From a bacterium 336/3 (lineage in GTDB: Bacteria; Bacteroidota; Bacteroidia; Cytophagales; Thermonemataceae), in assembly GCA_001281695.1 (NCBI GenBank), contig LJIE01000001.1, forward strand, positions 812,107-876,106: 64,000 bases of DNA. Reading direction: 5' to 3'. The notes beneath the pieces are model-generated. The model saw only the letters and a program-made list of their open reading frames with translations. It did not search any database and was not told where the DNA came from. Shown piece by piece: positions 1 through 64,000 of the stretch. Both the position numbers and the translations under genes were made by a program. The number at the start of each line of letters is the position of its first letter. Position 1 is the stretch's first letter.

Positions 1-1569
1 CAAAATGAGCAACGTAAAATTCAAGCTCTTTTGGAAAATGCATCTGAGGTAATCACAATTTACAACTCTGATGGTAAAATTCGATTCATCTCTCCATCAG
101 TAACCAAAATCTTAGGTTATGAACCTGAAGAACTTATTGGAAAAACAGATATGGAGCATATTGAAGGGCAAGGAAAAGAAATATTCCAAAAAATGTTTGA
201 AGACTTGTTGCAATTCCCTGATGAAAAAACTACACCAATTCAGTTCTCTTATAAAACTCAAGATGGAGATAGTATTTGGCTAGAAGCAACAGGTACAAAC
301 CTTTTAGATGACCCAGCAATTGAAGGTATTGTAATTAACACACGAGACATTACAGAAAGACGTAGAGCTGAACGAGAAGAAAGGATGCGTGGTCAGATGC
401 AAGCGTTATCTGAAAATTCTGCCGACTTAATTCTTCGTATGAATCGTGAAGGTTTAGTTTATTATATTAACCCAACTATTGAAAGTTTAACAGGACATAA
501 TCCTCATAAATTCTTACAAAAGAGCATTGATGCTGAACTTGTGCCACAAAGTGTATTGAATAAGTGGTTTAAGCTGGTAGAAAAGTCGTTCCGATTAGGC
601 GAAAAATCCAGTGACGTGGTTGAATTCGAAACTATTGAAGGTAAGAAAATTATGAGTGTGAATGCTATCCCTGAAAGAAATGAAGAGGGTGGTACAGAAA
701 CTTTCCTGTTAGTATCTCACGATATTACTGATAGAGAAGCCGATAAAGAGAGAATTGCTGTAGCTAATAAGAAAATTACAGACTCCATTAACTATGCTAA
801 ACGTATTCAGGGTTCTATCTTGCCAGACAGTACATGGATGCAAGCTGTATTCCCAGATTCATTTGTAATGTTTAAACCCAAAGATATTGTAAGTGGAGAT
901 TTTCCTTGGATGTTACGAACCGAAAAACATGTTTATATTGCTGTAGTGGACTGTACAGGACATGGAGTACCAGGTGCATTGATTTCTTTGATAGGATATT
1001 TCTTATTAAGTAATATATTTACTACAGAACAAAATCAAAACTTAACACCAGGTGAAGTTCTTGATTTGTTAGATGAAGCTGTTGTAAGAACTCTAAGACA
1101 AACAGAAGAAGATAGTGTAAGTAAAGATGGTATGGATGTTTCGTTATGTAAAATAGATATTACGAATCAAATTTTAGAATATTCTGGAGCTCACAGACCT
1201 TTATACTACATGGATATTCACAAACCTGAAATAGAAGAAGTTTTAGATGAGATAAAAGGCGATAAAATGCCAGTAGGTGGTGGACAATATAAAAATAGAG
1301 GAGCATTTGCAACACATAAACGTGAATACAAACAAGGTGACATGCTTTTGATGTTTTCTGACGGATTGCCAGATCAATTTGGTGGTCCTGATAACAGAAA
1401 ATTCTCTCCAAAACGTATTCGTGATATCCTTAAAAATAATGTTAATACTCCTATGATGGGTGTGAATGATGCTATTGAAAATGAACTCAGAGTTTGGATG
1501 AAATTTGATGGTAGAGATTACGTAATTAAACAAACTGATGATATATTAGTAATTGGTATTAGATTTTAA
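1..1569 (+). CDS. PAS-SpoIIE PP2C-type Ser/Thr phosphatase, SiaA-like (5' end outside window)
   Basis: The reading frame is open to base 1 (first codon CAA), so the N-terminus lies upstream and the TTG at 31 is not a convincing start. Counting from base 1, two PAS domains occupy about residues 8-120 and 135-240. A SpoIIE/PP2C phosphatase domain follows from about 255 to the end, with VSGDF near 297, VVDCTGHGVPGALI near 315 and LMFSDGLPDQ near 450. These Asp/Gly motifs bind the metals in this family. The domain would remove phosphate from Ser/Thr of a partner protein. The next two genes are SiaB-like and SiaC-like, so it most likely plays the SiaA role, with the PAS domains or lost N-terminus as sensor. 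The spacing to the next gene is 101 bp. The substrate is inferred from context. Confidence 0.9.
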   Translation, partial: QNEQRKIQALLENASEVITIYNSDGKIRFISPSVTKILGYEPEELIGKTDMEHIEGQGKEIFQKMFEDLLQFPDEKTTPIQFSYKTQDGDSIWLEATGTNLLDDPAIEGIVINTRDITERRRAEREERMRGQMQALSENSADLILRMNREGLVYYINPTIESLTGHNPHKFLQKSIDAELVPQSVLNKWFKLVEKSFRLGEKSSDVVEFETIEGKKIMSVNAIPERNEEGGTETFLLVSHDITDREADKERIAVANKKITDSINYAKRIQGSILPDSTWMQAVFPDSFVMFKPKDIVSGDFPWMLRTEKHVYIAVVDCTGHGVPGALISLIGYFLLSNIFTTEQNQNLTPGEVLDLLDEAVVRTLRQTEEDSVSKDGMDVSLCKIDITNQILEYSGAHRPLYYMDIHKPEIEEVLDEIKGDKMPVGGGQYKNRGAFATHKREYKQGDMLLMFSDGLPDQFGGPDNRKFSPKRIRDILKNNVNTPMMGVNDAIENELRVWMKFDGRDYVIKQTDDILVIGIRF

Positions 1570-1670
1570 GCAATATTTTAAGCAAAATTTTTTGTTTTGT
1601 GAAAAATAAGTATCTTACAGCAAAAAAATTATTAAATTTGAGTCGTCATTCCTAAAATGTCAAGAATATT

Positions 1671-2222
1671 ATGAAATATGTTTATGATCTGCACAAAACA
1701 ATGATTGCCAATAACCTGATTATTGTTTACGAAGGTGAATTTACTCAGGAAATTACAAAATCAGTTTTGGCAATGGCAGAACGAAATATGGACGCTATTG
1801 GGGAGTCTGCCAATGTAAAAAGGAAAGTCTTTAACGTAATGGTTGAATGTCTCCAAAACATTGTAAAACACGCAGAAGACCTTAACGAAAAAGATGATGA
1901 TGGATTGAAGAATAATGCCATTTTTATGCTGGGCAAGCAAATCAATGAGTATATTGTTACCTCTGGAAATCCCGTACGCAACAACACTGTTGCTAAAATT
2001 CAATCTAAAATAGAGCAAATTAATGCTTTGGATAAAGATGGATTGAAAGACCTTTACAAAGAAATCATCAAAAATACAGAAATCTCTGATAAAGGTGGTG
2101 CAGGATTAGGGTTTGTAGATATGGCAAGAAAATCAGGTGAAAAACTTGGTTTTAGCTTTGAGCCTATCAACGATGAATACTCATTCTTTGCTTTAAGGGT
2201 TACAGTCCCAAGAGATAACTAA
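1671..2222 (+). CDS. SiaB family protein kinase (GHKL-type)
   Basis: This 183-residue protein matches the SiaB family, which has a GHKL/HATPase-like fold and phosphorylates SiaC on threonine in Pseudomonas. An N-box-like segment VECLQNIVKHAE sits at about residues 58-69, with N63 as the likely metal/ATP ligand, and a glycine-rich GGAGLGFVDMARKSG follows near residue 142. There is no signal peptide or membrane segment, so it is cytoplasmic. It lies between the SpoIIE phosphatase and the SiaC-like gene, the usual order for a phosphatase/kinase/target switch. Family membership is recognised from sequence; kinase activity is known only for characterised relatives. Confidence 0.88.
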   Translation: MKYVYDLHKTMIANNLIIVYEGEFTQEITKSVLAMAERNMDAIGESANVKRKVFNVMVECLQNIVKHAEDLNEKDDDGLKNNAIFMLGKQINEYIVTSGNPVRNNTVAKIQSKIEQINALDKDGLKDLYKEIIKNTEISDKGGAGLGFVDMARKSGEKLGFSFEPINDEYSFFALRVTVPRDN

Positions 2223-2260
2223 AAAAACGGTTAAAGTCATAGTAAAAATTTATAGATGTT

Positions 2261-2626
2261 ATGGAAATTATTAATTTAGAAGGGCAAGAGGATACACCCA
2301 AAGTTGTTTTAGATAAAGATAATGGCATTTTTGAAATATCAGGACGTTCACTACCTGAAGATGTATCAACATTCTATTCACCAGTACTTAATTGGTTGGA
2401 TAAGTATGCTGCTGCCCCCAACCCTGAAACTTCCTTCACTTTTAAGCTTGAATACTTCAATACAGCTTCTTCTAAACTTATCTTGGATATTCTTTCAAAA
2501 TTAGAAGCGGTAGGTGGTGCAAAAGTTTTATGGTATTACCACGAAGATGATGAAGATATGGAAGAGGCTGGTAAAGAATTCTCTGATATTGTTGATGGTG
2601 TTCCATTCGATTTTAAAACATATTAA
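2261..2626 (+). CDS. SiaC family regulatory phosphoprotein (DUF1987)
   Basis: The 121-residue protein carries the DUF1987/SiaC signature GRSLPEDVSTFYSPVLNWL at residues 28-46 and LEYFNTASSK at 63-72. The threonine in NTASSK is residue 68, the same number as the phosphorylated Thr68 of Pseudomonas aeruginosa SiaC, so the phosphosite is conserved. In the known system SiaA removes and SiaB adds this phosphate, and unphosphorylated SiaC activates a diguanylate cyclase (SiaD). No GGDEF gene lies here; the next gene is an ABC transporter, so the downstream target may differ. It starts 38 bp after siaB and looks co-transcribed. Confidence 0.92.
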   Translation: MEIINLEGQEDTPKVVLDKDNGIFEISGRSLPEDVSTFYSPVLNWLDKYAAAPNPETSFTFKLEYFNTASSKLILDILSKLEAVGGAKVLWYYHEDDEDMEEAGKEFSDIVDGVPFDFKTY

Positions 2627-2683
2627 TTTATTACAATTCAAATATTAACACCTTACACTTAAATTTATTTAGTCTGCTAAGCT

Positions 2684-5600
2684 ATGAGTGAAGAAGTCTT
2701 AGATGCTCTAACCAAAGTTTTTGCCATTACTACTTTGCAAGATGGAGGCACATCACCAAAAGAGCAAAGTTTTGTGGAAGAGTATTTCCAAGAGGTACTC
2801 GCTCAAGATGCTATTGCAGGATATATTGCAAAGTATAAAGAGTATTACGAAAAACTTTGGGCTGATTTTGGAATCAGGGTTGCAGAAAACGAAAAAGAAA
2901 TTCAGCCTGGTGAGGAAGAAGGTGCTCCAAAAAAAATTACTGATGAAGAAAGAGCTTTCCAAAAGTTTTCTGTAAAACTTGGAGGATTGTTCAGAAAAGA
3001 AATTGCACCAGAGAAAGAAAGTAAATTAGTATTAAGTCAAAAAATCCTCATTTTGGTAAGAATGTTGGAGCTATTAGCCTCCGATAATCGTATCACCAAA
3101 AGACGATTAGAAGTTGTTGAAACTTCAGCAGAGTATCTTGTTAAAGACAAAAAACTCTATAAAGTTACTAGTGACTTTGTATTCAAGACTGCTCAAGAAC
3201 TGATAGGACAAGAAAATATCTTGACTGTAAGTTCTGTTTACATCCCTCGTACAGATACCATCAAGCATATTCAGGTTGAGCGTTTGGATGGAGAAATGAT
3301 ATTTCTCCGATTACCAGATGCTAATATGTATTTCGTGAAATATACAGGTAACGAAAACATTAAGCTCAACGACTTCTTGATGAAGCCTAATAAAATTTAT
3401 CAGTTTACTTCTGGTAGTATCATCAGAACACAAGCTGGTAATGCTTTTTATTTCAGTGATATTATTGCAAACTTCACTTCAGGGCAACAAAGACAAAAAC
3501 TTTCGTTCAATGCAGTTGAAATTGAATATAAGTTCAAAAATGGTAATTTAGGTTTGCGTGGTGTAACTGTTGCAGAAGGAGCAGGAAACCTCATTGGTAT
3601 TATGGGGGCAAGTGGGGCAGGAAAAACCACCTTATTAAATGTATTAGCAGGATTAGAAAAACCATCTAAAGGACAAGTTCTACTAAATGGAATAGACATA
3701 CATGGTGAAACTGGAGAAGCTCAAGGAGTAATTGGTTATGTGGCTCAAGATGATCTTCTTATAGAAGAGCTTACAGTTTATCAAAACTTATATTATAATA
3801 CAAAACTTTGCTTTAAGAGTTTTTCTGAAAAAGAATTAGATGAAAGGGTCATGAAAACCCTTGAAGATTTAGGTTTGGCTCATATTAAGCACCTCAAAGT
3901 AGGAAATGTTTTGAATAAAACCATTAGTGGTGGTCAGAGAAAAAGATTAAATATTGCTTTGGAGCTTATTCGTGAGCCTGCAGTAATGTTTTTGGATGAA
4001 CCTACTTCTGGATTATCTTCAAAAGACTCTGAAAATGTACTCGATTTGCTCAAAGAACTTTCTGCAAAAGGAAAGTTAATATTCGTGGTTATTCATCAGC
4101 CATCATCTGATATATTCAAGATGTTTAATAAACTAATTATCTTGGATACAGGTGGTTATCAGGCATTCTACGGTAATCCAGTGGATGCTGTAATGTACTT
4201 TAAAAAACAGGATAACCAACTAAAAGCAGATGAAGGACAATGCCCTAGCTGTGGTAACGTAAATCCTGAACAAATTTTTGACATCATTGAAGCTCGTACC
4301 ATTGATGAACAAGGGAAATATACGAATCAGCGTAAGAAAACAGCTATCCAATGGAATGAACTATTTAATAAAAACTTTAGTGATAAAGTAAGGGCTGTTG
4401 AAGAACATAAAGAAAAACCACCTAAAGCTTTAGATCTACCTAATAAGATAAAACAAACTGTAATTTTTACAGTGAGAGATTTCTTAGCAAAAGCAGGAAA
4501 TAGACAATATGTGGCTATCAACTTGTTGGAAGCACCTCTTTTAGCGTTTTTATTAGCTTTTATTATTCGTTTCGAAAATGACCCTCTCACAAGAGGTTAT
4601 ACATATCGTTATAATGACAATATGCCTGCATATATATTAATATGTGTGCTCGTAGCATTGTTTATGGGTCTTACTGTTAGTGCTGAGGAGATTATCAAAG
4701 ACAGAAAAATTCAGAGAAGGGAATCTTTCCTGAATTTAAGTAGGCATAGTTATTTGTCTTCAAAGCTGATTATTCTATTTACCCTTTCTGCAATTCAAAC
4801 ACTTAGTTTTGTGGTTATTGGCAATGCAATATTAGAAATAAAATCTATGAACATGCTGTACTGGTTTGTATTATTTACAGTATCATGTTTTGCCAATATT
4901 TTAGGTTTAAATATTTCTGCAACATTCAACTCTGTTGTAACAATCTATATTACAATACCTTTGTTATTAATCCCTCAAATGATTTTGAGTGGTGTTATAT
5001 TTAACTTCGATAAACTCAATCAGTTGGTGAGTGATAGAGGGCAAGTGCCTATATTAGCTGACTTGATGGTATCTCGGTGGGGGTTTGAAGCCATTGCTGT
5101 AGAGCAATACAAAAACAATTTATATCAAAAGCCTTATTTTGAGTTTGAAAAAGAAGAAAGTATTGCAGACTACCGTAGAAACTTTTGGGTAGATGCCATG
5201 AGAAATACGCTTACCAAGACAAATAATTTGTTCAATAATCAGTCTGATTCTGCAAAAAGAATAGTAAAGTCTAATTTAGACTTATTGGCAAATGAAGTAA
5301 GAAGAGAAAAACTAATAGATGCACAAACAGCGTATTCCAAAGCAAATAGACCCAAATTGTATCAATATGCCAATATTGCAGCAGATTTGGCAGTGGGACG
5401 ATATACTCCAGAAACAGGAGAAAAGCTCAAAGGATATTTAGATTCTGTAAGTAATTATTATAGAGATAGATTTACTGCTGCAAATAAACTCAAAAATGAT
5501 AATCAAGAATATAGGGAACAGCAGGTAAAAGGTTATAAATTAGATGTTTATAAAAATAAATACTTTAACGAAAGCCTTTCTGATCTTGTTCGAAATGCCA

Positions 5601-5893
5601 ATATTCGAGATAAAGTTTTAGAATATAGAGGAGGATTTTTACAACAAATAGACCCAATATTCCAAGACCCATTATTACCTGCTAATGCATTAGACTATAG
5701 AACACAGTTTCTTGCTCCTAGCAAACATCTATTTGGCATACGTTTTGGCACTTACTATTTTAATATTGCAGTAATGTGGGCAATGTCAATTATATTGTAT
5801 TTTACATTATACTATGAGACATTTAAAAAAGGCTTTAATATTTCTCTAACATCTTTGTTCTCAAAGAAAAATAAATCAAAGGTGAAAAAGTAA
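2684..5893 (+). CDS. ABCG-type ABC transporter with N-terminal TerB-like and FHA-like regions
   Basis: This 1069-residue fusion has a TerB-like helical N-terminus (about 1-170) and a beta-rich region (about 180-275) that resembles a degenerate FHA domain. An ABC ATPase follows, with Walker A GASGAGKTT near 306, signature ISGGQRKR near 414 and Walker B VMFLDEP near 435. A CPSCGN pair near 516 may bind zinc. Hydrophobic segments between about 613 and 783 and a last one near 1026-1046 form an ABC2-type permease. A long soluble segment (about 800-1020) lies between them. ATPase before permease in one chain is the half-transporter layout of ABCG proteins. It is 57 bp behind the SiaC-like gene and in the same orientation, which suggests phospho-control of transport. 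Substrate and direction are unknown. Confidence 0.88.
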   Translation: MSEEVLDALTKVFAITTLQDGGTSPKEQSFVEEYFQEVLAQDAIAGYIAKYKEYYEKLWADFGIRVAENEKEIQPGEEEGAPKKITDEERAFQKFSVKLGGLFRKEIAPEKESKLVLSQKILILVRMLELLASDNRITKRRLEVVETSAEYLVKDKKLYKVTSDFVFKTAQELIGQENILTVSSVYIPRTDTIKHIQVERLDGEMIFLRLPDANMYFVKYTGNENIKLNDFLMKPNKIYQFTSGSIIRTQAGNAFYFSDIIANFTSGQQRQKLSFNAVEIEYKFKNGNLGLRGVTVAEGAGNLIGIMGASGAGKTTLLNVLAGLEKPSKGQVLLNGIDIHGETGEAQGVIGYVAQDDLLIEELTVYQNLYYNTKLCFKSFSEKELDERVMKTLEDLGLAHIKHLKVGNVLNKTISGGQRKRLNIALELIREPAVMFLDEPTSGLSSKDSENVLDLLKELSAKGKLIFVVIHQPSSDIFKMFNKLIILDTGGYQAFYGNPVDAVMYFKKQDNQLKADEGQCPSCGNVNPEQIFDIIEARTIDEQGKYTNQRKKTAIQWNELFNKNFSDKVRAVEEHKEKPPKALDLPNKIKQTVIFTVRDFLAKAGNRQYVAINLLEAPLLAFLLAFIIRFENDPLTRGYTYRYNDNMPAYILICVLVALFMGLTVSAEEIIKDRKIQRRESFLNLSRHSYLSSKLIILFTLSAIQTLSFVVIGNAILEIKSMNMLYWFVLFTVSCFANILGLNISATFNSVVTIYITIPLLLIPQMILSGVIFNFDKLNQLVSDRGQVPILADLMVSRWGFEAIAVEQYKNNLYQKPYFEFEKEESIADYRRNFWVDAMRNTLTKTNNLFNNQSDSAKRIVKSNLDLLANEVRREKLIDAQTAYSKANRPKLYQYANIAADLAVGRYTPETGEKLKGYLDSVSNYYRDRFTAANKLKNDNQEYREQQVKGYKLDVYKNKYFNESLSDLVRNANIRDKVLEYRGGFLQQIDPIFQDPLLPANALDYRTQFLAPSKHLFGIRFGTYYFNIAVMWAMSIILYFTLYYETFKKGFNISLTSLFSKKNKSKVKK

Positions 5894-5966
5894 AAATATT
5901 ATTATAATTTTATTACATTTGTCTAAAGAAAAATTCACTAAGTCGTTATATAAAAATATATTGGTT

Positions 5967-6860
5967 ATGAAAAAAATACTTGCTACAGCAATTTTAAGTT
6001 TTTCTTTATATGCCTGTGGAGGTGATGCAGATGTGTCTGATGTAAAAAAAGATGACAGCACATCAAAACAATCCTCTAAAGCTGCTATTTCTCCTGAAGT
6101 AATTAAAAGTTTTGTTGACAAAATACCAAGCCCAATGGTTATTTCTTCACTTATCAAAGAAATGGATGTAGAGTATGACCAAGGTTTGTTGAATTCCATA
6201 GATAACGAATCGAAATATAATAATGATTATCGAAGAGCTCTTAACTTGGGTATTTATAGCACTGATTTAGGCTATGCAAATATTTATGAAAAAACACAAG
6301 ATGCTACTAATTTACTTGTAGGAGTAAAAGATATGGCAGATGCTCTTTCTATTGGTCAGTATTTTGAATTCGAAAAAATTAAAGAATTAGCTAAAAGTAG
6401 TGATAAATTAGATGAGCTTTTGCGTGTAACAGAAGAAAACCTACAAGAAGTAAATAATCGCTTGCAATCCAATAATAGAAGTGATATGACTGTTTTGATT
6501 ATCACAGGTGGTTGGGTAGAAGTAATGTACTTAGCATGTAATGTAGCAAAAAAGAAACGTAATAAAGATTTAGAAACAACTATTGCAGACCAAAAAATAG
6601 TATTGAAGCAACTAGTAGAATTATTAAACTATTATGATTCAACACCTAAAATGAAAGCTCTACATGATGAATTGGTTGAATTAGAAAAGATGTTTGCTGA
6701 AATCAAAATTACTCTTGTGAAAGGGGAAGACAAACAAGAAACAAAAAATGAAACAATGGTAGTAGAGCAAGGAGATAGAGAAGAAGCAGAAATGACACAA
6801 GAAAACCTTGATAAAATTACTGCAAAAATATCTACAATCAGAAACAAAATTGTAAATTAA
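5967..6860 (+). CDS. Predicted lipoprotein, paralogue A of a three-member family
   Basis: The start is placed at ATG 5967, which gives a lipoprotein signal with lipobox LYAC and acylated Cys near residue 17; the longer frame from TTG 5919 would put 16 residues before the signal. The mature 297-residue chain is helical and charged. Motifs shared with the genes at 7400 and 30315 are ALNLGIYSTDLGYAN, a GGWVE segment in the middle, and IADQK. No known domain was recognised. Membrane anchoring on the periplasmic side or at the outer membrane is inferred. It opens a four-gene same-strand run with intergenic gaps of 32-33 bp, 73 bp after the ABC transporter gene. Confidence 0.8.
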   Translation: MKKILATAILSFSLYACGGDADVSDVKKDDSTSKQSSKAAISPEVIKSFVDKIPSPMVISSLIKEMDVEYDQGLLNSIDNESKYNNDYRRALNLGIYSTDLGYANIYEKTQDATNLLVGVKDMADALSIGQYFEFEKIKELAKSSDKLDELLRVTEENLQEVNNRLQSNNRSDMTVLIITGGWVEVMYLACNVAKKKRNKDLETTIADQKIVLKQLVELLNYYDSTPKMKALHDELVELEKMFAEIKITLVKGEDKQETKNETMVVEQGDREEAEMTQENLDKITAKISTIRNKIVN

Positions 6861-6893
6861 GAAAGTTTCTAATTCAAATTTAAGAAAGGGTTT

Positions 6894-7367
6894 ATGAAAC
6901 GTAATAAAATATTTCTAATGCTTTTGAGTTTGGTAGTAAGTTATGGAGTAGTTGCTCAAAATACAAAAACAACTACCAATAATGTAAAAACTAACACAAC
7001 TGTAGAATGTAATACAGGTGCTCAATTGAATAAGTGTGTAGAATCTCTAAAGCCTTTAGGATACAAGTTTCTGAAAAGTTATAAGTTGGAAGGTAAATCG
7101 TCTAAACCACTAGAATATGAATATACTTTAAGTAAAGGTATAACATACTTCATTTCTATGGTAAATTCAGATCCTTCAACTAAATTAAGAGTATCATTAT
7201 ATGATGTTGAAGGAAAGATGATAGCATCAAGTTATAATACTGATATTAAAAAGTATTTTCCTTCTGTACAAATGACAGTACAACGTACAGGGATTTATAA
7301 ACTAAAATTTTCTCATGAAAGCCCTAAGGATTATTGTGGAGCAAGCGTATTAGGCTTTAAAAGATAA
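6894..7367 (+). CDS. Small exported protein, paralogue A of a two-member family
   Basis: A 157-residue protein with an N-terminal signal peptide ending at about VVAQ (residue 22), a Thr/Asn-rich linker and a folded part with three cysteines (in VECNTG, NKCVES and DYCGAS). It shares the pattern LKPLGYKFLKSYKLEG, the stretch IASSYN and the ending CGASVLGFKR with the gene at 8279. It is probably periplasmic or secreted. The function is unknown. It alternates with the lipoprotein genes as part of a tandemly duplicated pair. Confidence 0.78.
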   Translation: MKRNKIFLMLLSLVVSYGVVAQNTKTTTNNVKTNTTVECNTGAQLNKCVESLKPLGYKFLKSYKLEGKSSKPLEYEYTLSKGITYFISMVNSDPSTKLRVSLYDVEGKMIASSYNTDIKKYFPSVQMTVQRTGIYKLKFSHESPKDYCGASVLGFKR

Positions 7368-7399
7368 TTTTTAATCTTAAACTTTATATTTATTAAATT

Positions 7400-8245
7400 A
7401 TGAAAAAAATTGTTATTTCTGCATTGACTATAATATCTCTCACAGGATGCCCTGAACCAAGTGAAAAAAAGCCTAAAGAAGAAGGAAATGTAGATACAAA
7501 TAAAGTAACAGACAAAAAAGATTTTAAAGTTAATTTTGATGTTATTAATTCAATGCCTGACCCTATCGAAATGGTGGACTTAATCAAAAGTATAGGTGTT
7601 GAATATGATAATAGTATTTTGAACAAACCTGCAAATACTGAAAAATATAATGCAGAACATAAAATGGCTCTGAATATAGGTATTTATAGTGTTGATTTAG
7701 GTTATGCCAATTTACATAATAAAACACAAGATGCAATTAATTTTTTGGATGCCACCAAAAAAATGGCAGAAGGTTTGAAAGTTTCTCAATATTTTGATTT
7801 TGAAGCAATTAAAAAAGTTACACAAGAGAAAAAAGATTTAAATGAATTACTTCTAGTAACTTTACAAGGTTTAGAAAAAATGAGACAAGGATTGGAAGAT
7901 GAAAAAAGGTCTGAAACAGTAACATTAGTAGTAATAGGTGGATGGTTAGAATCTATTTATATTGCCGCTCAGGTTGCTGAAAAAGCTGATAAACAAGAGT
8001 TAAAAGAAAAAATTGCAGACCAAAAAGCCGTAATTACTTCATTAATTACAATGATTGAACCAAATAAATCTTCATCTAAACATATAGAGGAGCTTTATGC
8101 TGATTTAAAGAAAATAGAAGGGGCTTATCAGAATATAAGCGTAACACCAGTAGATGGAAAACCTTCTGAAGTAAAAATGACCAAAGAAGATTTTACAAAG
8201 CTCAATCAGGCTCTTAAAGACGTTCGTAATAAGATTGTTAGCTAA
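7400..8245 (+). CDS. Predicted lipoprotein, paralogue B
   Basis: A 281-residue homologue of the gene at 5967. The signal sequence ends in lipobox LTGC (Cys near 17) and is followed by a Lys/Glu/Asp-rich linker. Shared segments include ALNIGIYSVDLGYAN, KTQDA, IGGWLES, IADQK and the ending VRNKIVS. The level of divergence from copy A suggests an old duplication under continued constraint. No catalytic motif was seen. It probably acts at the cell envelope with its small exported neighbour at 8279; this pairing is inferred from the repeated gene order. Confidence 0.8.
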   Translation: MKKIVISALTIISLTGCPEPSEKKPKEEGNVDTNKVTDKKDFKVNFDVINSMPDPIEMVDLIKSIGVEYDNSILNKPANTEKYNAEHKMALNIGIYSVDLGYANLHNKTQDAINFLDATKKMAEGLKVSQYFDFEAIKKVTQEKKDLNELLLVTLQGLEKMRQGLEDEKRSETVTLVVIGGWLESIYIAAQVAEKADKQELKEKIADQKAVITSLITMIEPNKSSSKHIEELYADLKKIEGAYQNISVTPVDGKPSEVKMTKEDFTKLNQALKDVRNKIVS

Positions 8246-8278
8246 AAAAAGTATTGTATCAGAAAAAAATTAAAGAAG

Positions 8279-8710
8279 ATGAAAAAAATTGTTATCCTCA
8301 GCGTGTTCTTGATGACTATTGCATCATTCGCTCAAGCTCAATGTGACGTAACTGAATTCACTAATAAGTGTGCGGATCGTTTGAAGCCATTAGGGTTCAA
8401 GTATCTTAAGAGTTATAAACTCGATTTCTTGAATGGTAGTAAAAAACAGATTATGTACTCTTATGTATTTAGTAATGGTACAAATTACATTGTTACATTG
8501 GCTAATAACCAAAAAGATAATAAAGGACTTTATGTTACTTTATTAGACTCTGAAAAAAGACCAGTAGCAAGTAGTTATGTAGAAAGAGATAAAAAATATC
8601 TTTCGGCTATTACAATTAAATGTTCTCGTACAGGAATTTACTACTTAGCTTATGAAGTAAAAGAAGGTAGAGAATTCTGTGGCTCAAGCGTAATAGGATT
8701 TAAAAGATAA
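8279..8710 (+). CDS. Small exported protein, paralogue B
   Basis: A 143-residue homologue of the gene at 6894, with a signal peptide ending near AQAQ (residue 20) and the same three-cysteine pattern (AQCDVT, NKCADR, EFCGSS) but no Thr/Asn-rich linker. Shared stretches are LKPLGFKYLKSYKLD, VASSYV and SSVIGFKR. It is the last gene of the four-gene run and is followed at once by a strong hairpin terminator. Function unknown. Confidence 0.78.
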   Translation: MKKIVILSVFLMTIASFAQAQCDVTEFTNKCADRLKPLGFKYLKSYKLDFLNGSKKQIMYSYVFSNGTNYIVTLANNQKDNKGLYVTLLDSEKRPVASSYVERDKKYLSAITIKCSRTGIYYLAYEVKEGREFCGSSVIGFKR

Positions 8711-8730
8711 GCAATGTATTTATAGTACAT

Positions 8731-8764
8731 ATAAAACGGAAGGATTTATATTCTTCCGTTTTAT
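8731..8764. terminator. Bidirectional hairpin terminator
   Basis: A perfect 12-bp stem (8731-8742 with 8753-8764) encloses a 10-nt loop. A T-rich tract follows on the plus strand, and A-rich DNA on the other side gives T-rich RNA on the minus strand. It separates the convergent genes ending at 8710 and 8761 and covers the stop codon of the latter. Confidence 0.85.
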
Positions 8765-9516
8765 TTTTTAATAGGGTATAAAATAGGTTTACTTGGACAA
8801 GCATCCGCTTCTAAACTAATAATCTGTAAATTAAGTAGATAAATGTCATCTAAAATATAATCTTCCACATAAACTAATTCTGTGATAGTGGCATCAGTAC
8901 GTATATTGTTTGGGTATTGCCAAAAAGCCTTATGCATAAGTAATTTTCCACCATCCACTTCTCTATCCACAGAAGGTAAATCTACTAAAAGATGCTTTAC
9001 ATTTCTTTTAGCCAATTCTTTTCCAATTTGGTATTCTAAATAAGGAGGATTCGTCTCATTATAATTTCTTGTTTTTTTACCTGTGAAATTTGGTAAAGTC
9101 CTAATGATAATTGCTTCTAAAGGTAAATCTGATGGAATTTTTGTAGCTATATCTTCCCAAAAAATAACAGAATCACCTTTTTGTTCTTTGGGTTCTATAG
9201 TTATTAAAAGAGCAAGTGCAAAAAAATCATGTAAATGCTGATTAATAGTAGCTCCATCTGCTGATATATGCCCATAACATTCTGTATGAGTGCCATTACC
9301 ATGTGGAGTAAGTGTAATTTGCTGATAATTACAGCTACCACCTAAAACAACACTTCCAACAAAGCTACCTGAACGGATGGTTTCAAAAATAGGACTTTTA
9401 GCATAATAACAATTAGGATTATCTTGACCTTCTCTGATAGGAATAGAAATATCAATAGGTTTTTTTAAATCAAAAGTATAATTTTGATTGTTAAGCTCAT
9501 AAGTAGCTGTAAGCAT
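8761..9516 (-). CDS. Cyclase family protein (kynurenine formamidase-like metal-dependent hydrolase)
   Basis: A 251-residue cytoplasmic protein with the cyclase-family metal motif near residues 72-83 (HGNGTHTECYGH, matching HxxGTHxDxPxH with Glu for Asp) and DLPSVDRE further on. The family includes bacterial kynurenine formamidase and other Zn/Mn hydrolases acting on amides or lactones. The substrate cannot be told from the sequence. The ATG at 9514-9516 has no better alternative. The gene stands alone on the minus strand, convergent with the lipoprotein run and divergent from the small broken gene at 9557. Confidence 0.82.
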   Translation of the reverse strand: MLTATYELNNQNYTFDLKKPIDISIPIREGQDNPNCYYAKSPIFETIRSGSFVGSVVLGGSCNYQQITLTPHGNGTHTECYGHISADGATINQHLHDFFALALLITIEPKEQKGDSVIFWEDIATKIPSDLPLEAIIIRTLPNFTGKKTRNYNETNPPYLEYQIGKELAKRNVKHLLVDLPSVDREVDGGKLLMHKAFWQYPNNIRTDATITELVYVEDYILDDIYLLNLQIISLEADACPSKPILYPIKK

Positions 9517-9556
9517 ATATTTTTATATATAAATTGAGTTCAAATATAAACTAAAA

Positions 9557-9973
9557 ATGGAAAAGGATAAAAATTCTATTTTAGAAGCTTTCGTTAAAAC
9601 ATTTATACAAAAATATAAAGCTGAGAGAGCTTTATGGGAACTTACACATCCATTAAAAAGGAATAATTTTACTAATAAACTTAATCATGGATGGGAAAAT
9701 ATATTTAAAATGTAATACCTATTGCAAGTGCCTAGAGAACAAGATGATGAAAAATCAATACAGAAATTATTAGGCTTTAAAAATACAGAAATTTGTTATA
9801 TAATTTCTAACTATAATGATTATGATGATGGTTTCTTTGAATTTCAAGAAATATTCTCTGAATTATATTGGAGAGGATTTGCTTCTGTGATTTTGAACAT
9901 TTCTGCTACAAAGTTTTTTCTTAAAACAGAACAAGTACAAGGAGCTCCACCTAAATTTATAGGAGTTTTATAA
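9557..9973 (+). pseudogene. Small conserved-looking gene interrupted by one in-frame TAA
   Basis: An ATG at 9557 opens a frame of 52 codons that ends in TAA at 9713-9715. The same frame continues without another stop to TAA at 9971-9973, giving about 138 codons in all. Both halves look coding: the first is charged and helical (EAFVKTFIQKYKAERALWEL), the second holds FFEFQEIFSELYWRGFASVI and ends TEQVQGAPPKFIGVL. A single nonsense mutation in a small cytoplasmic protein gene is the simplest reading. A sequencing error, or two separate peptides with the second starting at TTG 9722, are the alternatives. The family was not recognised. Confidence 0.6.
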
Positions 9974-9975
9974 AA

Positions 9976-9999
9976 AAAGCGTAACATATGTTACGCTTT
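9976..9999. terminator. Palindromic bidirectional terminator
   Basis: A perfect 24-bp palindrome (two 12-base arms meeting at 9987/9988) with A and T runs at its ends lies between the broken gene ending at 9973 and the convergent acyl-CoA synthetase gene ending at 10005. It can serve both strands. Confidence 0.8.
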
Positions 10000-10004
10000 A
10001 TATC

Positions 10005-11723
10005 TTATTCCCAAATAACTATTTCTTTGCTACCAGCCGATTTCTCAAGAAGTTTAGTATATCTGTCTTCCAATATATTTCTCTTAATTTTGAGAGTAGG
10101 TGTTAAAATGCCATTATCCACAGTCCAAGCATCTTTAGTAACAATAATTTTATCTATTTTAGCATAATTAGCAAGTCCAGCATTTACTTCTTTACATATT
10201 TCTTGAAGGTTTGCATTTACTTCAGCTTTAGAGGCTTTTAATCCTAACTCTGAAAGTACAACCAAAGCGACAGGTTGGTCTAAGGTACGTCCTGTTACAC
10301 AAATTTGTTCTATAAAATGACTGGTTGCAAAACCCCATTCAATAGGAGCGGGTACAATAAACTCTCCTTTGGTCGTTTTAAAAGTATCTTTTACACGTCC
10401 TGTGATTTTTAAAAATCCTTGACTATCAAGCTCTCCCATATCGCCAGTATGTAACCAGCCTTCTGGATCTAATACTTCGTTTGTTTTTTGAGGGTCTTTA
10501 TAATAGCCTTTCATAATCCAAGGAGATCTCATCTGTATTTCTCCATTATCAGGATCTATTCGTACTTCTACACCAGGAAAAGATTGTCCTACTGTTCCTA
10601 TTTTCATATTATGTTCTCGCATAATACTTCCCGCTGCATGGTTTTCAGTCATACCGTATACCTCTTGTATTCTAACACCCAGTTTATGAAACCAACTTAA
10701 CATAGAAGCAGGCATAGGAGCAGCACCTGTTACAACCAAACGCCCTTGTGATAAACCCAAACCTTCTTTTATTTTTTTCTTTACAAGACTTGAAATAATA
10801 GGGATGCTAAGTAATAGATTCAACTTTTTCTGAGGCATTTTAGAGAGAATACCCATCTGGAATTTTGTCCAAATACGAGGAACAGCCAAGAAATGTGTAG
10901 GCTGAGTATCTTTCAGATTTTGAGCAAATGTATCAAGAGATTCAACAAAAGAAACTGTCCCTCCACATTGTATACTAAATATTTCAGTAAAACAACGTTC
11001 AGCAATATGAGATAAAGGTAAATACGAAAAAAACCTATTATCATCATGATTAAGTTGCATAAACTCTAAATTTACTTCTGTAGCCATGGCTGTTGCAAAG
11101 TATGTTAGCATGGCTCCTTTCGGCATTCCTGTTGTTCCAGATGTATAAATAACAGTGAAAATATCATCTATATTGGGCTTAGTATTTTCTTGGAGTGGGG
11201 TAATATCTTCCAAAACAGTTTCCCATTGTGGAAGTTCTTTAGCTGGGCTATCTGGTAATGCTAAAGTTTTTACAGAAGAGGGGATACCTCCTTTCATACC
11301 ATTCCAATCATCCAATTTACCCACTAAAAGTAATTGACAATCACTATGAGTTAATACCTGATTGATTTGTTCTGCATTAAGAGTAGGGAAAAAAGGTACA
11401 GAAACACAATCAGCCATCATAATAGCCAAATCACTAATCATCCAAAAACTATGATTTTTGGAAACCAATCCAATATGAGTTCTTGGCGGAAAATTTTGGC
11501 GAATCCATGCAGCTAATTTTCTTGCTTGTACACCAACTTCTGCAAAAGTATAATCTTTCCATGTTTTACCATAAGGTTGTCTTAGAAAAACCTTATTAGG
11601 AGTGGTTTTCTCCCAATGATAGAACTTTTCTATCAAGGTTTTGAGAGAAGATTTCTCTGGAAATTTTGTAGGAAATGAAAATGTTTTGTATTGTTTTTGG
11701 GTAGAATTGAGGGTAACAGACAT
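10005..11723 (-). CDS. AMP-dependent synthetase / long-chain fatty acyl-CoA ligase
   Basis: A 572-residue ANL-superfamily enzyme. The P-loop YTSGTTGMPKGAM lies near residue 191, the A5-type motif VYGMTENHAAG near 358, GWLHTGDMGELD near 417, and a KITGRVKDTFKTTKGE segment near 435. Such enzymes form acyl-adenylate and then acyl-CoA; the length and motifs fit long-chain acyl-CoA synthetases of the FadD/FAA type. No signal peptide is present, so it is cytoplasmic or membrane-associated. It is probably monocistronic, with the palindromic terminator just after its stop. Exact chain-length preference is not visible. Confidence 0.88.
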   Translation of the reverse strand: MSVTLNSTQKQYKTFSFPTKFPEKSSLKTLIEKFYHWEKTTPNKVFLRQPYGKTWKDYTFAEVGVQARKLAAWIRQNFPPRTHIGLVSKNHSFWMISDLAIMMADCVSVPFFPTLNAEQINQVLTHSDCQLLLVGKLDDWNGMKGGIPSSVKTLALPDSPAKELPQWETVLEDITPLQENTKPNIDDIFTVIYTSGTTGMPKGAMLTYFATAMATEVNLEFMQLNHDDNRFFSYLPLSHIAERCFTEIFSIQCGGTVSFVESLDTFAQNLKDTQPTHFLAVPRIWTKFQMGILSKMPQKKLNLLLSIPIISSLVKKKIKEGLGLSQGRLVVTGAAPMPASMLSWFHKLGVRIQEVYGMTENHAAGSIMREHNMKIGTVGQSFPGVEVRIDPDNGEIQMRSPWIMKGYYKDPQKTNEVLDPEGWLHTGDMGELDSQGFLKITGRVKDTFKTTKGEFIVPAPIEWGFATSHFIEQICVTGRTLDQPVALVVLSELGLKASKAEVNANLQEICKEVNAGLANYAKIDKIIVTKDAWTVDNGILTPTLKIKRNILEDRYTKLLEKSAGSKEIVIWE

Positions 11724-11891
11724 AGCAGTGATGATTTTAAATAAGCAATATAATTAAAATAATATGATTTACTTAGAAAAGTTCTAAAATTATTAGAAAC
11801 ATTGAAGATACTATATTTTCAGTTTTTATCAAACTTTTGAGCTATTTTTTCTGTATATTGCGACAATTTTGAAGAAAATACAAGATAATTC

Positions 11892-13268
11892 ATGAAACCA
11901 GCTAAACCAACAACACCTAAAGGAACACGTGACTATACACCTTCTATGATGCTCAAACGCAATTTTATTATTGGGCATATCAAAGAAGTTTTTGAAAAAT
12001 ATGGATTCATGCCACTCGAAACACCTGCAATGGAAAATCTTTCTGTTTTGATGGGTAAATATGGCGAAGAAGGTGACCAACTTTTATATAAAATTTTAAA
12101 TCAAGCAGATTTTTTGAGTAAAGTAGAAACCTCTGATATTGAAAAAGGTTCAAAACATTTAGCTTTGAAAATATCTGAGAAAGGCTTACGCTATGATTTA
12201 ACAGTACCTTTTGCTCGTTTTGTGGTGATGAATCAAAACGATTTAGCTTTTCCGTTTAAACGCTATCAGATACAACCTGTTTGGCGTGGTGATGCTCCCC
12301 AGAAAGGGCGTTACAGAGAGTTTTATCAGTGTGATGCTGATGTAGTAGGAACTGAATCCTTGATTTGTGAAGCAGAGATTATCCTGATGATGCATGAAGT
12401 CTTAGGCAATCGCCTGAAAATTAAAGATTATGCCATCAAGATGAACAATCGAAAAATTTTGGCAGGAATCGCTGAAACAGTAGGAGCAGAAGGAAAAGAA
12501 GCAGAGTTGTGTGTGGCTATTGATAAACTTGATAAAATTGGTAAGGAAAAAGTCTTAAATGAATTAAAAGAAAGAGGTTTTACAGAAACAAATTTAGAGA
12601 AACTGCTTCCTATATTCAGTCTGCCAACTGATAATCGAGAAAAAATAGCTTTCTTAGAGAAGTTTTTAGAAAACTCAAATATTGGAAAACAAGGGATAGA
12701 GGAGGTAAATAAGGTTTTAAAATATTTGAATTCTTTTTCAAGCACTTTGAAATTTGAAGTAGATATAGATATAACTCTTGCCAGAGGGCTTTCATATTAT
12801 ACAGGAGCTATTTTTGAAGTAAAAGTGAAAAACTCTGCTATTGGGAGTATCAGTGGTGGTGGACGTTATGATAATCTTACAGGTACATTTGGTTTGGAAG
12901 GTGTAGCTGGTGTCGGCTTTTCTTTCGGTCTGGATAGAATCTATGATGTGATGGAAGAACAGAATCTGTTTCCAAGCCAAACACAAAGTACTACTAAAGT
13001 AATGTTGAGTAATTTTGATAATGAAGCTGAAGCCTATTCTTTACCAATTCTGAAGCGATTAAGAGATATAGGCATCAAAGCTGAGATTTATCCACAAAGT
13101 ACCAAACTGGATAAGCAACTTAAATATGCAAACAAAAAACAAATTCCTTTTGTAGTTTTGATAGGCTCAGAGGAGATGAGTAGTGGTATATTTACGCTTA
13201 AAAATATGCAAGAAGGTACTCAACAAAAGTTAAACATTGAAGAAATCATAAATCAATTGGCTATTTAA
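11892..13268 (+). CDS. hisS: Histidyl-tRNA synthetase
   Basis: A 458-residue class II aminoacyl-tRNA synthetase that charges tRNA-His. The N-terminal TPKGTRDYTP is typical. Motif 2 (QPVWRGDAPQKGRYREFYQCD) lies near 119-139, the histidine A motif LARGLSYYTG near 297, and motif 3 GVGFSFGLDRI near 339; an anticodon-binding domain fills about 370-458. Length is normal for the family's longer bacterial forms. It is followed 12 bp later by hisIE and then by a membrane protein gene, so the three may be one operon. Confidence 0.96.
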   Translation: MKPAKPTTPKGTRDYTPSMMLKRNFIIGHIKEVFEKYGFMPLETPAMENLSVLMGKYGEEGDQLLYKILNQADFLSKVETSDIEKGSKHLALKISEKGLRYDLTVPFARFVVMNQNDLAFPFKRYQIQPVWRGDAPQKGRYREFYQCDADVVGTESLICEAEIILMMHEVLGNRLKIKDYAIKMNNRKILAGIAETVGAEGKEAELCVAIDKLDKIGKEKVLNELKERGFTETNLEKLLPIFSLPTDNREKIAFLEKFLENSNIGKQGIEEVNKVLKYLNSFSSTLKFEVDIDITLARGLSYYTGAIFEVKVKNSAIGSISGGGRYDNLTGTFGLEGVAGVGFSFGLDRIYDVMEEQNLFPSQTQSTTKVMLSNFDNEAEAYSLPILKRLRDIGIKAEIYPQSTKLDKQLKYANKKQIPFVVLIGSEEMSSGIFTLKNMQEGTQQKLNIEEIINQLAI

Positions 13269-13280
13269 TCATTATTTATA

Positions 13281-13874
13281 ATGCAATTTAATAAAAACAC
13301 AGATGGGCTGATTCCTGTTATTATTCAAGATAATAATACACAAAAAGTATTGATGCTTGGATATATGAATGAAGAAGCTTTTGAAAAAACACAAAAGGAA
13401 CAAGTTGTAACTTTTTACAGTCGTACCAAACAACGCCTTTGGACAAAAGGAGAAACTTCAGGTAATTTTTTGAAAGTAAAAGATATAAAAATTGATTGTG
13501 ACAAAGATACTATACTCATCAAGGCAGAGCCTCTAGGTGTGGTTTGTCACACAGGAGCAGATACTTGTTTTGAAGAAGAAAACAAGGATAATCTGTTTTT
13601 TATCAATCATTTACGCAAAGTAATACAAGAACGTAAAAACCAAATACCTGAAACTTCTTATACGGCTTCTTTATTTGCAAAAGGGATTAATAAAATAGCT
13701 CAAAAAGTAGGAGAAGAAGCAATAGAACTCGTAATAGAAGCTAAAGACAACAATCAAGATTTGTTTTTAGGAGAAGCAGCTGATTTGTTATTTCACTATT
13801 TGGTGCTTTTAGAAGCTAAAAATATATCATTGAATCAAGTGATAGAAGTTTTGGAGAAAAGACATAAAAAATAA
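13281..13874 (+). CDS. hisIE: Bifunctional phosphoribosyl-AMP cyclohydrolase / phosphoribosyl-ATP pyrophosphatase
   Basis: A 197-residue fusion catalysing steps 2 and 3 of histidine synthesis. The N-terminal HisI domain (about 1-105) has the metal-binding stretch IDCDKDTILIKAEP and the motif GVVCHTGADTCF. The C-terminal HisE domain (about 110-197) has KVGEEAIELVIEAK and GEAADLLFHYLVLL. This fusion is common in Bacteroidota. No other his biosynthesis gene lies in the window; its neighbour upstream is hisS, so histidine synthesis and charging genes are linked here. Confidence 0.95.
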   Translation: MQFNKNTDGLIPVIIQDNNTQKVLMLGYMNEEAFEKTQKEQVVTFYSRTKQRLWTKGETSGNFLKVKDIKIDCDKDTILIKAEPLGVVCHTGADTCFEEENKDNLFFINHLRKVIQERKNQIPETSYTASLFAKGINKIAQKVGEEAIELVIEAKDNNQDLFLGEAADLLFHYLVLLEAKNISLNQVIEVLEKRHKK

Positions 13875-13878
13875 GTCT

Positions 13879-15189
13879 ATGGAACTGAAAGATGTTTTGC
13901 TTGCTCCTGTATTTTTAGCCATATTGTATTTATGGGCATACTTAAGGCAAGCAAAACAAACCAATCCACTTACAAAAAGGTACTATTTTATGGCTCTGCA
14001 TCTAAGAATGTTTGGAGCTTTAGCACTAGGATTGATATATCAGTTTTATTATCAAGGAGGAGATACCTATAACTTTTTTCATGATAGTCAAATCATCTGG
14101 TCTGTTCTATTAGATAAACCTGATATTGGCATACAAATACTCACAGATACACCGGATACTCTAAACCCAGCTACGCAAGCTTATACAAATTACATGTATT
14201 TTTATCCTGATAGAAGTACCATGATCATTGTAAAGGCTTCTACATTGTTGGGAGTAATTTCTTATCACACTTATTTGGCAAACTCTTTTTGTTTGGCATT
14301 CTTTAGTTTTTCAGGTCTTTGGGCAATGTATAAAGCTTTTGTAGATATTTATCCAATGCTTTACAAACGTTATGCTTTTGCTTGTTTTATGATGCCATCA
14401 GCATTTTTTTGGGGTTCGGGTTTGATGAAAGATACCTTAATTATAGGAGCCTTGGGTTGGGTTTTTCATAGTTTTTATTTTGGAGTAATTAAAAGAAAAA
14501 ATTTAACCAAAAATATATTGATTCTGATAGCTTCCTTGTGGTTGATGCAAGCTGTAAAAATTTATATAGCCATGTGTTTTTTGCCTTCTGCTGCAGTATG
14601 GATATTTTTACAATACAGATCAAGTATGAAAATGGCTTTGGCAAGAGCATTGATGTTACCTTTAGTTTTACTGATAGCCTTACCAATAGGATTATACTCT
14701 GTAAGTAAATTAACAGAAGGCACAAGATTTTCATTTGAAGAGATAGGGGCAACTACCAAAACAAATACAGAGTGGAATGCAGTATCTGGAAATGCATCTT
14801 ACTCTTTGGGAGAATATGATGGAACTATAACAAGTGTGGTTACAAAATTTCCTGCTGCTATTTTTGTTTCTTTATTTCAACCATTTATTTGGCAAGCCCG
14901 AAATGTAGTAATGCTGTTGGCTGCCTTACAGGCTTCATTTATTATCTTTCTGACTATCCAAACTTTCTTAAAATCAGGATTTAAGTTTTTTTCAATCATA
15001 ATTAATCATCCATTTTTAGCTTTTTGCCTTTGTTTTACATTGGTATTGGCTTTTGGCACAGGTGTTGGAAGTGGAAATTATGGCTCATTAGACCGTTACC
15101 GAATTCCTTTTATTCCTTTCTATATTTCTATGATGTACACCATTCAGTATTATGTAAAAAAACCTAAGAAATTGCCACGATTTGCTTGA
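13879..15189 (+). CDS. Polytopic membrane protein, GT-C glycosyltransferase-like, function unknown
   Basis: A 436-residue integral membrane protein with about ten hydrophobic segments, starting at residue 8. A conserved-looking polar loop holds YYQGGDTYNFFHDS near residues 55-68, an acidic first loop like that of GT-C glycosyltransferases and polysaccharide polymerases. Another motif is GSGLMKDTLI. It starts 4 bp after hisIE and converges on a glycosyltransferase gene, which suggests a role in surface glycan assembly; that is inference from fold and context. Its last 40 bp overlap the end of the opposing gene. Confidence 0.7.
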   Translation: MELKDVLLAPVFLAILYLWAYLRQAKQTNPLTKRYYFMALHLRMFGALALGLIYQFYYQGGDTYNFFHDSQIIWSVLLDKPDIGIQILTDTPDTLNPATQAYTNYMYFYPDRSTMIIVKASTLLGVISYHTYLANSFCLAFFSFSGLWAMYKAFVDIYPMLYKRYAFACFMMPSAFFWGSGLMKDTLIIGALGWVFHSFYFGVIKRKNLTKNILILIASLWLMQAVKIYIAMCFLPSAAVWIFLQYRSSMKMALARALMLPLVLLIALPIGLYSVSKLTEGTRFSFEEIGATTKTNTEWNAVSGNASYSLGEYDGTITSVVTKFPAAIFVSLFQPFIWQARNVVMLLAALQASFIIFLTIQTFLKSGFKFFSIIINHPFLAFCLCFTLVLAFGTGVGSGNYGSLDRYRIPFIPFYISMMYTIQYYVKKPKKLPRFA

Positions 15190-16223
15190 ACTGAATAACG
15201 TTCAATGATGGTTTTTCGAGCATTTTTACCTAAATCAGCCCTCAAAGCATTGTTTTTTAATAGAAACTCTAAAGTTTCAAGCCATTCTTGCTCTGTTTGA
15301 GCTAAAAAACCATTCTTACCATGTTCTACGATTTCTGTATTTACCCCTACAGGCGATATAACAGGTACAACTTCCATTGACATATATTGAAGTGCTTTGA
15401 ATCCACATTTTCCTTTTGCCCATGGATCATCCTCTAAGGGCATCACACCTATATCCATCTGAGCCAAATCTGCTATTTCAGTAGCCTTATTCCAAGGGAT
15501 ATAGAGTAAGTTGTCCAATTGAAAATCAGGTTGTTTGTCTGAAATAACCAAAAAAGTAAAATCAAATTTTTTAGATAAATTTTCAATAATGGGAATTAAA
15601 AAATACAAATATTGAATAGTGGAATGTGTGCCTGTCCAGCCGATAATAGGTTTAATATGTTTTTTAGATGAAACTAGAGCAGGGTTATGCCAGTTTTCAG
15701 TATCAATGGTTGTAGGATTGATAATTACATTTGAATTGTATTTTTTTGCATAATCAGCTAAAAAATTATTACCAGCAGAAATTTTATAAGCCCACTTGCA
15801 TATCAAGGCTGTTTTTTCATGAAATTTTATTTTTGCCACTATTTTATTTTGCTCAGATGTATTGGGTAGCCAAATAGCATCATCAAAATCAAAAATGACT
15901 TTTTTTCTAAATATTTTGGCAATACACCATTCCACCCAAGGCAATCCAATGGGAGTAGCCTCTCGATGTATAAATATGAAATCGTATTTCCAGACGGAAA
16001 AAAGTAAAATAAATCGCTTCCAAAATCCGTTTACAATACCTACAACTTTTTGCATAAAATGTTTGTCTTTATACAAGATGCTCCATGTCTTTTGACTAAG
16101 AAAAGATTTTAGAACAATATAAAAGCCTTGTGTTTGTAGAAAATCTAAATATTGTTCAAATCTAAATCTTTGTGAGCCAGCCGTTGCATGAGGATAAGGG
16201 AATAAAAATAATATTTTTTTCAT
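15150..16223 (-). CDS. Glycosyltransferase family 4-like protein
   Basis: With the start at ATG 16223 (MKKILFLFPYPHATAGSQRF) the protein has 357 residues; an in-frame start at 16274 would add 17 residues without a typical opening and would run into the divergent gene. The GT-B fold is indicated by IIGWTGTHSTIQYL in the second domain and by a C-terminal region with MDIGVMPLEDDPWAKGKCG and ALQYMSMEVVPVIS, which bind the nucleotide-sugar donor in GT4 enzymes. It probably adds a sugar to a surface polysaccharide or glycolipid at the cytoplasmic face. Donor and acceptor are unknown. Confidence 0.82.
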   Translation of the reverse strand: MKKILFLFPYPHATAGSQRFRFEQYLDFLQTQGFYIVLKSFLSQKTWSILYKDKHFMQKVVGIVNGFWKRFILLFSVWKYDFIFIHREATPIGLPWVEWCIAKIFRKKVIFDFDDAIWLPNTSEQNKIVAKIKFHEKTALICKWAYKISAGNNFLADYAKKYNSNVIINPTTIDTENWHNPALVSSKKHIKPIIGWTGTHSTIQYLYFLIPIIENLSKKFDFTFLVISDKQPDFQLDNLLYIPWNKATEIADLAQMDIGVMPLEDDPWAKGKCGFKALQYMSMEVVPVISPVGVNTEIVEHGKNGFLAQTEQEWLETLEFLLKNNALRADLGKNARKTIIERYSVQANRGNFLGFFT

Positions 16224-16254
16224 GTGCTTTTTCACCACTAAATATTTTATGCTT

Positions 16255-17397
16255 ATGAAGTTTTTTTTCTGCAATTTAATTTTTTTGTTAGTTATTCACG
16301 CAAATTTTGCTCAATCTATACAAGGAAAACTATTAGATGCCAATACTAAAGAGACTATTGTTGGAGCAAATGTATTTATAGCTAATACTTCTGTGGGTAC
16401 GGTCAGTAACGAAAAAGGAGAGTTTCTAATTCCAAAAAGCCCACAAAAAAATATAGATTTGATTTTTTCTATGACTGGCTATGAAACTTTAGCCATTCCA
16501 ATCTTATTAGATACACTTGGCAATAAACCTTTAACTGTTCTTTTAAAAGAAAAAGTAGATAAAATAGAAGGTATTGTAGTCAAAGATAAAAACCCTAATT
16601 GGCAAACCAATTATAATATTTTTAAGCTACATTTTTTGGGAGAAACAGAAAATGCAAAGAATTGTATTATCAAAAATCCTGAAATCCTCAATCTGCAATT
16701 TCAGAAAAGAGTTTTTAAGGCTTCAGCAGATGATATGTTAATAATTGAGAATAAAAACTTAGGATATATCATCAAATACAAACTATCTGGTTTTGTTGTA
16801 GATTTTGACAAGGGGTACTTTGTGATTTTGGGTTATCCTTTATTTGAACTGATGAAAGGTACAAAAAGTCAAGAAAAAAGATGGAAAAAAAGACGCCTAC
16901 AAACTTATTTGGGTTCTTCTTTACATCTGATGCGTAGTATGTATCAGAATAACTGGGAAGAACAAAGATTTACTTTGAGAAGGTTAGAAAGAAAACCTAA
17001 TCCTGAACGCTTGCCTGATAGTTTGATTAGAGCTAAAATAAAAAAGTTTTTAAAAGAAAATAAGCAAGACAGTGTTAGATATTGGATAAAACAACAAAAA
17101 ATACCATCCATTATACAGTTTTTACATTCCAATCCTTTAAAACCTGCTGATAGTTTGGTGACAAATGCCGATAACAAACTAAAAAAACTTACTTTTTCTG
17201 ATAATATTCAAATTAATTATTTTCCTAAAGGTAATTCTGAAAAAATGCAAACTTCTATCATTACGTTCTTCAAACCTTTTGTATTTTTGCAAGAAGATGG
17301 TTACGTAATTGAAGCCTTAGACTTAATTTATGAAGGATATATGCCTCTCAAAAAAGTAGCCGATTTGTTGCCGTTAGATTATCAAGAAGGTCAATGA
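16255..17397 (+). CDS. Exported CarboxypepD_reg-like domain protein
   Basis: The start is set at ATG 16255 (MKFFFCNLIFLLVIHANFAQ), a clean signal peptide; ATG 16249 is nearly as good, and 16222 would add eleven residues. After cleavage a carboxypeptidase regulatory-like Ig fold occupies about residues 22-100 (IQGKLLDANTKETIVGANV), a domain common at the start of Bacteroidota outer membrane proteins. The remaining 270 residues are charged and unassigned; there is no TonB plug or barrel. It is divergent from the glycosyltransferase gene with only 31 bp between starts, and overlaps the next gene by 4 bp. Confidence 0.75.
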   Translation: MKFFFCNLIFLLVIHANFAQSIQGKLLDANTKETIVGANVFIANTSVGTVSNEKGEFLIPKSPQKNIDLIFSMTGYETLAIPILLDTLGNKPLTVLLKEKVDKIEGIVVKDKNPNWQTNYNIFKLHFLGETENAKNCIIKNPEILNLQFQKRVFKASADDMLIIENKNLGYIIKYKLSGFVVDFDKGYFVILGYPLFELMKGTKSQEKRWKKRRLQTYLGSSLHLMRSMYQNNWEEQRFTLRRLERKPNPERLPDSLIRAKIKKFLKENKQDSVRYWIKQQKIPSIIQFLHSNPLKPADSLVTNADNKLKKLTFSDNIQINYFPKGNSEKMQTSIITFFKPFVFLQEDGYVIEALDLIYEGYMPLKKVADLLPLDYQEGQ

Positions 17398-17978
17398 CAG
17401 ATATTTATTATAGTATAGAAAATCCCACAGAAGGAGTTTATAAAGAAAAAGGTAGTAAATTTTTAGCATTTGCCTACCCTATAGAAACAGAAGAAGAAAT
17501 TAAAAATGCTTTAAATGTTTTAAAGAAAGAATATTTTGATGCGACTCATCATTGTTATGCATATATTTTAGGAGCTAATCAGGAAAAATGGAGAGCTAAT
17601 GATGATGGTGAGCCTAATCACTCAGCAGGTACACCTATTTTAAATCAGATTAAAGCAAAAGGAGTAAGTGATGTTTTGGTAGTAGTTGTACGTTATTATG
17701 GAGGAACAAAATTGGGTGTTAGTGGATTGATTCAAGCTTATAAAACATCAACATTGCTAGCTTTGGAAGAAACAAAATTAATAGAAAAGGTTTTGACAGT
17801 CCAAATACAAATAACTTATAACTATCCAGAAACCAGCGAAGTAATGAGTGTAGTCAATAAACTTGGCTTAAAAATTATCAGTCAAAATTTTGATTTATTT
17901 TGCCATGCTACACTAAGTTGTAAACAAAGTATGCTCTCTCAGGTACAAGAAGCTCTTAGTAGTTGGATAAAAACATAA
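17394..17978 (+). CDS. IMPACT family protein (YigZ-like)
   Basis: A 194-residue cytoplasmic protein of the UPF0029/IMPACT family. Signature segments are ANDDGEPNHSAGTPIL near 64-79 and VVVVRYYGGTKLGVSGLI near 95-112, followed by a C-terminal DUF1949-like alpha/beta domain. Bacterial YigZ is linked to translation or nucleic-acid binding, but its job is not settled. Its ATG overlaps the stop of the preceding gene (ATGA), so the two are translationally coupled. Confidence 0.88.
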   Translation: MTDIYYSIENPTEGVYKEKGSKFLAFAYPIETEEEIKNALNVLKKEYFDATHHCYAYILGANQEKWRANDDGEPNHSAGTPILNQIKAKGVSDVLVVVVRYYGGTKLGVSGLIQAYKTSTLLALEETKLIEKVLTVQIQITYNYPETSEVMSVVNKLGLKIISQNFDLFCHATLSCKQSMLSQVQEALSSWIKT

Positions 17979-18061
17979 TAATTCAAATCTTTTTCAGGGT
18001 GTTACTTCTTTTTTCACACCTAATTCTATAATTTTGCTTTCCTTGTAGTTTTACTCATTTT

Positions 18062-19405
18062 ATGGAAATAGGAAAGAATTTTTATCAGTATCAAATACAA
18101 TCACTTATTGCAGAAAGCCCCATTGCTCGTAATTGGGCAGGTAGGCATCATTCTTTGAATAGAAATGCTCGTATCAAGCAAATGAAAACACATTTGCTAC
18201 AAACTGAAGCCCAAAAATTACAATTAAGAACATTGGCTACACAAGGAGCAGCTTTGCAACATAGTCATATTCAGCTATTATACGATTACTTAGAAAATTC
18301 ACAAGGGATATTTTTTGTTTATGAACATATAGATGGGGTTACATTGGATAAATTCATCCAGAAAAACCCAACAGAACAAATTAGAAAAGAAATTTTTATT
18401 CAGATTTTAGATGCTTTGGCTTACAGCCATCGGAAAGGAATTTACCATCTGAATTTAGACCCACAAAACATCATTATTAATTCTAAAAATCAGGTTTATG
18501 TTACTGATTTTGGGTTTTCTGTATTCAGTGAGCCCAATGCAAATGCCTTTGCCTCTCCCGAATATCTGCAACAAGGCTATACAGATGCAAGAAGTGATAT
18601 TTTTTCATTAGGAAAAACCTTGAATTATCTATTTCCAAATCCACCTCAAAATTTACAAAAAATAATAGCAAAAGCCTGTGATGCAGATTCTTACAAACGT
18701 TACCAGACTTGTGAATCCATGAAAGCAGATCTGCTATCTGAATTTTTCATGATTTCGCATCAAGAAAAACCAGTTCAGAAAAATAAATATATGCCTTTTG
18801 TATTTGGAGGAGCAGGTTTAGTAGCTACTATTGCTTTTATTTTACTGATCAAAGGGCTATTGGCATCCAATGATAAAAAGCCTAAAGAAGTTAGTTTTAA
18901 AGGAAATTCACCAGTAGTGATTAAAGATACAGTAGACTATACTAAAAAAGCAGAATTGAAAGAAGAAGAAGAAAAGCAAGATGACGAAAAGAAAACACCT
19001 GAAGAAAAGAAAAAGGATAGTTTAGATAAAATTAAGAAAGACAAAAAAGAAGCCAGAGAAAAACGTGAGAAAGAAAGAAAAGAGCAAGCTTTCAAAAAAG
19101 TAATTGTGGATGGTCAATTTGTGAGCAATCAGTTAGGAGATTATAAAATCAATGTAGAGATATTCAATAGTAATAAAGATATGGAACTTCAAAATGTAGT
19201 TTTGTTGGTTTCGTACTACAATGGAGCAGGTGATGTAGTTGAAAAAGAAGAAAAAACACTTCCTAAACTTGGGGCAAACGAAGCTACATCTGTAGAAATT
19301 ACAAAAAAAGTAAATGCAACTCGTTTTACTTGTAAAATCAAAGATGCAACCCTTCCTCCTGACCCGAATGCTCCCAAAGATGATGAGGAGGAAGAAGAGA
19401 AATAA
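18062..19405 (+). CDS. Membrane protein with Ser/Thr pseudokinase domain
   Basis: A 447-residue protein with an N-terminal protein-kinase-like domain (about 10-235), one membrane segment (about 243-265), a highly charged Lys/Glu spacer (about 290-345) and a C-terminal extracytoplasmic domain. The kinase fold is clear: a beta-3-like lysine in ARIKQM (K39), DFG at 149-151, SPEYL and the SDIFSLGKTL helix. The catalytic loop reads HLNLDPQN at 129-136, so the HRD aspartate is Asn131 and the usual lysine is Asp133. The glycine-rich loop is also absent. It is probably a non-catalytic pseudokinase that binds a partner or nucleotide. The C-terminus ends in an acidic stretch. Confidence 0.8.
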   Translation: MEIGKNFYQYQIQSLIAESPIARNWAGRHHSLNRNARIKQMKTHLLQTEAQKLQLRTLATQGAALQHSHIQLLYDYLENSQGIFFVYEHIDGVTLDKFIQKNPTEQIRKEIFIQILDALAYSHRKGIYHLNLDPQNIIINSKNQVYVTDFGFSVFSEPNANAFASPEYLQQGYTDARSDIFSLGKTLNYLFPNPPQNLQKIIAKACDADSYKRYQTCESMKADLLSEFFMISHQEKPVQKNKYMPFVFGGAGLVATIAFILLIKGLLASNDKKPKEVSFKGNSPVVIKDTVDYTKKAELKEEEEKQDDEKKTPEEKKKDSLDKIKKDKKEAREKREKERKEQAFKKVIVDGQFVSNQLGDYKINVEIFNSNKDMELQNVVLLVSYYNGAGDVVEKEEKTLPKLGANEATSVEITKKVNATRFTCKIKDATLPPDPNAPKDDEEEEEK

Positions 19406-19492
19406 ATATTTTGTGAATAAAAAAACAAAATTAACCTACAAAATATTATATATTGCACTGAAAGAACATTAGTCATATTAATTTAGATAATC

Positions 19493-20836
19493 ATGGCAGG
19501 TATTAAAATTCTTACTGAACATATTAATGTTGAAAATATAGATACTCTTGAAGTGTATCGTCAAAAGGGAGGATATAGAGCTGTTGAAAAAGCTCTTAAA
19601 ACCATGACTCCTGATGAAGTAACTGAAGAAGTAAAAAAATCAGGATTGCGTGGGCGTGGTGGGGCAGGTTTTCCTGCAGGTATGAAATGGGGCTTTTTGG
19701 CAAAACCTGAAGGAGTACCTCGTTACTTGGTTTGTAATGCTGATGAATCTGAACCTGGTACGTTCAAAGATAGACATTTGATGGCTAAAATTCCTCATGC
19801 CTTGATAGAAGGAATGATAGTTGCAAGTTATGCTTTGGGTGCAAAAACGTCTTATATTTATGTAAGAGGAGAAATGCTTTATGTTATTAAAATCTTAGAA
19901 AAAGCTATTGCAGAAGCGTATAGAGCGGGTCTTTTAGGTAAAAATATTTTAGGAACGGATTATAGCTTAGACCTTTATGTACATTCTGGTGGTGGGGCAT
20001 ATATTTGTGGAGAAGAAACTGCTCTTCTAGAAAGTTTAGAAGGAAAGCGTGGTAATCCAAGAAATAAACCTCCTTTCCCTGCTGTAAAAGGTTTATATGG
20101 CTGTCCTACAGTAGTAAACAATGTGGAAACTATTGCTGCTACATCTTGGATTATCAATAATGGTGGAGATGAATATGCAAAAATCGGAATTGGTAAAAGT
20201 ACAGGTACAAAACTGATATCAGCTTGTGGGCATATTAATAAACCAGGTGTTTATGAAATAGAATTAGGTGTTCCTGTTGAGGAGTTTCTCTATTCTGATG
20301 AATATTGTGGTGGTATCAAGAATGGTAAAAAGTTAAAGGCAGTGATTGCTGGAGGCTCTTCAGTACCGATTTTACCTGCTAACTTAATTGTAAAAACAGC
20401 AAAAGGAGAATCACGCTTGATGACCTACGAATCCTTAAGTGATGGAGGTTTCCAAACGGGTACTATGCTTGGTTCGGGTGGTTTTATTGTAATGGATGAA
20501 AGTGTTTGTATTGTGAAAAATACTTTGAGTCTAGCTAAATTCTATCATCATGAATCTTGTGGACAATGCTCACCTTGTCGTGAGGGAACTGGATGGTTAG
20601 AAAAAGTTCTTCATAATCTTGAGTATGGTAAAGGTAAAATAAGTGATATAGATTTGCTTGTAGGTATTGCTAATAATATTGAAGGAAAAACAATTTGTCC
20701 ACTTGGTGAAGCTGCTGCTTGGCCTGTTCAGGCTGCTGTTCGTCACTTCAGAGATGAATTTGAGTGGCATGTTACCAATCCCACAGAAGCTACCAAAAAA
20801 GGTGCTGTGTATCAAGGAAATTTAGTAATGGCTTAA
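19493..20836 (+). CDS. nuoF: NADH-quinone oxidoreductase subunit NuoF
   Basis: A 447-residue peripheral-arm subunit of respiratory complex I that binds NADH and FMN and carries the N3 4Fe-4S cluster. Seen motifs are RGRGGAGFPAGMKW (about 53-66, NADH/FMN), CNADESEPGTFKDR, GAYICGEETALLESLEG, and the cluster ligands in SCGQCSPCREGTGW (C356, C359, C362) plus TICPLG (C402). No other nuo gene is adjacent and a terminator follows directly, so it is transcribed alone; nuoH lies 11 kb away. Confidence 0.96.
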   Translation: MAGIKILTEHINVENIDTLEVYRQKGGYRAVEKALKTMTPDEVTEEVKKSGLRGRGGAGFPAGMKWGFLAKPEGVPRYLVCNADESEPGTFKDRHLMAKIPHALIEGMIVASYALGAKTSYIYVRGEMLYVIKILEKAIAEAYRAGLLGKNILGTDYSLDLYVHSGGGAYICGEETALLESLEGKRGNPRNKPPFPAVKGLYGCPTVVNNVETIAATSWIINNGGDEYAKIGIGKSTGTKLISACGHINKPGVYEIELGVPVEEFLYSDEYCGGIKNGKKLKAVIAGGSSVPILPANLIVKTAKGESRLMTYESLSDGGFQTGTMLGSGGFIVMDESVCIVKNTLSLAKFYHHESCGQCSPCREGTGWLEKVLHNLEYGKGKISDIDLLVGIANNIEGKTICPLGEAAAWPVQAAVRHFRDEFEWHVTNPTEATKKGAVYQGNLVMA

Positions 20837-20842
20837 TATGTG

Positions 20843-20870
20843 AGGAGAACAGTTATGTTCTCCTTTATTT
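20843..20870 (+). terminator. Terminator of nuoF
   Basis: A perfect 9-bp stem (20843-20851 with 20856-20864), a 4-nt loop and a following T-rich tract lie six bases after the nuoF stop codon. Confidence 0.85.
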
Positions 20871-20958
20871 TTTATAAAAGTCATAGATTTAGCTAATGAA
20901 AGTCATGTATTATTAAAAAAAAGATGTTTATTATTGTTCTTATAAAATTATCTTATTT

Positions 20959-21345
20959 ATGAAAAGTCAGAAAAAACACCTCAGCGATTTACATTTTGAG
21001 CATCAACTTTGGCAATCAGAAGCTAAATTTTTTGCAGATGAGTTAAAAATTTATCAAAATAGATTGGATGAAATAGCTTCCAAAAATACTGGTGATGAAA
21101 TCAGTAAAAAAATAAGCCACTTCCAAAATCAATTTATTATTCAGAAAGAACAATTAGATATTCTAAATCATGAAGTTAAGATTCATGAGCAGTCTTTAGC
21201 CAAATTTGCTCAAGAAAACCCCGTTGCTATTGAGCATCGTTTGTTTGAAGACCATAGTATTATGCAAGATAAACTTCAAACTTTCAAGAAGATATACAGC
21301 GATTTGAAATTGGAATTCACGCAATTTGTTGCAGACAGTTTATAG
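20959..21345 (+). CDS. Small coiled-coil protein, unknown function
   Basis: A 128-residue cytoplasmic protein, almost wholly helical, Gln/Lys/Glu-rich and with heptad-like spacing of Leu/Ile between about residues 20 and 90 (for example FIIQKEQLDILNHEVKIHEQ). There is no signal peptide or membrane segment. It stands between two terminators and so is probably monocistronic. No family was recognised. Confidence 0.7.
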   Translation: MKSQKKHLSDLHFEHQLWQSEAKFFADELKIYQNRLDEIASKNTGDEISKKISHFQNQFIIQKEQLDILNHEVKIHEQSLAKFAQENPVAIEHRLFEDHSIMQDKLQTFKKIYSDLKLEFTQFVADSL

Positions 21346-21346
21346 C

Positions 21347-21370
21347 AAAAAGCTCCTTATGGAGCTTTTT
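21347..21370. terminator. Hairpin terminator between convergent genes
   Basis: A perfect 10-bp stem (21347-21356 with 21361-21370) and a TTAT loop, A-rich on the left and T-rich on the right, lie between the coiled-coil gene and the alpha/beta hydrolase gene, whose stop codon begins at its last base. Confidence 0.88.
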
Positions 21371-22233
21371 TATTTTAAAAAACTCAAAATAATATTTTGA
21401 ATGGTCTTGTAGCTACTCCAAACTATAAAATGGTCTTTATCTTTTAGAATAGTTGTTTCTGTTGGGGCATTCTGAAGCATCTTTTTGCAAAAATCAACAT
21501 TTTCAACAGGAACAAAAGTATCTTTATCTCCATGAATTAAATGCACAGGACATTTAATTTTTTCCCAAAATGGAAGCATTTTTTCAAGTTCTTTACGCAA
21601 AGGCATAATTTCTTGGTTGGAAACTTTGAATGAAGGAGGCATCAACCAACGAATCGGAATCCAATCCAAAATAGGTCTAAACCATTCTTTAGGTTCTAGT
21701 TCAGGAGAACAAGAGCCAGCAATAATAATTAAACCATCCACAAAATCTGGATAATCCATTGCCAAACGAGCCACCAAAGGTCCACCCAAAGAATGACCTA
21801 TCAGAACTATATTTTTGTCCTGACCATATTTTTCAAGAATTGGCTTTATCTGCTTTGCTTGTTTTTCCAAAGAACCTTCCGATCGCCCATAATCACTATC
21901 TCCATAGCCCGCTCTATCAATGGAACATAAAATAGCCTGACTGCTCAATGTGCTATCAGATAAATAATCTATCCATGCACTCGAAGAGCCTGGCGAGCCA
22001 TGTACAAAAATAAGAACATGTTTCTTATCATATCCAACCTGTGTATAATGAATATTTCTTTTTTCTACTTGGGATGTAAAGAATTGAATCTCTTTTTGTC
22101 CTTTATTTTGAAGATGCTCTCTTTGCTTCTTTTCAGACATTCTAAATGAAAGACAACCTGAATGAGCAAAAACAACCCAAACAATTAGAAAATAAATGAA
22201 AAGCATTCGCTTGCGAAAAAATATTTTCTTCAT
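21370..22233 (-). CDS. Alpha/beta hydrolase, membrane-anchored or exported
   Basis: A 287-residue protein with an N-terminal hydrophobic segment (about 11-25) ending in SGC at 25-27, a possible but imperfect lipobox. The hydrolase core shows the oxyanion segment VHGSPGSSSAW near 78-88, the nucleophile elbow GHSLGG with Ser148, an HGDKDTFVP loop for the acid and DHF near the end for the catalytic His. The triad is therefore complete. It probably acts in the periplasm on an ester or related bond; the substrate is unknown. It is divergent from the peptidase-serpin run. Confidence 0.85.
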   Translation of the reverse strand: MKKIFFRKRMLFIYFLIVWVVFAHSGCLSFRMSEKKQREHLQNKGQKEIQFFTSQVEKRNIHYTQVGYDKKHVLIFVHGSPGSSSAWIDYLSDSTLSSQAILCSIDRAGYGDSDYGRSEGSLEKQAKQIKPILEKYGQDKNIVLIGHSLGGPLVARLAMDYPDFVDGLIIIAGSCSPELEPKEWFRPILDWIPIRWLMPPSFKVSNQEIMPLRKELEKMLPFWEKIKCPVHLIHGDKDTFVPVENVDFCKKMLQNAPTETTILKDKDHFIVWSSYKTIQNIILSFLK

Positions 22234-22306
22234 AAAAAAATATATTCTTTAGAACGTAAGGATGTATTATATTTGTATATCATTTTCAAACTAAACAAAA
22301 ATTTGT

Positions 22307-23152
22307 ATGAAAGCAAAGTTGTTTTTTATGTTACTGTTGGTTTTTATGGGTTACAAAGGACAAAGCCAAGATTATGAATCAAGCTCCCAACGATTAAAGA
22401 AAACATTAGGGAAAGGCTATAATATAGAAATCTATACAGGTGATTTTGAGGCAAGTAGTTATGCCAAACAATGGTGTACTTGGAAAACACTTTCAGAAGA
22501 AGATGGGTTTGCTCTGGACAGATATGGAAATTTATTAATCGAAGAATGGAAAAAATACCCAATAGAATGGATAAAAAAATCAAAGTTAAAGGCAATTGCT
22601 CTTGTCAAAAAACTTGCAGTTGGCTCTCAGTATAGAGCGGGCATGCCAGATGCTTATGGTGAGGTATTGTATTTAGATATTGAATATTTGGGTAGTTCAG
22701 GAGAGAAATATATTAGGGAAACAATACACCATGAGTTTTATCATATGCTTGAAGAGCATTATTTTGGAGATTTCTATTTCAAAGACCCTAAATGGATGGT
22801 ATTAAATCCTCCTGAGTATCCTTATATTAGTACACAAGGGGCAAATGCCTATACAGATGGTGTGTACACACCCAAAGACCATCCTGTATCAGGTTTTGTG
22901 AGTGCATACTCAAGATATGCCTTAGAAGAAGATAAAGCAGAAGTTTATTCTTATATCATGGCTACTCATCGTTATCAGCAGGTCAAAGAATGGATAAAAG
23001 AAGATACTTATTTGAGTAAAAAGGTGAAGTATATACAAGACTTTATAGTTAAAAATTGTCCTGAAATGGATGAGAAATGGTTTGAGAAAATTCATGTAAC
23101 CAACCAAAAGAAAATGAAAACTTCTATTAAAATCCCTAAAAAGAAGAAATAA
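22307..23152 (+). CDS. Exported putative zinc metallopeptidase
   Basis: A 281-residue protein with a signal peptide ending near GQSQ (about residue 21). A zinc-peptidase motif HEFYH (HExxH) lies at residues 142-146 in TIHHEFYHMLEEH, and a conserved acidic helix EEDKAEVYSYI near 205-215 could give the third ligand, as in gluzincins. The basic C-terminus ends in KKKK. It is likely periplasmic or secreted. A TATATTTG -7-like element at 22268-22275 may drive it. Its stop overlaps the serpin start by one base (TAATG), so the two are coupled. Substrate unknown. Confidence 0.75.
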   Translation: MKAKLFFMLLLVFMGYKGQSQDYESSSQRLKKTLGKGYNIEIYTGDFEASSYAKQWCTWKTLSEEDGFALDRYGNLLIEEWKKYPIEWIKKSKLKAIALVKKLAVGSQYRAGMPDAYGEVLYLDIEYLGSSGEKYIRETIHHEFYHMLEEHYFGDFYFKDPKWMVLNPPEYPYISTQGANAYTDGVYTPKDHPVSGFVSAYSRYALEEDKAEVYSYIMATHRYQQVKEWIKEDTYLSKKVKYIQDFIVKNCPEMDEKWFEKIHVTNQKKMKTSIKIPKKKK

Positions 23153-24378
23153 TGATAAGAAGGTATTTATGGATGTCATTGCTTTTTAATGTAAATTTGG
23201 TATATGGTCAATTCTATAAAGAAAATAACGATACATCTTTCATTCGTATAGCAGAAAGCAATAATACTTTTGCTTTGAGTTTGTATAAAAATATTATTAA
23301 AGAAAATGATAAAAATATAGTTTTTTCTCCATTGAGCTTTTCAACAGCATTCTCTATGCTTTATGCTGGGAGTAATAAAAATACAGAAAAGGAAATAAAA
23401 AGTGTTTTTGGGTTTCAGGAAAATGACTCTTTGAAACATCATAAGGCTTATGGAGAATTTTTAAATAAATTACAAAAATATCAAAATGAAAATCTACATA
23501 TAGCCAATGCTTTATGGTTACAAAAAAAGTATAGTTTCTTGCCTAGCTACCAGAGAATTATAGAGCAATATTATAAATCTAATATTTTCTCAGTAGATTT
23601 TTCTGATATCAATACTCACAAAAAAATTAATGATTGGGGAAAAAAGAATAGTAAGGGAATATTAGAAAAAATACTCCAAAGCTATAATCCTTTATTTAAA
23701 GTAGTGATTAATAATATAGCTTTATTTGATGCAAAATGGGAAAAGACTTTTAATACAAGCAACACTAAAAATGATATATTCTATACCCAAGATGCACAGG
23801 TATCTGTGCCATTTATGCAAGAGAATCAAGATGTACTTTATAGAAATAAAGACTCTATAATCACATTAGGACTTTTTTATAAAGATTATAAAGCTACAAT
23901 GATTATTATGATGCCTCTCAAAGAGAAAAAAATGGAACACTTGGAGAAAAATATAGAAGAATATTGGAAAAAAACATCTGAAAGTTTTGATAATGAAAAA
24001 ATCATGTATATGAAGTCAGACTTAAAGTTTGAATCAGCGTTGGTAAGATTACCCAAATTTAAAATAAATACAAAACTAGCAGATCCTATTTCAACAATGA
24101 TAAAAATGGGAGTAAGAGAGGCATTTAATGATAATGCAGACTTTTCTCGAATTACAGAAAAAAAAGCTGGTTTACAAGTACAAGTTCTTGAGCATATCTG
24201 TGAAATGGAATTTGATGAAACAGGAACACGAATAGCTGCTGCAACAAGTATTGCTTTGGTAGAAAGAGGAGGTTCAAGGTTACAGGTGAAAATAGACAGA
24301 CCCTTTATTTTCATAATTGTAGATAATGAGTCAACAAATGTCATGTTTATGGGTAAAGTAAATAATCCAAGTAAATAA
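23152..24378 (+). CDS. Serpin family protease inhibitor, exported
   Basis: A 408-residue serpin with a signal peptide ending near VYGQ (residue 20). The N-terminal serpin core shows NIVFSPLSFSTAFSMLYAGS. The hinge of the reactive centre loop is seen as EFDETGTRIAAATS (about 353-366), with the Gly/Thr and small alanine residues required for loop insertion in inhibitory serpins. The scissile-bond region ALVERGGSR follows, and the C-terminus has the usual DRPFIFII and VMFMGKV. It probably traps serine or cysteine proteases outside the cytoplasm. It is translationally coupled to the upstream metallopeptidase gene; purM follows 6 bp later. Confidence 0.92.
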   Translation: MIRRYLWMSLLFNVNLVYGQFYKENNDTSFIRIAESNNTFALSLYKNIIKENDKNIVFSPLSFSTAFSMLYAGSNKNTEKEIKSVFGFQENDSLKHHKAYGEFLNKLQKYQNENLHIANALWLQKKYSFLPSYQRIIEQYYKSNIFSVDFSDINTHKKINDWGKKNSKGILEKILQSYNPLFKVVINNIALFDAKWEKTFNTSNTKNDIFYTQDAQVSVPFMQENQDVLYRNKDSIITLGLFYKDYKATMIIMMPLKEKKMEHLEKNIEEYWKKTSESFDNEKIMYMKSDLKFESALVRLPKFKINTKLADPISTMIKMGVREAFNDNADFSRITEKKAGLQVQVLEHICEMEFDETGTRIAAATSIALVERGGSRLQVKIDRPFIFIIVDNESTNVMFMGKVNNPSK

Positions 24379-24384
24379 TTTCTT

Positions 24385-25551
24385 ATGACTAAATATAACG
24401 AAAGAGGTGTTTCAGCCACCAAAGAAGATGTTCATAATGCCATTAAAAATGTAGATAAAGGCTTATTTCCTAAAGCATTTTGTAAAATAGTACCTGATTT
24501 TTTGGGAGGTGATGATGCTTATTGTAACATCATGCATGCTGATGGAGCGGGAACAAAATCATCTTTGGCGTATGCTTATTGGAGAGAAACAGGTGATTTA
24601 TCTGTTTGGAAAGGTATTGCCCAAGATGCGATTGTAATGAATATCGATGATTTGTTATGTGTGGGCGTTTGGGATAATTTTCTGCTTTCCTCAACAATTG
24701 GCAGAAATAAACAACTTATTTCTGGAGAAGTAATAGCAGCTATCATCAATGGAACAGAAGAGTTTGTGGAGGAAATGAGAGAATATGGAATTCAAATTCG
24801 TACAACTGGTGGTGAAACAGCAGATGTAGGTGATTTGGTAAAAACTGTAATTGTTGATAGTACTCTAACTGCAAGAGCAAAGCGTTCTCAAATTATATCA
24901 AATCATACCATACAGGCAGGAGATGTGATTGTGGGTTTGGCTTCGTTTGGACAAGCTAAATATGAAAAAGAGTATAATGGAGGAATGGGAAGTAACGGAC
25001 TTACTTCAGCTCGTCATGATGTATTTAGTAAACAAATTGCAAAAAAATATCCTGAAACGTATGATAATGCCTTGAATGATAGTGTTGTATATGTAGGTTC
25101 ATATAATTTAACAGACACTATTGAAATAGAAGGCAAACAAATACCTATAGGTAAATTGGTGCTTTCACCTACTCGTACCTATGCTCCCATCATGAAGGAA
25201 ATTTTATCACTACACTCAAAAAATATACATGGCTTGGTGCATTGTAGTGGAGGTGGGCAGACAAAAGTGCTTCATTTTGTAGAAAATGTACATATTATTA
25301 AGGATAATCTATTTAATATTCCTCCGTTGTTTGAAATAATCCAGAAAGAAAGCCAAACAGCTTGGAAAGAAATGTATCAGGTTTTCAATATGGGACACCG
25401 TATGGAAATTTATCTGCCAGAACAATATGCTCAGGAAATCATCCAGATTAGTAAATCTTTTGGTGTGGATGCTCAAATTGTAGGTAGGGTAGAAGCCTCA
25501 GAAAGTACAAAATTGACTATCAAAACAGATAAAGGAGTTTTTGAATATTAA
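24385..25551 (+). CDS. purM: Phosphoribosylformylglycinamidine cyclo-ligase (AIR synthetase)
   Basis: A 388-residue cytoplasmic enzyme that closes the imidazole ring in purine synthesis (FGAM + ATP to AIR). PurM-like features are RGVSATKEDV at the start, the MHADGAGTKSSLA metal/ATP loop near 50, QDAIVMNIDDLLCVG near 85, RTTGGETADVGD near 137, and VHCSGGGQTKVL. It is longer than the Escherichia coli enzyme but normal for the Bacteroidota form. It appears to be the last gene of the peptidase-serpin run, which seems chance linkage, and is followed by a terminator. Confidence 0.9.
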   Translation: MTKYNERGVSATKEDVHNAIKNVDKGLFPKAFCKIVPDFLGGDDAYCNIMHADGAGTKSSLAYAYWRETGDLSVWKGIAQDAIVMNIDDLLCVGVWDNFLLSSTIGRNKQLISGEVIAAIINGTEEFVEEMREYGIQIRTTGGETADVGDLVKTVIVDSTLTARAKRSQIISNHTIQAGDVIVGLASFGQAKYEKEYNGGMGSNGLTSARHDVFSKQIAKKYPETYDNALNDSVVYVGSYNLTDTIEIEGKQIPIGKLVLSPTRTYAPIMKEILSLHSKNIHGLVHCSGGGQTKVLHFVENVHIIKDNLFNIPPLFEIIQKESQTAWKEMYQVFNMGHRMEIYLPEQYAQEIIQISKSFGVDAQIVGRVEASESTKLTIKTDKGVFEY

Positions 25552-25576
25552 AAAGGCTGTTTAAAACAGCCTTTTT
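25550..25576. terminator. Bidirectional terminator between purM and dapA
   Basis: A perfect 10-bp stem (25550-25559 with 25567-25576) and a 7-nt loop with A and T runs serve the convergent purM and dapA genes. Confidence 0.9.
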
Positions 25577-25578
25577 AT

Positions 25579-26460
25579 TTATTTTTTCAACTCTTCCAAG
25601 CCTTTTTTAATTTGCTCAGAAAGTTTTTCGGAAGCCTCTACAAGTGGTAAGCGAACATTTGAAGAACAAACACCTTGAAATGTTAATACCTGCTTGATAC
25701 CTACAGGGTTTCCTTCTATATACATCAAATCGTTGAGGGTAAGTAGGCTGAACAGTTTTTGTGAAGCAGCTTCAAAATTCTTTTCAAGTGCTAAATGACT
25801 CATATCGTTAAATTCTTGGAAGGCATTTGCCATCACAGAAATAACGCCTTCTGCTCCAAAACTTATCATGGGTACAGTAAGCATATCATCTCCAGAAATT
25901 AACATAAAGTCTTTAGGCTTATTTTTAGCTATCTCCATACATTGAACTAGATTTCCTGAAGCTTCTTTAGTTGCAATGATGTTGGGGTGTTCTGCTAATG
26001 CTAAAGTAGTTTCGGCTGTAATGTTAGAGCCTGTTCTGCCAGGTACATTATAAAGTACAATGGGTACAGGTGAAACATCTGCAATCTTCTGATAATGAGC
26101 AATAATACCCCTTTGAGAAGGTTTGTTGTAATATGGACTTACAGATAAAAGAGCTGTTACGCCTTCCAAATCTGTATTTTTTATGTTTTGAATAATCGTT
26201 TCAGTATTATTGCCACCCATTCCATATACAATAGGCAATTTCTTTGGATTATTTTCTTTGGCAAAGGCTAACAACTGAGCCTTTTCAGCAAATGTAGTAG
26301 TAGGAGATTCGCCAGTTGTACCTTGTACAACCCAATAATCTACACCAATTTGAGCCGTATGCTCCAAAAGGCGTTTATAAGCAGAAAAATCAATGTTTAA
26401 GTTAGCATCAAAAGGGGTAACCAAAGCTACACCAACACCTTTAGGAAGTTTGTTTGTCAT
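25579..26460 (-). CDS. dapA: 4-hydroxy-tetrahydrodipicolinate synthase
   Basis: A 293-residue aldolase-type TIM barrel that condenses pyruvate with aspartate semialdehyde in the lysine/diaminopimelate pathway. The substrate loop VVQGTTGESPTT lies near 43-54, the proton-relay tyrosine in VLYNVPGRTG near 130-140 and the Schiff-base lysine in IIATKEASGNL near 160. Its first 20 bases overlap the end of the upstream gene, so these two are probably transcribed together. Confidence 0.95.
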   Translation of the reverse strand: MTNKLPKGVGVALVTPFDANLNIDFSAYKRLLEHTAQIGVDYWVVQGTTGESPTTTFAEKAQLLAFAKENNPKKLPIVYGMGGNNTETIIQNIKNTDLEGVTALLSVSPYYNKPSQRGIIAHYQKIADVSPVPIVLYNVPGRTGSNITAETTLALAEHPNIIATKEASGNLVQCMEIAKNKPKDFMLISGDDMLTVPMISFGAEGVISVMANAFQEFNDMSHLALEKNFEAASQKLFSLLTLNDLMYIEGNPVGIKQVLTFQGVCSSNVRLPLVEASEKLSEQIKKGLEELKK

Positions 26461-27079
26461 TTTGTTCTATGGTTTTAGCTAGTTGATATAAATCTTGTAC
26501 CATTTGTTCCAATATCAAATCGTATTTGAGTTTAGTTGGAACAGAAAGCAATACAAAGGTAATTCTATTTTGAAAAACTAAAAATGTACTGAATAAAAAC
26601 CAAATTTGTTTATACTTATTTTGTATAGGGAGAAAAAAATCTTGGATGATTTGGGTTGTATTTTCTAAATGATTGGAACTAACAAAATATTCATTATCAA
26701 TAGATTCTAGACCTGTTTGTATAATCTGAGATTCTTCGGGCTTTTCCTTGCCTTTTAAATGACTTTGAGGTGTAATTTGTAGAAAAAAATTATTCTGGTT
26801 TTGAAATGATAAACTAATTACTAAGTACTTATACTTTTCTTGGATAGTTCTTTCAATCACCAAATCTCTATTTTCATACACACCATTAAGTTTAGGTAGC
26901 CAATCATTTCCAGATTTTCTTGAAAAATCTTCTTGTAAATTCAGTTTTCTATTGAGCACACTCAAATAATTAGTTACCTTTTTGCTTTCTTGAAGAGCAG
27001 TGATTCTAAAGTAGAAAATGAATAAAACCAAGCCCAATACAGCCAAGAAAACGATTAAATTCAATACAAAAGTTAGCAT
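26441..27079 (-). CDS. Single-pass membrane protein, unknown function
   Basis: A 212-residue protein with one N-terminal membrane segment (about 4-25) and a mainly soluble remainder rich in Gln, Asn and Phe. Another hydrophobic stretch, KQIWFLFSTFLVFQNRITFVL near 160-180, may be a buried strand or a second membrane segment. No domain was recognised. It overlaps the dapA start by 20 bp and lies 47 bp downstream of the YiiX-like gene on the same strand. Confidence 0.65.
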   Translation of the reverse strand: MLTFVLNLIVFLAVLGLVLFIFYFRITALQESKKVTNYLSVLNRKLNLQEDFSRKSGNDWLPKLNGVYENRDLVIERTIQEKYKYLVISLSFQNQNNFFLQITPQSHLKGKEKPEESQIIQTGLESIDNEYFVSSNHLENTTQIIQDFFLPIQNKYKQIWFLFSTFLVFQNRITFVLLSVPTKLKYDLILEQMVQDLYQLAKTIEQNDKQTS

Positions 27080-27126
27080 GAATAAGAAGAATGAGTGATA
27101 AAAGATAAATTGATTTTGATGAATAT

Positions 27127-27768
27127 TTAATTAGAAATGATAGTGGTTAATAACTTTGAATGAAAGATACTTGCAGGAGAAATGACATCTTCATCAAAAG
27201 GAATGTTATTTCCATATCTTTCTTGCATTTTCTGCTTGACTTCAGAGCTTGTTAGGTCAAATTCTCTTAACTTTTGAAGCTTGCCAATTTGAATACCTGT
27301 AATTTTATAATAGATTTTCCAAACAAGTTCAGAACAATAAATTCTATCATCAGACCACGAAAAATAAATATCATAATTTTTACCTTGAAAAGTTTTACCA
27401 TAGTCTTTCATTTTTTGTAAAACTTCAGGTATTAAAACATTAGAAGCATTTTTGAGTCTTTTAATTACATAGTGTTGCTTATCACCTCTTTGTATCCACT
27501 CTTTCAAAGGTGTTTTTTGGACAGGTTGTATGGCTTCATACACCCAGAAATTTCCATTTTCTTCATAAATAATGCCACAATGTGTATATTTCGATTTGGT
27601 AGCAAGTTGAATAGCTTTGCCCTGCCCCGAAAGAGAAACATGGAAAATAATATCTCTATCTTTTATTTTCTGGAAGTTTTCTTGTTTGATAGGGTTGTAT
27701 TTTTGATAGCTTACAATACTCAAAGAAGTTAGTAAGCCCAGTAGTACAAATAATAAGACTTTTTGCAT
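27127..27768 (-). CDS. YiiX/YebB-like NlpC/P60-superfamily cysteine hydrolase
   Basis: A 213-residue protein with an N-terminal hydrophobic anchor or signal (about 3-20). The permuted NlpC/P60 fold of the YiiX/YebB type is indicated by YTHCGIIYE with catalytic His63 and by IYCSELVWKIY with catalytic Cys145. Relatives are thought to cleave amide or lipid-amide bonds in the cell envelope. The active-site residues are present, but the substrate cannot be inferred. It is followed on the same strand by the 212-residue membrane protein and dapA. Confidence 0.82.
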   Translation of the reverse strand: MQKVLLFVLLGLLTSLSIVSYQKYNPIKQENFQKIKDRDIIFHVSLSGQGKAIQLATKSKYTHCGIIYEENGNFWVYEAIQPVQKTPLKEWIQRGDKQHYVIKRLKNASNVLIPEVLQKMKDYGKTFQGKNYDIYFSWSDDRIYCSELVWKIYYKITGIQIGKLQKLREFDLTSSEVKQKMQERYGNNIPFDEDVISPASIFHSKLLTTIISN

Positions 27769-27797
27769 ACTTGTTTTTTTACAAATATATAAAAAGG

Positions 27798-27826
27798 AAA
27801 AAACTCCACCAAGGGTGAAGTTTTTT
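27798..27826 (-). terminator. Terminator of rplU-rpmA
   Basis: On the minus strand this is a GC-containing hairpin (27807-27810 with 27814-27817, extended by an 8-bp A/T stem after one mismatch) ending in a run of six T. It lies 37 bases after the rpmA stop codon. Confidence 0.75.
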
Positions 27827-27862
27827 AAACCACTATAACTATGAAAACTTTTCTTAAGTAAG

Positions 27863-28123
27863 TTAGGCTTGAGCCGTTTCTATATGAACAAAAGAACGGT
27901 CATTCTTGCCTTTTTTAAATACCACAACGCCATCTGTCAAAGCATATAATGTATGATCTTTACCGATACCTACATTATTTCCAGGGTGATGTTGTGTACC
28001 TCTCTGTCTCACGATAATGTTGCCAGCAATACAAGTTTGCCCACCGAACAACTTAATCCCCAATCTTTTACTGTGTGATTCACGTCCGTTTTTAGAACTA
28101 CCCACACCTTTCTTGTGTGCCAT
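27863..28123 (-). CDS. rpmA: 50S ribosomal protein L27
   Basis: This 86-residue protein begins [20 protein letters not shown] and carries the L27 core GGQ and [19 protein letters not shown]. The N-terminus reaches the peptidyl-transferase centre in the ribosome. No cleavable extension is present. It follows rplU by 43 bp, the near-universal L21-L27 order, and is closed by a terminator. Confidence 0.97.
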
Positions 28124-28166
28124 ATTAGTAAATATTTAGATATTATCAAAAAAATTGAGTAATTTT

Positions 28167-28478
28167 TTATAAGGAAATTTTAGAAATCTGAACTTTAGTC
28201 AAGAATTGTCTGTGTCCATTCTTTCTGCGATATCCTTTTCTTCTTTTTTTCTTGAAGATGATAACTTTATCACCTTTTACATGAGCAAGCACTTTGCCAC
28301 TCACACTTGCTCCAGCAATAACAGGAGCACCAACAGTAATAGAACCATTGTCATCAACAAGCATTACCTTGTCAAATTTCACGTCAGCGTCAAGAGCTTC
28401 AGGTAATCTGTGTGTATAGATATACTGATTTTCTTGAACTTTAAATTGCTGTCCCGCGATTTCTACGATAGCGTACAT
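28167..28478 (-). CDS. rplU: 50S ribosomal protein L21
   Basis: A 103-residue ribosomal protein beginning MYAIVEIAGQQFKVQENQ, with the basic C-terminal segment KKKRRKGYRRKNGHRQ that contacts 23S rRNA. First gene of the rplU-rpmA operon. A good Bacteroidota promoter lies 31-62 bp upstream, leaving a short leader of roughly 30 bases. Confidence 0.97.
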   Translation of the reverse strand: MYAIVEIAGQQFKVQENQYIYTHRLPEALDADVKFDKVMLVDDNGSITVGAPVIAGASVSGKVLAHVKGDKVIIFKKKRRKGYRRKNGHRQFLTKVQISKISL

Positions 28479-28509
28479 AATAAACTAATTTAAAATTTTA
28501 AATAGGTCG

Positions 28510-28540
28510 CAAAGGTAAAAATAAAACCGATAGGTTCAAA
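28510..28540 (-). promoter_or_regulatory. Bacteroidota-type promoter of rplU-rpmA
   Basis: On the minus strand TTTG (28537-28540) is followed after 19 bp by TACCTTTG (28510-28517), an exact match to the TTTG / TAnnTTTG consensus of Bacteroidota housekeeping promoters. Transcription would begin near 28505. Confidence 0.8.
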
Positions 28541-28651
28541 ATAAATTTGAATATAAAATTTATTATCTTTGTTATTCAAAAAAACTTTTTCTTAAAGAGA
28601 AAAACTAGCAAGGAAATTGTACTTTGCTATTAAATTTTAAACCCCAACATT

Positions 28652-29053
28652 ATGCGTTATTTATTAGCCTTAGTACTTTCTATCATTTTTTATTCAAATG
28701 GCTTTGCTCAAAACAACTCACCAAAAATTTCTTGGGAATTTACAAGTGTTGAAGATGATATGGGCATACCCAGAACAACAATCTATGTTGTTGTAAATGA
28801 GAAAAAAACATTACTTGTAAAAGGAATGGGTGTTTTTCATGAATTGGAGAAAGACTCATTCAGACAATCACAATATCAAATTCCTAAAAACGCTATTTCT
28901 GCTTGTGCAGGTTTCTGGGCTGGTCTAGGTCATCAAATATGTGTTGTCCCCAAAGGAAAAGTCTTAGAAATCAAAGAAGGATTCTTGGAGGCAGAATCAC
29001 CAAAGGGAACAAAAGTTCGTTATAAAACTATCAAAACCATTACGTTAGAATAA
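28652..29053 (+). CDS. Small exported protein, unknown function
   Basis: A 133-residue protein with a signal peptide ending at about FAQ (residue 20). The mature part has no recognised domain. Its two cysteines (SACAGF and HQICVV) could form a disulfide, and the C-terminus is beta-rich and basic. A TATCTTTG element at 28564-28571 may be its -7 box; the nearest TTTG is only 14 bp upstream of it, so this promoter is weaker than the rplU one. The leader holds two small hairpins. Its stop codon directly abuts the stop codon of the convergent gene at 29054. Confidence 0.7.
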   Translation: MRYLLALVLSIIFYSNGFAQNNSPKISWEFTSVEDDMGIPRTTIYVVVNEKKTLLVKGMGVFHELEKDSFRQSQYQIPKNAISACAGFWAGLGHQICVVPKGKVLEIKEGFLEAESPKGTKVRYKTIKTITLE

Positions 29054-30082
29054 CTATTCAGCTATTTTAGCTAAATAAGCAAACTTATTGTCAGCCAGCA
29101 AATCTACTTTGCCTTCTGTAGCGACTAAAATTTCATTTCTACATGCCAAAACTCTGGAAATCATGGGTTCTATGTAGGTATTGGAATGCTCAATAAAATC
29201 TAACAAATCTTTTTGGGATGCAGGTAATTTATAGCCTTTGTGCGAACTGGCTATCAGAACTCCTGCGTCTCTTAGTTTTGCAATTACTTTCGACCTAAAA
29301 TAATGTTCGCTGATGGGCTTGCCTTTGAAATTTTTAAGATGTCCCATGAGTTCAAAAGTCGAAATATATTTGTTAGGATGAATGTATTTGAAATAAAATA
29401 TAAGATATTGTAAACAAGCTACTTGGTCTTTTTCAGAAGGAACATCACTTGCTGATTTTCTATGGTTAAAATCATAAGCCAATTGCAAACTCAATTGAGC
29501 AATTAGAGGTTCAAAATCAGGGAAATCTTCTTGTTCATATGCAAAAGGCTGAAAGCTTTCGGGCCACTGATATACAGCATAACACATTTTTAAAATAGTT
29601 TTCCAATTACTCTTATCAAAATTCTGTGAAAAATAAGAAGCTATTTTTTTGTTTAACTCAAAAAGGGGAGATTTCTCTATAACAGCAATTCTATTAGGGC
29701 TTTGTTCAAATAGATTAAAACTCCTTTTACTTTCCAAAAAATGAGCAAAAGATTCTTGAAAACCCTCTGATTTTGGAGTAATAATTAGATAATCAGGGTT
29801 ATGTTTGATAAGTTTCCTTTCAATCAAAGGAAAAATAAGCTTTTCTTTGGTTTGGTCATTAGGGAAAGCTGATTTTTGATAAATCCAAACAATCATTTTC
29901 CAACCACTTTGGTGTAATAACCCAAAAAAATCAGCTGCATCTAAGTTTTTACTATCCTGAAGTAGTTTTTTTGCTTTTTTTTCTGCTGATTCTTTCTCAG
30001 GAATATGCACTGCAAAACAATATAAATCTTCAGGAGAATCAGTTTGCTCGATGGTAAAATAAGATTTTTCAGCAAATAACAT
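29054..30082 (-). CDS. Uncharacterised protein with C-terminal winged-helix-like region
   Basis: The start is set at ATG 30082 (342 residues); a TTG at 30127 would add 15 residues. No signal peptide is present. The N-terminal half has FFGLLHQSGWKMIVWIYQKS and YLIITPKS and may be an alpha/beta domain. The C-terminal region around ISEHYFRSKVIAKLRDAGVLIASSHKGYKLP reads like a winged-helix DNA-binding domain with recognition helix and wing. A regulator or nuclease-associated role is possible, but no family was recognised. Confidence 0.65.
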   Translation of the reverse strand: MLFAEKSYFTIEQTDSPEDLYCFAVHIPEKESAEKKAKKLLQDSKNLDAADFFGLLHQSGWKMIVWIYQKSAFPNDQTKEKLIFPLIERKLIKHNPDYLIITPKSEGFQESFAHFLESKRSFNLFEQSPNRIAVIEKSPLFELNKKIASYFSQNFDKSNWKTILKMCYAVYQWPESFQPFAYEQEDFPDFEPLIAQLSLQLAYDFNHRKSASDVPSEKDQVACLQYLIFYFKYIHPNKYISTFELMGHLKNFKGKPISEHYFRSKVIAKLRDAGVLIASSHKGYKLPASQKDLLDFIEHSNTYIEPMISRVLACRNEILVATEGKVDLLADNKFAYLAKIAE

Positions 30083-30248
30083 TGAAAAAATGCTTTTAGT
30101 GGATATTACGATTTTTGTCCTAAGCAAAAATACTAAAAATATTGTAAAATAACTTGCTAAAACACATTTCTCTATAAAAATATTTATAATTTTTTATGTA
30201 TATAGAAAAATACTCATCAATTCTATCAATTTTATTCATACACTATGA

Positions 30249-30278
30249 TTTGACTTTCTAAATTTTTTATTATGTTTG
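30249..30278 (+). promoter_or_regulatory. Bacteroidota-type promoter of the lipoprotein gene at 30315
   Basis: TTTG at 30249-30252 and TATGTTTG at 30271-30278 are separated by 18 bp. The predicted start of transcription near 30284 lies downstream of the alternative TTG start at 30276, which supports ATG 30315 as the real start. Confidence 0.7.
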
Positions 30279-30314
30279 CTTTCAAATCTAAACTTTACTA
30301 AACTCATAGTCTAT

Positions 30315-31202
30315 ATGCTGTCCAAAAACCTTTTTGCTATATTTACTTGTGCATTACTTTTAGCAAGTTGTGGAGAAAAAGAAACAAATACAACTGATAA
30401 AAAAGATACTACTCAAACCCAAACAAACACAGAGGAAGTAAAGAAAAATGTAAGAGATGCTGTAAAGCAAATGCCTCGTGTACAAGAATTGCCTGATTTG
30501 TTAGCTTCAGCAGGAATAGATGATTTTTATGAAAATTTAATTAATACTCCAAAAAATGCAGATAAATACTTGACTACCAATGATTTAGCTGGAGTTAATT
30601 TTGGTATTTATGCTGTAGACTTAGGATATGTACTAAACTACGAAAAAATACAATTAGGTATAGACTACATGCAAGCATGTAAAAAATTAGCTGATAAAGT
30701 AGGTGTTTCTTCCGCTATTGATGAGAAAACGTTAGAGCGTTTCCGTAAAAACTTGGATAAAAAAGATACACTTATTAAAATGGCAAATGAGGCTGTTCAA
30801 AATATTGATAAATATTTGAGAGATAACGAACGCACAGCTATGTCGGCTGTTATTTTAGGAGGAATGTTTGTAGAAGGTTTATACTTATCTACCAATATCA
30901 TCAATTTACCTTCTGATTTAGATAAAAATACCAAAGACCAGATTTTTGGTAGAATGGTAAAGATTATTGCTGATCAAGAAAAATCTTTAGATGATGCAAT
31001 TGCCTCCTTAGAATCTGTACAAAGAGATGCAAAAGGAGACGAACTGTTGAAAGGCTTAAAAGAGTTAAAGAAAATATACAGCGATAATAAGTATGCAGAA
31101 AAATTTGCCAAATCAGAAGGTGGAAAAATGCCAGTCTCTACTGAGGATTTAAAGCCATTACTGGAAAAAGTAAAAGAAGTAAGAGGTAAAATTATTCAAT
31201 AA
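30315..31202 (+). CDS. Predicted lipoprotein, paralogue C
   Basis: A 295-residue protein with a lipoprotein signal ending LASC (Cys near 19) and a Thr/Lys/Asp-rich linker. It is homologous to the lipoproteins at 5967 and 7400: GVNFGIYAVDLGYV, a SAVILGGMFVEGLYLS segment, IADQEKSLDD and a VRGKIIQ ending occur at matching positions. Unlike them it has no small exported partner and sits alone between its own promoter and terminator. Probably an envelope protein; function unknown. Confidence 0.82.
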   Translation: MLSKNLFAIFTCALLLASCGEKETNTTDKKDTTQTQTNTEEVKKNVRDAVKQMPRVQELPDLLASAGIDDFYENLINTPKNADKYLTTNDLAGVNFGIYAVDLGYVLNYEKIQLGIDYMQACKKLADKVGVSSAIDEKTLERFRKNLDKKDTLIKMANEAVQNIDKYLRDNERTAMSAVILGGMFVEGLYLSTNIINLPSDLDKNTKDQIFGRMVKIIADQEKSLDDAIASLESVQRDAKGDELLKGLKELKKIYSDNKYAEKFAKSEGGKMPVSTEDLKPLLEKVKEVRGKIIQ

Positions 31203-31207
31203 TTACT

Positions 31208-31231
31208 AAAAGCCCGAAAGGGCTTTTTTTA
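31208..31231 (+). terminator. Terminator of the lipoprotein gene
   Basis: An 8-bp stem (31208-31215 with 31220-31227), a GAAA tetraloop and a T run lie five bases after the stop codon. Confidence 0.9.
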
Positions 31232-31243
31232 TTTTAAAGGCTT

Positions 31244-32164
31244 ATGAAAAATCTCGCTTATGTTATCCTGATGATGCTATTTTCATGTAAAACATCTCTT
31301 GAAAAAGGTAAAAATAGTTTTTCTTTTATGGTAATTGGTGACTGGGGTTGGGTAACTTCTACTGAACAGGCCAAAACAGCCAACATCATGAAAAGTGTAG
31401 CAGATACCATTAAAATAGATTATCTAGTTTCAACAGGAGATAATTTTTATTATAATGGTGTACAAAGCATCGATGATTCTAAATGGACTGAACGTTACGA
31501 AAATATGTATAATGGAAGCCTTTTAGGTAAAGATTGGTATGTTACTTTGGGTAATCACGATTATGAAGGCAATGTACAAGCTCAACTTGACTATAATACC
31601 AAAAATAGTCAATGGAAACTACCTAAACGTTATTATACTGTTGAAAAAACACTTCAATCATTTCCTCGTATTACGCTTCTGATGGTATTTTTGGATACTT
31701 CTCCATTTGATAAAAACCTGCATACATCAGGAGTGCATACAGATGTTACACAGCAAGATACAACTCTACAAAAAAAGTGGTTAGATAGCACCCTTGCCAA
31801 TTCTAAAGCCCAATGGAAAATGGTTTTTGGGCATCACCCTTTATATACTGCAGGACCAAGAAAAGGAACAATGGGGAATTATATTGCAACTTTTAAACCC
31901 ATTTTTGATAAATATAAAGTAGATTTTTATGTAGCTGGACACGAACACCATTTAGGGCATTTAAAACCAGATAATAATCATACAGAGTATGTTGTTTCTG
32001 GAGGTGGGGGAGCAGATATAACACCTATTTCTAATTATGATGTTTCTAAATATACAGCTTCTACTTATGGTTTTACACTCTTTAAAGTGGATAATCAAAA
32101 GATAACCTTTACGTTTATCAATAACAAAGGTGAAAAACTATATGAATACACCAAAACAAAATAA
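31244..32164 (+). CDS. Metallophosphoesterase, tartrate-resistant acid phosphatase-like lipoprotein
   Basis: A 306-residue protein with a short signal and lipobox LFSC (Cys near 15). All metal-binding blocks of the purple acid phosphatase / calcineurin-like fold are present: GDWGW near 29, TGDNFYYNGV near 63, LGNHDYEG near 101, FGHHPLY near 204 and AGHEHHL near 232. It most resembles the ACP5 type of single-domain acid phosphatases. It is expected to hydrolyse phosphomonoesters at the cell surface or in the periplasm and may serve phosphate acquisition. A terminator precedes it, so it has its own promoter. Confidence 0.88.
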   Translation: MKNLAYVILMMLFSCKTSLEKGKNSFSFMVIGDWGWVTSTEQAKTANIMKSVADTIKIDYLVSTGDNFYYNGVQSIDDSKWTERYENMYNGSLLGKDWYVTLGNHDYEGNVQAQLDYNTKNSQWKLPKRYYTVEKTLQSFPRITLLMVFLDTSPFDKNLHTSGVHTDVTQQDTTLQKKWLDSTLANSKAQWKMVFGHHPLYTAGPRKGTMGNYIATFKPIFDKYKVDFYVAGHEHHLGHLKPDNNHTEYVVSGGGGADITPISNYDVSKYTASTYGFTLFKVDNQKITFTFINNKGEKLYEYTKTK

Positions 32165-32270
32165 AATGGCTTTTTATCAAATAAAAAAAAATAAAAAAAA
32201 GCTGATAAATTTCAATATTTTAAACAAATTGCACATAGTTTAGAGTTATCTGAAATAAAAATAGAAATCA

Positions 32271-33335
32271 ATGGATACACTATTATTGATTAAAGGAGTA
32301 ATTATTCTACTTATTTTTGGCATCACATTACTGATTGCCACATACTCTACCTATGCAGAAAGAAAAGTTGCTGCATTTTTACAGGATCGTATAGGTCCTA
32401 ATAGAGCGGGTATTTTCGGATTGTTACAACCCATTGCTGATGCAGGTAAGATGTTTTTTAAAGAAGATTTTATTCCTGCCAATTCCAATAAATGGCTTTT
32501 CATTTTGGGACCTTCAGCTGCTATGATGGCTGCTACCATGACAAGTGCTGTAATTCCCTTTGGGGGACAAATGGAACTTTTTGGGGAAAAGTTTTATGTT
32601 CAAGGCATTGATGCCAATATTGGCGTTTTGTATGTTTTTGCAGTAGTAGCTTTAGGTGTGTATGGCATCATGATTGGAGGTTGGGCTTCTAACAATAAAT
32701 TCTCTCTTTTGGGAGCTATTAGAGCTGCATCTCAAAATATTAGTTATGAACTTGCTATGGGACTTTCTATCATTTCTATTGTGATGATGGTGGGTTCTCT
32801 TTCTTTGAGAGACATTGTTACAGTACAAGAAAGTAGTTTATATGGACTTTCTTTTATGCCTTCTGGAACAAATTGGTTTCTGTTTTATCAACCTTTGGGT
32901 TTTATCATATTTATTACTTGTGCTTTTGCAGAATGTAATCGTACACCCTTCGATTTACCAGAATGCGAAACAGAATTGATTGGTGGATACCATACAGAGT
33001 ATAGCAGTATGAAACTCGGCTTTTATTTATTTGCGGAGTATATCAATATGTTTATTTCGTCTGTTATAATTTCTATATTATTTTTTGGAGGGTATAATTA
33101 TCCGTTTATGGCTTGGGTTACTGAAAATGCTGGTCAAAATATTGCTACTTTGATAGGTGTGGGAGCATTGTTTGCCAAAGCATTGTTCTTTGTATTCTTC
33201 TTTATGTGGGTACGTTGGACACTTCCTCGCTTCCGTTACGATCAACTTATGAATTTAGGTTGGAAAACACTCTTACCTTTGGCAATTTTAAACGTAATGA
33301 TTACAGGAGTCGTAATATTAGTTTTAAAAGGATAA
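32271..33335 (+). CDS. nuoH: NADH-quinone oxidoreductase subunit NuoH
   Basis: A 354-residue integral membrane subunit of complex I with about eight membrane segments. It forms part of the quinone chamber. Signature segments are YAERKVAAFLQDRIGPNRAG near 26-45, AECNRTPFDLPECETELIGG near 223-242 and YHTEYSSMKLGFYLFAEY after it. It stands alone between a phosphoesterase gene and a terminator; the only other complex I gene in the window is nuoF. Confidence 0.96.
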   Translation: MDTLLLIKGVIILLIFGITLLIATYSTYAERKVAAFLQDRIGPNRAGIFGLLQPIADAGKMFFKEDFIPANSNKWLFILGPSAAMMAATMTSAVIPFGGQMELFGEKFYVQGIDANIGVLYVFAVVALGVYGIMIGGWASNNKFSLLGAIRAASQNISYELAMGLSIISIVMMVGSLSLRDIVTVQESSLYGLSFMPSGTNWFLFYQPLGFIIFITCAFAECNRTPFDLPECETELIGGYHTEYSSMKLGFYLFAEYINMFISSVIISILFFGGYNYPFMAWVTENAGQNIATLIGVGALFAKALFFVFFFMWVRWTLPRFRYDQLMNLGWKTLLPLAILNVMITGVVILVLKG

Positions 33336-33352
33336 AAAACAGAATTTACATA

Positions 33353-33383
33353 AAAAAAGCCTGAATGTTCTTCAGGCTTTTTT
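33353..33383. terminator. Terminator between nuoH and the SCP2 gene
   Basis: A perfect 13-bp stem (33353-33365 with 33371-33383) with a 5-nt loop and flanking A and T runs serves both convergent genes. Confidence 0.9.
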
Positions 33384-33385
33384 GT

Positions 33386-33685
33386 TTATCCTCCAATGAG
33401 TTGCATGACTTTCATAGCTATACCCATATCACCTTTTACTTTGATTTTACCCATCATAAAGGCATTCATAGGATTTAAATTACCTTCTAATAATTTTACT
33501 GCATCAGCAGCAGAAAGGCTTACCGTACAATCAGCATCTTTATCTTCATTGCTAATTATATTAGGAACTTGTTTGGCATCTACAAACAATACACCTTCAT
33601 CAGTAGAAAATTTTACAGTTGCGTTTAAACGACTGTCCTCGCCTACAATTGTTTGTACTTTTTCTGTGAATACTTGAAGACTCAT
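33386..33685 (-). CDS. SCP2 sterol-binding domain protein
   Basis: A 99-residue stand-alone SCP2 domain. Typical are DADCTVSLSAADAVKLLEGNLNP and AFMMGKIKVKGDMGIAMKVM, the helix-strand ending of SCP2 lipid-transfer domains. It has no signal peptide, so it is cytoplasmic and probably binds a lipid or acyl-CoA. It is monocistronic and ends in the shared terminator. Confidence 0.88.
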   Translation of the reverse strand: MSLQVFTEKVQTIVGEDSRLNATVKFSTDEGVLFVDAKQVPNIISNEDKDADCTVSLSAADAVKLLEGNLNPMNAFMMGKIKVKGDMGIAMKVMQLIGG

Positions 33686-33840
33686 AATATTGAATTATTT
33701 TTGGTTGAAATAATGAGGTAAAGCTAATAAAAGTTTTCAAAAAACCACAACATAAACTACAAGAAGCTCTCTATAAGTTTTCTAAAAGGGCTTTTTTTGT
33801 TAATATTGTAATAAAATATAAAATTTCTCTTTTAAAATTC

Positions 33841-34872
33841 ATGATTATATTTTGTAAAAATAATATAGAACAAACCCTTCATAACTGGATAGTAGAACAC
33901 AATTATCAGAGTTATGTAATCATTTGTGATGAAAATACGCATCACTATTGTTTAAAAAAATTGGGTTCCATTGCAGAAAAAGCAATGGTTATTAGTATTC
34001 AAGCAGGAGAACAATATAAGAATATAGAAACATGCCAAACCATTTGGCATACAATGACAACTCATAACCTTGATAGAAAAGCATTGTGTGTCAATTTGGG
34101 TGGGGGAGTGATAGGAGATATGGGAGGATTTTGTGCTGCTACATACAAAAGAGGAATAGATTTTATACAAATTCCAACTACTTTGCTTTCTCAAGTAGAT
34201 GCAAGTGTAGGAGGAAAATTGGGTATTGATTTTGAAGGGTTTAAAAACCAAATAGGAGTTTTTAGAGAACCAAATGCAGTTCTAATTGATACAATATTCC
34301 TACAAACTTTATCTGAAAAAGAAAAAAGATCAGGTTTTGCAGAAATTATCAAACATTGCTTGATAAATGATAAGAAAATGTGGGAAAAGATTTCTAAGAT
34401 AGATTTTGAAAATCAAAATATGGATTTTTTAGTAAACCATTCTGTATCTATTAAATCTAAAATTGTAGAACAAGACCCACATGAAAAAAATATTCGTAAA
34501 CTCTTAAATTTTGGACATACGATTGGACATGCCATTGAAAGTTTTTTCCTTGATACAAAGAATTCGTTTTTACATGGTGAGGCTGTTGCTTGGGGAATGG
34601 TTGCTGAAAGTTGGATAGCTCAAAAAATGGGGCATTTGACAGAGCTGGAACTTGAGGAAATCACCCAATTTATCAAGCAAAATTATTTTAAATTCCATTT
34701 TTCGCCCGAAATGATAGAAAATATTGTGAAACTTACACTTCAAGACAAAAAAAATGAACAAGGCAAACATAAATTCACTTTGTTAAAATCTATTGGAGAA
34801 GGCATTTTTGATATAGAAGTAAATTCATCAGAAATAAGTGATGCTTTATCTTACTTAAATGCAATTATTTGA
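33841..34872 (+). CDS. aroB: 3-dehydroquinate synthase
   Basis: A 343-residue enzyme of the shikimate pathway that converts DAHP to 3-dehydroquinate using NAD and zinc. Motifs are LGGGVIGDMGGFCAATYKRG near 87-106, QIPTTLLSQVDASVGGKLGI near 112-131, the Lys/Glu active-site region AEIIKHCLI, and zinc ligands in LNFGHTIGHAIES near 223-235 and LHGEAVAWGM. A weak hairpin with a T run lies 47-78 bp upstream. No other aro gene is adjacent. Confidence 0.95.
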   Translation: MIIFCKNNIEQTLHNWIVEHNYQSYVIICDENTHHYCLKKLGSIAEKAMVISIQAGEQYKNIETCQTIWHTMTTHNLDRKALCVNLGGGVIGDMGGFCAATYKRGIDFIQIPTTLLSQVDASVGGKLGIDFEGFKNQIGVFREPNAVLIDTIFLQTLSEKEKRSGFAEIIKHCLINDKKMWEKISKIDFENQNMDFLVNHSVSIKSKIVEQDPHEKNIRKLLNFGHTIGHAIESFFLDTKNSFLHGEAVAWGMVAESWIAQKMGHLTELELEEITQFIKQNYFKFHFSPEMIENIVKLTLQDKKNEQGKHKFTLLKSIGEGIFDIEVNSSEISDALSYLNAII

Positions 34873-34917
34873 TACTTTTTTTTTATATTGCTTCAATAGG
34901 ATTTTATTTTAAATATA

Positions 34918-36795
34918 TTGGTTAGAATCATTTTCATATTATTACTTATAAATTTTTCGATAATCAACGCCCTTGGACAAGAAGCGGGTGTTGGTTTGGA
35001 GTATCCTATAGTTGTAAAAAGACATATAGATAGCTTGGAGAGTATTTTGGAAAAAACTGAAACAGATACAACGCAAATTATTCTACTAAATCTTATTAGC
35101 AGACAATACAGAGTAATAGATGAATACCAATCATTCATTAAGGCTTTGGAAGCTCTTGAAAAGGCTGAAAAAATTGGTTATTGGCATGGTGTGGCTGAAA
35201 GTTATATGAACTTAGGCTTTATTAACAATGAACAAGGGCTTTATGACCAAGCCATAGAAATGTATCAAAAAGGGCTTGAGGTAGGTAAAAAACATAATAT
35301 TATAAAAGCTCAAACTTATTGTTTGAATGGAATAGGCATTATTTATTGGGAAAGGCAAGATTATAAACAATCGCTTTATTTTTTTGAGGAAAATAAAAAA
35401 ATACAAGAAAAATTAAATTTAGAAAAAGAATTAGGAGTAACCTACAATAATATTGGACTCATTAACAATCATTTATTTCAATATGAAGAGGCATTAAAAT
35501 ATTTATTTAAAGCAAAAGCTATCAGAGAAAAATATAAAGAGAGTGAAAGAAATATTGCAACTTTAAATAATATTGGTATTTCTTACTTAGGAAAAAAGCA
35601 ATATAAAGAAGCATTAGAAAACTCATTACAAAGTTTAAAATTAGCCAAAACCTATTACCAAAAGCGAAGAATAAAAGAAGCAACGATTACACTGGCAGAA
35701 ATTTATGAAGGAATGGGAGATTATCAAAATGCTTACAGATATTTGCAAGACCATAAAATCATGTTGGACTCTATTGCCAAGCAAGATAAAGCCTCTATCA
35801 TTGCAGAAATAAATAGAAAAAAAGATATAGAACAAAAAGAGTCACAAATCTCGATTCTACGCCAAAATAATCAACTTCGTAATATCATTTATGGTATTAT
35901 TACACTTGTTTTGATAGGAGTGATAGGGGCTATTTTGTGGAGGGCAAAACGAAAACAACAATTCTATAAGGTATTATTACAAAAAAATGATGAAATCAGC
36001 AATCAAAAAGGCATTATAGAACAACAAAATGCAGAATTATTAGCTTTGAATGACAATTTGGAAAAAATTGTAGAGGAAAGAACTAAAAAACTTTTTGAAT
36101 CGAATCTGAAATTGCAAAACGTTAATAATGAGTTAGATACTTATGTGTATCGTTTTGCTCATGATTTTAGAAGTCCACTGTCTACCATGATGGGATTGAG
36201 CAATTTGGGTAAAATGGAGTCGCAAAAAGATTTTATAAAAGAAATTTTTGATAAAGTCGATTTGACATTGGAACAAATGGATTCTCTTCTCAGAAAACTT
36301 TCTGGTTTATATCAAGTAGCTCATCAGGATATTGTTTATACAACATTCTTATTACCAAGTTTATGTGAGAAAATCATCAAGCAACTTTCTGAAAAACTGC
36401 ATGTCAGAACGACTGATATACAGTATTCTTACCAAGGAGATGAAGAAATACAAGGAGATAAAGCTCTGATAGAGATTGCTTTAGAAAATATTATTGAAAA
36501 TGCAATAGTTTTTTCTTCTATTAAACCTATTCAAATAAAGATAGAAGTTTTTGTTGAAAGAACAGGCACAAATCATATCAGAATAACAGATCAAGGTATT
36601 GGTATCAAACTACATTATCAAACAAGAGTTTTTGAAATGTTTTTTAGAGGAGATGAAACTTCTAAAGGAAATGGCTTAGGATTGCATGTTGTACAAAAAG
36701 CTATTGATAAAATGCAAGGTGAGATATTACTCGAAAGCGAACCAAATCAGTTTACAGCTATAGAATTAATACTTCCTATAAATAATAAGGGGTAG
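34918..36795 (+). CDS. TPR-containing sensor histidine kinase
   Basis: A 625-residue protein starting at TTG 34918; an in-frame TAG at 34897 excludes a longer form and no ATG fits. A signal peptide (about 1-20) leads into TPR repeats (about 45-290, for example YMNLGFINNEQGLYDQAIEM). A membrane segment lies at about 321-342, then a coiled coil. The HisKA domain has the H box FAHDFRSPLS with His415, and the HATPase domain has N box ALENIIENA, TDQGIGIK and GNGLGLHVV. Periplasmic TPR sensing with cytoplasmic signalling is expected. No response regulator gene is adjacent. Confidence 0.9.
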   Translation: MVRIIFILLLINFSIINALGQEAGVGLEYPIVVKRHIDSLESILEKTETDTTQIILLNLISRQYRVIDEYQSFIKALEALEKAEKIGYWHGVAESYMNLGFINNEQGLYDQAIEMYQKGLEVGKKHNIIKAQTYCLNGIGIIYWERQDYKQSLYFFEENKKIQEKLNLEKELGVTYNNIGLINNHLFQYEEALKYLFKAKAIREKYKESERNIATLNNIGISYLGKKQYKEALENSLQSLKLAKTYYQKRRIKEATITLAEIYEGMGDYQNAYRYLQDHKIMLDSIAKQDKASIIAEINRKKDIEQKESQISILRQNNQLRNIIYGIITLVLIGVIGAILWRAKRKQQFYKVLLQKNDEISNQKGIIEQQNAELLALNDNLEKIVEERTKKLFESNLKLQNVNNELDTYVYRFAHDFRSPLSTMMGLSNLGKMESQKDFIKEIFDKVDLTLEQMDSLLRKLSGLYQVAHQDIVYTTFLLPSLCEKIIKQLSEKLHVRTTDIQYSYQGDEEIQGDKALIEIALENIIENAIVFSSIKPIQIKIEVFVERTGTNHIRITDQGIGIKLHYQTRVFEMFFRGDETSKGNGLGLHVVQKAIDKMQGEILLESEPNQFTAIELILPINNKG

Positions 36796-36873
36796 AATAT
36801 TTTCGTGTAAAAATTATTACTTCTGATTGAAAAACCGTAATCTTGCGGAGAATTGGAGGAAACTATTTTTGCT

Positions 36874-37659
36874 ATGAATTTTTATGCTCTTATAACAGGT
36901 GGTAGTCAAGGTTTGGGAAAGGCAATGGCTGAGGAGTTGGCTCAAAAACAAATCAACCTGATTTTAGTGGCTTTGGATAGTCCAGAACTTTATGAAACAG
37001 CTTATCAAATTCAAACTAAATATTCTGTAAATGTAGAAGTGTTAGGAATTAATCTTACACAAGATAATGCTCCAGCACAAATTTTAGAATTTGTTGAATC
37101 AAAACAACTGCCAGTAAAATACCTTATCAATAATGTAGGAATAGGCTATACAGGCAGATTTGACAGTTTTGATGTTGGTTTCTTTGATACATTGTTGAAA
37201 CTAAATGTATTAGTTCCTACAAAATTAACACATTTACTGTTGCCTATGCTGAAAGATAACAGTCCATCGTATTTGTTAAATATTTCAAGTATGGCTGGAT
37301 TATTTACAATGCCTTATAAAACAGTTTATTCTGCTTCTAAACAATATGTTTATTCATTTTCAAGAGCATTAAGAGAGGAACTAAAAGGTTCTGGGATAAG
37401 TGTAACGGCATTGTGTCCTGGAGGTATTTTAACGAATGAAAAAATTATAGAAGATACAGCAAGAATAGGTCGCTCAGCACAAATCCTTAGTTCTACACCA
37501 GAATACGTAGCACACTTCGCTATCAAGGCAATGTTTGATAAACGCAATATGTATGTGCCTAAACTTTTGGTAAGGTTATACTCTTGGATGCGATATATTA
37601 TCCCTAAATCCATTCAAGTCAAGATGATAGGAAATTCTTTAAGAAAAAAAGTAGCATAA
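36874..37659 (+). CDS. Short-chain dehydrogenase/reductase
   Basis: The start is set at ATG 36874 (MNFYALITGGSQGLGKAM), giving 261 residues; an upstream TTG at 36853 would add seven. The SDR cofactor loop TGGSQGLG is at about 8-15, NNVG near 88-91, the catalytic Ser in LNISSMAG near 135-142 and YSASK (Tyr/Lys pair) near 152-156. It is a classical SDR using NAD(P)(H) on a hydroxyl or keto substrate. The C-terminal basic segment SIQVKMIGNSLRKKV may contact membranes, as in the DltE/YqjQ-like subgroup. A terminator follows the stop. Confidence 0.88.
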   Translation: MNFYALITGGSQGLGKAMAEELAQKQINLILVALDSPELYETAYQIQTKYSVNVEVLGINLTQDNAPAQILEFVESKQLPVKYLINNVGIGYTGRFDSFDVGFFDTLLKLNVLVPTKLTHLLLPMLKDNSPSYLLNISSMAGLFTMPYKTVYSASKQYVYSFSRALREELKGSGISVTALCPGGILTNEKIIEDTARIGRSAQILSSTPEYVAHFAIKAMFDKRNMYVPKLLVRLYSWMRYIIPKSIQVKMIGNSLRKKVA

Positions 37660-37695
37660 ATAAAAAGAGGAGCAGTTGCTCCTCTTTTTATTTTA
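37658..37695. terminator. Bidirectional terminator
   Basis: A long hairpin with arms covering 37658-37673 and 37678-37693, a GAGGAGC core and A/T-rich extensions, lies between the convergent SDR gene and the giant gene; its right arm overlaps the giant gene's stop codon. Confidence 0.88.
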
Positions 37696-40600
37696 GAAAC
37701 CATCTTTTTCGTCTTTCTCTTCTTTTCTTGGCTCATCTTCTTCATCTTCTTCACCTTTTTTCTTCTTCTTTTTGTCTTTAGTTGGTTTCTTTTCTTTTTC
37801 GTCTTTAGGTTTCTTTTCGTCTTTTTTCTTTTCGTCTTTAGGTTTTTCCTTTTCTTCTTTGGGCTTCTCTTTTTCGTCCTTTGGTTTCTCCTCTTTTACT
37901 TTCTCATCTTTCTTCTTTTCATCTTTAGGTTTTTCCTTTTCTTCTTTGGGCTTCTCTTTTTCATCCTTCGGTTTCTCTTCTTTTACTTTCTCATCTTTCT
38001 TCTTTTCGTCTTTAGGTTTTTCTTCTTCTTTAGGCTCTTCCTCTTTCGGTTCTACATTTTCCTCATCTTCTTCCTCTTCACCTTTTTTCTTTTTCTTCTT
38101 TTTCGATTTTTTCTCTTCTTTGGGTTTTTCCTCCTCTTTAGGTTCTTCTTCCTTCGGTTCTATATTTTCTTCCTCTTCTTCATCACCTTTTTTCTTTTTC
38201 TTCTTTTTCGATTTTTTCTCTTCTTTGGGTTCTTCTTCTTCTTCTTTTTCCTCTTTGTCTTTCCTAGGAGTTTCAGGCACAGCACCTAATTTTTTATCAA
38301 TATAATAGTGTTTGAATTTTGCTTTGAAAGCTTGTGCAGCACCATCATCTGCTATCTCCATACTCAATTCACCAACTTTTTTTGCTTTTTTACCTTTGCT
38401 AAAAATATTGTTGAATTTATCTACGGAAGACTCTCCATATAAAGTTCCTTGATGGAATGAAAAATAAAACCACATATCATTTGCTCCTTCGATGTAGAGT
38501 GTTAAAATATCTCCATCTGTCATTTTCTGGATTTCCAAATAACCCTCATAAAGACTATTCAAATCTTTATCTAAAACATTTGCAACACCTATTTTACCAA
38601 CACTATAAAAACTATTGGTTGTGTCAGACCAATGCATATTTACATTAGAAAGTACAATACCTTTGGCTAATAGTTTCTTGTCAGCATTGAACAAAGGAGT
38701 AAATTTAGTTCTTGCAGTAGTTTCATACTTTTTAGCTTTACTATCACCCACTATTTCAGCAAGTTTACTCATTAGAGAAACGTCCTCAGTACTATAAGCA
38801 GCTTCTCCACCATCCATTTTATTCAAATTCAACATATCACCCATTACAGCAAAAGCTGATTTGAACTTAGAAAAGTCCATTACAAAAAACTGATTGAACT
38901 GGTAATCATCTTTCTTCAAATTAATTTTGACATTACCAGAAGAAAAAACATTTTTTTGCAAAGCTTCATCTACCATATTGAATTTACCTTGCATTTCGAT
39001 GGTTGCTTTGGAGTCATCAAAAGTAAATAAACTACCCTGATAACTTTCTTTTTCCAAACGAGCTTTGTCTGTAATCTTAAATTCATTGAGTTCAGGAACA
39101 TAAGATAAAACACCTTTTGTTAGAAATAAATCACCATCCAAATCTTCTTTTTTACTTGATAAGAAAGTTGTATAAAGCTTTCCTGCTTCACCTGCATAAT
39201 GTAAGCCAGAAGTTAGAATTTTATCTTCTACACTGGTTTTTTCGTCTAATTCTATATAAACATCTCCTGCATCTCTTTGGTATGGAATCCAAGAGTCAAA
39301 GTCTTTTCTACTTTTCAAAGACAAACGAATAGAACCATCTAAAATTAAATCTTTCTTATAAGCCAACATTTCAGCTTTACCCTTAAACTGTATACGAGAG
39401 GTAATGAAGAAATTATCTGTTTCTAAAACTTCTCCTTGAGATTGTGTGTAACGACTAGGCAAATGCAGTGTGTCCAAATCTTTCTTTCTACGTTTTTTCT
39501 TAACTACACCAGCCTCTGAAAGACTATCTCTGCCAACTAATTCAAATTTATCAAACTTTATTTTAGTAGTATCTTTGATTACATTTACATATCTATAAGT
39601 TGCATCACCTTCAAAATCTTCTCGATGGTTGATTTTGATATTTCCATGCACAAGTGTATGATAAAAATTAATAGTGTCTACTACAATAGTTGCATCTTTT
39701 AGTTCTTGAATATCTGCACCTTTCAAAATGGTAACTTTGCCTTTATTTGGGATAATACGAGCATCTGCCGAAGGGATATAATCAACACCTAATAACTCTA
39801 AAATAGGATTATTAATATCTTTTAAATCATATTTTCCACCTTTTGCTTTAAATATAATATCTTTTTGAGGTGTATTTTCTTCTTCAGCAAATTTAGTGGA
39901 AGCAAACATAGAAGCACTATCACTATGCATGGTTACATTTTTTTTAGCAACATCCCAAACAGCTTCTTTTACAGATGTCTTAAATTGGGCATAAGGAAAG
40001 CTAATAAAATCGTAATTAGGGTTTTGCTGAGCAATTGTTTTGTTATAAGTAATTTTACAAATAGACTTTTTTAAGTCGAAATCTATAAAAATAGCATTTG
40101 CATCAATAAGAGGCTTGTTCGTTTCAACTTCTTCTTTTGCAAAAGGATCTTTATCAGTAGAATTTACTTTAAACTCTACAATATTATCTGGTATATCAGG
40201 AGTGAAAATTCTTTCTGGAGAGACTTTTACACCTTTGGGAGCAAATAAGAAAAAATCTTTTCTGGAAAGCTCTCCAATACCCCATAACGATTCAGGAGTT
40301 ATGGCCAATGTTCCTTTTAAACTGGCGGGATTTTTATCATCAAACAACTTAAATAATTTATCTCTGTTTTTAAAAGTGATACTATCAATTTGTACAGAAT
40401 CTTTGCTTGTAAACCATGCAAGACGTAAATTTTCTCCACTTGCTTTGGGATATAAAGTTTTACCAGCAAAACCTTGTTTTACTTCTAAAGTAGCATTTTC
40501 TGTATGTACAGAGTCAGGTGTAAGTACTACAGAGCGAGCTTTTACACTATAAGTATGATTTTTAATTTCAAGATTTTTGCCAGAGGCCACAAGGCCTGTT

Positions 40601-43524
40601 TTATACATAACAATAGAATCTGCTTTTATCTCTCCATGTTTACTATACAACTTTAAAGATTTTTTTGGACGATGTACAAAACCCAAAGCATATTTAGATT
40701 CTATACCATTATATTTGGGGTCGTACACAGGTACAAGTTCCTCTTTGATAGGAGGGAAAATATTAGAATGGAAAACACCACTAAATTTAGGTAATTTGCT
40801 AGTCAAACTGTCCAATTCTACATTTGGAATCTCAAAATAGACTTGTTTTTTGTGGTAAGCGAACTTCTCTCTATAGAACGCATCAAAATAAATACGCCCA
40901 CCAGTTTCTACTTTTAGTTTTGGGAATGATTCATAAGTTTCTCCTTTTTTACCACCAGGGATTTGTCCTTTTTTCAAACCTGATTTATTATTGGGATGAT
41001 TGATATATAAATCACCTGCATTCATCTTGATTTCACCACCTAAATCATATTTGAGTTGTGGATTTTTGGGATCTTGCACAGCAAAAAGTACAGTATCAAT
41101 AGTTTCCATGGTAAGTTTAAACTCATCATAAGGAAGTGTAAAATTTTTACCAATGAATCTAAAGTTACCTACTGTTACCTCACCTTCCTCCATCATAATT
41201 ACTCTATCTCCAAATATCCGAATTTCTTTATTTTTAGGTATAAAGTTTAGATTAAGCTTTTTACTTACTGCAAATCGTTCAATGCCTCTAATAACAATAC
41301 CTCCACCATTGGCATCAATAGTTGCATTAGGCATATAAGGTCCTTTTTTACGATCGCCTTGTGTAAAGAAACCATCTAATTCAAGTAAAACAAAATTGTT
41401 AGGGTTTAGATGATTAACCTCTAATTCTTGCCCTAATATTACTTTTTTTACTTCTGTAAATCTGTCAATTTTAAAAGTGTCAGTAAGTGTAATAGTTGTA
41501 TCTCTAAACAATGTATCTCTTGATATAGAGTCTGTTTTGGGTTTGAAAACTCTTTTAGTGATGTAAACATCTTTTCCTTCAAGTTTAGGATATAAAATTC
41601 TTCCTTGATTAAATTTAAACTTAATGGTATCAACCTTGATGCTATCTTTACGAGCATTTCTTGGAGAAATAGACTCTATAATCATATCATCAAAATCTTT
41701 ATCTGCATAGGAAGAAAATTCAATGGGAAGTTTCTTTTTAGGGTTTTTTTCTGCATACTCCATCGCCCTTTTATATTGGTAGGAGTTAGCACTTTGTGTT
41801 GTACGGTTGAGAACAATTATACTACCCGAAAACTCATCATAAGCTACATATCCTTCTCTGGATAGCTTTCGCATAGCCATTTTTACAGCATTTGGATCTA
41901 TTTTGGATTGTTGTTTTTTCTTGTTGTTATTCTGTTGTGATAAATCATCAAAAATAGCAGCAATATTAAACTCTCTTACTCCCTGAGAATTAGTAGAACC
42001 ATATTTTCCTGCATAATATTGAACTAGCTTGAGAGGATGAAAATTATAAGAACCATGAATTTCTTCATAACGATCACCATCAAAATAACTAAAGGACTCA
42101 AAAATAGCTGGTATTTTGGTATTGGCTCCTACAATGTAAAAATCAACTATATTTTTTTCAGGTTGATAAATAGCCATATCTGCAATGATATACATTTTAT
42201 GGTATTCATCTATAAAAGGAATATCATCATTTACCTTTTCTTTATAAAGTTTAAATGCATTAGCAGGAGTACTATCATTTGGTAGTTTAATCTTGTTATA
42301 ACTCAATACAACATCTGAATGTGTAAGAGAGTCAGAACCACTAATATAATAACCAAAAGAGGTATTTTTAGATAATATTTGGTCATCTCCTAAATAAATT
42401 TCTTTGGAGTTAGCATGAAACTTCACTTCTCCATCTTTAGTAACCAGTAATCTACAATTTGGGCGTTTACTAGGCGAATAACCATATAGTTTAAGACCTA
42501 CCATTTTCATTCCACCTGTATAAGATATATTGGTTCCTATATTTTGTATATCAGTTCGTTCACTGTATGACTTGAATATAGGGAAACGAAGGTCTTGCAT
42601 ATTTTTTCTCTTTTCACTCAAAAACTCAAAACTACCTTTTTCTGGGTTTTTTAATTTTTCAGAATAAGAAATGCTTACATTTTCAGCTTTTATTCTTTGT
42701 TCTGTTACTTTATGGCTAAATTTATCAAAATCTACATAAATATTTTTTCTCTGAATATTTCCTAGTGCTATGGAATCAACAGTTCCTTTATTGTAGAGGT
42801 TTTCCCAAGAAAAGCGACCTTTATCAGCTACAAACATATCTAACTCAAGAAAAAAAGCAATTTTTGTGTTAGTAATACTTACAGAATCATGTGGCGATGA
42901 AAAATATAAATTGGTTTTGGGAAATAAAATTACAGGACCAACCACCAAAGGATGTGGATAGGGTTGAATATTTCCTAGAGAATCAGGCTCTCTGCTAGCC
43001 TCCTTCCAATCCTTGAACCAACTATTTTGATTTCTAACTGAAGAATCTGCATAAACAAACTCAAAGCCTCCATCTACATAAATTTTATTAAAATTAGAGC
43101 TATAAAGGGCTTTGTAAAGTAATAGACTATTGATTCGATTAGAAAAAACATTAATTTTAGCTAAAGAAGCTGTACTTACGAGTTTATCGCTTACCATTAG
43201 CAAATTATCTAATTGGTTACTAGTAACGGTTTGCCCTTCTAATCCACCAATAAAAGCTTCTAATAAGTTTTTGATTTCAGTATCTACTTTGCCTCTTTTG
43301 TTAACAATCTTTTGGCTTAGAATAATTATTTTAGTTTGTTGGTCAGTTGTAAATGCTCCCCTTGTCCAAGCAGACCTAATCTGTTCAGCTGACTTAATTT
43401 GATTGGATTCTCTTAAAATTTTGTCTATTTGCCCTATAAACTCATCAGGATTGGTAGAAAAACGTTGAGAAAAGCCTTGTATAAAGCAGAACAATAATAC
43501 AATTAAAAAGATGATTTTTTTCAT
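37693..43524 (-). CDS. Giant exported protein (1943 aa) with Lys/Glu-rich repeat tail
   Basis: A signal peptide (about 1-19, ending GFSQ) is followed by a very long beta-rich region of about 1720 residues without a recognised domain. It is rich in short strand-turn patterns such as VVLSYNKIKLPNDS and SIVLTPDSVHTENATLEVK, reminiscent of LptD/OstA- or AsmA-like repetitive scaffolds. Similar long uncharacterised proteins occur widely in Bacteroidota. The last roughly 195 residues (from about 1748) are nearly all Lys, Glu, Pro and Asp, in imperfect 29- and 35-residue repeats. An envelope or surface scaffold role is inferred only. Frame integrity over 5.8 kb supports a real gene. Confidence 0.85.
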   Translation of the reverse strand: MKKIIFLIVLLFCFIQGFSQRFSTNPDEFIGQIDKILRESNQIKSAEQIRSAWTRGAFTTDQQTKIIILSQKIVNKRGKVDTEIKNLLEAFIGGLEGQTVTSNQLDNLLMVSDKLVSTASLAKINVFSNRINSLLLYKALYSSNFNKIYVDGGFEFVYADSSVRNQNSWFKDWKEASREPDSLGNIQPYPHPLVVGPVILFPKTNLYFSSPHDSVSITNTKIAFFLELDMFVADKGRFSWENLYNKGTVDSIALGNIQRKNIYVDFDKFSHKVTEQRIKAENVSISYSEKLKNPEKGSFEFLSEKRKNMQDLRFPIFKSYSERTDIQNIGTNISYTGGMKMVGLKLYGYSPSKRPNCRLLVTKDGEVKFHANSKEIYLGDDQILSKNTSFGYYISGSDSLTHSDVVLSYNKIKLPNDSTPANAFKLYKEKVNDDIPFIDEYHKMYIIADMAIYQPEKNIVDFYIVGANTKIPAIFESFSYFDGDRYEEIHGSYNFHPLKLVQYYAGKYGSTNSQGVREFNIAAIFDDLSQQNNNKKKQQSKIDPNAVKMAMRKLSREGYVAYDEFSGSIIVLNRTTQSANSYQYKRAMEYAEKNPKKKLPIEFSSYADKDFDDMIIESISPRNARKDSIKVDTIKFKFNQGRILYPKLEGKDVYITKRVFKPKTDSISRDTLFRDTTITLTDTFKIDRFTEVKKVILGQELEVNHLNPNNFVLLELDGFFTQGDRKKGPYMPNATIDANGGGIVIRGIERFAVSKKLNLNFIPKNKEIRIFGDRVIMMEEGEVTVGNFRFIGKNFTLPYDEFKLTMETIDTVLFAVQDPKNPQLKYDLGGEIKMNAGDLYINHPNNKSGLKKGQIPGGKKGETYESFPKLKVETGGRIYFDAFYREKFAYHKKQVYFEIPNVELDSLTSKLPKFSGVFHSNIFPPIKEELVPVYDPKYNGIESKYALGFVHRPKKSLKLYSKHGEIKADSIVMYKTGLVASGKNLEIKNHTYSVKARSVVLTPDSVHTENATLEVKQGFAGKTLYPKASGENLRLAWFTSKDSVQIDSITFKNRDKLFKLFDDKNPASLKGTLAITPESLWGIGELSRKDFFLFAPKGVKVSPERIFTPDIPDNIVEFKVNSTDKDPFAKEEVETNKPLIDANAIFIDFDLKKSICKITYNKTIAQQNPNYDFISFPYAQFKTSVKEAVWDVAKKNVTMHSDSASMFASTKFAEEENTPQKDIIFKAKGGKYDLKDINNPILELLGVDYIPSADARIIPNKGKVTILKGADIQELKDATIVVDTINFYHTLVHGNIKINHREDFEGDATYRYVNVIKDTTKIKFDKFELVGRDSLSEAGVVKKKRRKKDLDTLHLPSRYTQSQGEVLETDNFFITSRIQFKGKAEMLAYKKDLILDGSIRLSLKSRKDFDSWIPYQRDAGDVYIELDEKTSVEDKILTSGLHYAGEAGKLYTTFLSSKKEDLDGDLFLTKGVLSYVPELNEFKITDKARLEKESYQGSLFTFDDSKATIEMQGKFNMVDEALQKNVFSSGNVKINLKKDDYQFNQFFVMDFSKFKSAFAVMGDMLNLNKMDGGEAAYSTEDVSLMSKLAEIVGDSKAKKYETTARTKFTPLFNADKKLLAKGIVLSNVNMHWSDTTNSFYSVGKIGVANVLDKDLNSLYEGYLEIQKMTDGDILTLYIEGANDMWFYFSFHQGTLYGESSVDKFNNIFSKGKKAKKVGELSMEIADDGAAQAFKAKFKHYYIDKKLGAVPETPRKDKEEKEEEEEPKEEKKSKKKKKKKGDEEEEENIEPKEEEPKEEEKPKEEKKSKKKKKKKGEEEEDEENVEPKEEEPKEEEKPKDEKKKDEKVKEEKPKDEKEKPKEEKEKPKDEKKKDEKVKEEKPKDEKEKPKEEKEKPKDEKKKDEKKPKDEKEKKPTKDKKKKKKGEEDEEDEPRKEEKDEKDGF
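37840..38260 (-). repeat. Two tandem repeat families in the charged tail
   Basis: An 87-bp (29-codon) unit is present twice, at 37861-37947 and 37948-38034, with partial copies beside it; it encodes KPKDEKKKDEKVKEEK-type sequence. A 105-bp (35-codon) unit with a KKSKKKKKKKG core occurs twice, with anchor points near 38081 and 38186. The repeats keep the reading frame. Confidence 0.85.
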
Positions 43525-43544
43525 AACTCACAAGATTCAAGACT

Positions 43545-44363
43545 CTAATTATTTTTTTTACAAACTAACGAAACCCAGTTGTTTTTGGATTTCTTACTTA
43601 CCAACTCTAGGCCACTGGTTTGTGCAACAGCAAGAATATCATCAATATCTACTTCATAAAATCCACTCAAAAGTAAATAACCATCTTTTACAAGTAAACT
43701 AGCATAAGATGGTATATCATTGAGCAAGACATTTCTATTGATATTAGCTAGAATAATATCAAATTTTCTGTTTGTATCAACGGTTTCAATAGTTCCCAAA
43801 TAAGCTTTAATATGGCTACACTGGTTCAATTCAATATTTTCTTGGGTGTTTTCCACGGCCCAATCATCATTGTCAAATGCTTCTATATCATTAGCCCCCA
43901 AGAAATGTGCCATAATAGCAAGTACACCAGTTCCACAGCCAGCATCTAAAACTGTTTTATTTTGATGAGAAATACCCAATTGATGTTCTACCATGAGAGA
44001 AGTAGTCTCGTGATGCCCTGTCCCAAAAGACATTTTGGGTGTTATCAAGATTTCATAAGTGAAATTAGGATTGGGTTCATGAAATACTGCTCTAATTCTT
44101 ACTTTATCAATAATTTCAACAGGCTGATAGTTTTTTTCCCATTCTTCATTCCAATTTACTTTTTGTAAATGCTGATAAGTATAAGTAAACTCATATTGAT
44201 TTTGTAGTTCTTTTACAGATTGGTCATCAAATATATCTGAAGCAATATAGGCTTGTAAGGCATTTTCATTTTCTACAAACGATTCAAAGCCTAAATCGGC
44301 TAATTCTGCTATAAGGAGTTCAACATTTTCTTCTGGAGTCTCTATGATAAGCTCTGTAAACAT
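43545..44363 (-). CDS. prmA: Ribosomal protein L11 methyltransferase
   Basis: The start is set at ATG 44363 (MFTELIIETPEENVELLIAE), giving 272 residues; the in-frame start at 44393 adds ten atypical residues. The N-terminal L11-recognition domain is followed by a class I SAM-dependent methyltransferase: KMSFGTGHHETTSLM, motif I VLDAGCGTGVLAIMA near 140-154, and DIILANINRNVL with the NIN pattern of PrmA. It methylates ribosomal protein L11. It lies just upstream of the giant gene on the same strand, with 20 bp between them. Confidence 0.93.
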   Translation of the reverse strand: MFTELIIETPEENVELLIAELADLGFESFVENENALQAYIASDIFDDQSVKELQNQYEFTYTYQHLQKVNWNEEWEKNYQPVEIIDKVRIRAVFHEPNPNFTYEILITPKMSFGTGHHETTSLMVEHQLGISHQNKTVLDAGCGTGVLAIMAHFLGANDIEAFDNDDWAVENTQENIELNQCSHIKAYLGTIETVDTNRKFDIILANINRNVLLNDIPSYASLLVKDGYLLLSGFYEVDIDDILAVAQTSGLELVSKKSKNNWVSLVCKKNN

Positions 44364-44519
44364 AGGTGTTTTAAGATGAAGTAAATAAATCAAAATTACG
44401 GAAAAAAGCCTTCAAAAACAAAGAGATATTTTGTAAAAAATGATTTTTTCATTATCTTACCATATCATACACCAATTAAGATTATTTTATTTCTGAGCTT
44501 TATATTTTAAAACAATTTT

Positions 44520-45434
44520 ATGCAAACTACATCACACTTGCTCATGATACGCCCTGCTGCTTTTGGATTCAATCCAGAAACAGCCCAGACCAATGTTTTT
44601 CAAAAAAAAGCTTCTGATTTTTCAGAAGAAATTCATACAAGGGCTTTGGCAGAGTTTGATTATATGGTTGAATTGCTTAGAAAAGAAGATTTGAATGTAA
44701 TGGTGATTGATGATACCATAGAACCTTATAAACCTGATGCTGTATTTCCAAATAATTGGATAACCACTCATCAAGAAGGTGTGATTGTACTCTATCCAAT
44801 GCAAGCCCCCAACAGAAGAGTCGAAAGAAGGCAAGATATTGTTGAAATTCTACAAAAACAGTATAAAGTACATAATGTTGTAAATCTTTCTCATTATGAG
44901 TCAAAAGGGAAATTTTTGGAAGGGACAGGTAGTATGATTTTTGAACATACACATAAAATAGCTTATGCAAGTCTTTCTACAAGAACAAATACGGAAGTTT
45001 TAGATAGATTCTGTAATTCCATGCGTTTTCAGCCTATTACTTTTCAGGCGGTAGATGAGTTTGATAAGCCTATCTACCATACCAATGTACTGATGAGCGT
45101 AGGAGATAAGTTTGTGATTATTTGTATGGATGCCATCAAAGAGCTTTCAGACCAAGAAGATTTGATAGCTTCCTTTAGAAAAACACAAAAAGAAGTTTTT
45201 AAAATTTCGTATGAACAAATGAAAAATTTTGTTGCAAACTGTTTAGAAGTTACTAACAATAAGGGAGAAAAAATTTTAATTCTTTCGGAAAGAGCTTACC
45301 AACATTTAGAAGAAAGTCAAAAAAAGCGTTTAGAAAACTATGTAAAGTTGTTACCATGTCCACTCAATACTATCGAAACTTATGGAGGTGGAAGTGCCCG
45401 TTGCATGATAGCTGAAATATTTTTACCAAAATAA
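44520..45434 (+). CDS. ctlX: Citrulline utilization hydrolase CtlX-like (amidinotransferase/ADI superfamily)
   Basis: A 304-residue guanidino-group-modifying enzyme. Conserved segments are PDAVFPNNWITTH near 77-89, GTGSMIFEHTHKIAYASLS near 139-157 (with the catalytic His region), YHTNVLMSVGDKFV near 180 and, at the end, GGGSARCMIAE with Cys295 as nucleophile. This pattern matches proteins annotated CtlX, reported to act on citrulline; arginine deiminase-related activity is the family-level alternative. It is monocistronic, convergent with the leucine dehydrogenase gene. Confidence 0.82.
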   Translation: MQTTSHLLMIRPAAFGFNPETAQTNVFQKKASDFSEEIHTRALAEFDYMVELLRKEDLNVMVIDDTIEPYKPDAVFPNNWITTHQEGVIVLYPMQAPNRRVERRQDIVEILQKQYKVHNVVNLSHYESKGKFLEGTGSMIFEHTHKIAYASLSTRTNTEVLDRFCNSMRFQPITFQAVDEFDKPIYHTNVLMSVGDKFVIICMDAIKELSDQEDLIASFRKTQKEVFKISYEQMKNFVANCLEVTNNKGEKILILSERAYQHLEESQKKRLENYVKLLPCPLNTIETYGGGSARCMIAEIFLPK

Positions 45435-45436
45435 TA

Positions 45437-45455
45437 GGGCGAATGTGATTCGCCC
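45437..45455. repeat. REP-like palindrome (possible terminator)
   Basis: A GC-rich perfect 8-bp inverted repeat (45437-45444 with 45448-45455) with a 3-nt loop stands out from the AT-rich surroundings. It lies 3 bases after the ctlX stop. It lacks a T run, so it resembles a REP palindrome more than an intrinsic terminator. Confidence 0.5.
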
Positions 45456-45485
45456 CTAAAAAGAAAAAAATATATTTTGAGGATT

Positions 45486-46580
45486 TTAAAAACCATATCT
45501 GTTTTTAGAATTGGAGTTTAATTTTGCCATTGCTTCAATACGCTTGTTAGCAAGTTGTACAGCTGCTTTATGAGTGTTGATTTTTTCTCTTTCAGCAGTT
45601 TCAATAATATCCAAAGTATATTGATAGATTCTTTCAGTCTGTTCATAAGCTCTTTCCGAATTATAAGTAGGCATAGCTATTTCACAATATACATTAATGA
45701 TACCTCCAGAATTGATAAGAAAATCAGGGGCATACAAAATACCTTTTTCTCCACACAAATCTCCATGACGATTTTCATCTTGTAATTGATTATTGGCTGC
45801 TCCAGCAATAATTTTACATTTTAGACGACTTAAAGTGTCATCATTTACAGTTGCACCCAATGCACAAGGAGCATAAATATCCATATCAGCATCATAGATA
45901 TTATCTTTATCAACTACTTGTAAATTAGAAAACTGCTTTGTAAGAGCTTGGATTCTGTCTTCGTAAATATCAGAAATAATTACTTGAGCATTTTCTTTTA
46001 CAAGATGTTCCACCAAATATTGCCCTACATGCCCAACGCCTTGTACAGCAACTTTTTTCCCTGCCAAACTATCAGATCCATATACTTTTTTGGCTGCTGC
46101 TTTCATGCCCACATACACACCATAAGCTGTAACAGGTGAAGGATCTCCACTTCCACCCAAACTTTTAGGCATTCCAGAAACATATTTAGTTTCCATAGCC
46201 ACTTGTTCAATATCTTGCGTTCCAATCCCTACATCTTCGGCAGTAATATACTTTCCGCCTAAACTATCTACAAAACGACCAAAAGCTCTGAACAAAGCTT
46301 CCGATTTATGTTTACGAGCATCTCCAATAATGACAGCTTTTCCGCCTCCAATGTTCAAACCAGCGACGGCATTTTTGTAAGTCATTCCACGAGAAAGACG
46401 TAAAACATCTTTAAGAGCTTCTGCTTCAGAGTTGTACATCCACATACGAGTACCACCCGCAGCAGGACCTAAAACAGTATTATGAATAGCGATAATAGCC
46501 TTTAAACCAGTTTGAGGATCGTTACAAAAGACGACTTGCTCATGATTATTTTCGTTGATTTGGTCAAAAACAGATTGCAT
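45486..46580 (-). CDS. Leucine/valine dehydrogenase (Glu/Leu/Phe/Val dehydrogenase family)
   Basis: The start is set at ATG 46580 (MQSVFDQINENNHEQVVFCN), giving 364 residues, the usual length of leucine dehydrogenase; the frame upstream to 46652 adds 24 unlikely residues. Seen are the substrate loop AAGGTRMWMY, the catalytic lysine regions LSRGMTYKNA and NIGGGKAVIIGD, the Rossmann motif VAVQGVGHVGQYLVEHL and AGAANNQL. It oxidatively deaminates branched-chain amino acids with NAD. Valine and leucine preference cannot be separated by eye. Confidence 0.88.
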   Translation of the reverse strand: MQSVFDQINENNHEQVVFCNDPQTGLKAIIAIHNTVLGPAAGGTRMWMYNSEAEALKDVLRLSRGMTYKNAVAGLNIGGGKAVIIGDARKHKSEALFRAFGRFVDSLGGKYITAEDVGIGTQDIEQVAMETKYVSGMPKSLGGSGDPSPVTAYGVYVGMKAAAKKVYGSDSLAGKKVAVQGVGHVGQYLVEHLVKENAQVIISDIYEDRIQALTKQFSNLQVVDKDNIYDADMDIYAPCALGATVNDDTLSRLKCKIIAGAANNQLQDENRHGDLCGEKGILYAPDFLINSGGIINVYCEIAMPTYNSERAYEQTERIYQYTLDIIETAEREKINTHKAAVQLANKRIEAMAKLNSNSKNRYGF

Positions 46581-46728
46581 ATATAAAGCGTTGAATAAGT
46601 GATTAATTGAATCTGATATTTTTTTGTGGCTGTAAAAATAGTTTTTTTTCAAGAAAAATAAGATTTTTGTATGAACTTTTCGGGTAAGTCAATGATTATC
46701 CTCAATAACTTATAACATATCACTATTT

Positions 46729-47205
46729 ATGGCTTCTTCTCTCAAAAATTTAAGTGAATATTCAAATAAAAATATAGGCGATATTAGCCAAAAACGTTTT
46801 GGTATTGTAGTTGCTGAGTGGAACAGTGAAGTAACAGAAGCCCTTTTGAAAGGAGCTTATGATACTTTACTTAAACATGGAGCAAAAGAAGAAAATATTA
46901 TAATCAAAACAGTAGCAGGGAGTTATGAGCTTTCTTTAGGTTCTCAATGGTTTGCTGAACGCAGAGATATTGACGCAGTAATTACATTGGGTTGTATTAT
47001 TCAAGGTGAAACTCGCCATTTTGATTTCATTTCGCATGCTGTAGCTATAGGTATTACTGAAGTAAATTTAAAATATAACAAACCAGTTATTTTTGGCGTT
47101 CTTACAACAGACAATCTTGCTCAAGCCATAGACCGTTCGGGTGGTAAACATGGCAACAAAGGAGATGAGGCAGCCATTACAGCAATCAAAATGTTATTTT
47201 TCTAA
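46729..47205 (+). CDS. ribH: 6,7-dimethyl-8-ribityllumazine synthase
   Basis: A 158-residue enzyme of riboflavin synthesis. Typical segments are FGIVVAEWNSEVTEALLKGA near 25-44, TVAGSYELSLGSQW near 65-78, ALITLGC-like VITLGCIIQGETRHFDFI near 86-103 with the catalytic His, and PVIFGVLTTDN. It joins the pyrimidine and dihydroxybutanone phosphate. It starts a same-strand run with the DMT transporter (9 bp later) and PorV-like gene. Confidence 0.96.
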   Translation: MASSLKNLSEYSNKNIGDISQKRFGIVVAEWNSEVTEALLKGAYDTLLKHGAKEENIIIKTVAGSYELSLGSQWFAERRDIDAVITLGCIIQGETRHFDFISHAVAIGITEVNLKYNKPVIFGVLTTDNLAQAIDRSGGKHGNKGDEAAITAIKMLFF

Positions 47206-47214
47206 ACCAAAATC

Positions 47215-48150
47215 ATGAAAACTCTTACACCAGCTACCCAAACCAGCAGTTATCCTGTTTTGGCTTGGGTTTTACTTTTTTTACTTTCTATTATTTGGGG
47301 AACATCTTTTCTACTGATTAAAATAGGGTTAGAAGTTTTTCCACCTGTGCAGGTGGCTTCTTTGCGTATTGCTTCTGCTTTTTTAGTAATAGTGATACCT
47401 GCTCTGTGGCATTTTAGGCTTGTACCCAAACAAAAAATAGGCTTTTTATTACTTTCAGGTTTATTAGGTAATTTAATACCTGCGTTTTTATTTGCCATTG
47501 CTCAAACAGAAATTAAAAGCTCTGTGGCAAGTATCTTGAACTCTCTAACACCCTTTTTTACATTTGTGGTAGGGGTTCTGTTTTTTAGTAAGAAAAGTGC
47601 TTGGCAAAAAGCAATAGGCATTAGCTTAGGAATAGTCGGAACTGTTCTTATTTTTGTAAAGAAAGAAGGAATAGAGTTCAATTCATACGCTCTTTTGATA
47701 GTATTAGCTACCATATGTTATGGGTTTAATGTAAACCTAACAGGAAAATACCTCTCAGATGTTCGCCCCATTCATATCACAAGTATTTCTATTTTTATGG
47801 TAGGAATGATGGCTAATATATTTTTGTTTGGTTTTACAGATTTTGTAGACGTTTACCAAAATGCTCCAGTTACCAAAACATCTTTTGGCGTATTTATTGA
47901 TGTTCCTAAAACAGAACTAGCTTTAATTTTAGTAATGGCATTGGGCATTGTAGGTTCTGGAATAAGCTCTATGGTATTTTACAAATTATTACAAATGTCA
48001 TCACCATTGTTTGCAAGTTCTGTAACTTATGTGATTCCAATTGTAGGAGTAAGCTTGGGAGTATTGAATGGGGAAACTATTACAATGTGGCATTTAATTG
48101 GGATGAGTTTTATTATCTTTGGTGTACTCTTAATGAATAGAAATAAATAA
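47215..48150 (+). CDS. DMT-superfamily transporter (two EamA domains)
   Basis: A 311-residue membrane protein with ten predicted membrane segments arranged as two EamA repeats (about 17-150 and 160-308). The first holds FLLSIIWGTSFLLIKIGLEV and the typical exporter segment SSVASILNSLTPFFT; the second ends YVIPIVGVSLGVLNGE. Family members export or import metabolites and amino acids. The 9-bp distance from ribH raises the possibility of flavin transport, but linkage alone does not show it. Confidence 0.88.
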   Translation: MKTLTPATQTSSYPVLAWVLLFLLSIIWGTSFLLIKIGLEVFPPVQVASLRIASAFLVIVIPALWHFRLVPKQKIGFLLLSGLLGNLIPAFLFAIAQTEIKSSVASILNSLTPFFTFVVGVLFFSKKSAWQKAIGISLGIVGTVLIFVKKEGIEFNSYALLIVLATICYGFNVNLTGKYLSDVRPIHITSISIFMVGMMANIFLFGFTDFVDVYQNAPVTKTSFGVFIDVPKTELALILVMALGIVGSGISSMVFYKLLQMSSPLFASSVTYVIPIVGVSLGVLNGETITMWHLIGMSFIIFGVLLMNRNK

Positions 48151-48183
48151 CAATGGTCCTGAAACAATAATCAATGATGATCA

Positions 48184-49251
48184 ATGAATAAATTTTTAAT
48201 TCTTCTTGTATTATTGTTTGTTCTTGCTTGTAACAGATTGGATGCTCAATTTGCTCCAAAATACAGCAATGAATTCTTGAATATTGGAGTAGGAGCAAGA
48301 GGGCTTGCCATGTCTGGAACAATGACAGTTACTGTGGATGATGTTACTTCCAGCTACTGGAATCCTGCGGGGTTACTTCATATCAAATCTAAATATGAGG
48401 TATCTCTGATGCATGCTGAGTATTTTGCAGGTATAGCACAATACGATTATATAGGTTTTGCAACACCCGTAGATTCTACAAGTCATATTGCTATTTCAGC
48501 TATTCGTTTTGGCGTAGATGATATTCCCGATACTCGTTTTCTTTATGATGTCAATGGAGCTATTAACTATAATAATGTTCAGTTTTTTTCAGCTGCCGAT
48601 TATGCCTTTCAGGTTTCTTATGCCAAACGTCTCCCTAAACTAAAAAATCTCCAACTAGGAGGGAATTTTAAAGTAATATACAGGCAAGCAGGCGATTTTG
48701 CAACAGCTTGGGGCTTTGGATTGGATGCAGGAGCTCAAATTAAACTGGGTAAATGGAATGTGGGAGCTATGGCAAGAGATATTACAGGAACATTTACGGC
48801 TTGGAGGCATAATTTAGCATTGTTGTATGCTATTTATGCACAAACAGGAAATCCCATTCCTCAAAATTCGGTAGAAATTACAGTTCCTAAACTTAATGTA
48901 GGAATGAGCAGACGTTTTCCTATTCAAAAAAACTTTGGGTTACTTACAGCTTTTGAATTGCAAAACACCTTTGATGGTAAACGAAATACACTAATTTCCT
49001 CCGATTTTATTTCAATCGCTCCAGCTTTGGGGATTGAAGGCGATTATAAGCAAACTATTTTCTTAAGAGCAGGGATTGGTAACTACCAAAAAATCAAAAA
49101 CTTTGATAGTAGTACATATACTAGCATTCAAAGTAATTTTGGAGCAGGTTTTAAATTGAAACGTTTTACAATTGATTATGCTCTTACAGATGTAGTAAGT
49201 AATGATGCAGGGCTATATTCACATGTTTTTTCTGTAAAAGCTATTTTCTAG
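48184..49251 (+). CDS. PorV/PorQ family outer membrane protein
   Basis: A 355-residue protein with a signal peptide ending near LDAQ (about 22). The mature N-terminus EFLNIGVGARGLAMSGTMTV followed by DVTSSYWNPAGL is the hallmark of the PorV/PorQ family, FadL-like beta barrels. PorV shuttles type IX secretion substrates to the attachment complex in Bacteroidota, but most genomes carry several paralogues of unclear role. No other T9SS gene is nearby, so the exact role is open. Confidence 0.85.
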   Translation: MNKFLILLVLLFVLACNRLDAQFAPKYSNEFLNIGVGARGLAMSGTMTVTVDDVTSSYWNPAGLLHIKSKYEVSLMHAEYFAGIAQYDYIGFATPVDSTSHIAISAIRFGVDDIPDTRFLYDVNGAINYNNVQFFSAADYAFQVSYAKRLPKLKNLQLGGNFKVIYRQAGDFATAWGFGLDAGAQIKLGKWNVGAMARDITGTFTAWRHNLALLYAIYAQTGNPIPQNSVEITVPKLNVGMSRRFPIQKNFGLLTAFELQNTFDGKRNTLISSDFISIAPALGIEGDYKQTIFLRAGIGNYQKIKNFDSSTYTSIQSNFGAGFKLKRFTIDYALTDVVSNDAGLYSHVFSVKAIF

Positions 49252-49311
49252 GTAATAGATACTTCTCTTTAAACTTTATTTTTATAAATTTGCCCAAATA
49301 CGTTTAATGTT

Positions 49312-51444
49312 ATGAAGCCAAATTTTAGCAATATATCTTTTGAGAGTCTTTTAAAAGTATCCAAACAACCTACAAGTATTGGAGATAATAAAGTTTGGAA
49401 AACTCCTGAGAGCATTGATATCTATACTTTTTATACAGCCAATGAAGCTAAAAACCTAAGTCATTTAAGCTTCATAGCAGGAAAACCACCCTATCTAAGA
49501 GGTCCATATAGCACTATGTATCTCCAACGCCCTTGGACAATACGCCAATATGCAGGTTTTTCAACTGCCAAAGACTCCAATGCTTTTTATAGAAGAAACC
49601 TTGCAGCAGGGCAAAAAGGACTTTCTGTTGCTTTTGACTTGGCAACACACAGAGGCTACGATTCTGATCATCCAAGAGTAGTAGGAGATGTTGGAAAGGC
49701 AGGTGTTGCCATTGATAGTGTAGAAGATATGAAAATATTATTTGATGGAATACCATTAAACGATATGTCCGTTTCTATGACCATGAATGGGGCTGTAATT
49801 CCTATCATGGCATTTTATATTGTAGCTGCTGAAGAACAAGGAGTAAAAGCAGAAGAGCTTTCTGGAACAATTCAGAATGATATTTTGAAAGAATTCATGG
49901 TACGTAATACGTACATTTACCCTCCCAAGCCAAGTATGCGTATTATTGGAGATATTTTTGCTTATGCTTCCAAAAATATGCCTAAATTTAATAATATTAG
50001 TATTTCAGGTTATCACATGCATGAGGCAGGGGCAACAGCTGATTTGGAACTTGCCTATACACTTGCAGATGGTTTAGAATATATCAGAACGGGACTTGCA
50101 GCAGGACTTGATATTGATGATTTTGCTCCTCGACTCTCATTCTTTTGGGCAATAGGCATGAATCATTTCATGGAGATAGCTAAAATGAGGGCTGGGCGTT
50201 TACTTTGGTCAAAAATTGTTAAAAAATTCAACCCCAAAAAGCCTATTTCAATGGCTTTGCGAACACACTGTCAAACATCAGGATATAGCCTTACAGAACA
50301 AGACCCCTTCAACAATATAGCTCGTACAGCCATTGAAGCATTGGCTGCTGCTTTAGGGCATACACAATCTTTACATACAAATTCTTTAGATGAGGCAATA
50401 GCCTTGCCAACTGATTTTTCGGCTCGTATTGCTCGAAATACACAATTAATATTGCAAGAAGAAAGTAGCATTTGCCAGACTGTTGACCCTTGGGGAGGTT
50501 CTTATTATGTAGAAAAACTAACCCATGATTTGGTAGAAAAATCGTGGCAATTAATTGAAGAGGTAGAAGAATTAGGAGGAATGGCAAAAGCTATTGAAAC
50601 TGGGTTGCCTAAAATGCGTATAGAAGAGGCTGCTGCTAAAAAACAGGCTCGTATAGATGCTAATAAAGAAATTATTGTAGGTGTGAATCAGTTTAAACCT
50701 ACATCAGAGAAAGAATTGGAACTTTTAGAAGTAGATAACACAACTGTTCGTAATGAACAAATAGCTCGTTTGCAAAAAATAAAAGCTGAAAGAGATAGTG
50801 ATGCTGTTAAAAAAGCATTAGAGGCAATTATAGAATCTGCTAAAACAGGAGAAGGAAACTTGTTAGATTTGGCTGTACAGGCAGCTCGATTAAGAGCCAC
50901 TTTAGGCGAAATTTCAGATGCGATGGAAACTGTTTTTGGAAGGTATCAAGCAACCATCCGAGCTATTTCAGGTGTGTATGCTTCAGAAGTTTCTGACGAT
51001 GAAAATTTTAAGAAAGCACAAGATTTGGCAGATCAATTTGCAGAAATGGAAGGAAGAAGGCCACGTATCATGATTGCTAAAATGGGACAAGATGGACATG
51101 ATAGAGGAGCTAAAGTAATTGCTACTAGTTTTGCTGATTTAGGTTTTGATGTAGATATAGGTTCTCTATTCCAAACTCCTGCTGAAGTTGCTCGCCAAGC
51201 TGCTGAAAATGATGTACATGTAGTGGGTGTAAGTTCTCTTGCAGCTGGTCATAAAACACTTGTACCACAACTCATTGAAGAACTTAAAAAAATAGGTAGA
51301 GAAGATATTTTAGTAATAGTAGGCGGAGTGATTCCCCCAAAAGATTATCAATTTCTGTATGAGGCAGGAGTAATGGGTATTTTTGGGCCAGGTACTGTTA
51401 TTTCTGTGGCTGCACAAAGTATTATATCAAAACTCTTAAATTAA
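49312..51444 (+). CDS. scpA: Methylmalonyl-CoA mutase, large (catalytic) subunit
   Basis: A 710-residue adenosylcobalamin enzyme converting (R)-methylmalonyl-CoA and succinyl-CoA. The TIM-barrel part holds [20 protein letters not shown] near 64-83 and [21 protein letters not shown]. The C-terminal B12 domain has the base-on motif DGHDRG with His596 and, further on, the GVS-S and GGVIPP segments. It acts in propionate and branched-chain catabolism. The partner small subunit gene, usually just upstream, is not present here; the upstream gene is PorV-like. A TAAATTTG element at 49285-49292 may be its -7 box. Confidence 0.95.
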
Positions 51445-51596
51445 AATTTATTTATAAATATAAAATATTGAAAAAACAAGTATTGGTAGAATTTTGAACC
51501 AAATATTGATTTAATTTTAAATTAATATTTGGTTAATATGTTTATTTTTAGTATAATCATGAGATTTTTTATATAGTAAAAATAAACACTATTCTT

Positions 51597-53837
51597 ATGC
51601 ATTATCAAAGAAAACTTTTATACATAAAAGTACATACAATCTTGTTTGTTGTATTATGCTTAGCAAATAGTACCGTATTTGCACAAATAGATTCAGTTCA
51701 AAAAGGTAAACTCTTCTCATCTTCTGTAGATGAATTACTTCTGATACCTGTCAAGGAGAAAAAAGAAGTTAGTATTGCATCTAATATTGTAAAAGATATC
51801 GATAAACAACCCGCTTCTGTAACTGTTATCAGTAAAGAGCAAATTAGATTGAGTGGAGCAAGAACTCTCTCTGAGGTTCTTACAGTATTTTCACCAGGTT
51901 ATTTTGCAGTAGAAGATCAAGATGATATTATTGCAGGCTTCAGAGGAATGGCACCTGATAACAACTCTAAGGTATTACTATTAGTCAATGGGCAGAACTT
52001 GAATACAGAGTTTTTTTGGGGACCTCCTGACGCAATTCTAAATAGCCAAAATCTAGAATATATAGAACGTATAGAAGTTATAAGAGGTTCTGGATCAGTT
52101 ACTTTGGGGCAAGGAGCTTTATTGGGGGTTATTAATATTGTTACGCAAGATGCTAAAAATGAAACAAGTGGGAGTACACAGGTTGCTACTTCTGTAGGTT
52201 TAAACGACTATTATGGAGGCTCTTTAGGAGTTAAACTTAATATGAAAGGGATTAAATCTTATACTTATATATCAGGGTTAAATTATCAAGGACAAGAGTT
52301 TAGACGTGAAGGTTGGGCAGCTTTACAAAATAATCAGGGTTTTGCAGGAGGAAAAGTTGCAGACATGGGGCATAGATTGCGAAGGAATGATAATATTACA
52401 ATTATTAATACAACTCAATATAAAGATTTAATTATTAACATCTTAAAAACAGAACAAAAGAGAGATTTATATAATTTTTATAGAGATAGAGAAGTCATTA
52501 GGCAAGATTTGTTAAGTTTAGGAGTGAGTTATAATTTTAAAATTTCAGAAAAAATCACCAATACTACTACAGCATCTTTTATCAATGATGATTATGGTTT
52601 GTATTCTCTTTCAGGAACTGTTATGGGAGGAACAGCAGAACAAAGATATGGTGGTAAAACGGTTTTTAACATAGATGATTTGTGGAAGCGTAATAAAACA
52701 GCAATAGGAGTAGAATATAAAACCTTTTCCATGGGGTTGCCTAATAAAGACAATAATAATTTCATCGCAAATGTGGTGGGTTCTTTTAACCCTGCCACAG
52801 CCAATAATGATTTAACAATGTCTTTTCAACAAAAAATAAATCTACTTAGTGTTTTTGCAGAGGATTTTTATTCTATTAATGAAAAAATAGATATATTCGC
52901 TGCTTTTCGATATGATCAACACCCATTTTGGGGACAAAATATTTCACCACGTTTTGGAGCAATTTATACACCATCTAAAAAATTATTGATTAGAGCTTCT
53001 TATCAAGCAGGCTTTAGAGGGGCTGTAGGACTTCATTATTCTGGAGGATATAGAAAAGATGGTTTTCTTCGTTCCGAAAATTACTCACAAATCAACGGTT
53101 TAGGTATTCCTAATGCAAATAACATAGCTTCTATTGTTCCTGAACGAATTAATAATATAGAACTGTCTTTGAAATATAACTTTACTGATGATCTTGTACT
53201 AAATACTGTAGGATTCTATAATACAGTACAAAATGTAATAGATGTAGGTGTAATTTACCAAGATCCTAATGTATTTCCAATGATTAGTATAGGTTCTGAT
53301 GTGCCTGGAGACTGGAATGGATATTGGTATTTTAAAAATACACCTGGAACATTCAATCAATTAGGTAGTGAATCCACTTTAAGTTTTACAAAACCTAAAT
53401 ATTCTTTTATTTTGAGCCATTCTTTAGTCAAAGTAATCAATGCTACTCAAGAACAAAAAGATTTAGCAGAGAATGCTAATAGTATGTACTTAGCATCAGA
53501 AGATGGAAAACTTCGCTATAAAGCATTTCCCGAAAATATTATTCGTTTTAATGCACTTGCTAAACCTTTCAAAAAACTTAATGTAGGATTAAACATGCTC
53601 TATTATTCTTCTTGGGTCTCACCTGTGGGTACAGTCGCTCAAGGTAGTTTACTTGTAAATATAGGCTTGGGATATGATATTTCTAACAAATCTAGTATAG
53701 ATATACAAATAAAAAATATCACCAATCAAAATAACTTATACCCAATGAATAGTAATGCAGGAGGACCTGATGTATCACCAGGAACACCTGCTTGGGAAAG
53801 CACTACCTTATGGGCTACCTTTAGAATAGATTTATGA
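51597..53837 (+). CDS. TonB-dependent receptor
   Basis: A 746-residue outer membrane receptor with a signal peptide ending near VFAQ (about 30). The plug domain spans about 60-170 (QPASVTVISKEQIRLSGAR, then VLLLVNGQNLN and YIERIEVIRGSGS), followed by a 22-strand barrel ending in an aromatic-basic strand (WATFRIDL). It lacks the CarboxypepD_reg extension and SusD partner of glycan systems. It more resembles siderophore- or colicin-type receptors. Ligand unknown. About 150 bp of AT-rich DNA precede it and a strong terminator follows. Confidence 0.9.
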   Translation: MHYQRKLLYIKVHTILFVVLCLANSTVFAQIDSVQKGKLFSSSVDELLLIPVKEKKEVSIASNIVKDIDKQPASVTVISKEQIRLSGARTLSEVLTVFSPGYFAVEDQDDIIAGFRGMAPDNNSKVLLLVNGQNLNTEFFWGPPDAILNSQNLEYIERIEVIRGSGSVTLGQGALLGVINIVTQDAKNETSGSTQVATSVGLNDYYGGSLGVKLNMKGIKSYTYISGLNYQGQEFRREGWAALQNNQGFAGGKVADMGHRLRRNDNITIINTTQYKDLIINILKTEQKRDLYNFYRDREVIRQDLLSLGVSYNFKISEKITNTTTASFINDDYGLYSLSGTVMGGTAEQRYGGKTVFNIDDLWKRNKTAIGVEYKTFSMGLPNKDNNNFIANVVGSFNPATANNDLTMSFQQKINLLSVFAEDFYSINEKIDIFAAFRYDQHPFWGQNISPRFGAIYTPSKKLLIRASYQAGFRGAVGLHYSGGYRKDGFLRSENYSQINGLGIPNANNIASIVPERINNIELSLKYNFTDDLVLNTVGFYNTVQNVIDVGVIYQDPNVFPMISIGSDVPGDWNGYWYFKNTPGTFNQLGSESTLSFTKPKYSFILSHSLVKVINATQEQKDLAENANSMYLASEDGKLRYKAFPENIIRFNALAKPFKKLNVGLNMLYYSSWVSPVGTVAQGSLLVNIGLGYDISNKSSIDIQIKNITNQNNLYPMNSNAGGPDVSPGTPAWESTTLWATFRIDL

Positions 53838-53876
53838 GCCTAATTATATGAAATGAATCATTTCTAGAAAGGAATT

Positions 53877-53914
53877 AAAGTATAAAACAAGCATAATTGC
53901 TTGTTTTATACTTT
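53877..53914. terminator. Bidirectional terminator
   Basis: A perfect 17-bp stem (53877-53893 with 53898-53914) with a TAAT loop lies between the convergent TonB-receptor gene and the gene ending at 53921. Confidence 0.92.
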
Positions 53915-53920
53915 AATTTT

Positions 53921-54319
53921 TTATGCTTCATAGAGCCATTCTAAAGCTTTTTCAGGGCTTGGAAAATTCTGAAAATCAAAATTTGGATTATTACTACTGA
54001 AATGACTAATACTACGTTCTGAAGCTAGTCTATTAAAAATATCTACTGATTCAGACCTTGCCACCTTTAGTCTATACCCTAAACGCTGGGCTGCTTGTTG
54101 AGCAGCAGGAAAGAAATCACTCACAAGCCACTCTTCAGAACCAGGAGGGATAATACGTTCTTTACTGGCATCAATATAAAAATAAGAAGCTTTTTTTTCT
54201 TCTATTAGATGCATAGATTCTAGCCATACTTGTTTAAACTCATCAAAAGTCAAAAAACTTATAAATTCTAAAATAACAGTGTTTTTAGACTCATCAAAAT
54301 AAATATTATATTTTTTCAT
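53921..54319 (-). CDS. STAS/SEC14-like small protein
   Basis: A 132-residue cytoplasmic protein resembling the STAS/SEC14-like (SpoIIAA-like) small proteins of Cytophagia. It has an N-terminal strand pair YNIYFDESKNTVILEF, ASYFYIDASKERI near 65-77 and the ending PSPEKALEWLYEA, typical of that fold. No catalytic residues are known for the group. A role in protein-protein regulation is possible. It is 35 bp downstream of the exported OB-fold-like gene on the same strand. Confidence 0.65.
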   Translation of the reverse strand: MKKYNIYFDESKNTVILEFISFLTFDEFKQVWLESMHLIEEKKASYFYIDASKERIIPPGSEEWLVSDFFPAAQQAAQRLGYRLKVARSESVDIFNRLASERSISHFSSNNPNFDFQNFPSPEKALEWLYEA

Positions 54320-54354
54320 GAGAGATGAATGATTTATAAAATTTATAAAAAAAA

Positions 54355-54750
54355 TTACTTTTTTGATTTGAATTTCTTGAGATTCATTATTTCTTCAATA
54401 ACTAAAACTGAACAAGTAAAAGGAACTTCTTTACCATTGATATCTGTACTGATAGGTCTTTGTTCCATAGGATTATTAGAAGGTTTGATTTCCTTTGTTT
54501 CTATTTTACCTTTAATTTGAACATATTTTCCTTCCCACTTTTTTAAATCAACAGATTTGTTTTCCTTAATTACAATAGCAGATTGATCTTTTTGTTCAAA
54601 AACATAATAACTACTACCTTGAGCACAATAACTTTCTCCTGTTTTACTCCAAGGTTTCGCTACAATTTTTCCAGTAAAAGTATCTTGAGCATAAGCGTTC
54701 AAACCTAAAAAGGTTAATGCACAAAAAAACAATAGATTTTTTAAGATCAT
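54355..54750 (-). CDS. Exported OB-fold-like small protein
   Basis: A 131-residue protein with a signal peptide ending at AYAQ (about residue 21). The mature part has KWEGKYVQIKGKIETKEIK, the look of an OB-fold strand pair, and two cysteines (SYCAQG, FTCSVL) that may form a disulfide. Basic C-terminus. Probably periplasmic; function unknown. Confidence 0.68.
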   Translation of the reverse strand: MILKNLLFFCALTFLGLNAYAQDTFTGKIVAKPWSKTGESYCAQGSSYYVFEQKDQSAIVIKENKSVDLKKWEGKYVQIKGKIETKEIKPSNNPMEQRPISTDINGKEVPFTCSVLVIEEIMNLKKFKSKK

Positions 54751-54894
54751 TTTTGCATGAGTTTTGATGATACAATAATGTCCACTATTTTAATATTTTT
54801 CTTGAAGAAAACCAAAAGTTATTTTTAAAGAAAAAAAGTTTTTTGTATTTTTAGAAAGAGGCATTTTTTATAATCTACCTAAAACCCCCAGCTT

Positions 54895-55614
54895 ATGAAA
54901 GTATTAAATCCTAATTGGCTTACAGAAGGCTTGATAGATTTTGAGTATAAAAAATATATTTTGTTAGCCTACTTTAAAGGCATTCAAGAAGAATTTAAAG
55001 CCTCAAAATTATATCCTTATCTTTCAGATATAATTTTTCATTATCAGAATCTACAAAGTGTAAAAGAACATAAAAAAATACTTTATCAGAGTTTTCCTAA
55101 GCAAATTAGTAAAGCAGACTTTGAGAAATTACACTTGGAATATGAAAATTTAGTACAAGATGATGAACTCATGGAGGAACTAGAATCTATCATCAGTTTT
55201 GCATTGCCTAATTTTAAAAGCTTACTCCTTGAGGGTAAAAATATGTATGAATATATAGAGCAAAATCTTGAATTTTTGCCTATTGGTATATCTCCATTGT
55301 ATCAGAAAGAAGGCTATCTTTTACTTCACGAAGAGTTTTTAAGAAATATACAAATTTATTATTATCAGGTATCTATGTTTACAAGTATAGAAAATTCTTT
55401 TAGAGCTATCCATCTCCAACACATGGAAACCATACAAAAAAGCTTTTTTGAAACTTTTGAAAATCTAAAAATCCAGTTACTTCGTAAGTATAAACAAATG
55501 CCAAATCCAGCAACATTTTTAGTAAATGCTAAACTATCGTACCCTTTGGAAGAAACTCTGTTACCACTTGCCAAAAGAATACTGATAAAATATATTTCTC
55601 AAAATGCTGCATAA
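54895..55614 (+). CDS. Conserved-looking cytoplasmic protein, unknown function
   Basis: A 239-residue soluble protein, largely helical, with many aromatic and acidic residues (EYKKYILLAYFKGIQEEF near 17-34; YLLLHEEFLRNIQIYYYQV near 142-160). There is no signal peptide, membrane segment or known motif. It is 68 bp upstream of the ECF sigma factor gene on the same strand. A relation to that regulon is possible but not shown. Confidence 0.68.
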   Translation: MKVLNPNWLTEGLIDFEYKKYILLAYFKGIQEEFKASKLYPYLSDIIFHYQNLQSVKEHKKILYQSFPKQISKADFEKLHLEYENLVQDDELMEELESIISFALPNFKSLLLEGKNMYEYIEQNLEFLPIGISPLYQKEGYLLLHEEFLRNIQIYYYQVSMFTSIENSFRAIHLQHMETIQKSFFETFENLKIQLLRKYKQMPNPATFLVNAKLSYPLEETLLPLAKRILIKYISQNAA

Positions 55615-55682
55615 ATTTTTTTACAACGAAAAAAAAACTTTCTTTATATTTAGGAGTTAATCATCAATAATGGTTTTTTAGT

Positions 55683-56243
55683 TTGGAAAAAGAGAAAACA
55701 TTTTTTTCGGAAAACGAGTTAGTTAGTCAGTTACAAAACAAAAACACAAAAGCATTTGAGTATTTGTACGATAACTACGCACCTACTATATATGGGGTGG
55801 TAATACGCATTGTAAGTTCGGAAGAAATTGCACAGGATGTTGTACAAGAAGCCTTTGTGAAAATATGGAGTAATATAGCTCAATATTCAACGGAAAAAGG
55901 AAAACTGTTTACATGGGTACTCAATATTGCAAGAAATACAGCTATTGATAAATTAAGGTCTAAAGAAATCAAACAAATACAAAAAAATGATTCTCTAACC
56001 TTAAAAGCTTATAAAAAAACAGATGACTCAACTCGGCAAATGAGCGAATACATAGGTTTTAAAGAGATTATGGGTAAGATGAAAGATGAGCATAAGGTAA
56101 TTATTGATATGATGTATTTTGAGGGTTATTCTCAATCTGAAATAGCTGAAAAGTTATCTATTCCTTTGGGAACAGTAAAAACGAGAGCAAGAAATGCCTT
56201 GGAATATTTAAGAAATTTGCTGAAAAGCGACTGGAATTTTTAG
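55683..56243 (+). CDS. ECF-type RNA polymerase sigma factor
   Basis: A 186-residue sigma-70 family protein of ECF size. It starts at TTG 55683; the nearest upstream ATG (55674) is closed by TAG after two codons. Sigma region 2 covers about 20-95 (FEYLYDNYAPTIYGVV, IAQDVVQEAFVKIWSNI, GKLFTWVLNIARNTAIDKLR) and region 4 about 130-182 (VIDMMYFEGYSQSEIAEKLS, LGTVKTRARNALEYL). It directs RNA polymerase to a stress or envelope regulon, held in check by the next gene's product. Confidence 0.93.
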   Translation: MEKEKTFFSENELVSQLQNKNTKAFEYLYDNYAPTIYGVVIRIVSSEEIAQDVVQEAFVKIWSNIAQYSTEKGKLFTWVLNIARNTAIDKLRSKEIKQIQKNDSLTLKAYKKTDDSTRQMSEYIGFKEIMGKMKDEHKVIIDMMYFEGYSQSEIAEKLSIPLGTVKTRARNALEYLRNLLKSDWNF

Positions 56244-56267
56244 AATAGATTTTAAATAATAAAGAAC

Positions 56268-57053
56268 TTGAAAATTCAGGAATATATCGAATCAGGTATT
56301 TTAAGTATTTATGTACTTGGTATAGCCTCTGAGGAAGAACGAAGAGAAGTAGAGGATATGGCTCACCAGTATCCTGAAATAGCCAATGAGCTTCATAGCT
56401 TACAGGCTTCCTTAAATGAGTATGCATCTCAATTTGAGGTAGCACCTCCAAAAAGCCTCAAAAGCAAAGTGATGCAAAGTATAGAAAAAGATACACCCAA
56501 TGCGATTATTGGAGTATCTAAAAATAGAGGTTTTTTCCAGTATGGAATGGTAGCTTCTATTGCTTTGTTGCTTGTAAGTCTATTGGGGAATTTCTATTTT
56601 TATGGACAATGGCAACAAACGCAAAATGATCTTGCCATTGTCAAAAATCAAAATGTAGAAATAGCCAATAATCAGAAAGTTTTAGAAACAAGATATCAAG
56701 AGTTAGAAAGTGAGCTTTCTATGGTACAAAATCCAGCTTATCATATTACCTACTTAGAAGGTATGAAAGATATGGCACCTCAAAGTCATGCTACTGTATT
56801 TTGGAATGACGAAAAACAACAAGCATATATATTTACCAATTCGCTACCCAAACCTCCTAAAGGTAAACAGTATCAACTTTGGGCTCTTACAGATGATAAT
56901 ATTGTCTGGGATGCTGGAGTTTTTCATTGGGGAAAGTTCTCGCCAGTAAAGTGTTTCAAAAAACCTCAAAAATTTATCATAACTCTTGAAAAAGAGGGAG
57001 GTGTTGTCAAAGCCGAAGGACAAGCTTATGCAGTGGGTGTTGTCAAAATATAA
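56268..57053 (+). CDS. Anti-sigma factor, RskA-like
   Basis: A 261-residue protein starting at TTG 56268. The N-terminal cytoplasmic part (about 1-85, IQEYIESGILSIYVLGIASE, EEERREVEDMAHQYPE) matches anti-sigma K factors of the RskA type without a zinc motif. A membrane segment lies at about 93-112, then a coiled coil and the C-terminal RskA domain (KGKQYQLWALTDDN, WDAGVF). It is expected to bind the ECF factor encoded 24 bp upstream and release it on an envelope signal. Confidence 0.88.
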   Translation: MKIQEYIESGILSIYVLGIASEEERREVEDMAHQYPEIANELHSLQASLNEYASQFEVAPPKSLKSKVMQSIEKDTPNAIIGVSKNRGFFQYGMVASIALLLVSLLGNFYFYGQWQQTQNDLAIVKNQNVEIANNQKVLETRYQELESELSMVQNPAYHITYLEGMKDMAPQSHATVFWNDEKQQAYIFTNSLPKPPKGKQYQLWALTDDNIVWDAGVFHWGKFSPVKCFKKPQKFIITLEKEGGVVKAEGQAYAVGVVKI

Positions 57054-57188
57054 CTTTCTCTTAAAGAAAAGCTATATTTTTTTCTATTGAAAAAGAGGTT
57101 TTAAAAAAAAACTAAAAATTTTGTTTTCCTCAAAAAAAAAAATAGATTTACCAATAGAAACTAAGGTATCACAAAAAAAATTACAATT

Positions 57189-57623
57189 ATGGCAGTTACA
57201 CGCGAACAAGTAGAAGACATGATTAACCAATATGTGGCTTCTGTTGGTTTAACCAAAGAAGGTACATTTAACGAACAACGTAGAGCTTGGTATTGGACGA
57301 TAGGTTCTGCCAAAATCGAAGTTTTCGTTCAATCTATTCCAATGAAAGATGGCACAGAACGTTATTTTTTACGCATTTTTTCACCTCTTATGCAAGTACC
57401 TAAATCTAATGAGCAGCAATTTTATCGCCACTTACTAGAATTAAATGACTCTAAATTAGGCGTTAAAATGACTATTATGCCTGGTTCGGATACTGTTTAT
57501 GCTACTTATGAACGTGATATTCAGGGTATAGATTACAACGAAGTATGTACTTGTATCGCTGATTTGGAATGGTGGGCTGACACTTTAGATGATCAATTGA
57601 AAAACCAATATTTAGGAAGATAA
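57189..57623 (+). CDS. YbjN-domain-like small protein
   Basis: A 144-residue cytoplasmic protein with the fold pattern of YbjN / type III chaperone-like proteins: helix VEDMINQYVASVG, strands RAWYWTIGSAKIEVFVQSI and RYFLRIFSPLMQVPK, then LLELNDSKLGVKMTI near 83-97. The end is helical and acidic. The family's role is unclear (stress tolerance, chaperone-like). It is followed by a strong terminator and is probably monocistronic. Confidence 0.72.
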   Translation: MAVTREQVEDMINQYVASVGLTKEGTFNEQRRAWYWTIGSAKIEVFVQSIPMKDGTERYFLRIFSPLMQVPKSNEQQFYRHLLELNDSKLGVKMTIMPGSDTVYATYERDIQGIDYNEVCTCIADLEWWADTLDDQLKNQYLGR

Positions 57624-57625
57624 AC

Positions 57626-57653
57626 AAAAGCGTCAGATTTTTCTGACGCTTTT
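57626..57653. terminator. Bidirectional terminator
   Basis: A perfect 12-bp stem (57626-57637 with 57642-57653), a TTTT loop and flanking A/T runs lie between the convergent YbjN-like and histidine kinase genes. Confidence 0.92.
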
Positions 57654-59809
57654 TATTTTATTTTTTTAAAATAAATATCAAACTGAGTTCCTATATCAAC
57701 TTCACTTTGTACTTGTATTCGTCCTCCTAAAGCTTCTACTTGAGTTTTACAAAGATAAAGTCCCATACCTTTACCCTCTTTTTCCAAATGAAATCTTTGG
57801 TATAAACCAAATAACTTGTGCATATATTTTTTTAAATCAATGCCCATTCCATTATCTTTAAAAGTTAGACAAACTTCTTGCGGATAATTTCTTGTATAAA
57901 TCTCTATAATAGGTTTTCTTTTAGGGTGTTTGTATTTGACAGCATTACTAATAAAATTGTAAAAAATACTTTTTAGGTAAGCTTTTACAAAATAAATAGA
58001 ATCAACTTGCTCAAAATCAAGACTTATTTGCATATCTGAAACTTTATCAAAATAATCTTTGATAACTTCCTTAGCTATAATCTGAAAAGATAAATATTCT
58101 AAGTTTTGTTCTTTACCTTTCCTTACATCCAAAATCTCACTTAAATCTTGTAGTGTTTGGTGCATAGAATTGGTAGCAGTAAGTATATGTTTTAATATTT
58201 CTTTATTTAAAGGATCTGTAATGTCTACTGTATTGAAAAGATGAGTTAATCCTAATAACTGAGCTACTGGTGAGCGTAGATTATGAGCAGTAATAAAGGC
58301 AAACTGCTCTAATTGCATATTTTGGTTTACAAGTTCTAAATTAGCATCTGTAAGTTGTTGAGTTCTTTGTGCAACTAACACTTCTAAATTTTCATTATAT
58401 TGTTTTAAATACAAGTTTTGTTGTTCTATAATTTTATTTTGTTCAGACAATTGATTTCTACTAGATTCAAGTTCTTCTTGTTGTTGTTTAAGTTCTTCAT
58501 TTTGAATCTCTATTTCTTCTTGTTTTTGTTGTAATATTCTTGTTCGTTCAGCTACTTGCTTTTCAAGTCGAACATTATTATCTTTTTGAAGTTCAATAAC
58601 TTTCTGCTGGCTTTTTAGTCTATCTTGACGTACTTTTTCATGTTTTATTCGATTTTTATAACTTAAAGCCAAAGCGAACATAATGACCTCAAAAACGCAT
58701 GAAATTTCGCCTAAATGAGCTGTTATAAAAGTTCTTGGTAAAAGACCTGTTATTGAAAGAGCAAGCAAAATAGTACCTGTTACATAAAAAATCCAAGCAA
58801 TAGCAAAATATCTGGCAAAAGGGTTTCCTCTAAGCCAACAAACAATACCAATAATGGTAATACCAAGATTACCAAGATTACCTAATATGATAATTTGTAA
58901 TGCAAAAAATGGATATGACAAGAAAAAAACACTACAACACACCCATACACCCAAAATAGCATAGATATTCATGATTTTACTTGCCAAAGGAAAGTATCGA
59001 AATGTTTGTAAAAAATTTTTAGTGAAAAGTCCAGCACCAATCACCCAAAGGCCCATGGAAAAACCTAAAAATACTTTACCTGTTTGTCCATTATCTCGCC
59101 AAATATATTGAAAGAAATGCCCGCTTAATGACAAATAAAATGTGATAGCTCCTGTTAAGAAAATACTGTAATACAGATATTCTTTGTCTTTAAAATATAC
59201 AAAAAAGAATATACTACCTAGAAACATCAGACCTGTAATACCAATAAAAACACCATAAAAAAGTTCTAACGTTCGAGAAGGCTCTGCAAAATAGCTTCCT
59301 CTTTCTATATAAAGGGGGAATTGTATAGGTGTTTCAGATCTGATTTTCAGGTAAACTGTTTGGGGAGTTGTATCTTGGAAAGTAAGAGAAAAAGCAATAT
59401 ATCTGTGTTTTATGGAACGTTGGGTAAAAGAATGTTTAATACCAGTCGTTTCTCCTATCCAAACATTTTGGTTGTTTTTTTTATATAAAACAACTTCATC
59501 CAAAAAGGTATAAGAACTATAAATAAGCCAATCTCGAACTTGTGGACTTGTATTTTGTACTCTAATTTTAAGCCAAAAGGTAGAAGAACTGATACCAACA
59601 TTGAAAACTTTTTGTTTATTTATCTGAAACTCTTTTTGAAATTCAGATTTAGATATTTCATCAATTGTAAGTTTATTAGTTTTGTCCTCTACAAAAGTTA
59701 AAAAATCACCAACTTCTTGAGAGGGCTTACTTTCTTGTAATGCAACTACCTGACTATACAGATTATTGAAAAAGAATGTGAAAATATAAATAAACAGAAA
59801 AGTCTTCAT
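57653..59809 (-). CDS. 7TMR-DISM sensor histidine kinase
   Basis: A 718-residue membrane kinase. A signal peptide (about 1-19) leads into the extracytoplasmic 7TMR-DISMED2 domain (about 30-165, including FWLKIRVQNTSPQVRDWLIY). Seven membrane helices of the 7TMR-DISM type follow (about 180-390), then a long coiled coil (about 395-490). The HisKA H box FITAHNLRSPVAQLLG carries His509, and the HATPase domain shows FYNFISNAVKYKHP, DNGMGIDL and GKGMGLYLCK. It senses an unknown, possibly carbohydrate, ligand. No response regulator gene is adjacent. Confidence 0.92.
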   Translation of the reverse strand: MKTFLFIYIFTFFFNNLYSQVVALQESKPSQEVGDFLTFVEDKTNKLTIDEISKSEFQKEFQINKQKVFNVGISSSTFWLKIRVQNTSPQVRDWLIYSSYTFLDEVVLYKKNNQNVWIGETTGIKHSFTQRSIKHRYIAFSLTFQDTTPQTVYLKIRSETPIQFPLYIERGSYFAEPSRTLELFYGVFIGITGLMFLGSIFFFVYFKDKEYLYYSIFLTGAITFYLSLSGHFFQYIWRDNGQTGKVFLGFSMGLWVIGAGLFTKNFLQTFRYFPLASKIMNIYAILGVWVCCSVFFLSYPFFALQIIILGNLGNLGITIIGIVCWLRGNPFARYFAIAWIFYVTGTILLALSITGLLPRTFITAHLGEISCVFEVIMFALALSYKNRIKHEKVRQDRLKSQQKVIELQKDNNVRLEKQVAERTRILQQKQEEIEIQNEELKQQQEELESSRNQLSEQNKIIEQQNLYLKQYNENLEVLVAQRTQQLTDANLELVNQNMQLEQFAFITAHNLRSPVAQLLGLTHLFNTVDITDPLNKEILKHILTATNSMHQTLQDLSEILDVRKGKEQNLEYLSFQIIAKEVIKDYFDKVSDMQISLDFEQVDSIYFVKAYLKSIFYNFISNAVKYKHPKRKPIIEIYTRNYPQEVCLTFKDNGMGIDLKKYMHKLFGLYQRFHLEKEGKGMGLYLCKTQVEALGGRIQVQSEVDIGTQFDIYFKKIK

Positions 59810-59934
59810 TTAATCAACATAACTTTTGATAACGAAATGGTATTTTATTGAAAATAGATTGTTCCGAATGATAGTTAAAATATATGATTTTAACAATATA
59901 TATGACAAGTAAAACTGATTTTTTAAAATAAAAA

Positions 59935-59964
59935 TTTGGAATAATCAAAAAATAATTATCTTTG
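59935..59964 (+). promoter_or_regulatory. Bacteroidota-type promoter of the metY leader
   Basis: TTTG (59935-59938) and TATCTTTG (59957-59964) are spaced by 18 bp, matching the Bacteroidota consensus. Transcription would start near 59970, just before the riboswitch. Confidence 0.8.
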
Positions 59965-59992
59965 CAACGACTTCACCTATCAAAAGGCGTAG

Positions 59993-60092
59993 TTTATAAA
60001 GAAGAAGGGAGAGAACAGGCTCTATGAACTTCTGACAACCATCTCTGTAAGAGAAAGGTGCCAAAACCTGCCTAATTTTTAGGAGTTATAAA
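59993..60092 (+). ncRNA. SAM-I (S-box) riboswitch
   Basis: The leader holds the SAM-I core: GGGAGAGAACAGGCTCTATGA (60007-60027) as the P2/kink-turn and pseudoknot part, GACAACC at the P3 entry, the CTCT-GTAA-GAG P3 tip, AAGGTGCCAAAACCTGCC (60055-60072) as the conserved J3/4 and P4 region, and a 5-bp P4 hairpin at 60071-60083. A 7-bp P1 can form between 59993-59999 and 60086-60092. The RNA binds S-adenosylmethionine. It lies upstream of metY, a classic target. No T-run terminator follows directly, so control may be at the level of translation or through the following leader peptide. Confidence 0.88.
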
Positions 60093-60103
60093 TTTTCACG
60101 TTC

Positions 60104-61634
<1,531 letters not shown>

Positions 61635-61641
61635 AAAGTTG

Positions 61642-61682
61642 TTATATTTCCACACTAATGTATATTTGGTGTGGAAATATAA
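61642..61682 (+). terminator. Hairpin after metY (probable terminator)
   Basis: A perfect 14-bp stem (61642-61655 with 61669-61682) and a 13-nt loop lie 8 bases after the metY stop. No good T run follows, so it may be a 3'-end stabiliser rather than a strict intrinsic terminator. Confidence 0.6.
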
Positions 61683-61693
61683 AATCAAAAAAC

Positions 61694-62119
61694 ATGAAAA
61701 AAATACTATTAATACTTTTGAGTACAATGTGTTTATACGCTTGCCAAAATGCAAATACATTAAATAATCATGATTATGGAGTATCTTTTGAGAACCTGAA
61801 AGATAAAGCCCAAGCCCAATGTTTATTGGATTATGTAACACAAGAAAAACTTGACCTAAAAAAATATCAATTATTTGATACCCAAAAAGATACTATCCTC
61901 ATCAAAGTATTTGGCAAACCCAAAGGCAGATACAAAAAAGAAGATGACAAACAAGCAGCAGAGTTCTCCATTGTACTCTTAGCAAATGATTTATCAAAAA
62001 ATTGTTTCAATCAAAAAATAGTAAAAATTCAAATGGGGCAATTTGCAAAAGTTAAAGATTATTTAGAAGGCGTTAGTGATGGAAAAGCTGGTTTCAGAGA
62101 ATATAAGCCCCAACCTTAA
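61694..62119 (+). CDS. Small predicted lipoprotein, unknown function
   Basis: The start is set at ATG 61694 (MKKILLILLSTMCLYAC), giving 141 residues with lipobox LYAC and Cys near 17; ORF extension to 61658 would precede the signal. The mature part is charged, with two further cysteines (AQCLLDYV, KNCFNQ) and a KGRYKKEDDKQAAEF loop. No domain was recognised. It lies after the metY hairpin and might be co-transcribed with metY, but nothing ties it to sulfur metabolism. Confidence 0.72.
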   Translation: MKKILLILLSTMCLYACQNANTLNNHDYGVSFENLKDKAQAQCLLDYVTQEKLDLKKYQLFDTQKDTILIKVFGKPKGRYKKEDDKQAAEFSIVLLANDLSKNCFNQKIVKIQMGQFAKVKDYLEGVSDGKAGFREYKPQP

Positions 62120-62124
62120 AAGTA

Positions 62125-62155
62125 TTTGGTTTTTATCAAAAAAATGTTAGCTTTG
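62125..62155 (+). promoter_or_regulatory. Candidate promoter facing into a gene-free gap
   Basis: TTTG (62125-62128) and TAGCTTTG (62148-62155), 19 bp apart, match the Bacteroidota promoter consensus exactly. The predicted transcript would start near 62161 and run against the convergent MBL gene, with no plus-strand gene before 62987. Confidence 0.45.
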
Positions 62156-62160
62156 TATAA

Positions 62161-62231
62161 CATAGAATAGTAAAAACTATTCTACATAGCTGGTTGAAGG
62201 ATATTGGGAAGCCATGCTTCTCATTTATCTT
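62161..62231 (+). ncRNA. Candidate small RNA
   Basis: The region just after the candidate promoter starts with a perfect 9-bp hairpin (62163-62171 with 62176-62184, AAAA loop) and holds a second small stem (GAAGC / GCTTC near 62209-62221) followed by a T-rich stretch. No known RNA family was recognised. It could instead be only the untranslated gap between two convergent genes. Confidence 0.3.
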
Positions 62232-62867
62232 TTATAGGAAAGGGTTATGAACTTTCTCAAAACCAATAGTAGTGGGATTTCCATGCCCAGTGTAGATAAC
62301 TGTATCATCAGGAAGCACAAACATTTTTTCTTTGATAGACTTGATGAGTTGTTGGTGATTGCCTCCTGGTAAATCAGTTCTCCCTATACTCATTTTAAAT
62401 AAAACATCTCCATTGATACAAAAATTTTGCTCTTTGTTATAAAAAACAACATGTCCAGGTGAGTGTCCAGGTGTAAAAATAACATCTAAAGAAGATTTTC
62501 CAAATTCAACTACATCGCCCTCTTCTATAAAACTATCTATTCTGGTAGCTTCAATATGCCCTATACCAAACATACGAGCAGATGCTTCTAAAAAGCCAAT
62601 ATTAAAATTTTCTAAATCATGAGCATAAGCCTGTACATGCCAAGTTTTTTTTACAAACTCGTTGCCAAAAACATGGTCTAAATGGCAATGTGTATTGAGT
62701 AGTTTTACAACCTTTAGTTTATGAGTATCTATAAAGCTTTTTAATTGTTGTCTTTCATAATGGTCATAACAACCTGGGTCTATCACAACTGCTTCAAGGG
62801 TTTCATCGTATAAGACGTATGTATTTTCAGAAAAAGGACTAAACTCAAAAGATGCAATTTGAATCAT
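62232..62867 (-). CDS. MBL-fold metallo-hydrolase (glyoxalase II-like)
   Basis: The start is set at ATG 62867 (MIQIASFEFSPFSENTYVLY), giving 211 residues; the frame to 62891 adds eight. The metallo-beta-lactamase motif THCHLDHVFGN gives His60, His62, Asp64 and His65; further ligands lie in FTPGHSPGHVVFY and NGDVLFK, and the last in YTGHGNPTT. The size and SENTYVLYD opening fit the glyoxalase II-like (YcbL/GloB-type) subgroup, which hydrolyses thioesters such as S-lactoylglutathione. The actual substrate is not known. Confidence 0.87.
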   Translation of the reverse strand: MIQIASFEFSPFSENTYVLYDETLEAVVIDPGCYDHYERQQLKSFIDTHKLKVVKLLNTHCHLDHVFGNEFVKKTWHVQAYAHDLENFNIGFLEASARMFGIGHIEATRIDSFIEEGDVVEFGKSSLDVIFTPGHSPGHVVFYNKEQNFCINGDVLFKMSIGRTDLPGGNHQQLIKSIKEKMFVLPDDTVIYTGHGNPTTIGFEKVHNPFL

Positions 62868-62986
62868 GATGGGTAGTGTTTTAAAACCCAAAAATAGCTA
62901 AAATTTGGTTTGTTAAGTTTTTTTTGTAGATTTACATGATAATTTTTTTTGAATATTTTAAGCCTTTTTAGTGATATAAAGATTTT

Positions 62987-64000
62987 ATGGCTCAATTTCT
63001 GACAGAGGAAGAAAAATTCAGACAAATGATGCAAAACTCTGAATTGGGAGAAGAGGAACAAAGCCCATTAGATAGTATTGATATTGATAAAATATTACAT
63101 ATTTTACGTAAAAATTGGTATTGGGTCATTATTATTCCCACTATTTTTCTTTTAGCAGCTTACCTTTATCTTCGTTATACAAAACCATTATTTCAGAGTT
63201 CTTCTAATCTGAAAATGGAAATCAAAGATGAATCAAGTGGACTTAATATCCAAAATCCATTAATTACAGCTCCACAAGATAATATTGCTGGTGAGTTAGA
63301 GGTGATTCGTTCCCCTATCATTTATGAAGAAGTTACCAAAAAACTTGACTTGTCTGTAAGTTACTTTGCAGAAGGAAGGATATTGGATAATGAAATGTAT
63401 GGATACTCACCTATCCATGTACAATCTACTATTTATAATGAAGGCATCTATGGACAGGTATTCTATATATTTGTAGAAGATGGCAGGAATTATATCCTCA
63501 AACGAAAGCTAAATGGTAAGATTTTAGCAGAATATAGAGGAGTATTTGACCAAGAACTGAAAAATACAGATTTTAATTTTATTATCAGTCAAAAAAAGGA
63601 TTTAAAGGCATACTACGAAAATATATTTTTTATACCCAATAGTAGAGGTGCTATCATGGGATACTTATCATCTGGGTTGGAGGCTGCAATAGTCAACCCA
63701 CAGGCAAAAATTATAGGAATTAGTTTTAAAGACTATAATGCATCCAAAGCTCGTGATATTTTGCATACACTCAGCGAAGTATATCGTAATAAAAGTGTTG
63801 AGATAAAAAATAGAGCAAACAAACAAAAACAAGAATATCTAGATTCTCAGATAGAAAAAACTGAAAAAGAGTTGAATGCTTATGAGACTCAAATGGAGAA
63901 TTTTATCATAGAAAATAAAACCAATAACGTAGAAGCCAAAATAGGAGAGCTAGTAACTAAAATACAACAACTCACAGAAGAGAGAATAAAACTAAATGCC
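62987..64000 (+). CDS. Wzz/Wzc-like polysaccharide chain-length or export protein (3' end outside window)
   Basis: ATG 62987 (MAQFLTEEEKFRQMM) opens a frame that stays open for 338 codons to the last base, so the C-terminus is missing. An acidic N-terminus with SIDIDKILHILRKNWYWV leads into a first membrane segment (about 46-66), and then YLYLRYTKPLFQSSSNLKME, the start of a periplasmic Wzz domain. PLITAPQDNIAGELEVIRSP is typical of the Bacteroidota tyrosine autokinase/Wzc family, and a long coiled coil begins near 265. It acts in capsule or exopolysaccharide export. The kinase part, if present, lies beyond 64000. Confidence 0.85.
   Translation, partial: MAQFLTEEEKFRQMMQNSELGEEEQSPLDSIDIDKILHILRKNWYWVIIIPTIFLLAAYLYLRYTKPLFQSSSNLKMEIKDESSGLNIQNPLITAPQDNIAGELEVIRSPIIYEEVTKKLDLSVSYFAEGRILDNEMYGYSPIHVQSTIYNEGIYGQVFYIFVEDGRNYILKRKLNGKILAEYRGVFDQELKNTDFNFIISQKKDLKAYYENIFFIPNSRGAIMGYLSSGLEAAIVNPQAKIIGISFKDYNASKARDILHTLSEVYRNKSVEIKNRANKQKQEYLDSQIEKTEKELNAYETQMENFIIENKTNNVEAKIGELVTKIQQLTEERIKLNA

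What the first reader, a model, noticed from the sequence alone, without database searches (positions are those of the whole stretch)
22307..24378. Exported metallopeptidase coupled to an exported inhibitory serpin
The stop and start codons overlap (TAATG), so the HExxH peptidase and the serpin are made together, and both carry signal peptides. The serpin hinge (GTRIAAATS) looks inhibitory. Serpins target serine or cysteine proteases, so the pair may be a defence or protease-control set rather than enzyme plus own inhibitor.
Basis: partly seen in the sequence, partly recalled or inferred. Interest (0 to 1): 0.55.

Follow-up and report, generated by a model that had tools for sequence, protein, structure and literature searches.

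The report
Secreted metallopeptidase beside a divergent serpin
Two probably secreted bacterial proteins, a zinc protein-cutting enzyme and a serpin-type protease blocker, have overlapping genes in one genome, but the pairing was not seen in the relatives examined and each protein belongs to a known kind, so it looks like a local arrangement rather than a conserved system.

Summary
In detail: genes at 22307-23152 (HExxH peptidase) and 23152-24378 (serpin) share one base (TAATG), and both proteins begin with export-signal-like segments. The peptidase matches Pfam PF15890; its predicted structure resembles 4l7a, the lethal factor catalytic domain and the Pro-Pro endopeptidases, with the same Tyr-(7)-Glu spacing. 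The serpin is a full PF00079 protein with predicted P1-P1' Arg-Gly, as in its two nearest relatives. Its hinge is abnormal: P12 is Ile where all 66 comparable rows have Ala, and published work ties P12 Ala to inhibition. The pair is not conserved in what was searched. In a sample of 331 genomes of the order, four others carry a close peptidase and none of the four has a serpin match. The nearest serpins have no peptidase relative beside them. Neither gene was found in the seven other genomes of the family. Of 57 peptidase-type loci elsewhere, one has a serpin, 4.6 kb away on the other strand. The serpin also ends 6 bases before a purM-like gene, so tight spacing says little. Best reading: two independently working exported proteins stacked in one transcription unit. 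New member of a known kind; low interest.

The parts
22307..23152 (+). Gene of the exported zinc metallopeptidase (281 aa, PF15890; predicted lethal factor/PPEP-like fold)
22307..22366 (+). Signal-peptide-like N-terminus of the peptidase (about residues 1-20; cleavage site not predicted by a program)
   Evidence: sequence by eye; hydropathy
22730..22744 (+). HExxH (H142, E143, H146)
   Evidence: H142, E143, H146 in 14 of 14 aligned proteins
22907..22909 (+). Tyr201, proposed oxyanion-stabilising Tyr
   Evidence: Tyr in 12 of 14; analogy to PPEP-3 Tyr190
22928..22930 (+). Glu208, proposed third zinc ligand
   Evidence: Glu in 14 of 14; analogy to PPEP-3 Glu197
23150..23154 (+). TAATG stop/start overlap
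23152..24378 (+). Serpin gene (408 aa, PF00079)
23152..23208 (+). Signal-peptide-like N-terminus of the serpin (about residues 1-19; cleavage site not predicted by a program)
   Evidence: sequence by eye; hydropathy
24217..24246 (+). Serpin hinge P17-P8 (residues 356-365), with Ile361 at P12
24265..24270 (+). Predicted scissile bond P1-P1' Arg372-Gly373
   Evidence: counted from P17; same residues in L166 and L167
24385..25551 (+). purM-like (AIR synthase-related) gene 6 bases downstream; part of the tight cluster but not of the proposed pair

Best explanation
Two exported proteins of known kinds are stacked in one transcription unit ahead of a purM-like gene in this one genome and act independently. 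The peptidase is a single-zinc (HExxH + Glu) endopeptidase with the fold of the PF15890 / lethal factor / Pro-Pro endopeptidase group. After export it would cut protein substrates outside the cytoplasm, with His142, His146 and Glu208 as zinc ligands, Glu143 as base and Tyr201 stabilising the transition state. The serpin is a divergent bacterial serpin whose loop offers Arg372-Gly373 to trypsin-like (Arg-specific) proteases. Its most likely job is to shield the cell envelope from foreign serine proteases, but the bulky Ile at P12 makes it probable that it inhibits inefficiently or behaves largely as a substrate. Shown: both families, the overlap, no conserved pairing in the genomes searched, conservation of the catalytic residues, the hinge anomaly. 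Inferred: export, one transcript, catalysis, P1, the shielding role, and independence of the two.
For: Families. Fold and active-site spacing. Neither gene found in the 7 other genomes of the family. Four order genomes with close peptidases (255-306 bits) are not among the 101 of 331 genomes with a serpin match, and the 11-12 kb stretches around those four peptidases hold no serpin. Nearest serpins L166/L167 have no peptidase relative beside them. In 40 serpin loci a relative of the peptidase turned up only in the window's own copy. Nearest relatives of the two genes lie in different families of the order: peptidase in G572/G559, family f19; serpin in G515/G545, family f4. Close spacing is not rare in the window and continues into purM.
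Against: A one-base overlap often goes with coupled translation, and both products appear to share an export route. Sampling is limited: a family of 8 genomes, 331 genomes of the order, one genome per species, and flanks of only 1.5 kb for most serpin loci. One distant peptidase relative (L105) has a serpin 4.6 kb away, and another relative (L099) is fused to a trypsin-like domain, a hint that this kind of peptidase may work near serine proteases.
Confidence: 0.62

Rival explanations
1. A lineage-specific protease-control set: the peptidase processes or activates a trypsin-like protease, or acts on outside proteins, while the co-translated serpin stops Arg-specific proteases that would otherwise damage the peptidase or the envelope.
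For: TAATG overlap; both export-type; predicted P1 Arg shared with the nearest serpins; a peptidase relative fused to a trypsin-like domain (L099); a serpin 4.6 kb from another relative (L105).
Against: No pairing elsewhere; four order genomes with a close peptidase have no serpin match; the five trypsin-family matches of the own genome have GNSGG motifs of HtrA type (type label recalled); the hinge anomaly.
Confidence: 0.15
2. The serpin is not an inhibitor: with P12 Ile, loop insertion is slow or blocked, so it acts as a substrate or bait, or has a binding or storage role, unrelated to the peptidase.
For: P12 Ile against Ala in 66 of 66 rows; 46 of 61 strongly conserved columns kept, fewer than in any other row except four fragment or truncated ones; P12 Ala strongly conserved in inhibitory serpins (PMC7946950 passages); antithrombin P12 Ala to Thr loses activity (PMC3268027 passages).
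Against: P17, P15, P14, P11-P9 and P8 fit the consensus; the Arg-Gly bond is shared with L166/L167, which suggests selection on the reactive site; breach-type Trp and shutter-type His look present (positions located, roles recalled).
Confidence: 0.2
3. Enzyme plus own inhibitor, in the manner of the Tannerella KLIKK protease/potempin operons.
For: Adjacency and a shared export-type signal; precedent for secreted protease-inhibitor operons (PMC7296668 passages).
Against: Serpins trap serine or cysteine proteases through an acyl-enzyme, which metallopeptidases do not form (established mechanism). Four close peptidases occur in genomes without a serpin match.
Confidence: 0.03

Closest known systems
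Bacteroides caccae BACCAC_01431 (PDB 4l7a), a putative zinc-binding metallo-peptidase like Pfam PF15890
   Same: The window protein scores 33.4 bits against PF15890, over its cut-off of 25.6; 4l7a is the best fold match, Z 14.4 over 222 residues
   Different: 14% identity; substrate unknown; that 4l7a itself is in PF15890 was not tested here
Pro-Pro endopeptidases PPEP-1/2/3 and the anthrax lethal factor catalytic domain (M34-type; the label is recalled)
   Same: Fold by VIA-align (Z 9.3-10.4 for PPEPs, 10-13 for lethal factor); HExxH + Glu; Tyr exactly 7 residues before the Glu ligand as in PPEP-3 Tyr190/Glu197, and a Glu tandem like PPEP-1 Glu184-185 (PMC12828418 passages)
   Different: No Pfam model of that family at E up to 1; 10-18% identity in the rows shown; Foldseek E-values weak, 0.01 or more; specificity unknown
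LIC13305 family lipoprotein of Leptospira (NF047804)
   Same: 107.5 bits along residues 2-243; 27% and 26% identity to two Leptospira plasmid proteins
   Different: Far under the equivalog cut-off of 250, which the Leptospira protein from L047 passes with 346.3; no lipobox Cys here
Bacterial serpins such as chloropin and miropin; the engineered conserpin
   Same: Full serpin domain; chloropin also uses a P1 Arg (Arg383; PMC10090351 passages)
   Different: P12 Ile in the hinge; 32% identity or less to the Bacteroidota serpins compared
KLIKK protease / potempin operons of Tannerella forsythia
   Same: Secreted protease gene next to an inhibitor gene
   Different: There the inhibitor gene precedes the protease and is specific to it (PMC7296668 passages); here the order is reversed, the inhibitor type would not act on a metallopeptidase, and the pairing was not found elsewhere

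Membership tests
PF15890 Peptidase_Mx1 | Profile score over the curated cut-off | tested here: met
   33.4 against 25.6 bits, matching profile positions 122-207 of 240 only
PF15890 Peptidase_Mx1 | HExxH plus a downstream Glu ligand | tested here: met
   H142, E143, H146 and E208 in 14 of 14 aligned proteins; that E208 binds zinc is inferred
LIC13305 family (NF047804) | Equivalog cut-off of 250 bits | tested here: not met
   107.5 bits
LIC13305 family (NF047804) | Lipoprotein signal | tested here: not met
   No Cys in residues 1-40 of the peptidase
M34-type (lethal factor / PPEP) peptidases | Shared fold | tested here: met
   Predicted model, Z 10-13 to lethal factor chains and 9.3-10.4 to PPEPs; Foldseek alone is weak
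M34-type (lethal factor / PPEP) peptidases | Tyr 7 residues before the Glu zinc ligand | tested here: met
   Y201/E208; Tyr in 12 of 14, Glu in 14 of 14; PPEP-3 Tyr190/Glu197
M34-type (lethal factor / PPEP) peptidases | Sequence-profile match to that family | tested here: not met
   Only PF15890 and PF18958 among Pfam hits at E up to 1
M34-type (lethal factor / PPEP) peptidases | Pro-Pro cleavage (PPEPs only) | not testable with these tools
   Needs an assay
Serpin (PF00079) | Full-length serpin domain | tested here: met
   292.1 bits against 27, profile 1-370 of 370
Inhibitory serpins | P15 Gly and P14 Thr/Ser | tested here: met
   G and T
Inhibitory serpins | P12 Ala and small residues at P11-P9 (P17-P9 ExGTEAAAA; PMC8233489 passages) | tested here: not met
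   P12 Ile; P11-P9 are Ala
Inhibitory serpins | Covalent complex with a target protease | not testable with these tools
   Needs an assay
Conserved protease-inhibitor operon (potempin type) | Pairing kept across genomes | tested here: not met
   0 of 4 order genomes with a close peptidase have a serpin match

The most novel reading that the evidence does not exclude
A lineage-specific two-protein switch: a lethal-factor/PPEP-fold metallopeptidase is translated together with a serpin whose loop has been re-tuned (P12 Ile, Arg-Gly bond) to be cut rather than to trap, so that the serpin serves as a spring-loaded reporter or bait, either for the peptidase itself or for a trypsin-like protease that the peptidase controls, as the fusion of this peptidase kind to a trypsin-like domain in L099 would suggest.
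Probability: 0.05. Interest if true: 0.6.

Novelty: new member of a known kind. Interest (0 to 1): 0.2.

Why it matters
If the pair were a set it would be a metallopeptidase-serpin operon, for which the listings of the paper searches made here showed no precedent (titles and starts of abstracts only, open-licence papers only). As it stands, two smaller points may help specialists. A group of secreted PF15890/LIC13305-like peptidases carries the PPEP-type active-site spacing and occurs sparsely in several phyla. And a natural bacterial serpin with P12 Ile offers a simple test of the rule that P12 must be Ala.

Tried and rejected
Conserved pairing: rejected as far as searched. Single-sequence searches with the peptidase found only the own copy in the phylum sample, 1 of 395, and nothing in genome contigs, although an alignment or profile later found relatives; so single-sequence misses must not be read as absence. 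The family model NF047804 matched 16 of 395 phylum genomes, the 15 others with 19-38 bits only.

Insertion into a conserved neighbourhood: could not be tested. Around nuoF and the purM-like gene, six stretches from four relatives (two of the same genus, two of the same family) share no other clear neighbour with the window, so no empty site can be read.

Phage or mobile origin: no match to the peptidase in phages or viral contigs; no relative of the serpin confirmed in viral contigs; three Leptospira plasmid records match the peptidase. Defence system: no PADLOC match for either protein.

Enzyme plus own inhibitor: rejected on mechanism and because close peptidases occur without a serpin match.

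Serpin structure prediction: not run; the fold is not in doubt and a model would not tell inhibitor from substrate.

Full report
What is there. The window lies in contig C1 of a 4.7 Mb genome. A genome of the same class, G392, has a contig of the same length (337,872 bases) as a Rhinopithecimicrobium faecis record, so the host is very probably in class Bacteroidia (class of that species recalled). Upstream and divergent is an alpha/beta hydrolase (21370-22233). Downstream, 6 bases after the serpin stop, begins a purM-like gene, which is present in 7 of 8 genomes of the family. A TAnnTTTG pattern (Bacteroidota -7 type, recalled) lies at 22268 before the peptidase; two more, at 23192 and 23265, lie inside the serpin gene. 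With so short a motif this is weak.

The peptidase. Pfam gives PF15890, Peptidase_Mx1, 33.4 bits over the cut-off of 25.6. NCBIfam gives LIC13305 lipoprotein at 107.5 bits, well under its equivalog cut-off of 250, and TIGR04549 weakly. No solved structure is close in sequence (best E 0.1). An alignment-based scan of species genomes found 57 loci. Eight of them (L099-L106) are near relatives by score, from records titled bacterium RS_15_20, Armatimonadetes, Alcanivoracaceae, Gammaproteobacteria, Bacteroidetes GWA2_30_7 (two contigs), Obscuribacterales and Melainabacteria. The other 49 score weakly and are mostly titled as Bacteroidota; those that phmmer recovered mostly have an HEFTH motif. In the order sample, 10 of 331 genomes match: the own one, four strong (255-306 bits: G497, G588, G559, G572) and five weak (20-30 bits). 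The closest are G572 and G559 at 43% identity.

The AlphaFold2 model (11 sequences, mean pLDDT 83.0, pTM 0.80) matches 4l7a best (Foldseek E 1.1e-5; VIA Z 14.4, 222 residues, rmsd 4.9). Next come lethal factor chains (Z 10-13) and the Pro-Pro endopeptidases (Z 9.3-10.4). Foldseek's own E-values for these two groups are weak, 0.01 or more. In 14 aligned proteins His142, Glu143, His146 and Glu208 never change, and Tyr201, seven residues before Glu208, is Tyr in 12 of 14 (Phe and Ser in the others). In PPEP-3 the oxyanion Tyr190 and the zinc ligand Glu197 are also seven apart, and PPEP-1 has a Glu184-185 tandem (PMC12828418, passages), like Glu207-208 here. So an active zinc endopeptidase of this fold is well supported, but its substrate is not known. 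[quoted passage not shown] that is a model, not evidence, for the role here.

The serpin. PF00079 covers the whole protein, and the nearest solved sequence is conserpin (E 4.3e-53). The genome has two other full serpins and one sub-threshold match. From 75 serpin rows gathered, duplicates, contained rows and the window's own copy were dropped, leaving 68 others, a few of them fragments. The hinge reads P17 E, P16 T, P15 G, P14 T, P13 R, P12 I, P11-P9 AAA, P8 T. P12 is Ala in all 66 rows that have a letter there; P13 is Glu in 63 of 66. The consensus for inhibitory serpins is ExGTEAAAA with x E/K/R (PMC8233489, passages). Ala at P12 is called strongly conserved among inhibitory serpins (PMC7946950, passages), and antithrombin P12 Ala to Thr loses activity through polymerisation (PMC3268027, passages). 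The window serpin agrees with 46 of 61 columns conserved at 85% or more; only four fragment or truncated rows agree less. Counting from P17, P1-P1' is Arg372-Gly373. The two nearest serpins (G515 and G545, 32% and 30%) have Arg-Gly at the same place and a similarly short loop, though with Val at P14. The three form a clade (SH-aLRT 99, quick tree, with a long-branch warning for the window row). The scissile bond thus looks kept while the hinge has changed.

Is the pair a system? Neither gene was found in the seven other genomes of the family, one of them only 81% complete (and again 48, 49). In the order sample of 331 genomes, 101 have a serpin by this query; none of the four with a strong peptidase is among them, while four of the five with a weak peptidase match are. 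The 11-12 kb around the four strong peptidases hold no serpin, and 27 serpin loci of the order (flanks 1.5 kb; five of these places also fetched larger) hold no peptidase relative. These 27 are not all the order's serpin places; the rest were not fetched. In an earlier set of 40 serpin loci (31 with 1.5 kb flanks; L059 and L082 are the same gene; one is the window's own) only the window's own locus has the peptidase. Serpins as such are common: 73 of 395 genomes of the phylum sample, of which only the best 30 places were fetched. Of the 57 peptidase-type loci (flanks up to 6 kb, some cut by contig ends), only L105 has a serpin, 4.6 kb away on the other strand (PF00079 225.1 bits); its sister L106 shows none in the part held. 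The nearest relatives of the two genes come from different families of the order. Of six stretches around two marker genes in four relatives, none shows a neighbourhood clearly shared with the window, so chance stacking is plausible, and 6 of 33 same-strand neighbour pairs in the window are within 10 bases or overlap in a rough gene call.

Result in the other direction. One near relative, L099, is a 608-residue protein in which this peptidase domain is followed by a trypsin-like domain over both Pfam cut-offs, with His, Asp and Ser motifs visible in the sequence. A peptidase kind fused to a serine protease in one genome and overlapping a serpin gene in another is suggestive of a shared pathway. 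It is one case each, and the five trypsin-family matches of the own genome have GNSGG motifs of the HtrA type (type label recalled).

Literature. No title or abstract start in the listings reports a metallopeptidase-serpin operon in bacteria; and one search found no paper. Only open-licence papers were searched. LIC13305 appears once, in a table of recombinant proteins (PMC7683387, passage). The KLIKK/potempin operons are the nearest precedent for a secreted protease next to its inhibitor (PMC7296668, passages); miropin of the same species is thought to prevent damage from secreted serine proteases (PMC4404884, passages).

Verdict. The proposed set is not supported by conservation. The most likely state is a lineage-specific stack of two independently working exported proteins, with an open question about whether the serpin inhibits at all.

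Noticed in passing
18062-19405: Ser/Thr kinase-like protein (PF00069, 82.7 bits) whose catalytic loop reads HLNLDPQN, with Asn where the HRD Asp is expected, while DFG is kept: a likely pseudokinase with a membrane segment (motif reading by eye, recalled). Thirty-two PADLOC kinase-type models match it, as they might many such kinases.
   Followed up: no
L099:4407-6233: Relative of the window peptidase fused to a trypsin-like serine protease domain (PF13365, PF00089) in a MAG titled bacterium RS_15_20.
   Followed up: partly
L105:1-1212 and 5863-6573: In an Obscuribacterales MAG a serpin and a relative of the peptidase lie 4.6 kb apart on opposite strands; not seen in the part held of the sister L106.
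   Followed up: partly
L102:5211-6765: Tandem copies of the peptidase in a Gammaproteobacteria MAG; the upstream copy has Ser in place of the proposed catalytic Tyr.
   Followed up: no
L017:4705-6021: Another serpin of the same genome, lipoprotein-like, with Glu instead of Gly at P15, so also a doubtful inhibitor; the third, L016:5492-6670, has a standard hinge and by count a P1 Lys.
   Followed up: no
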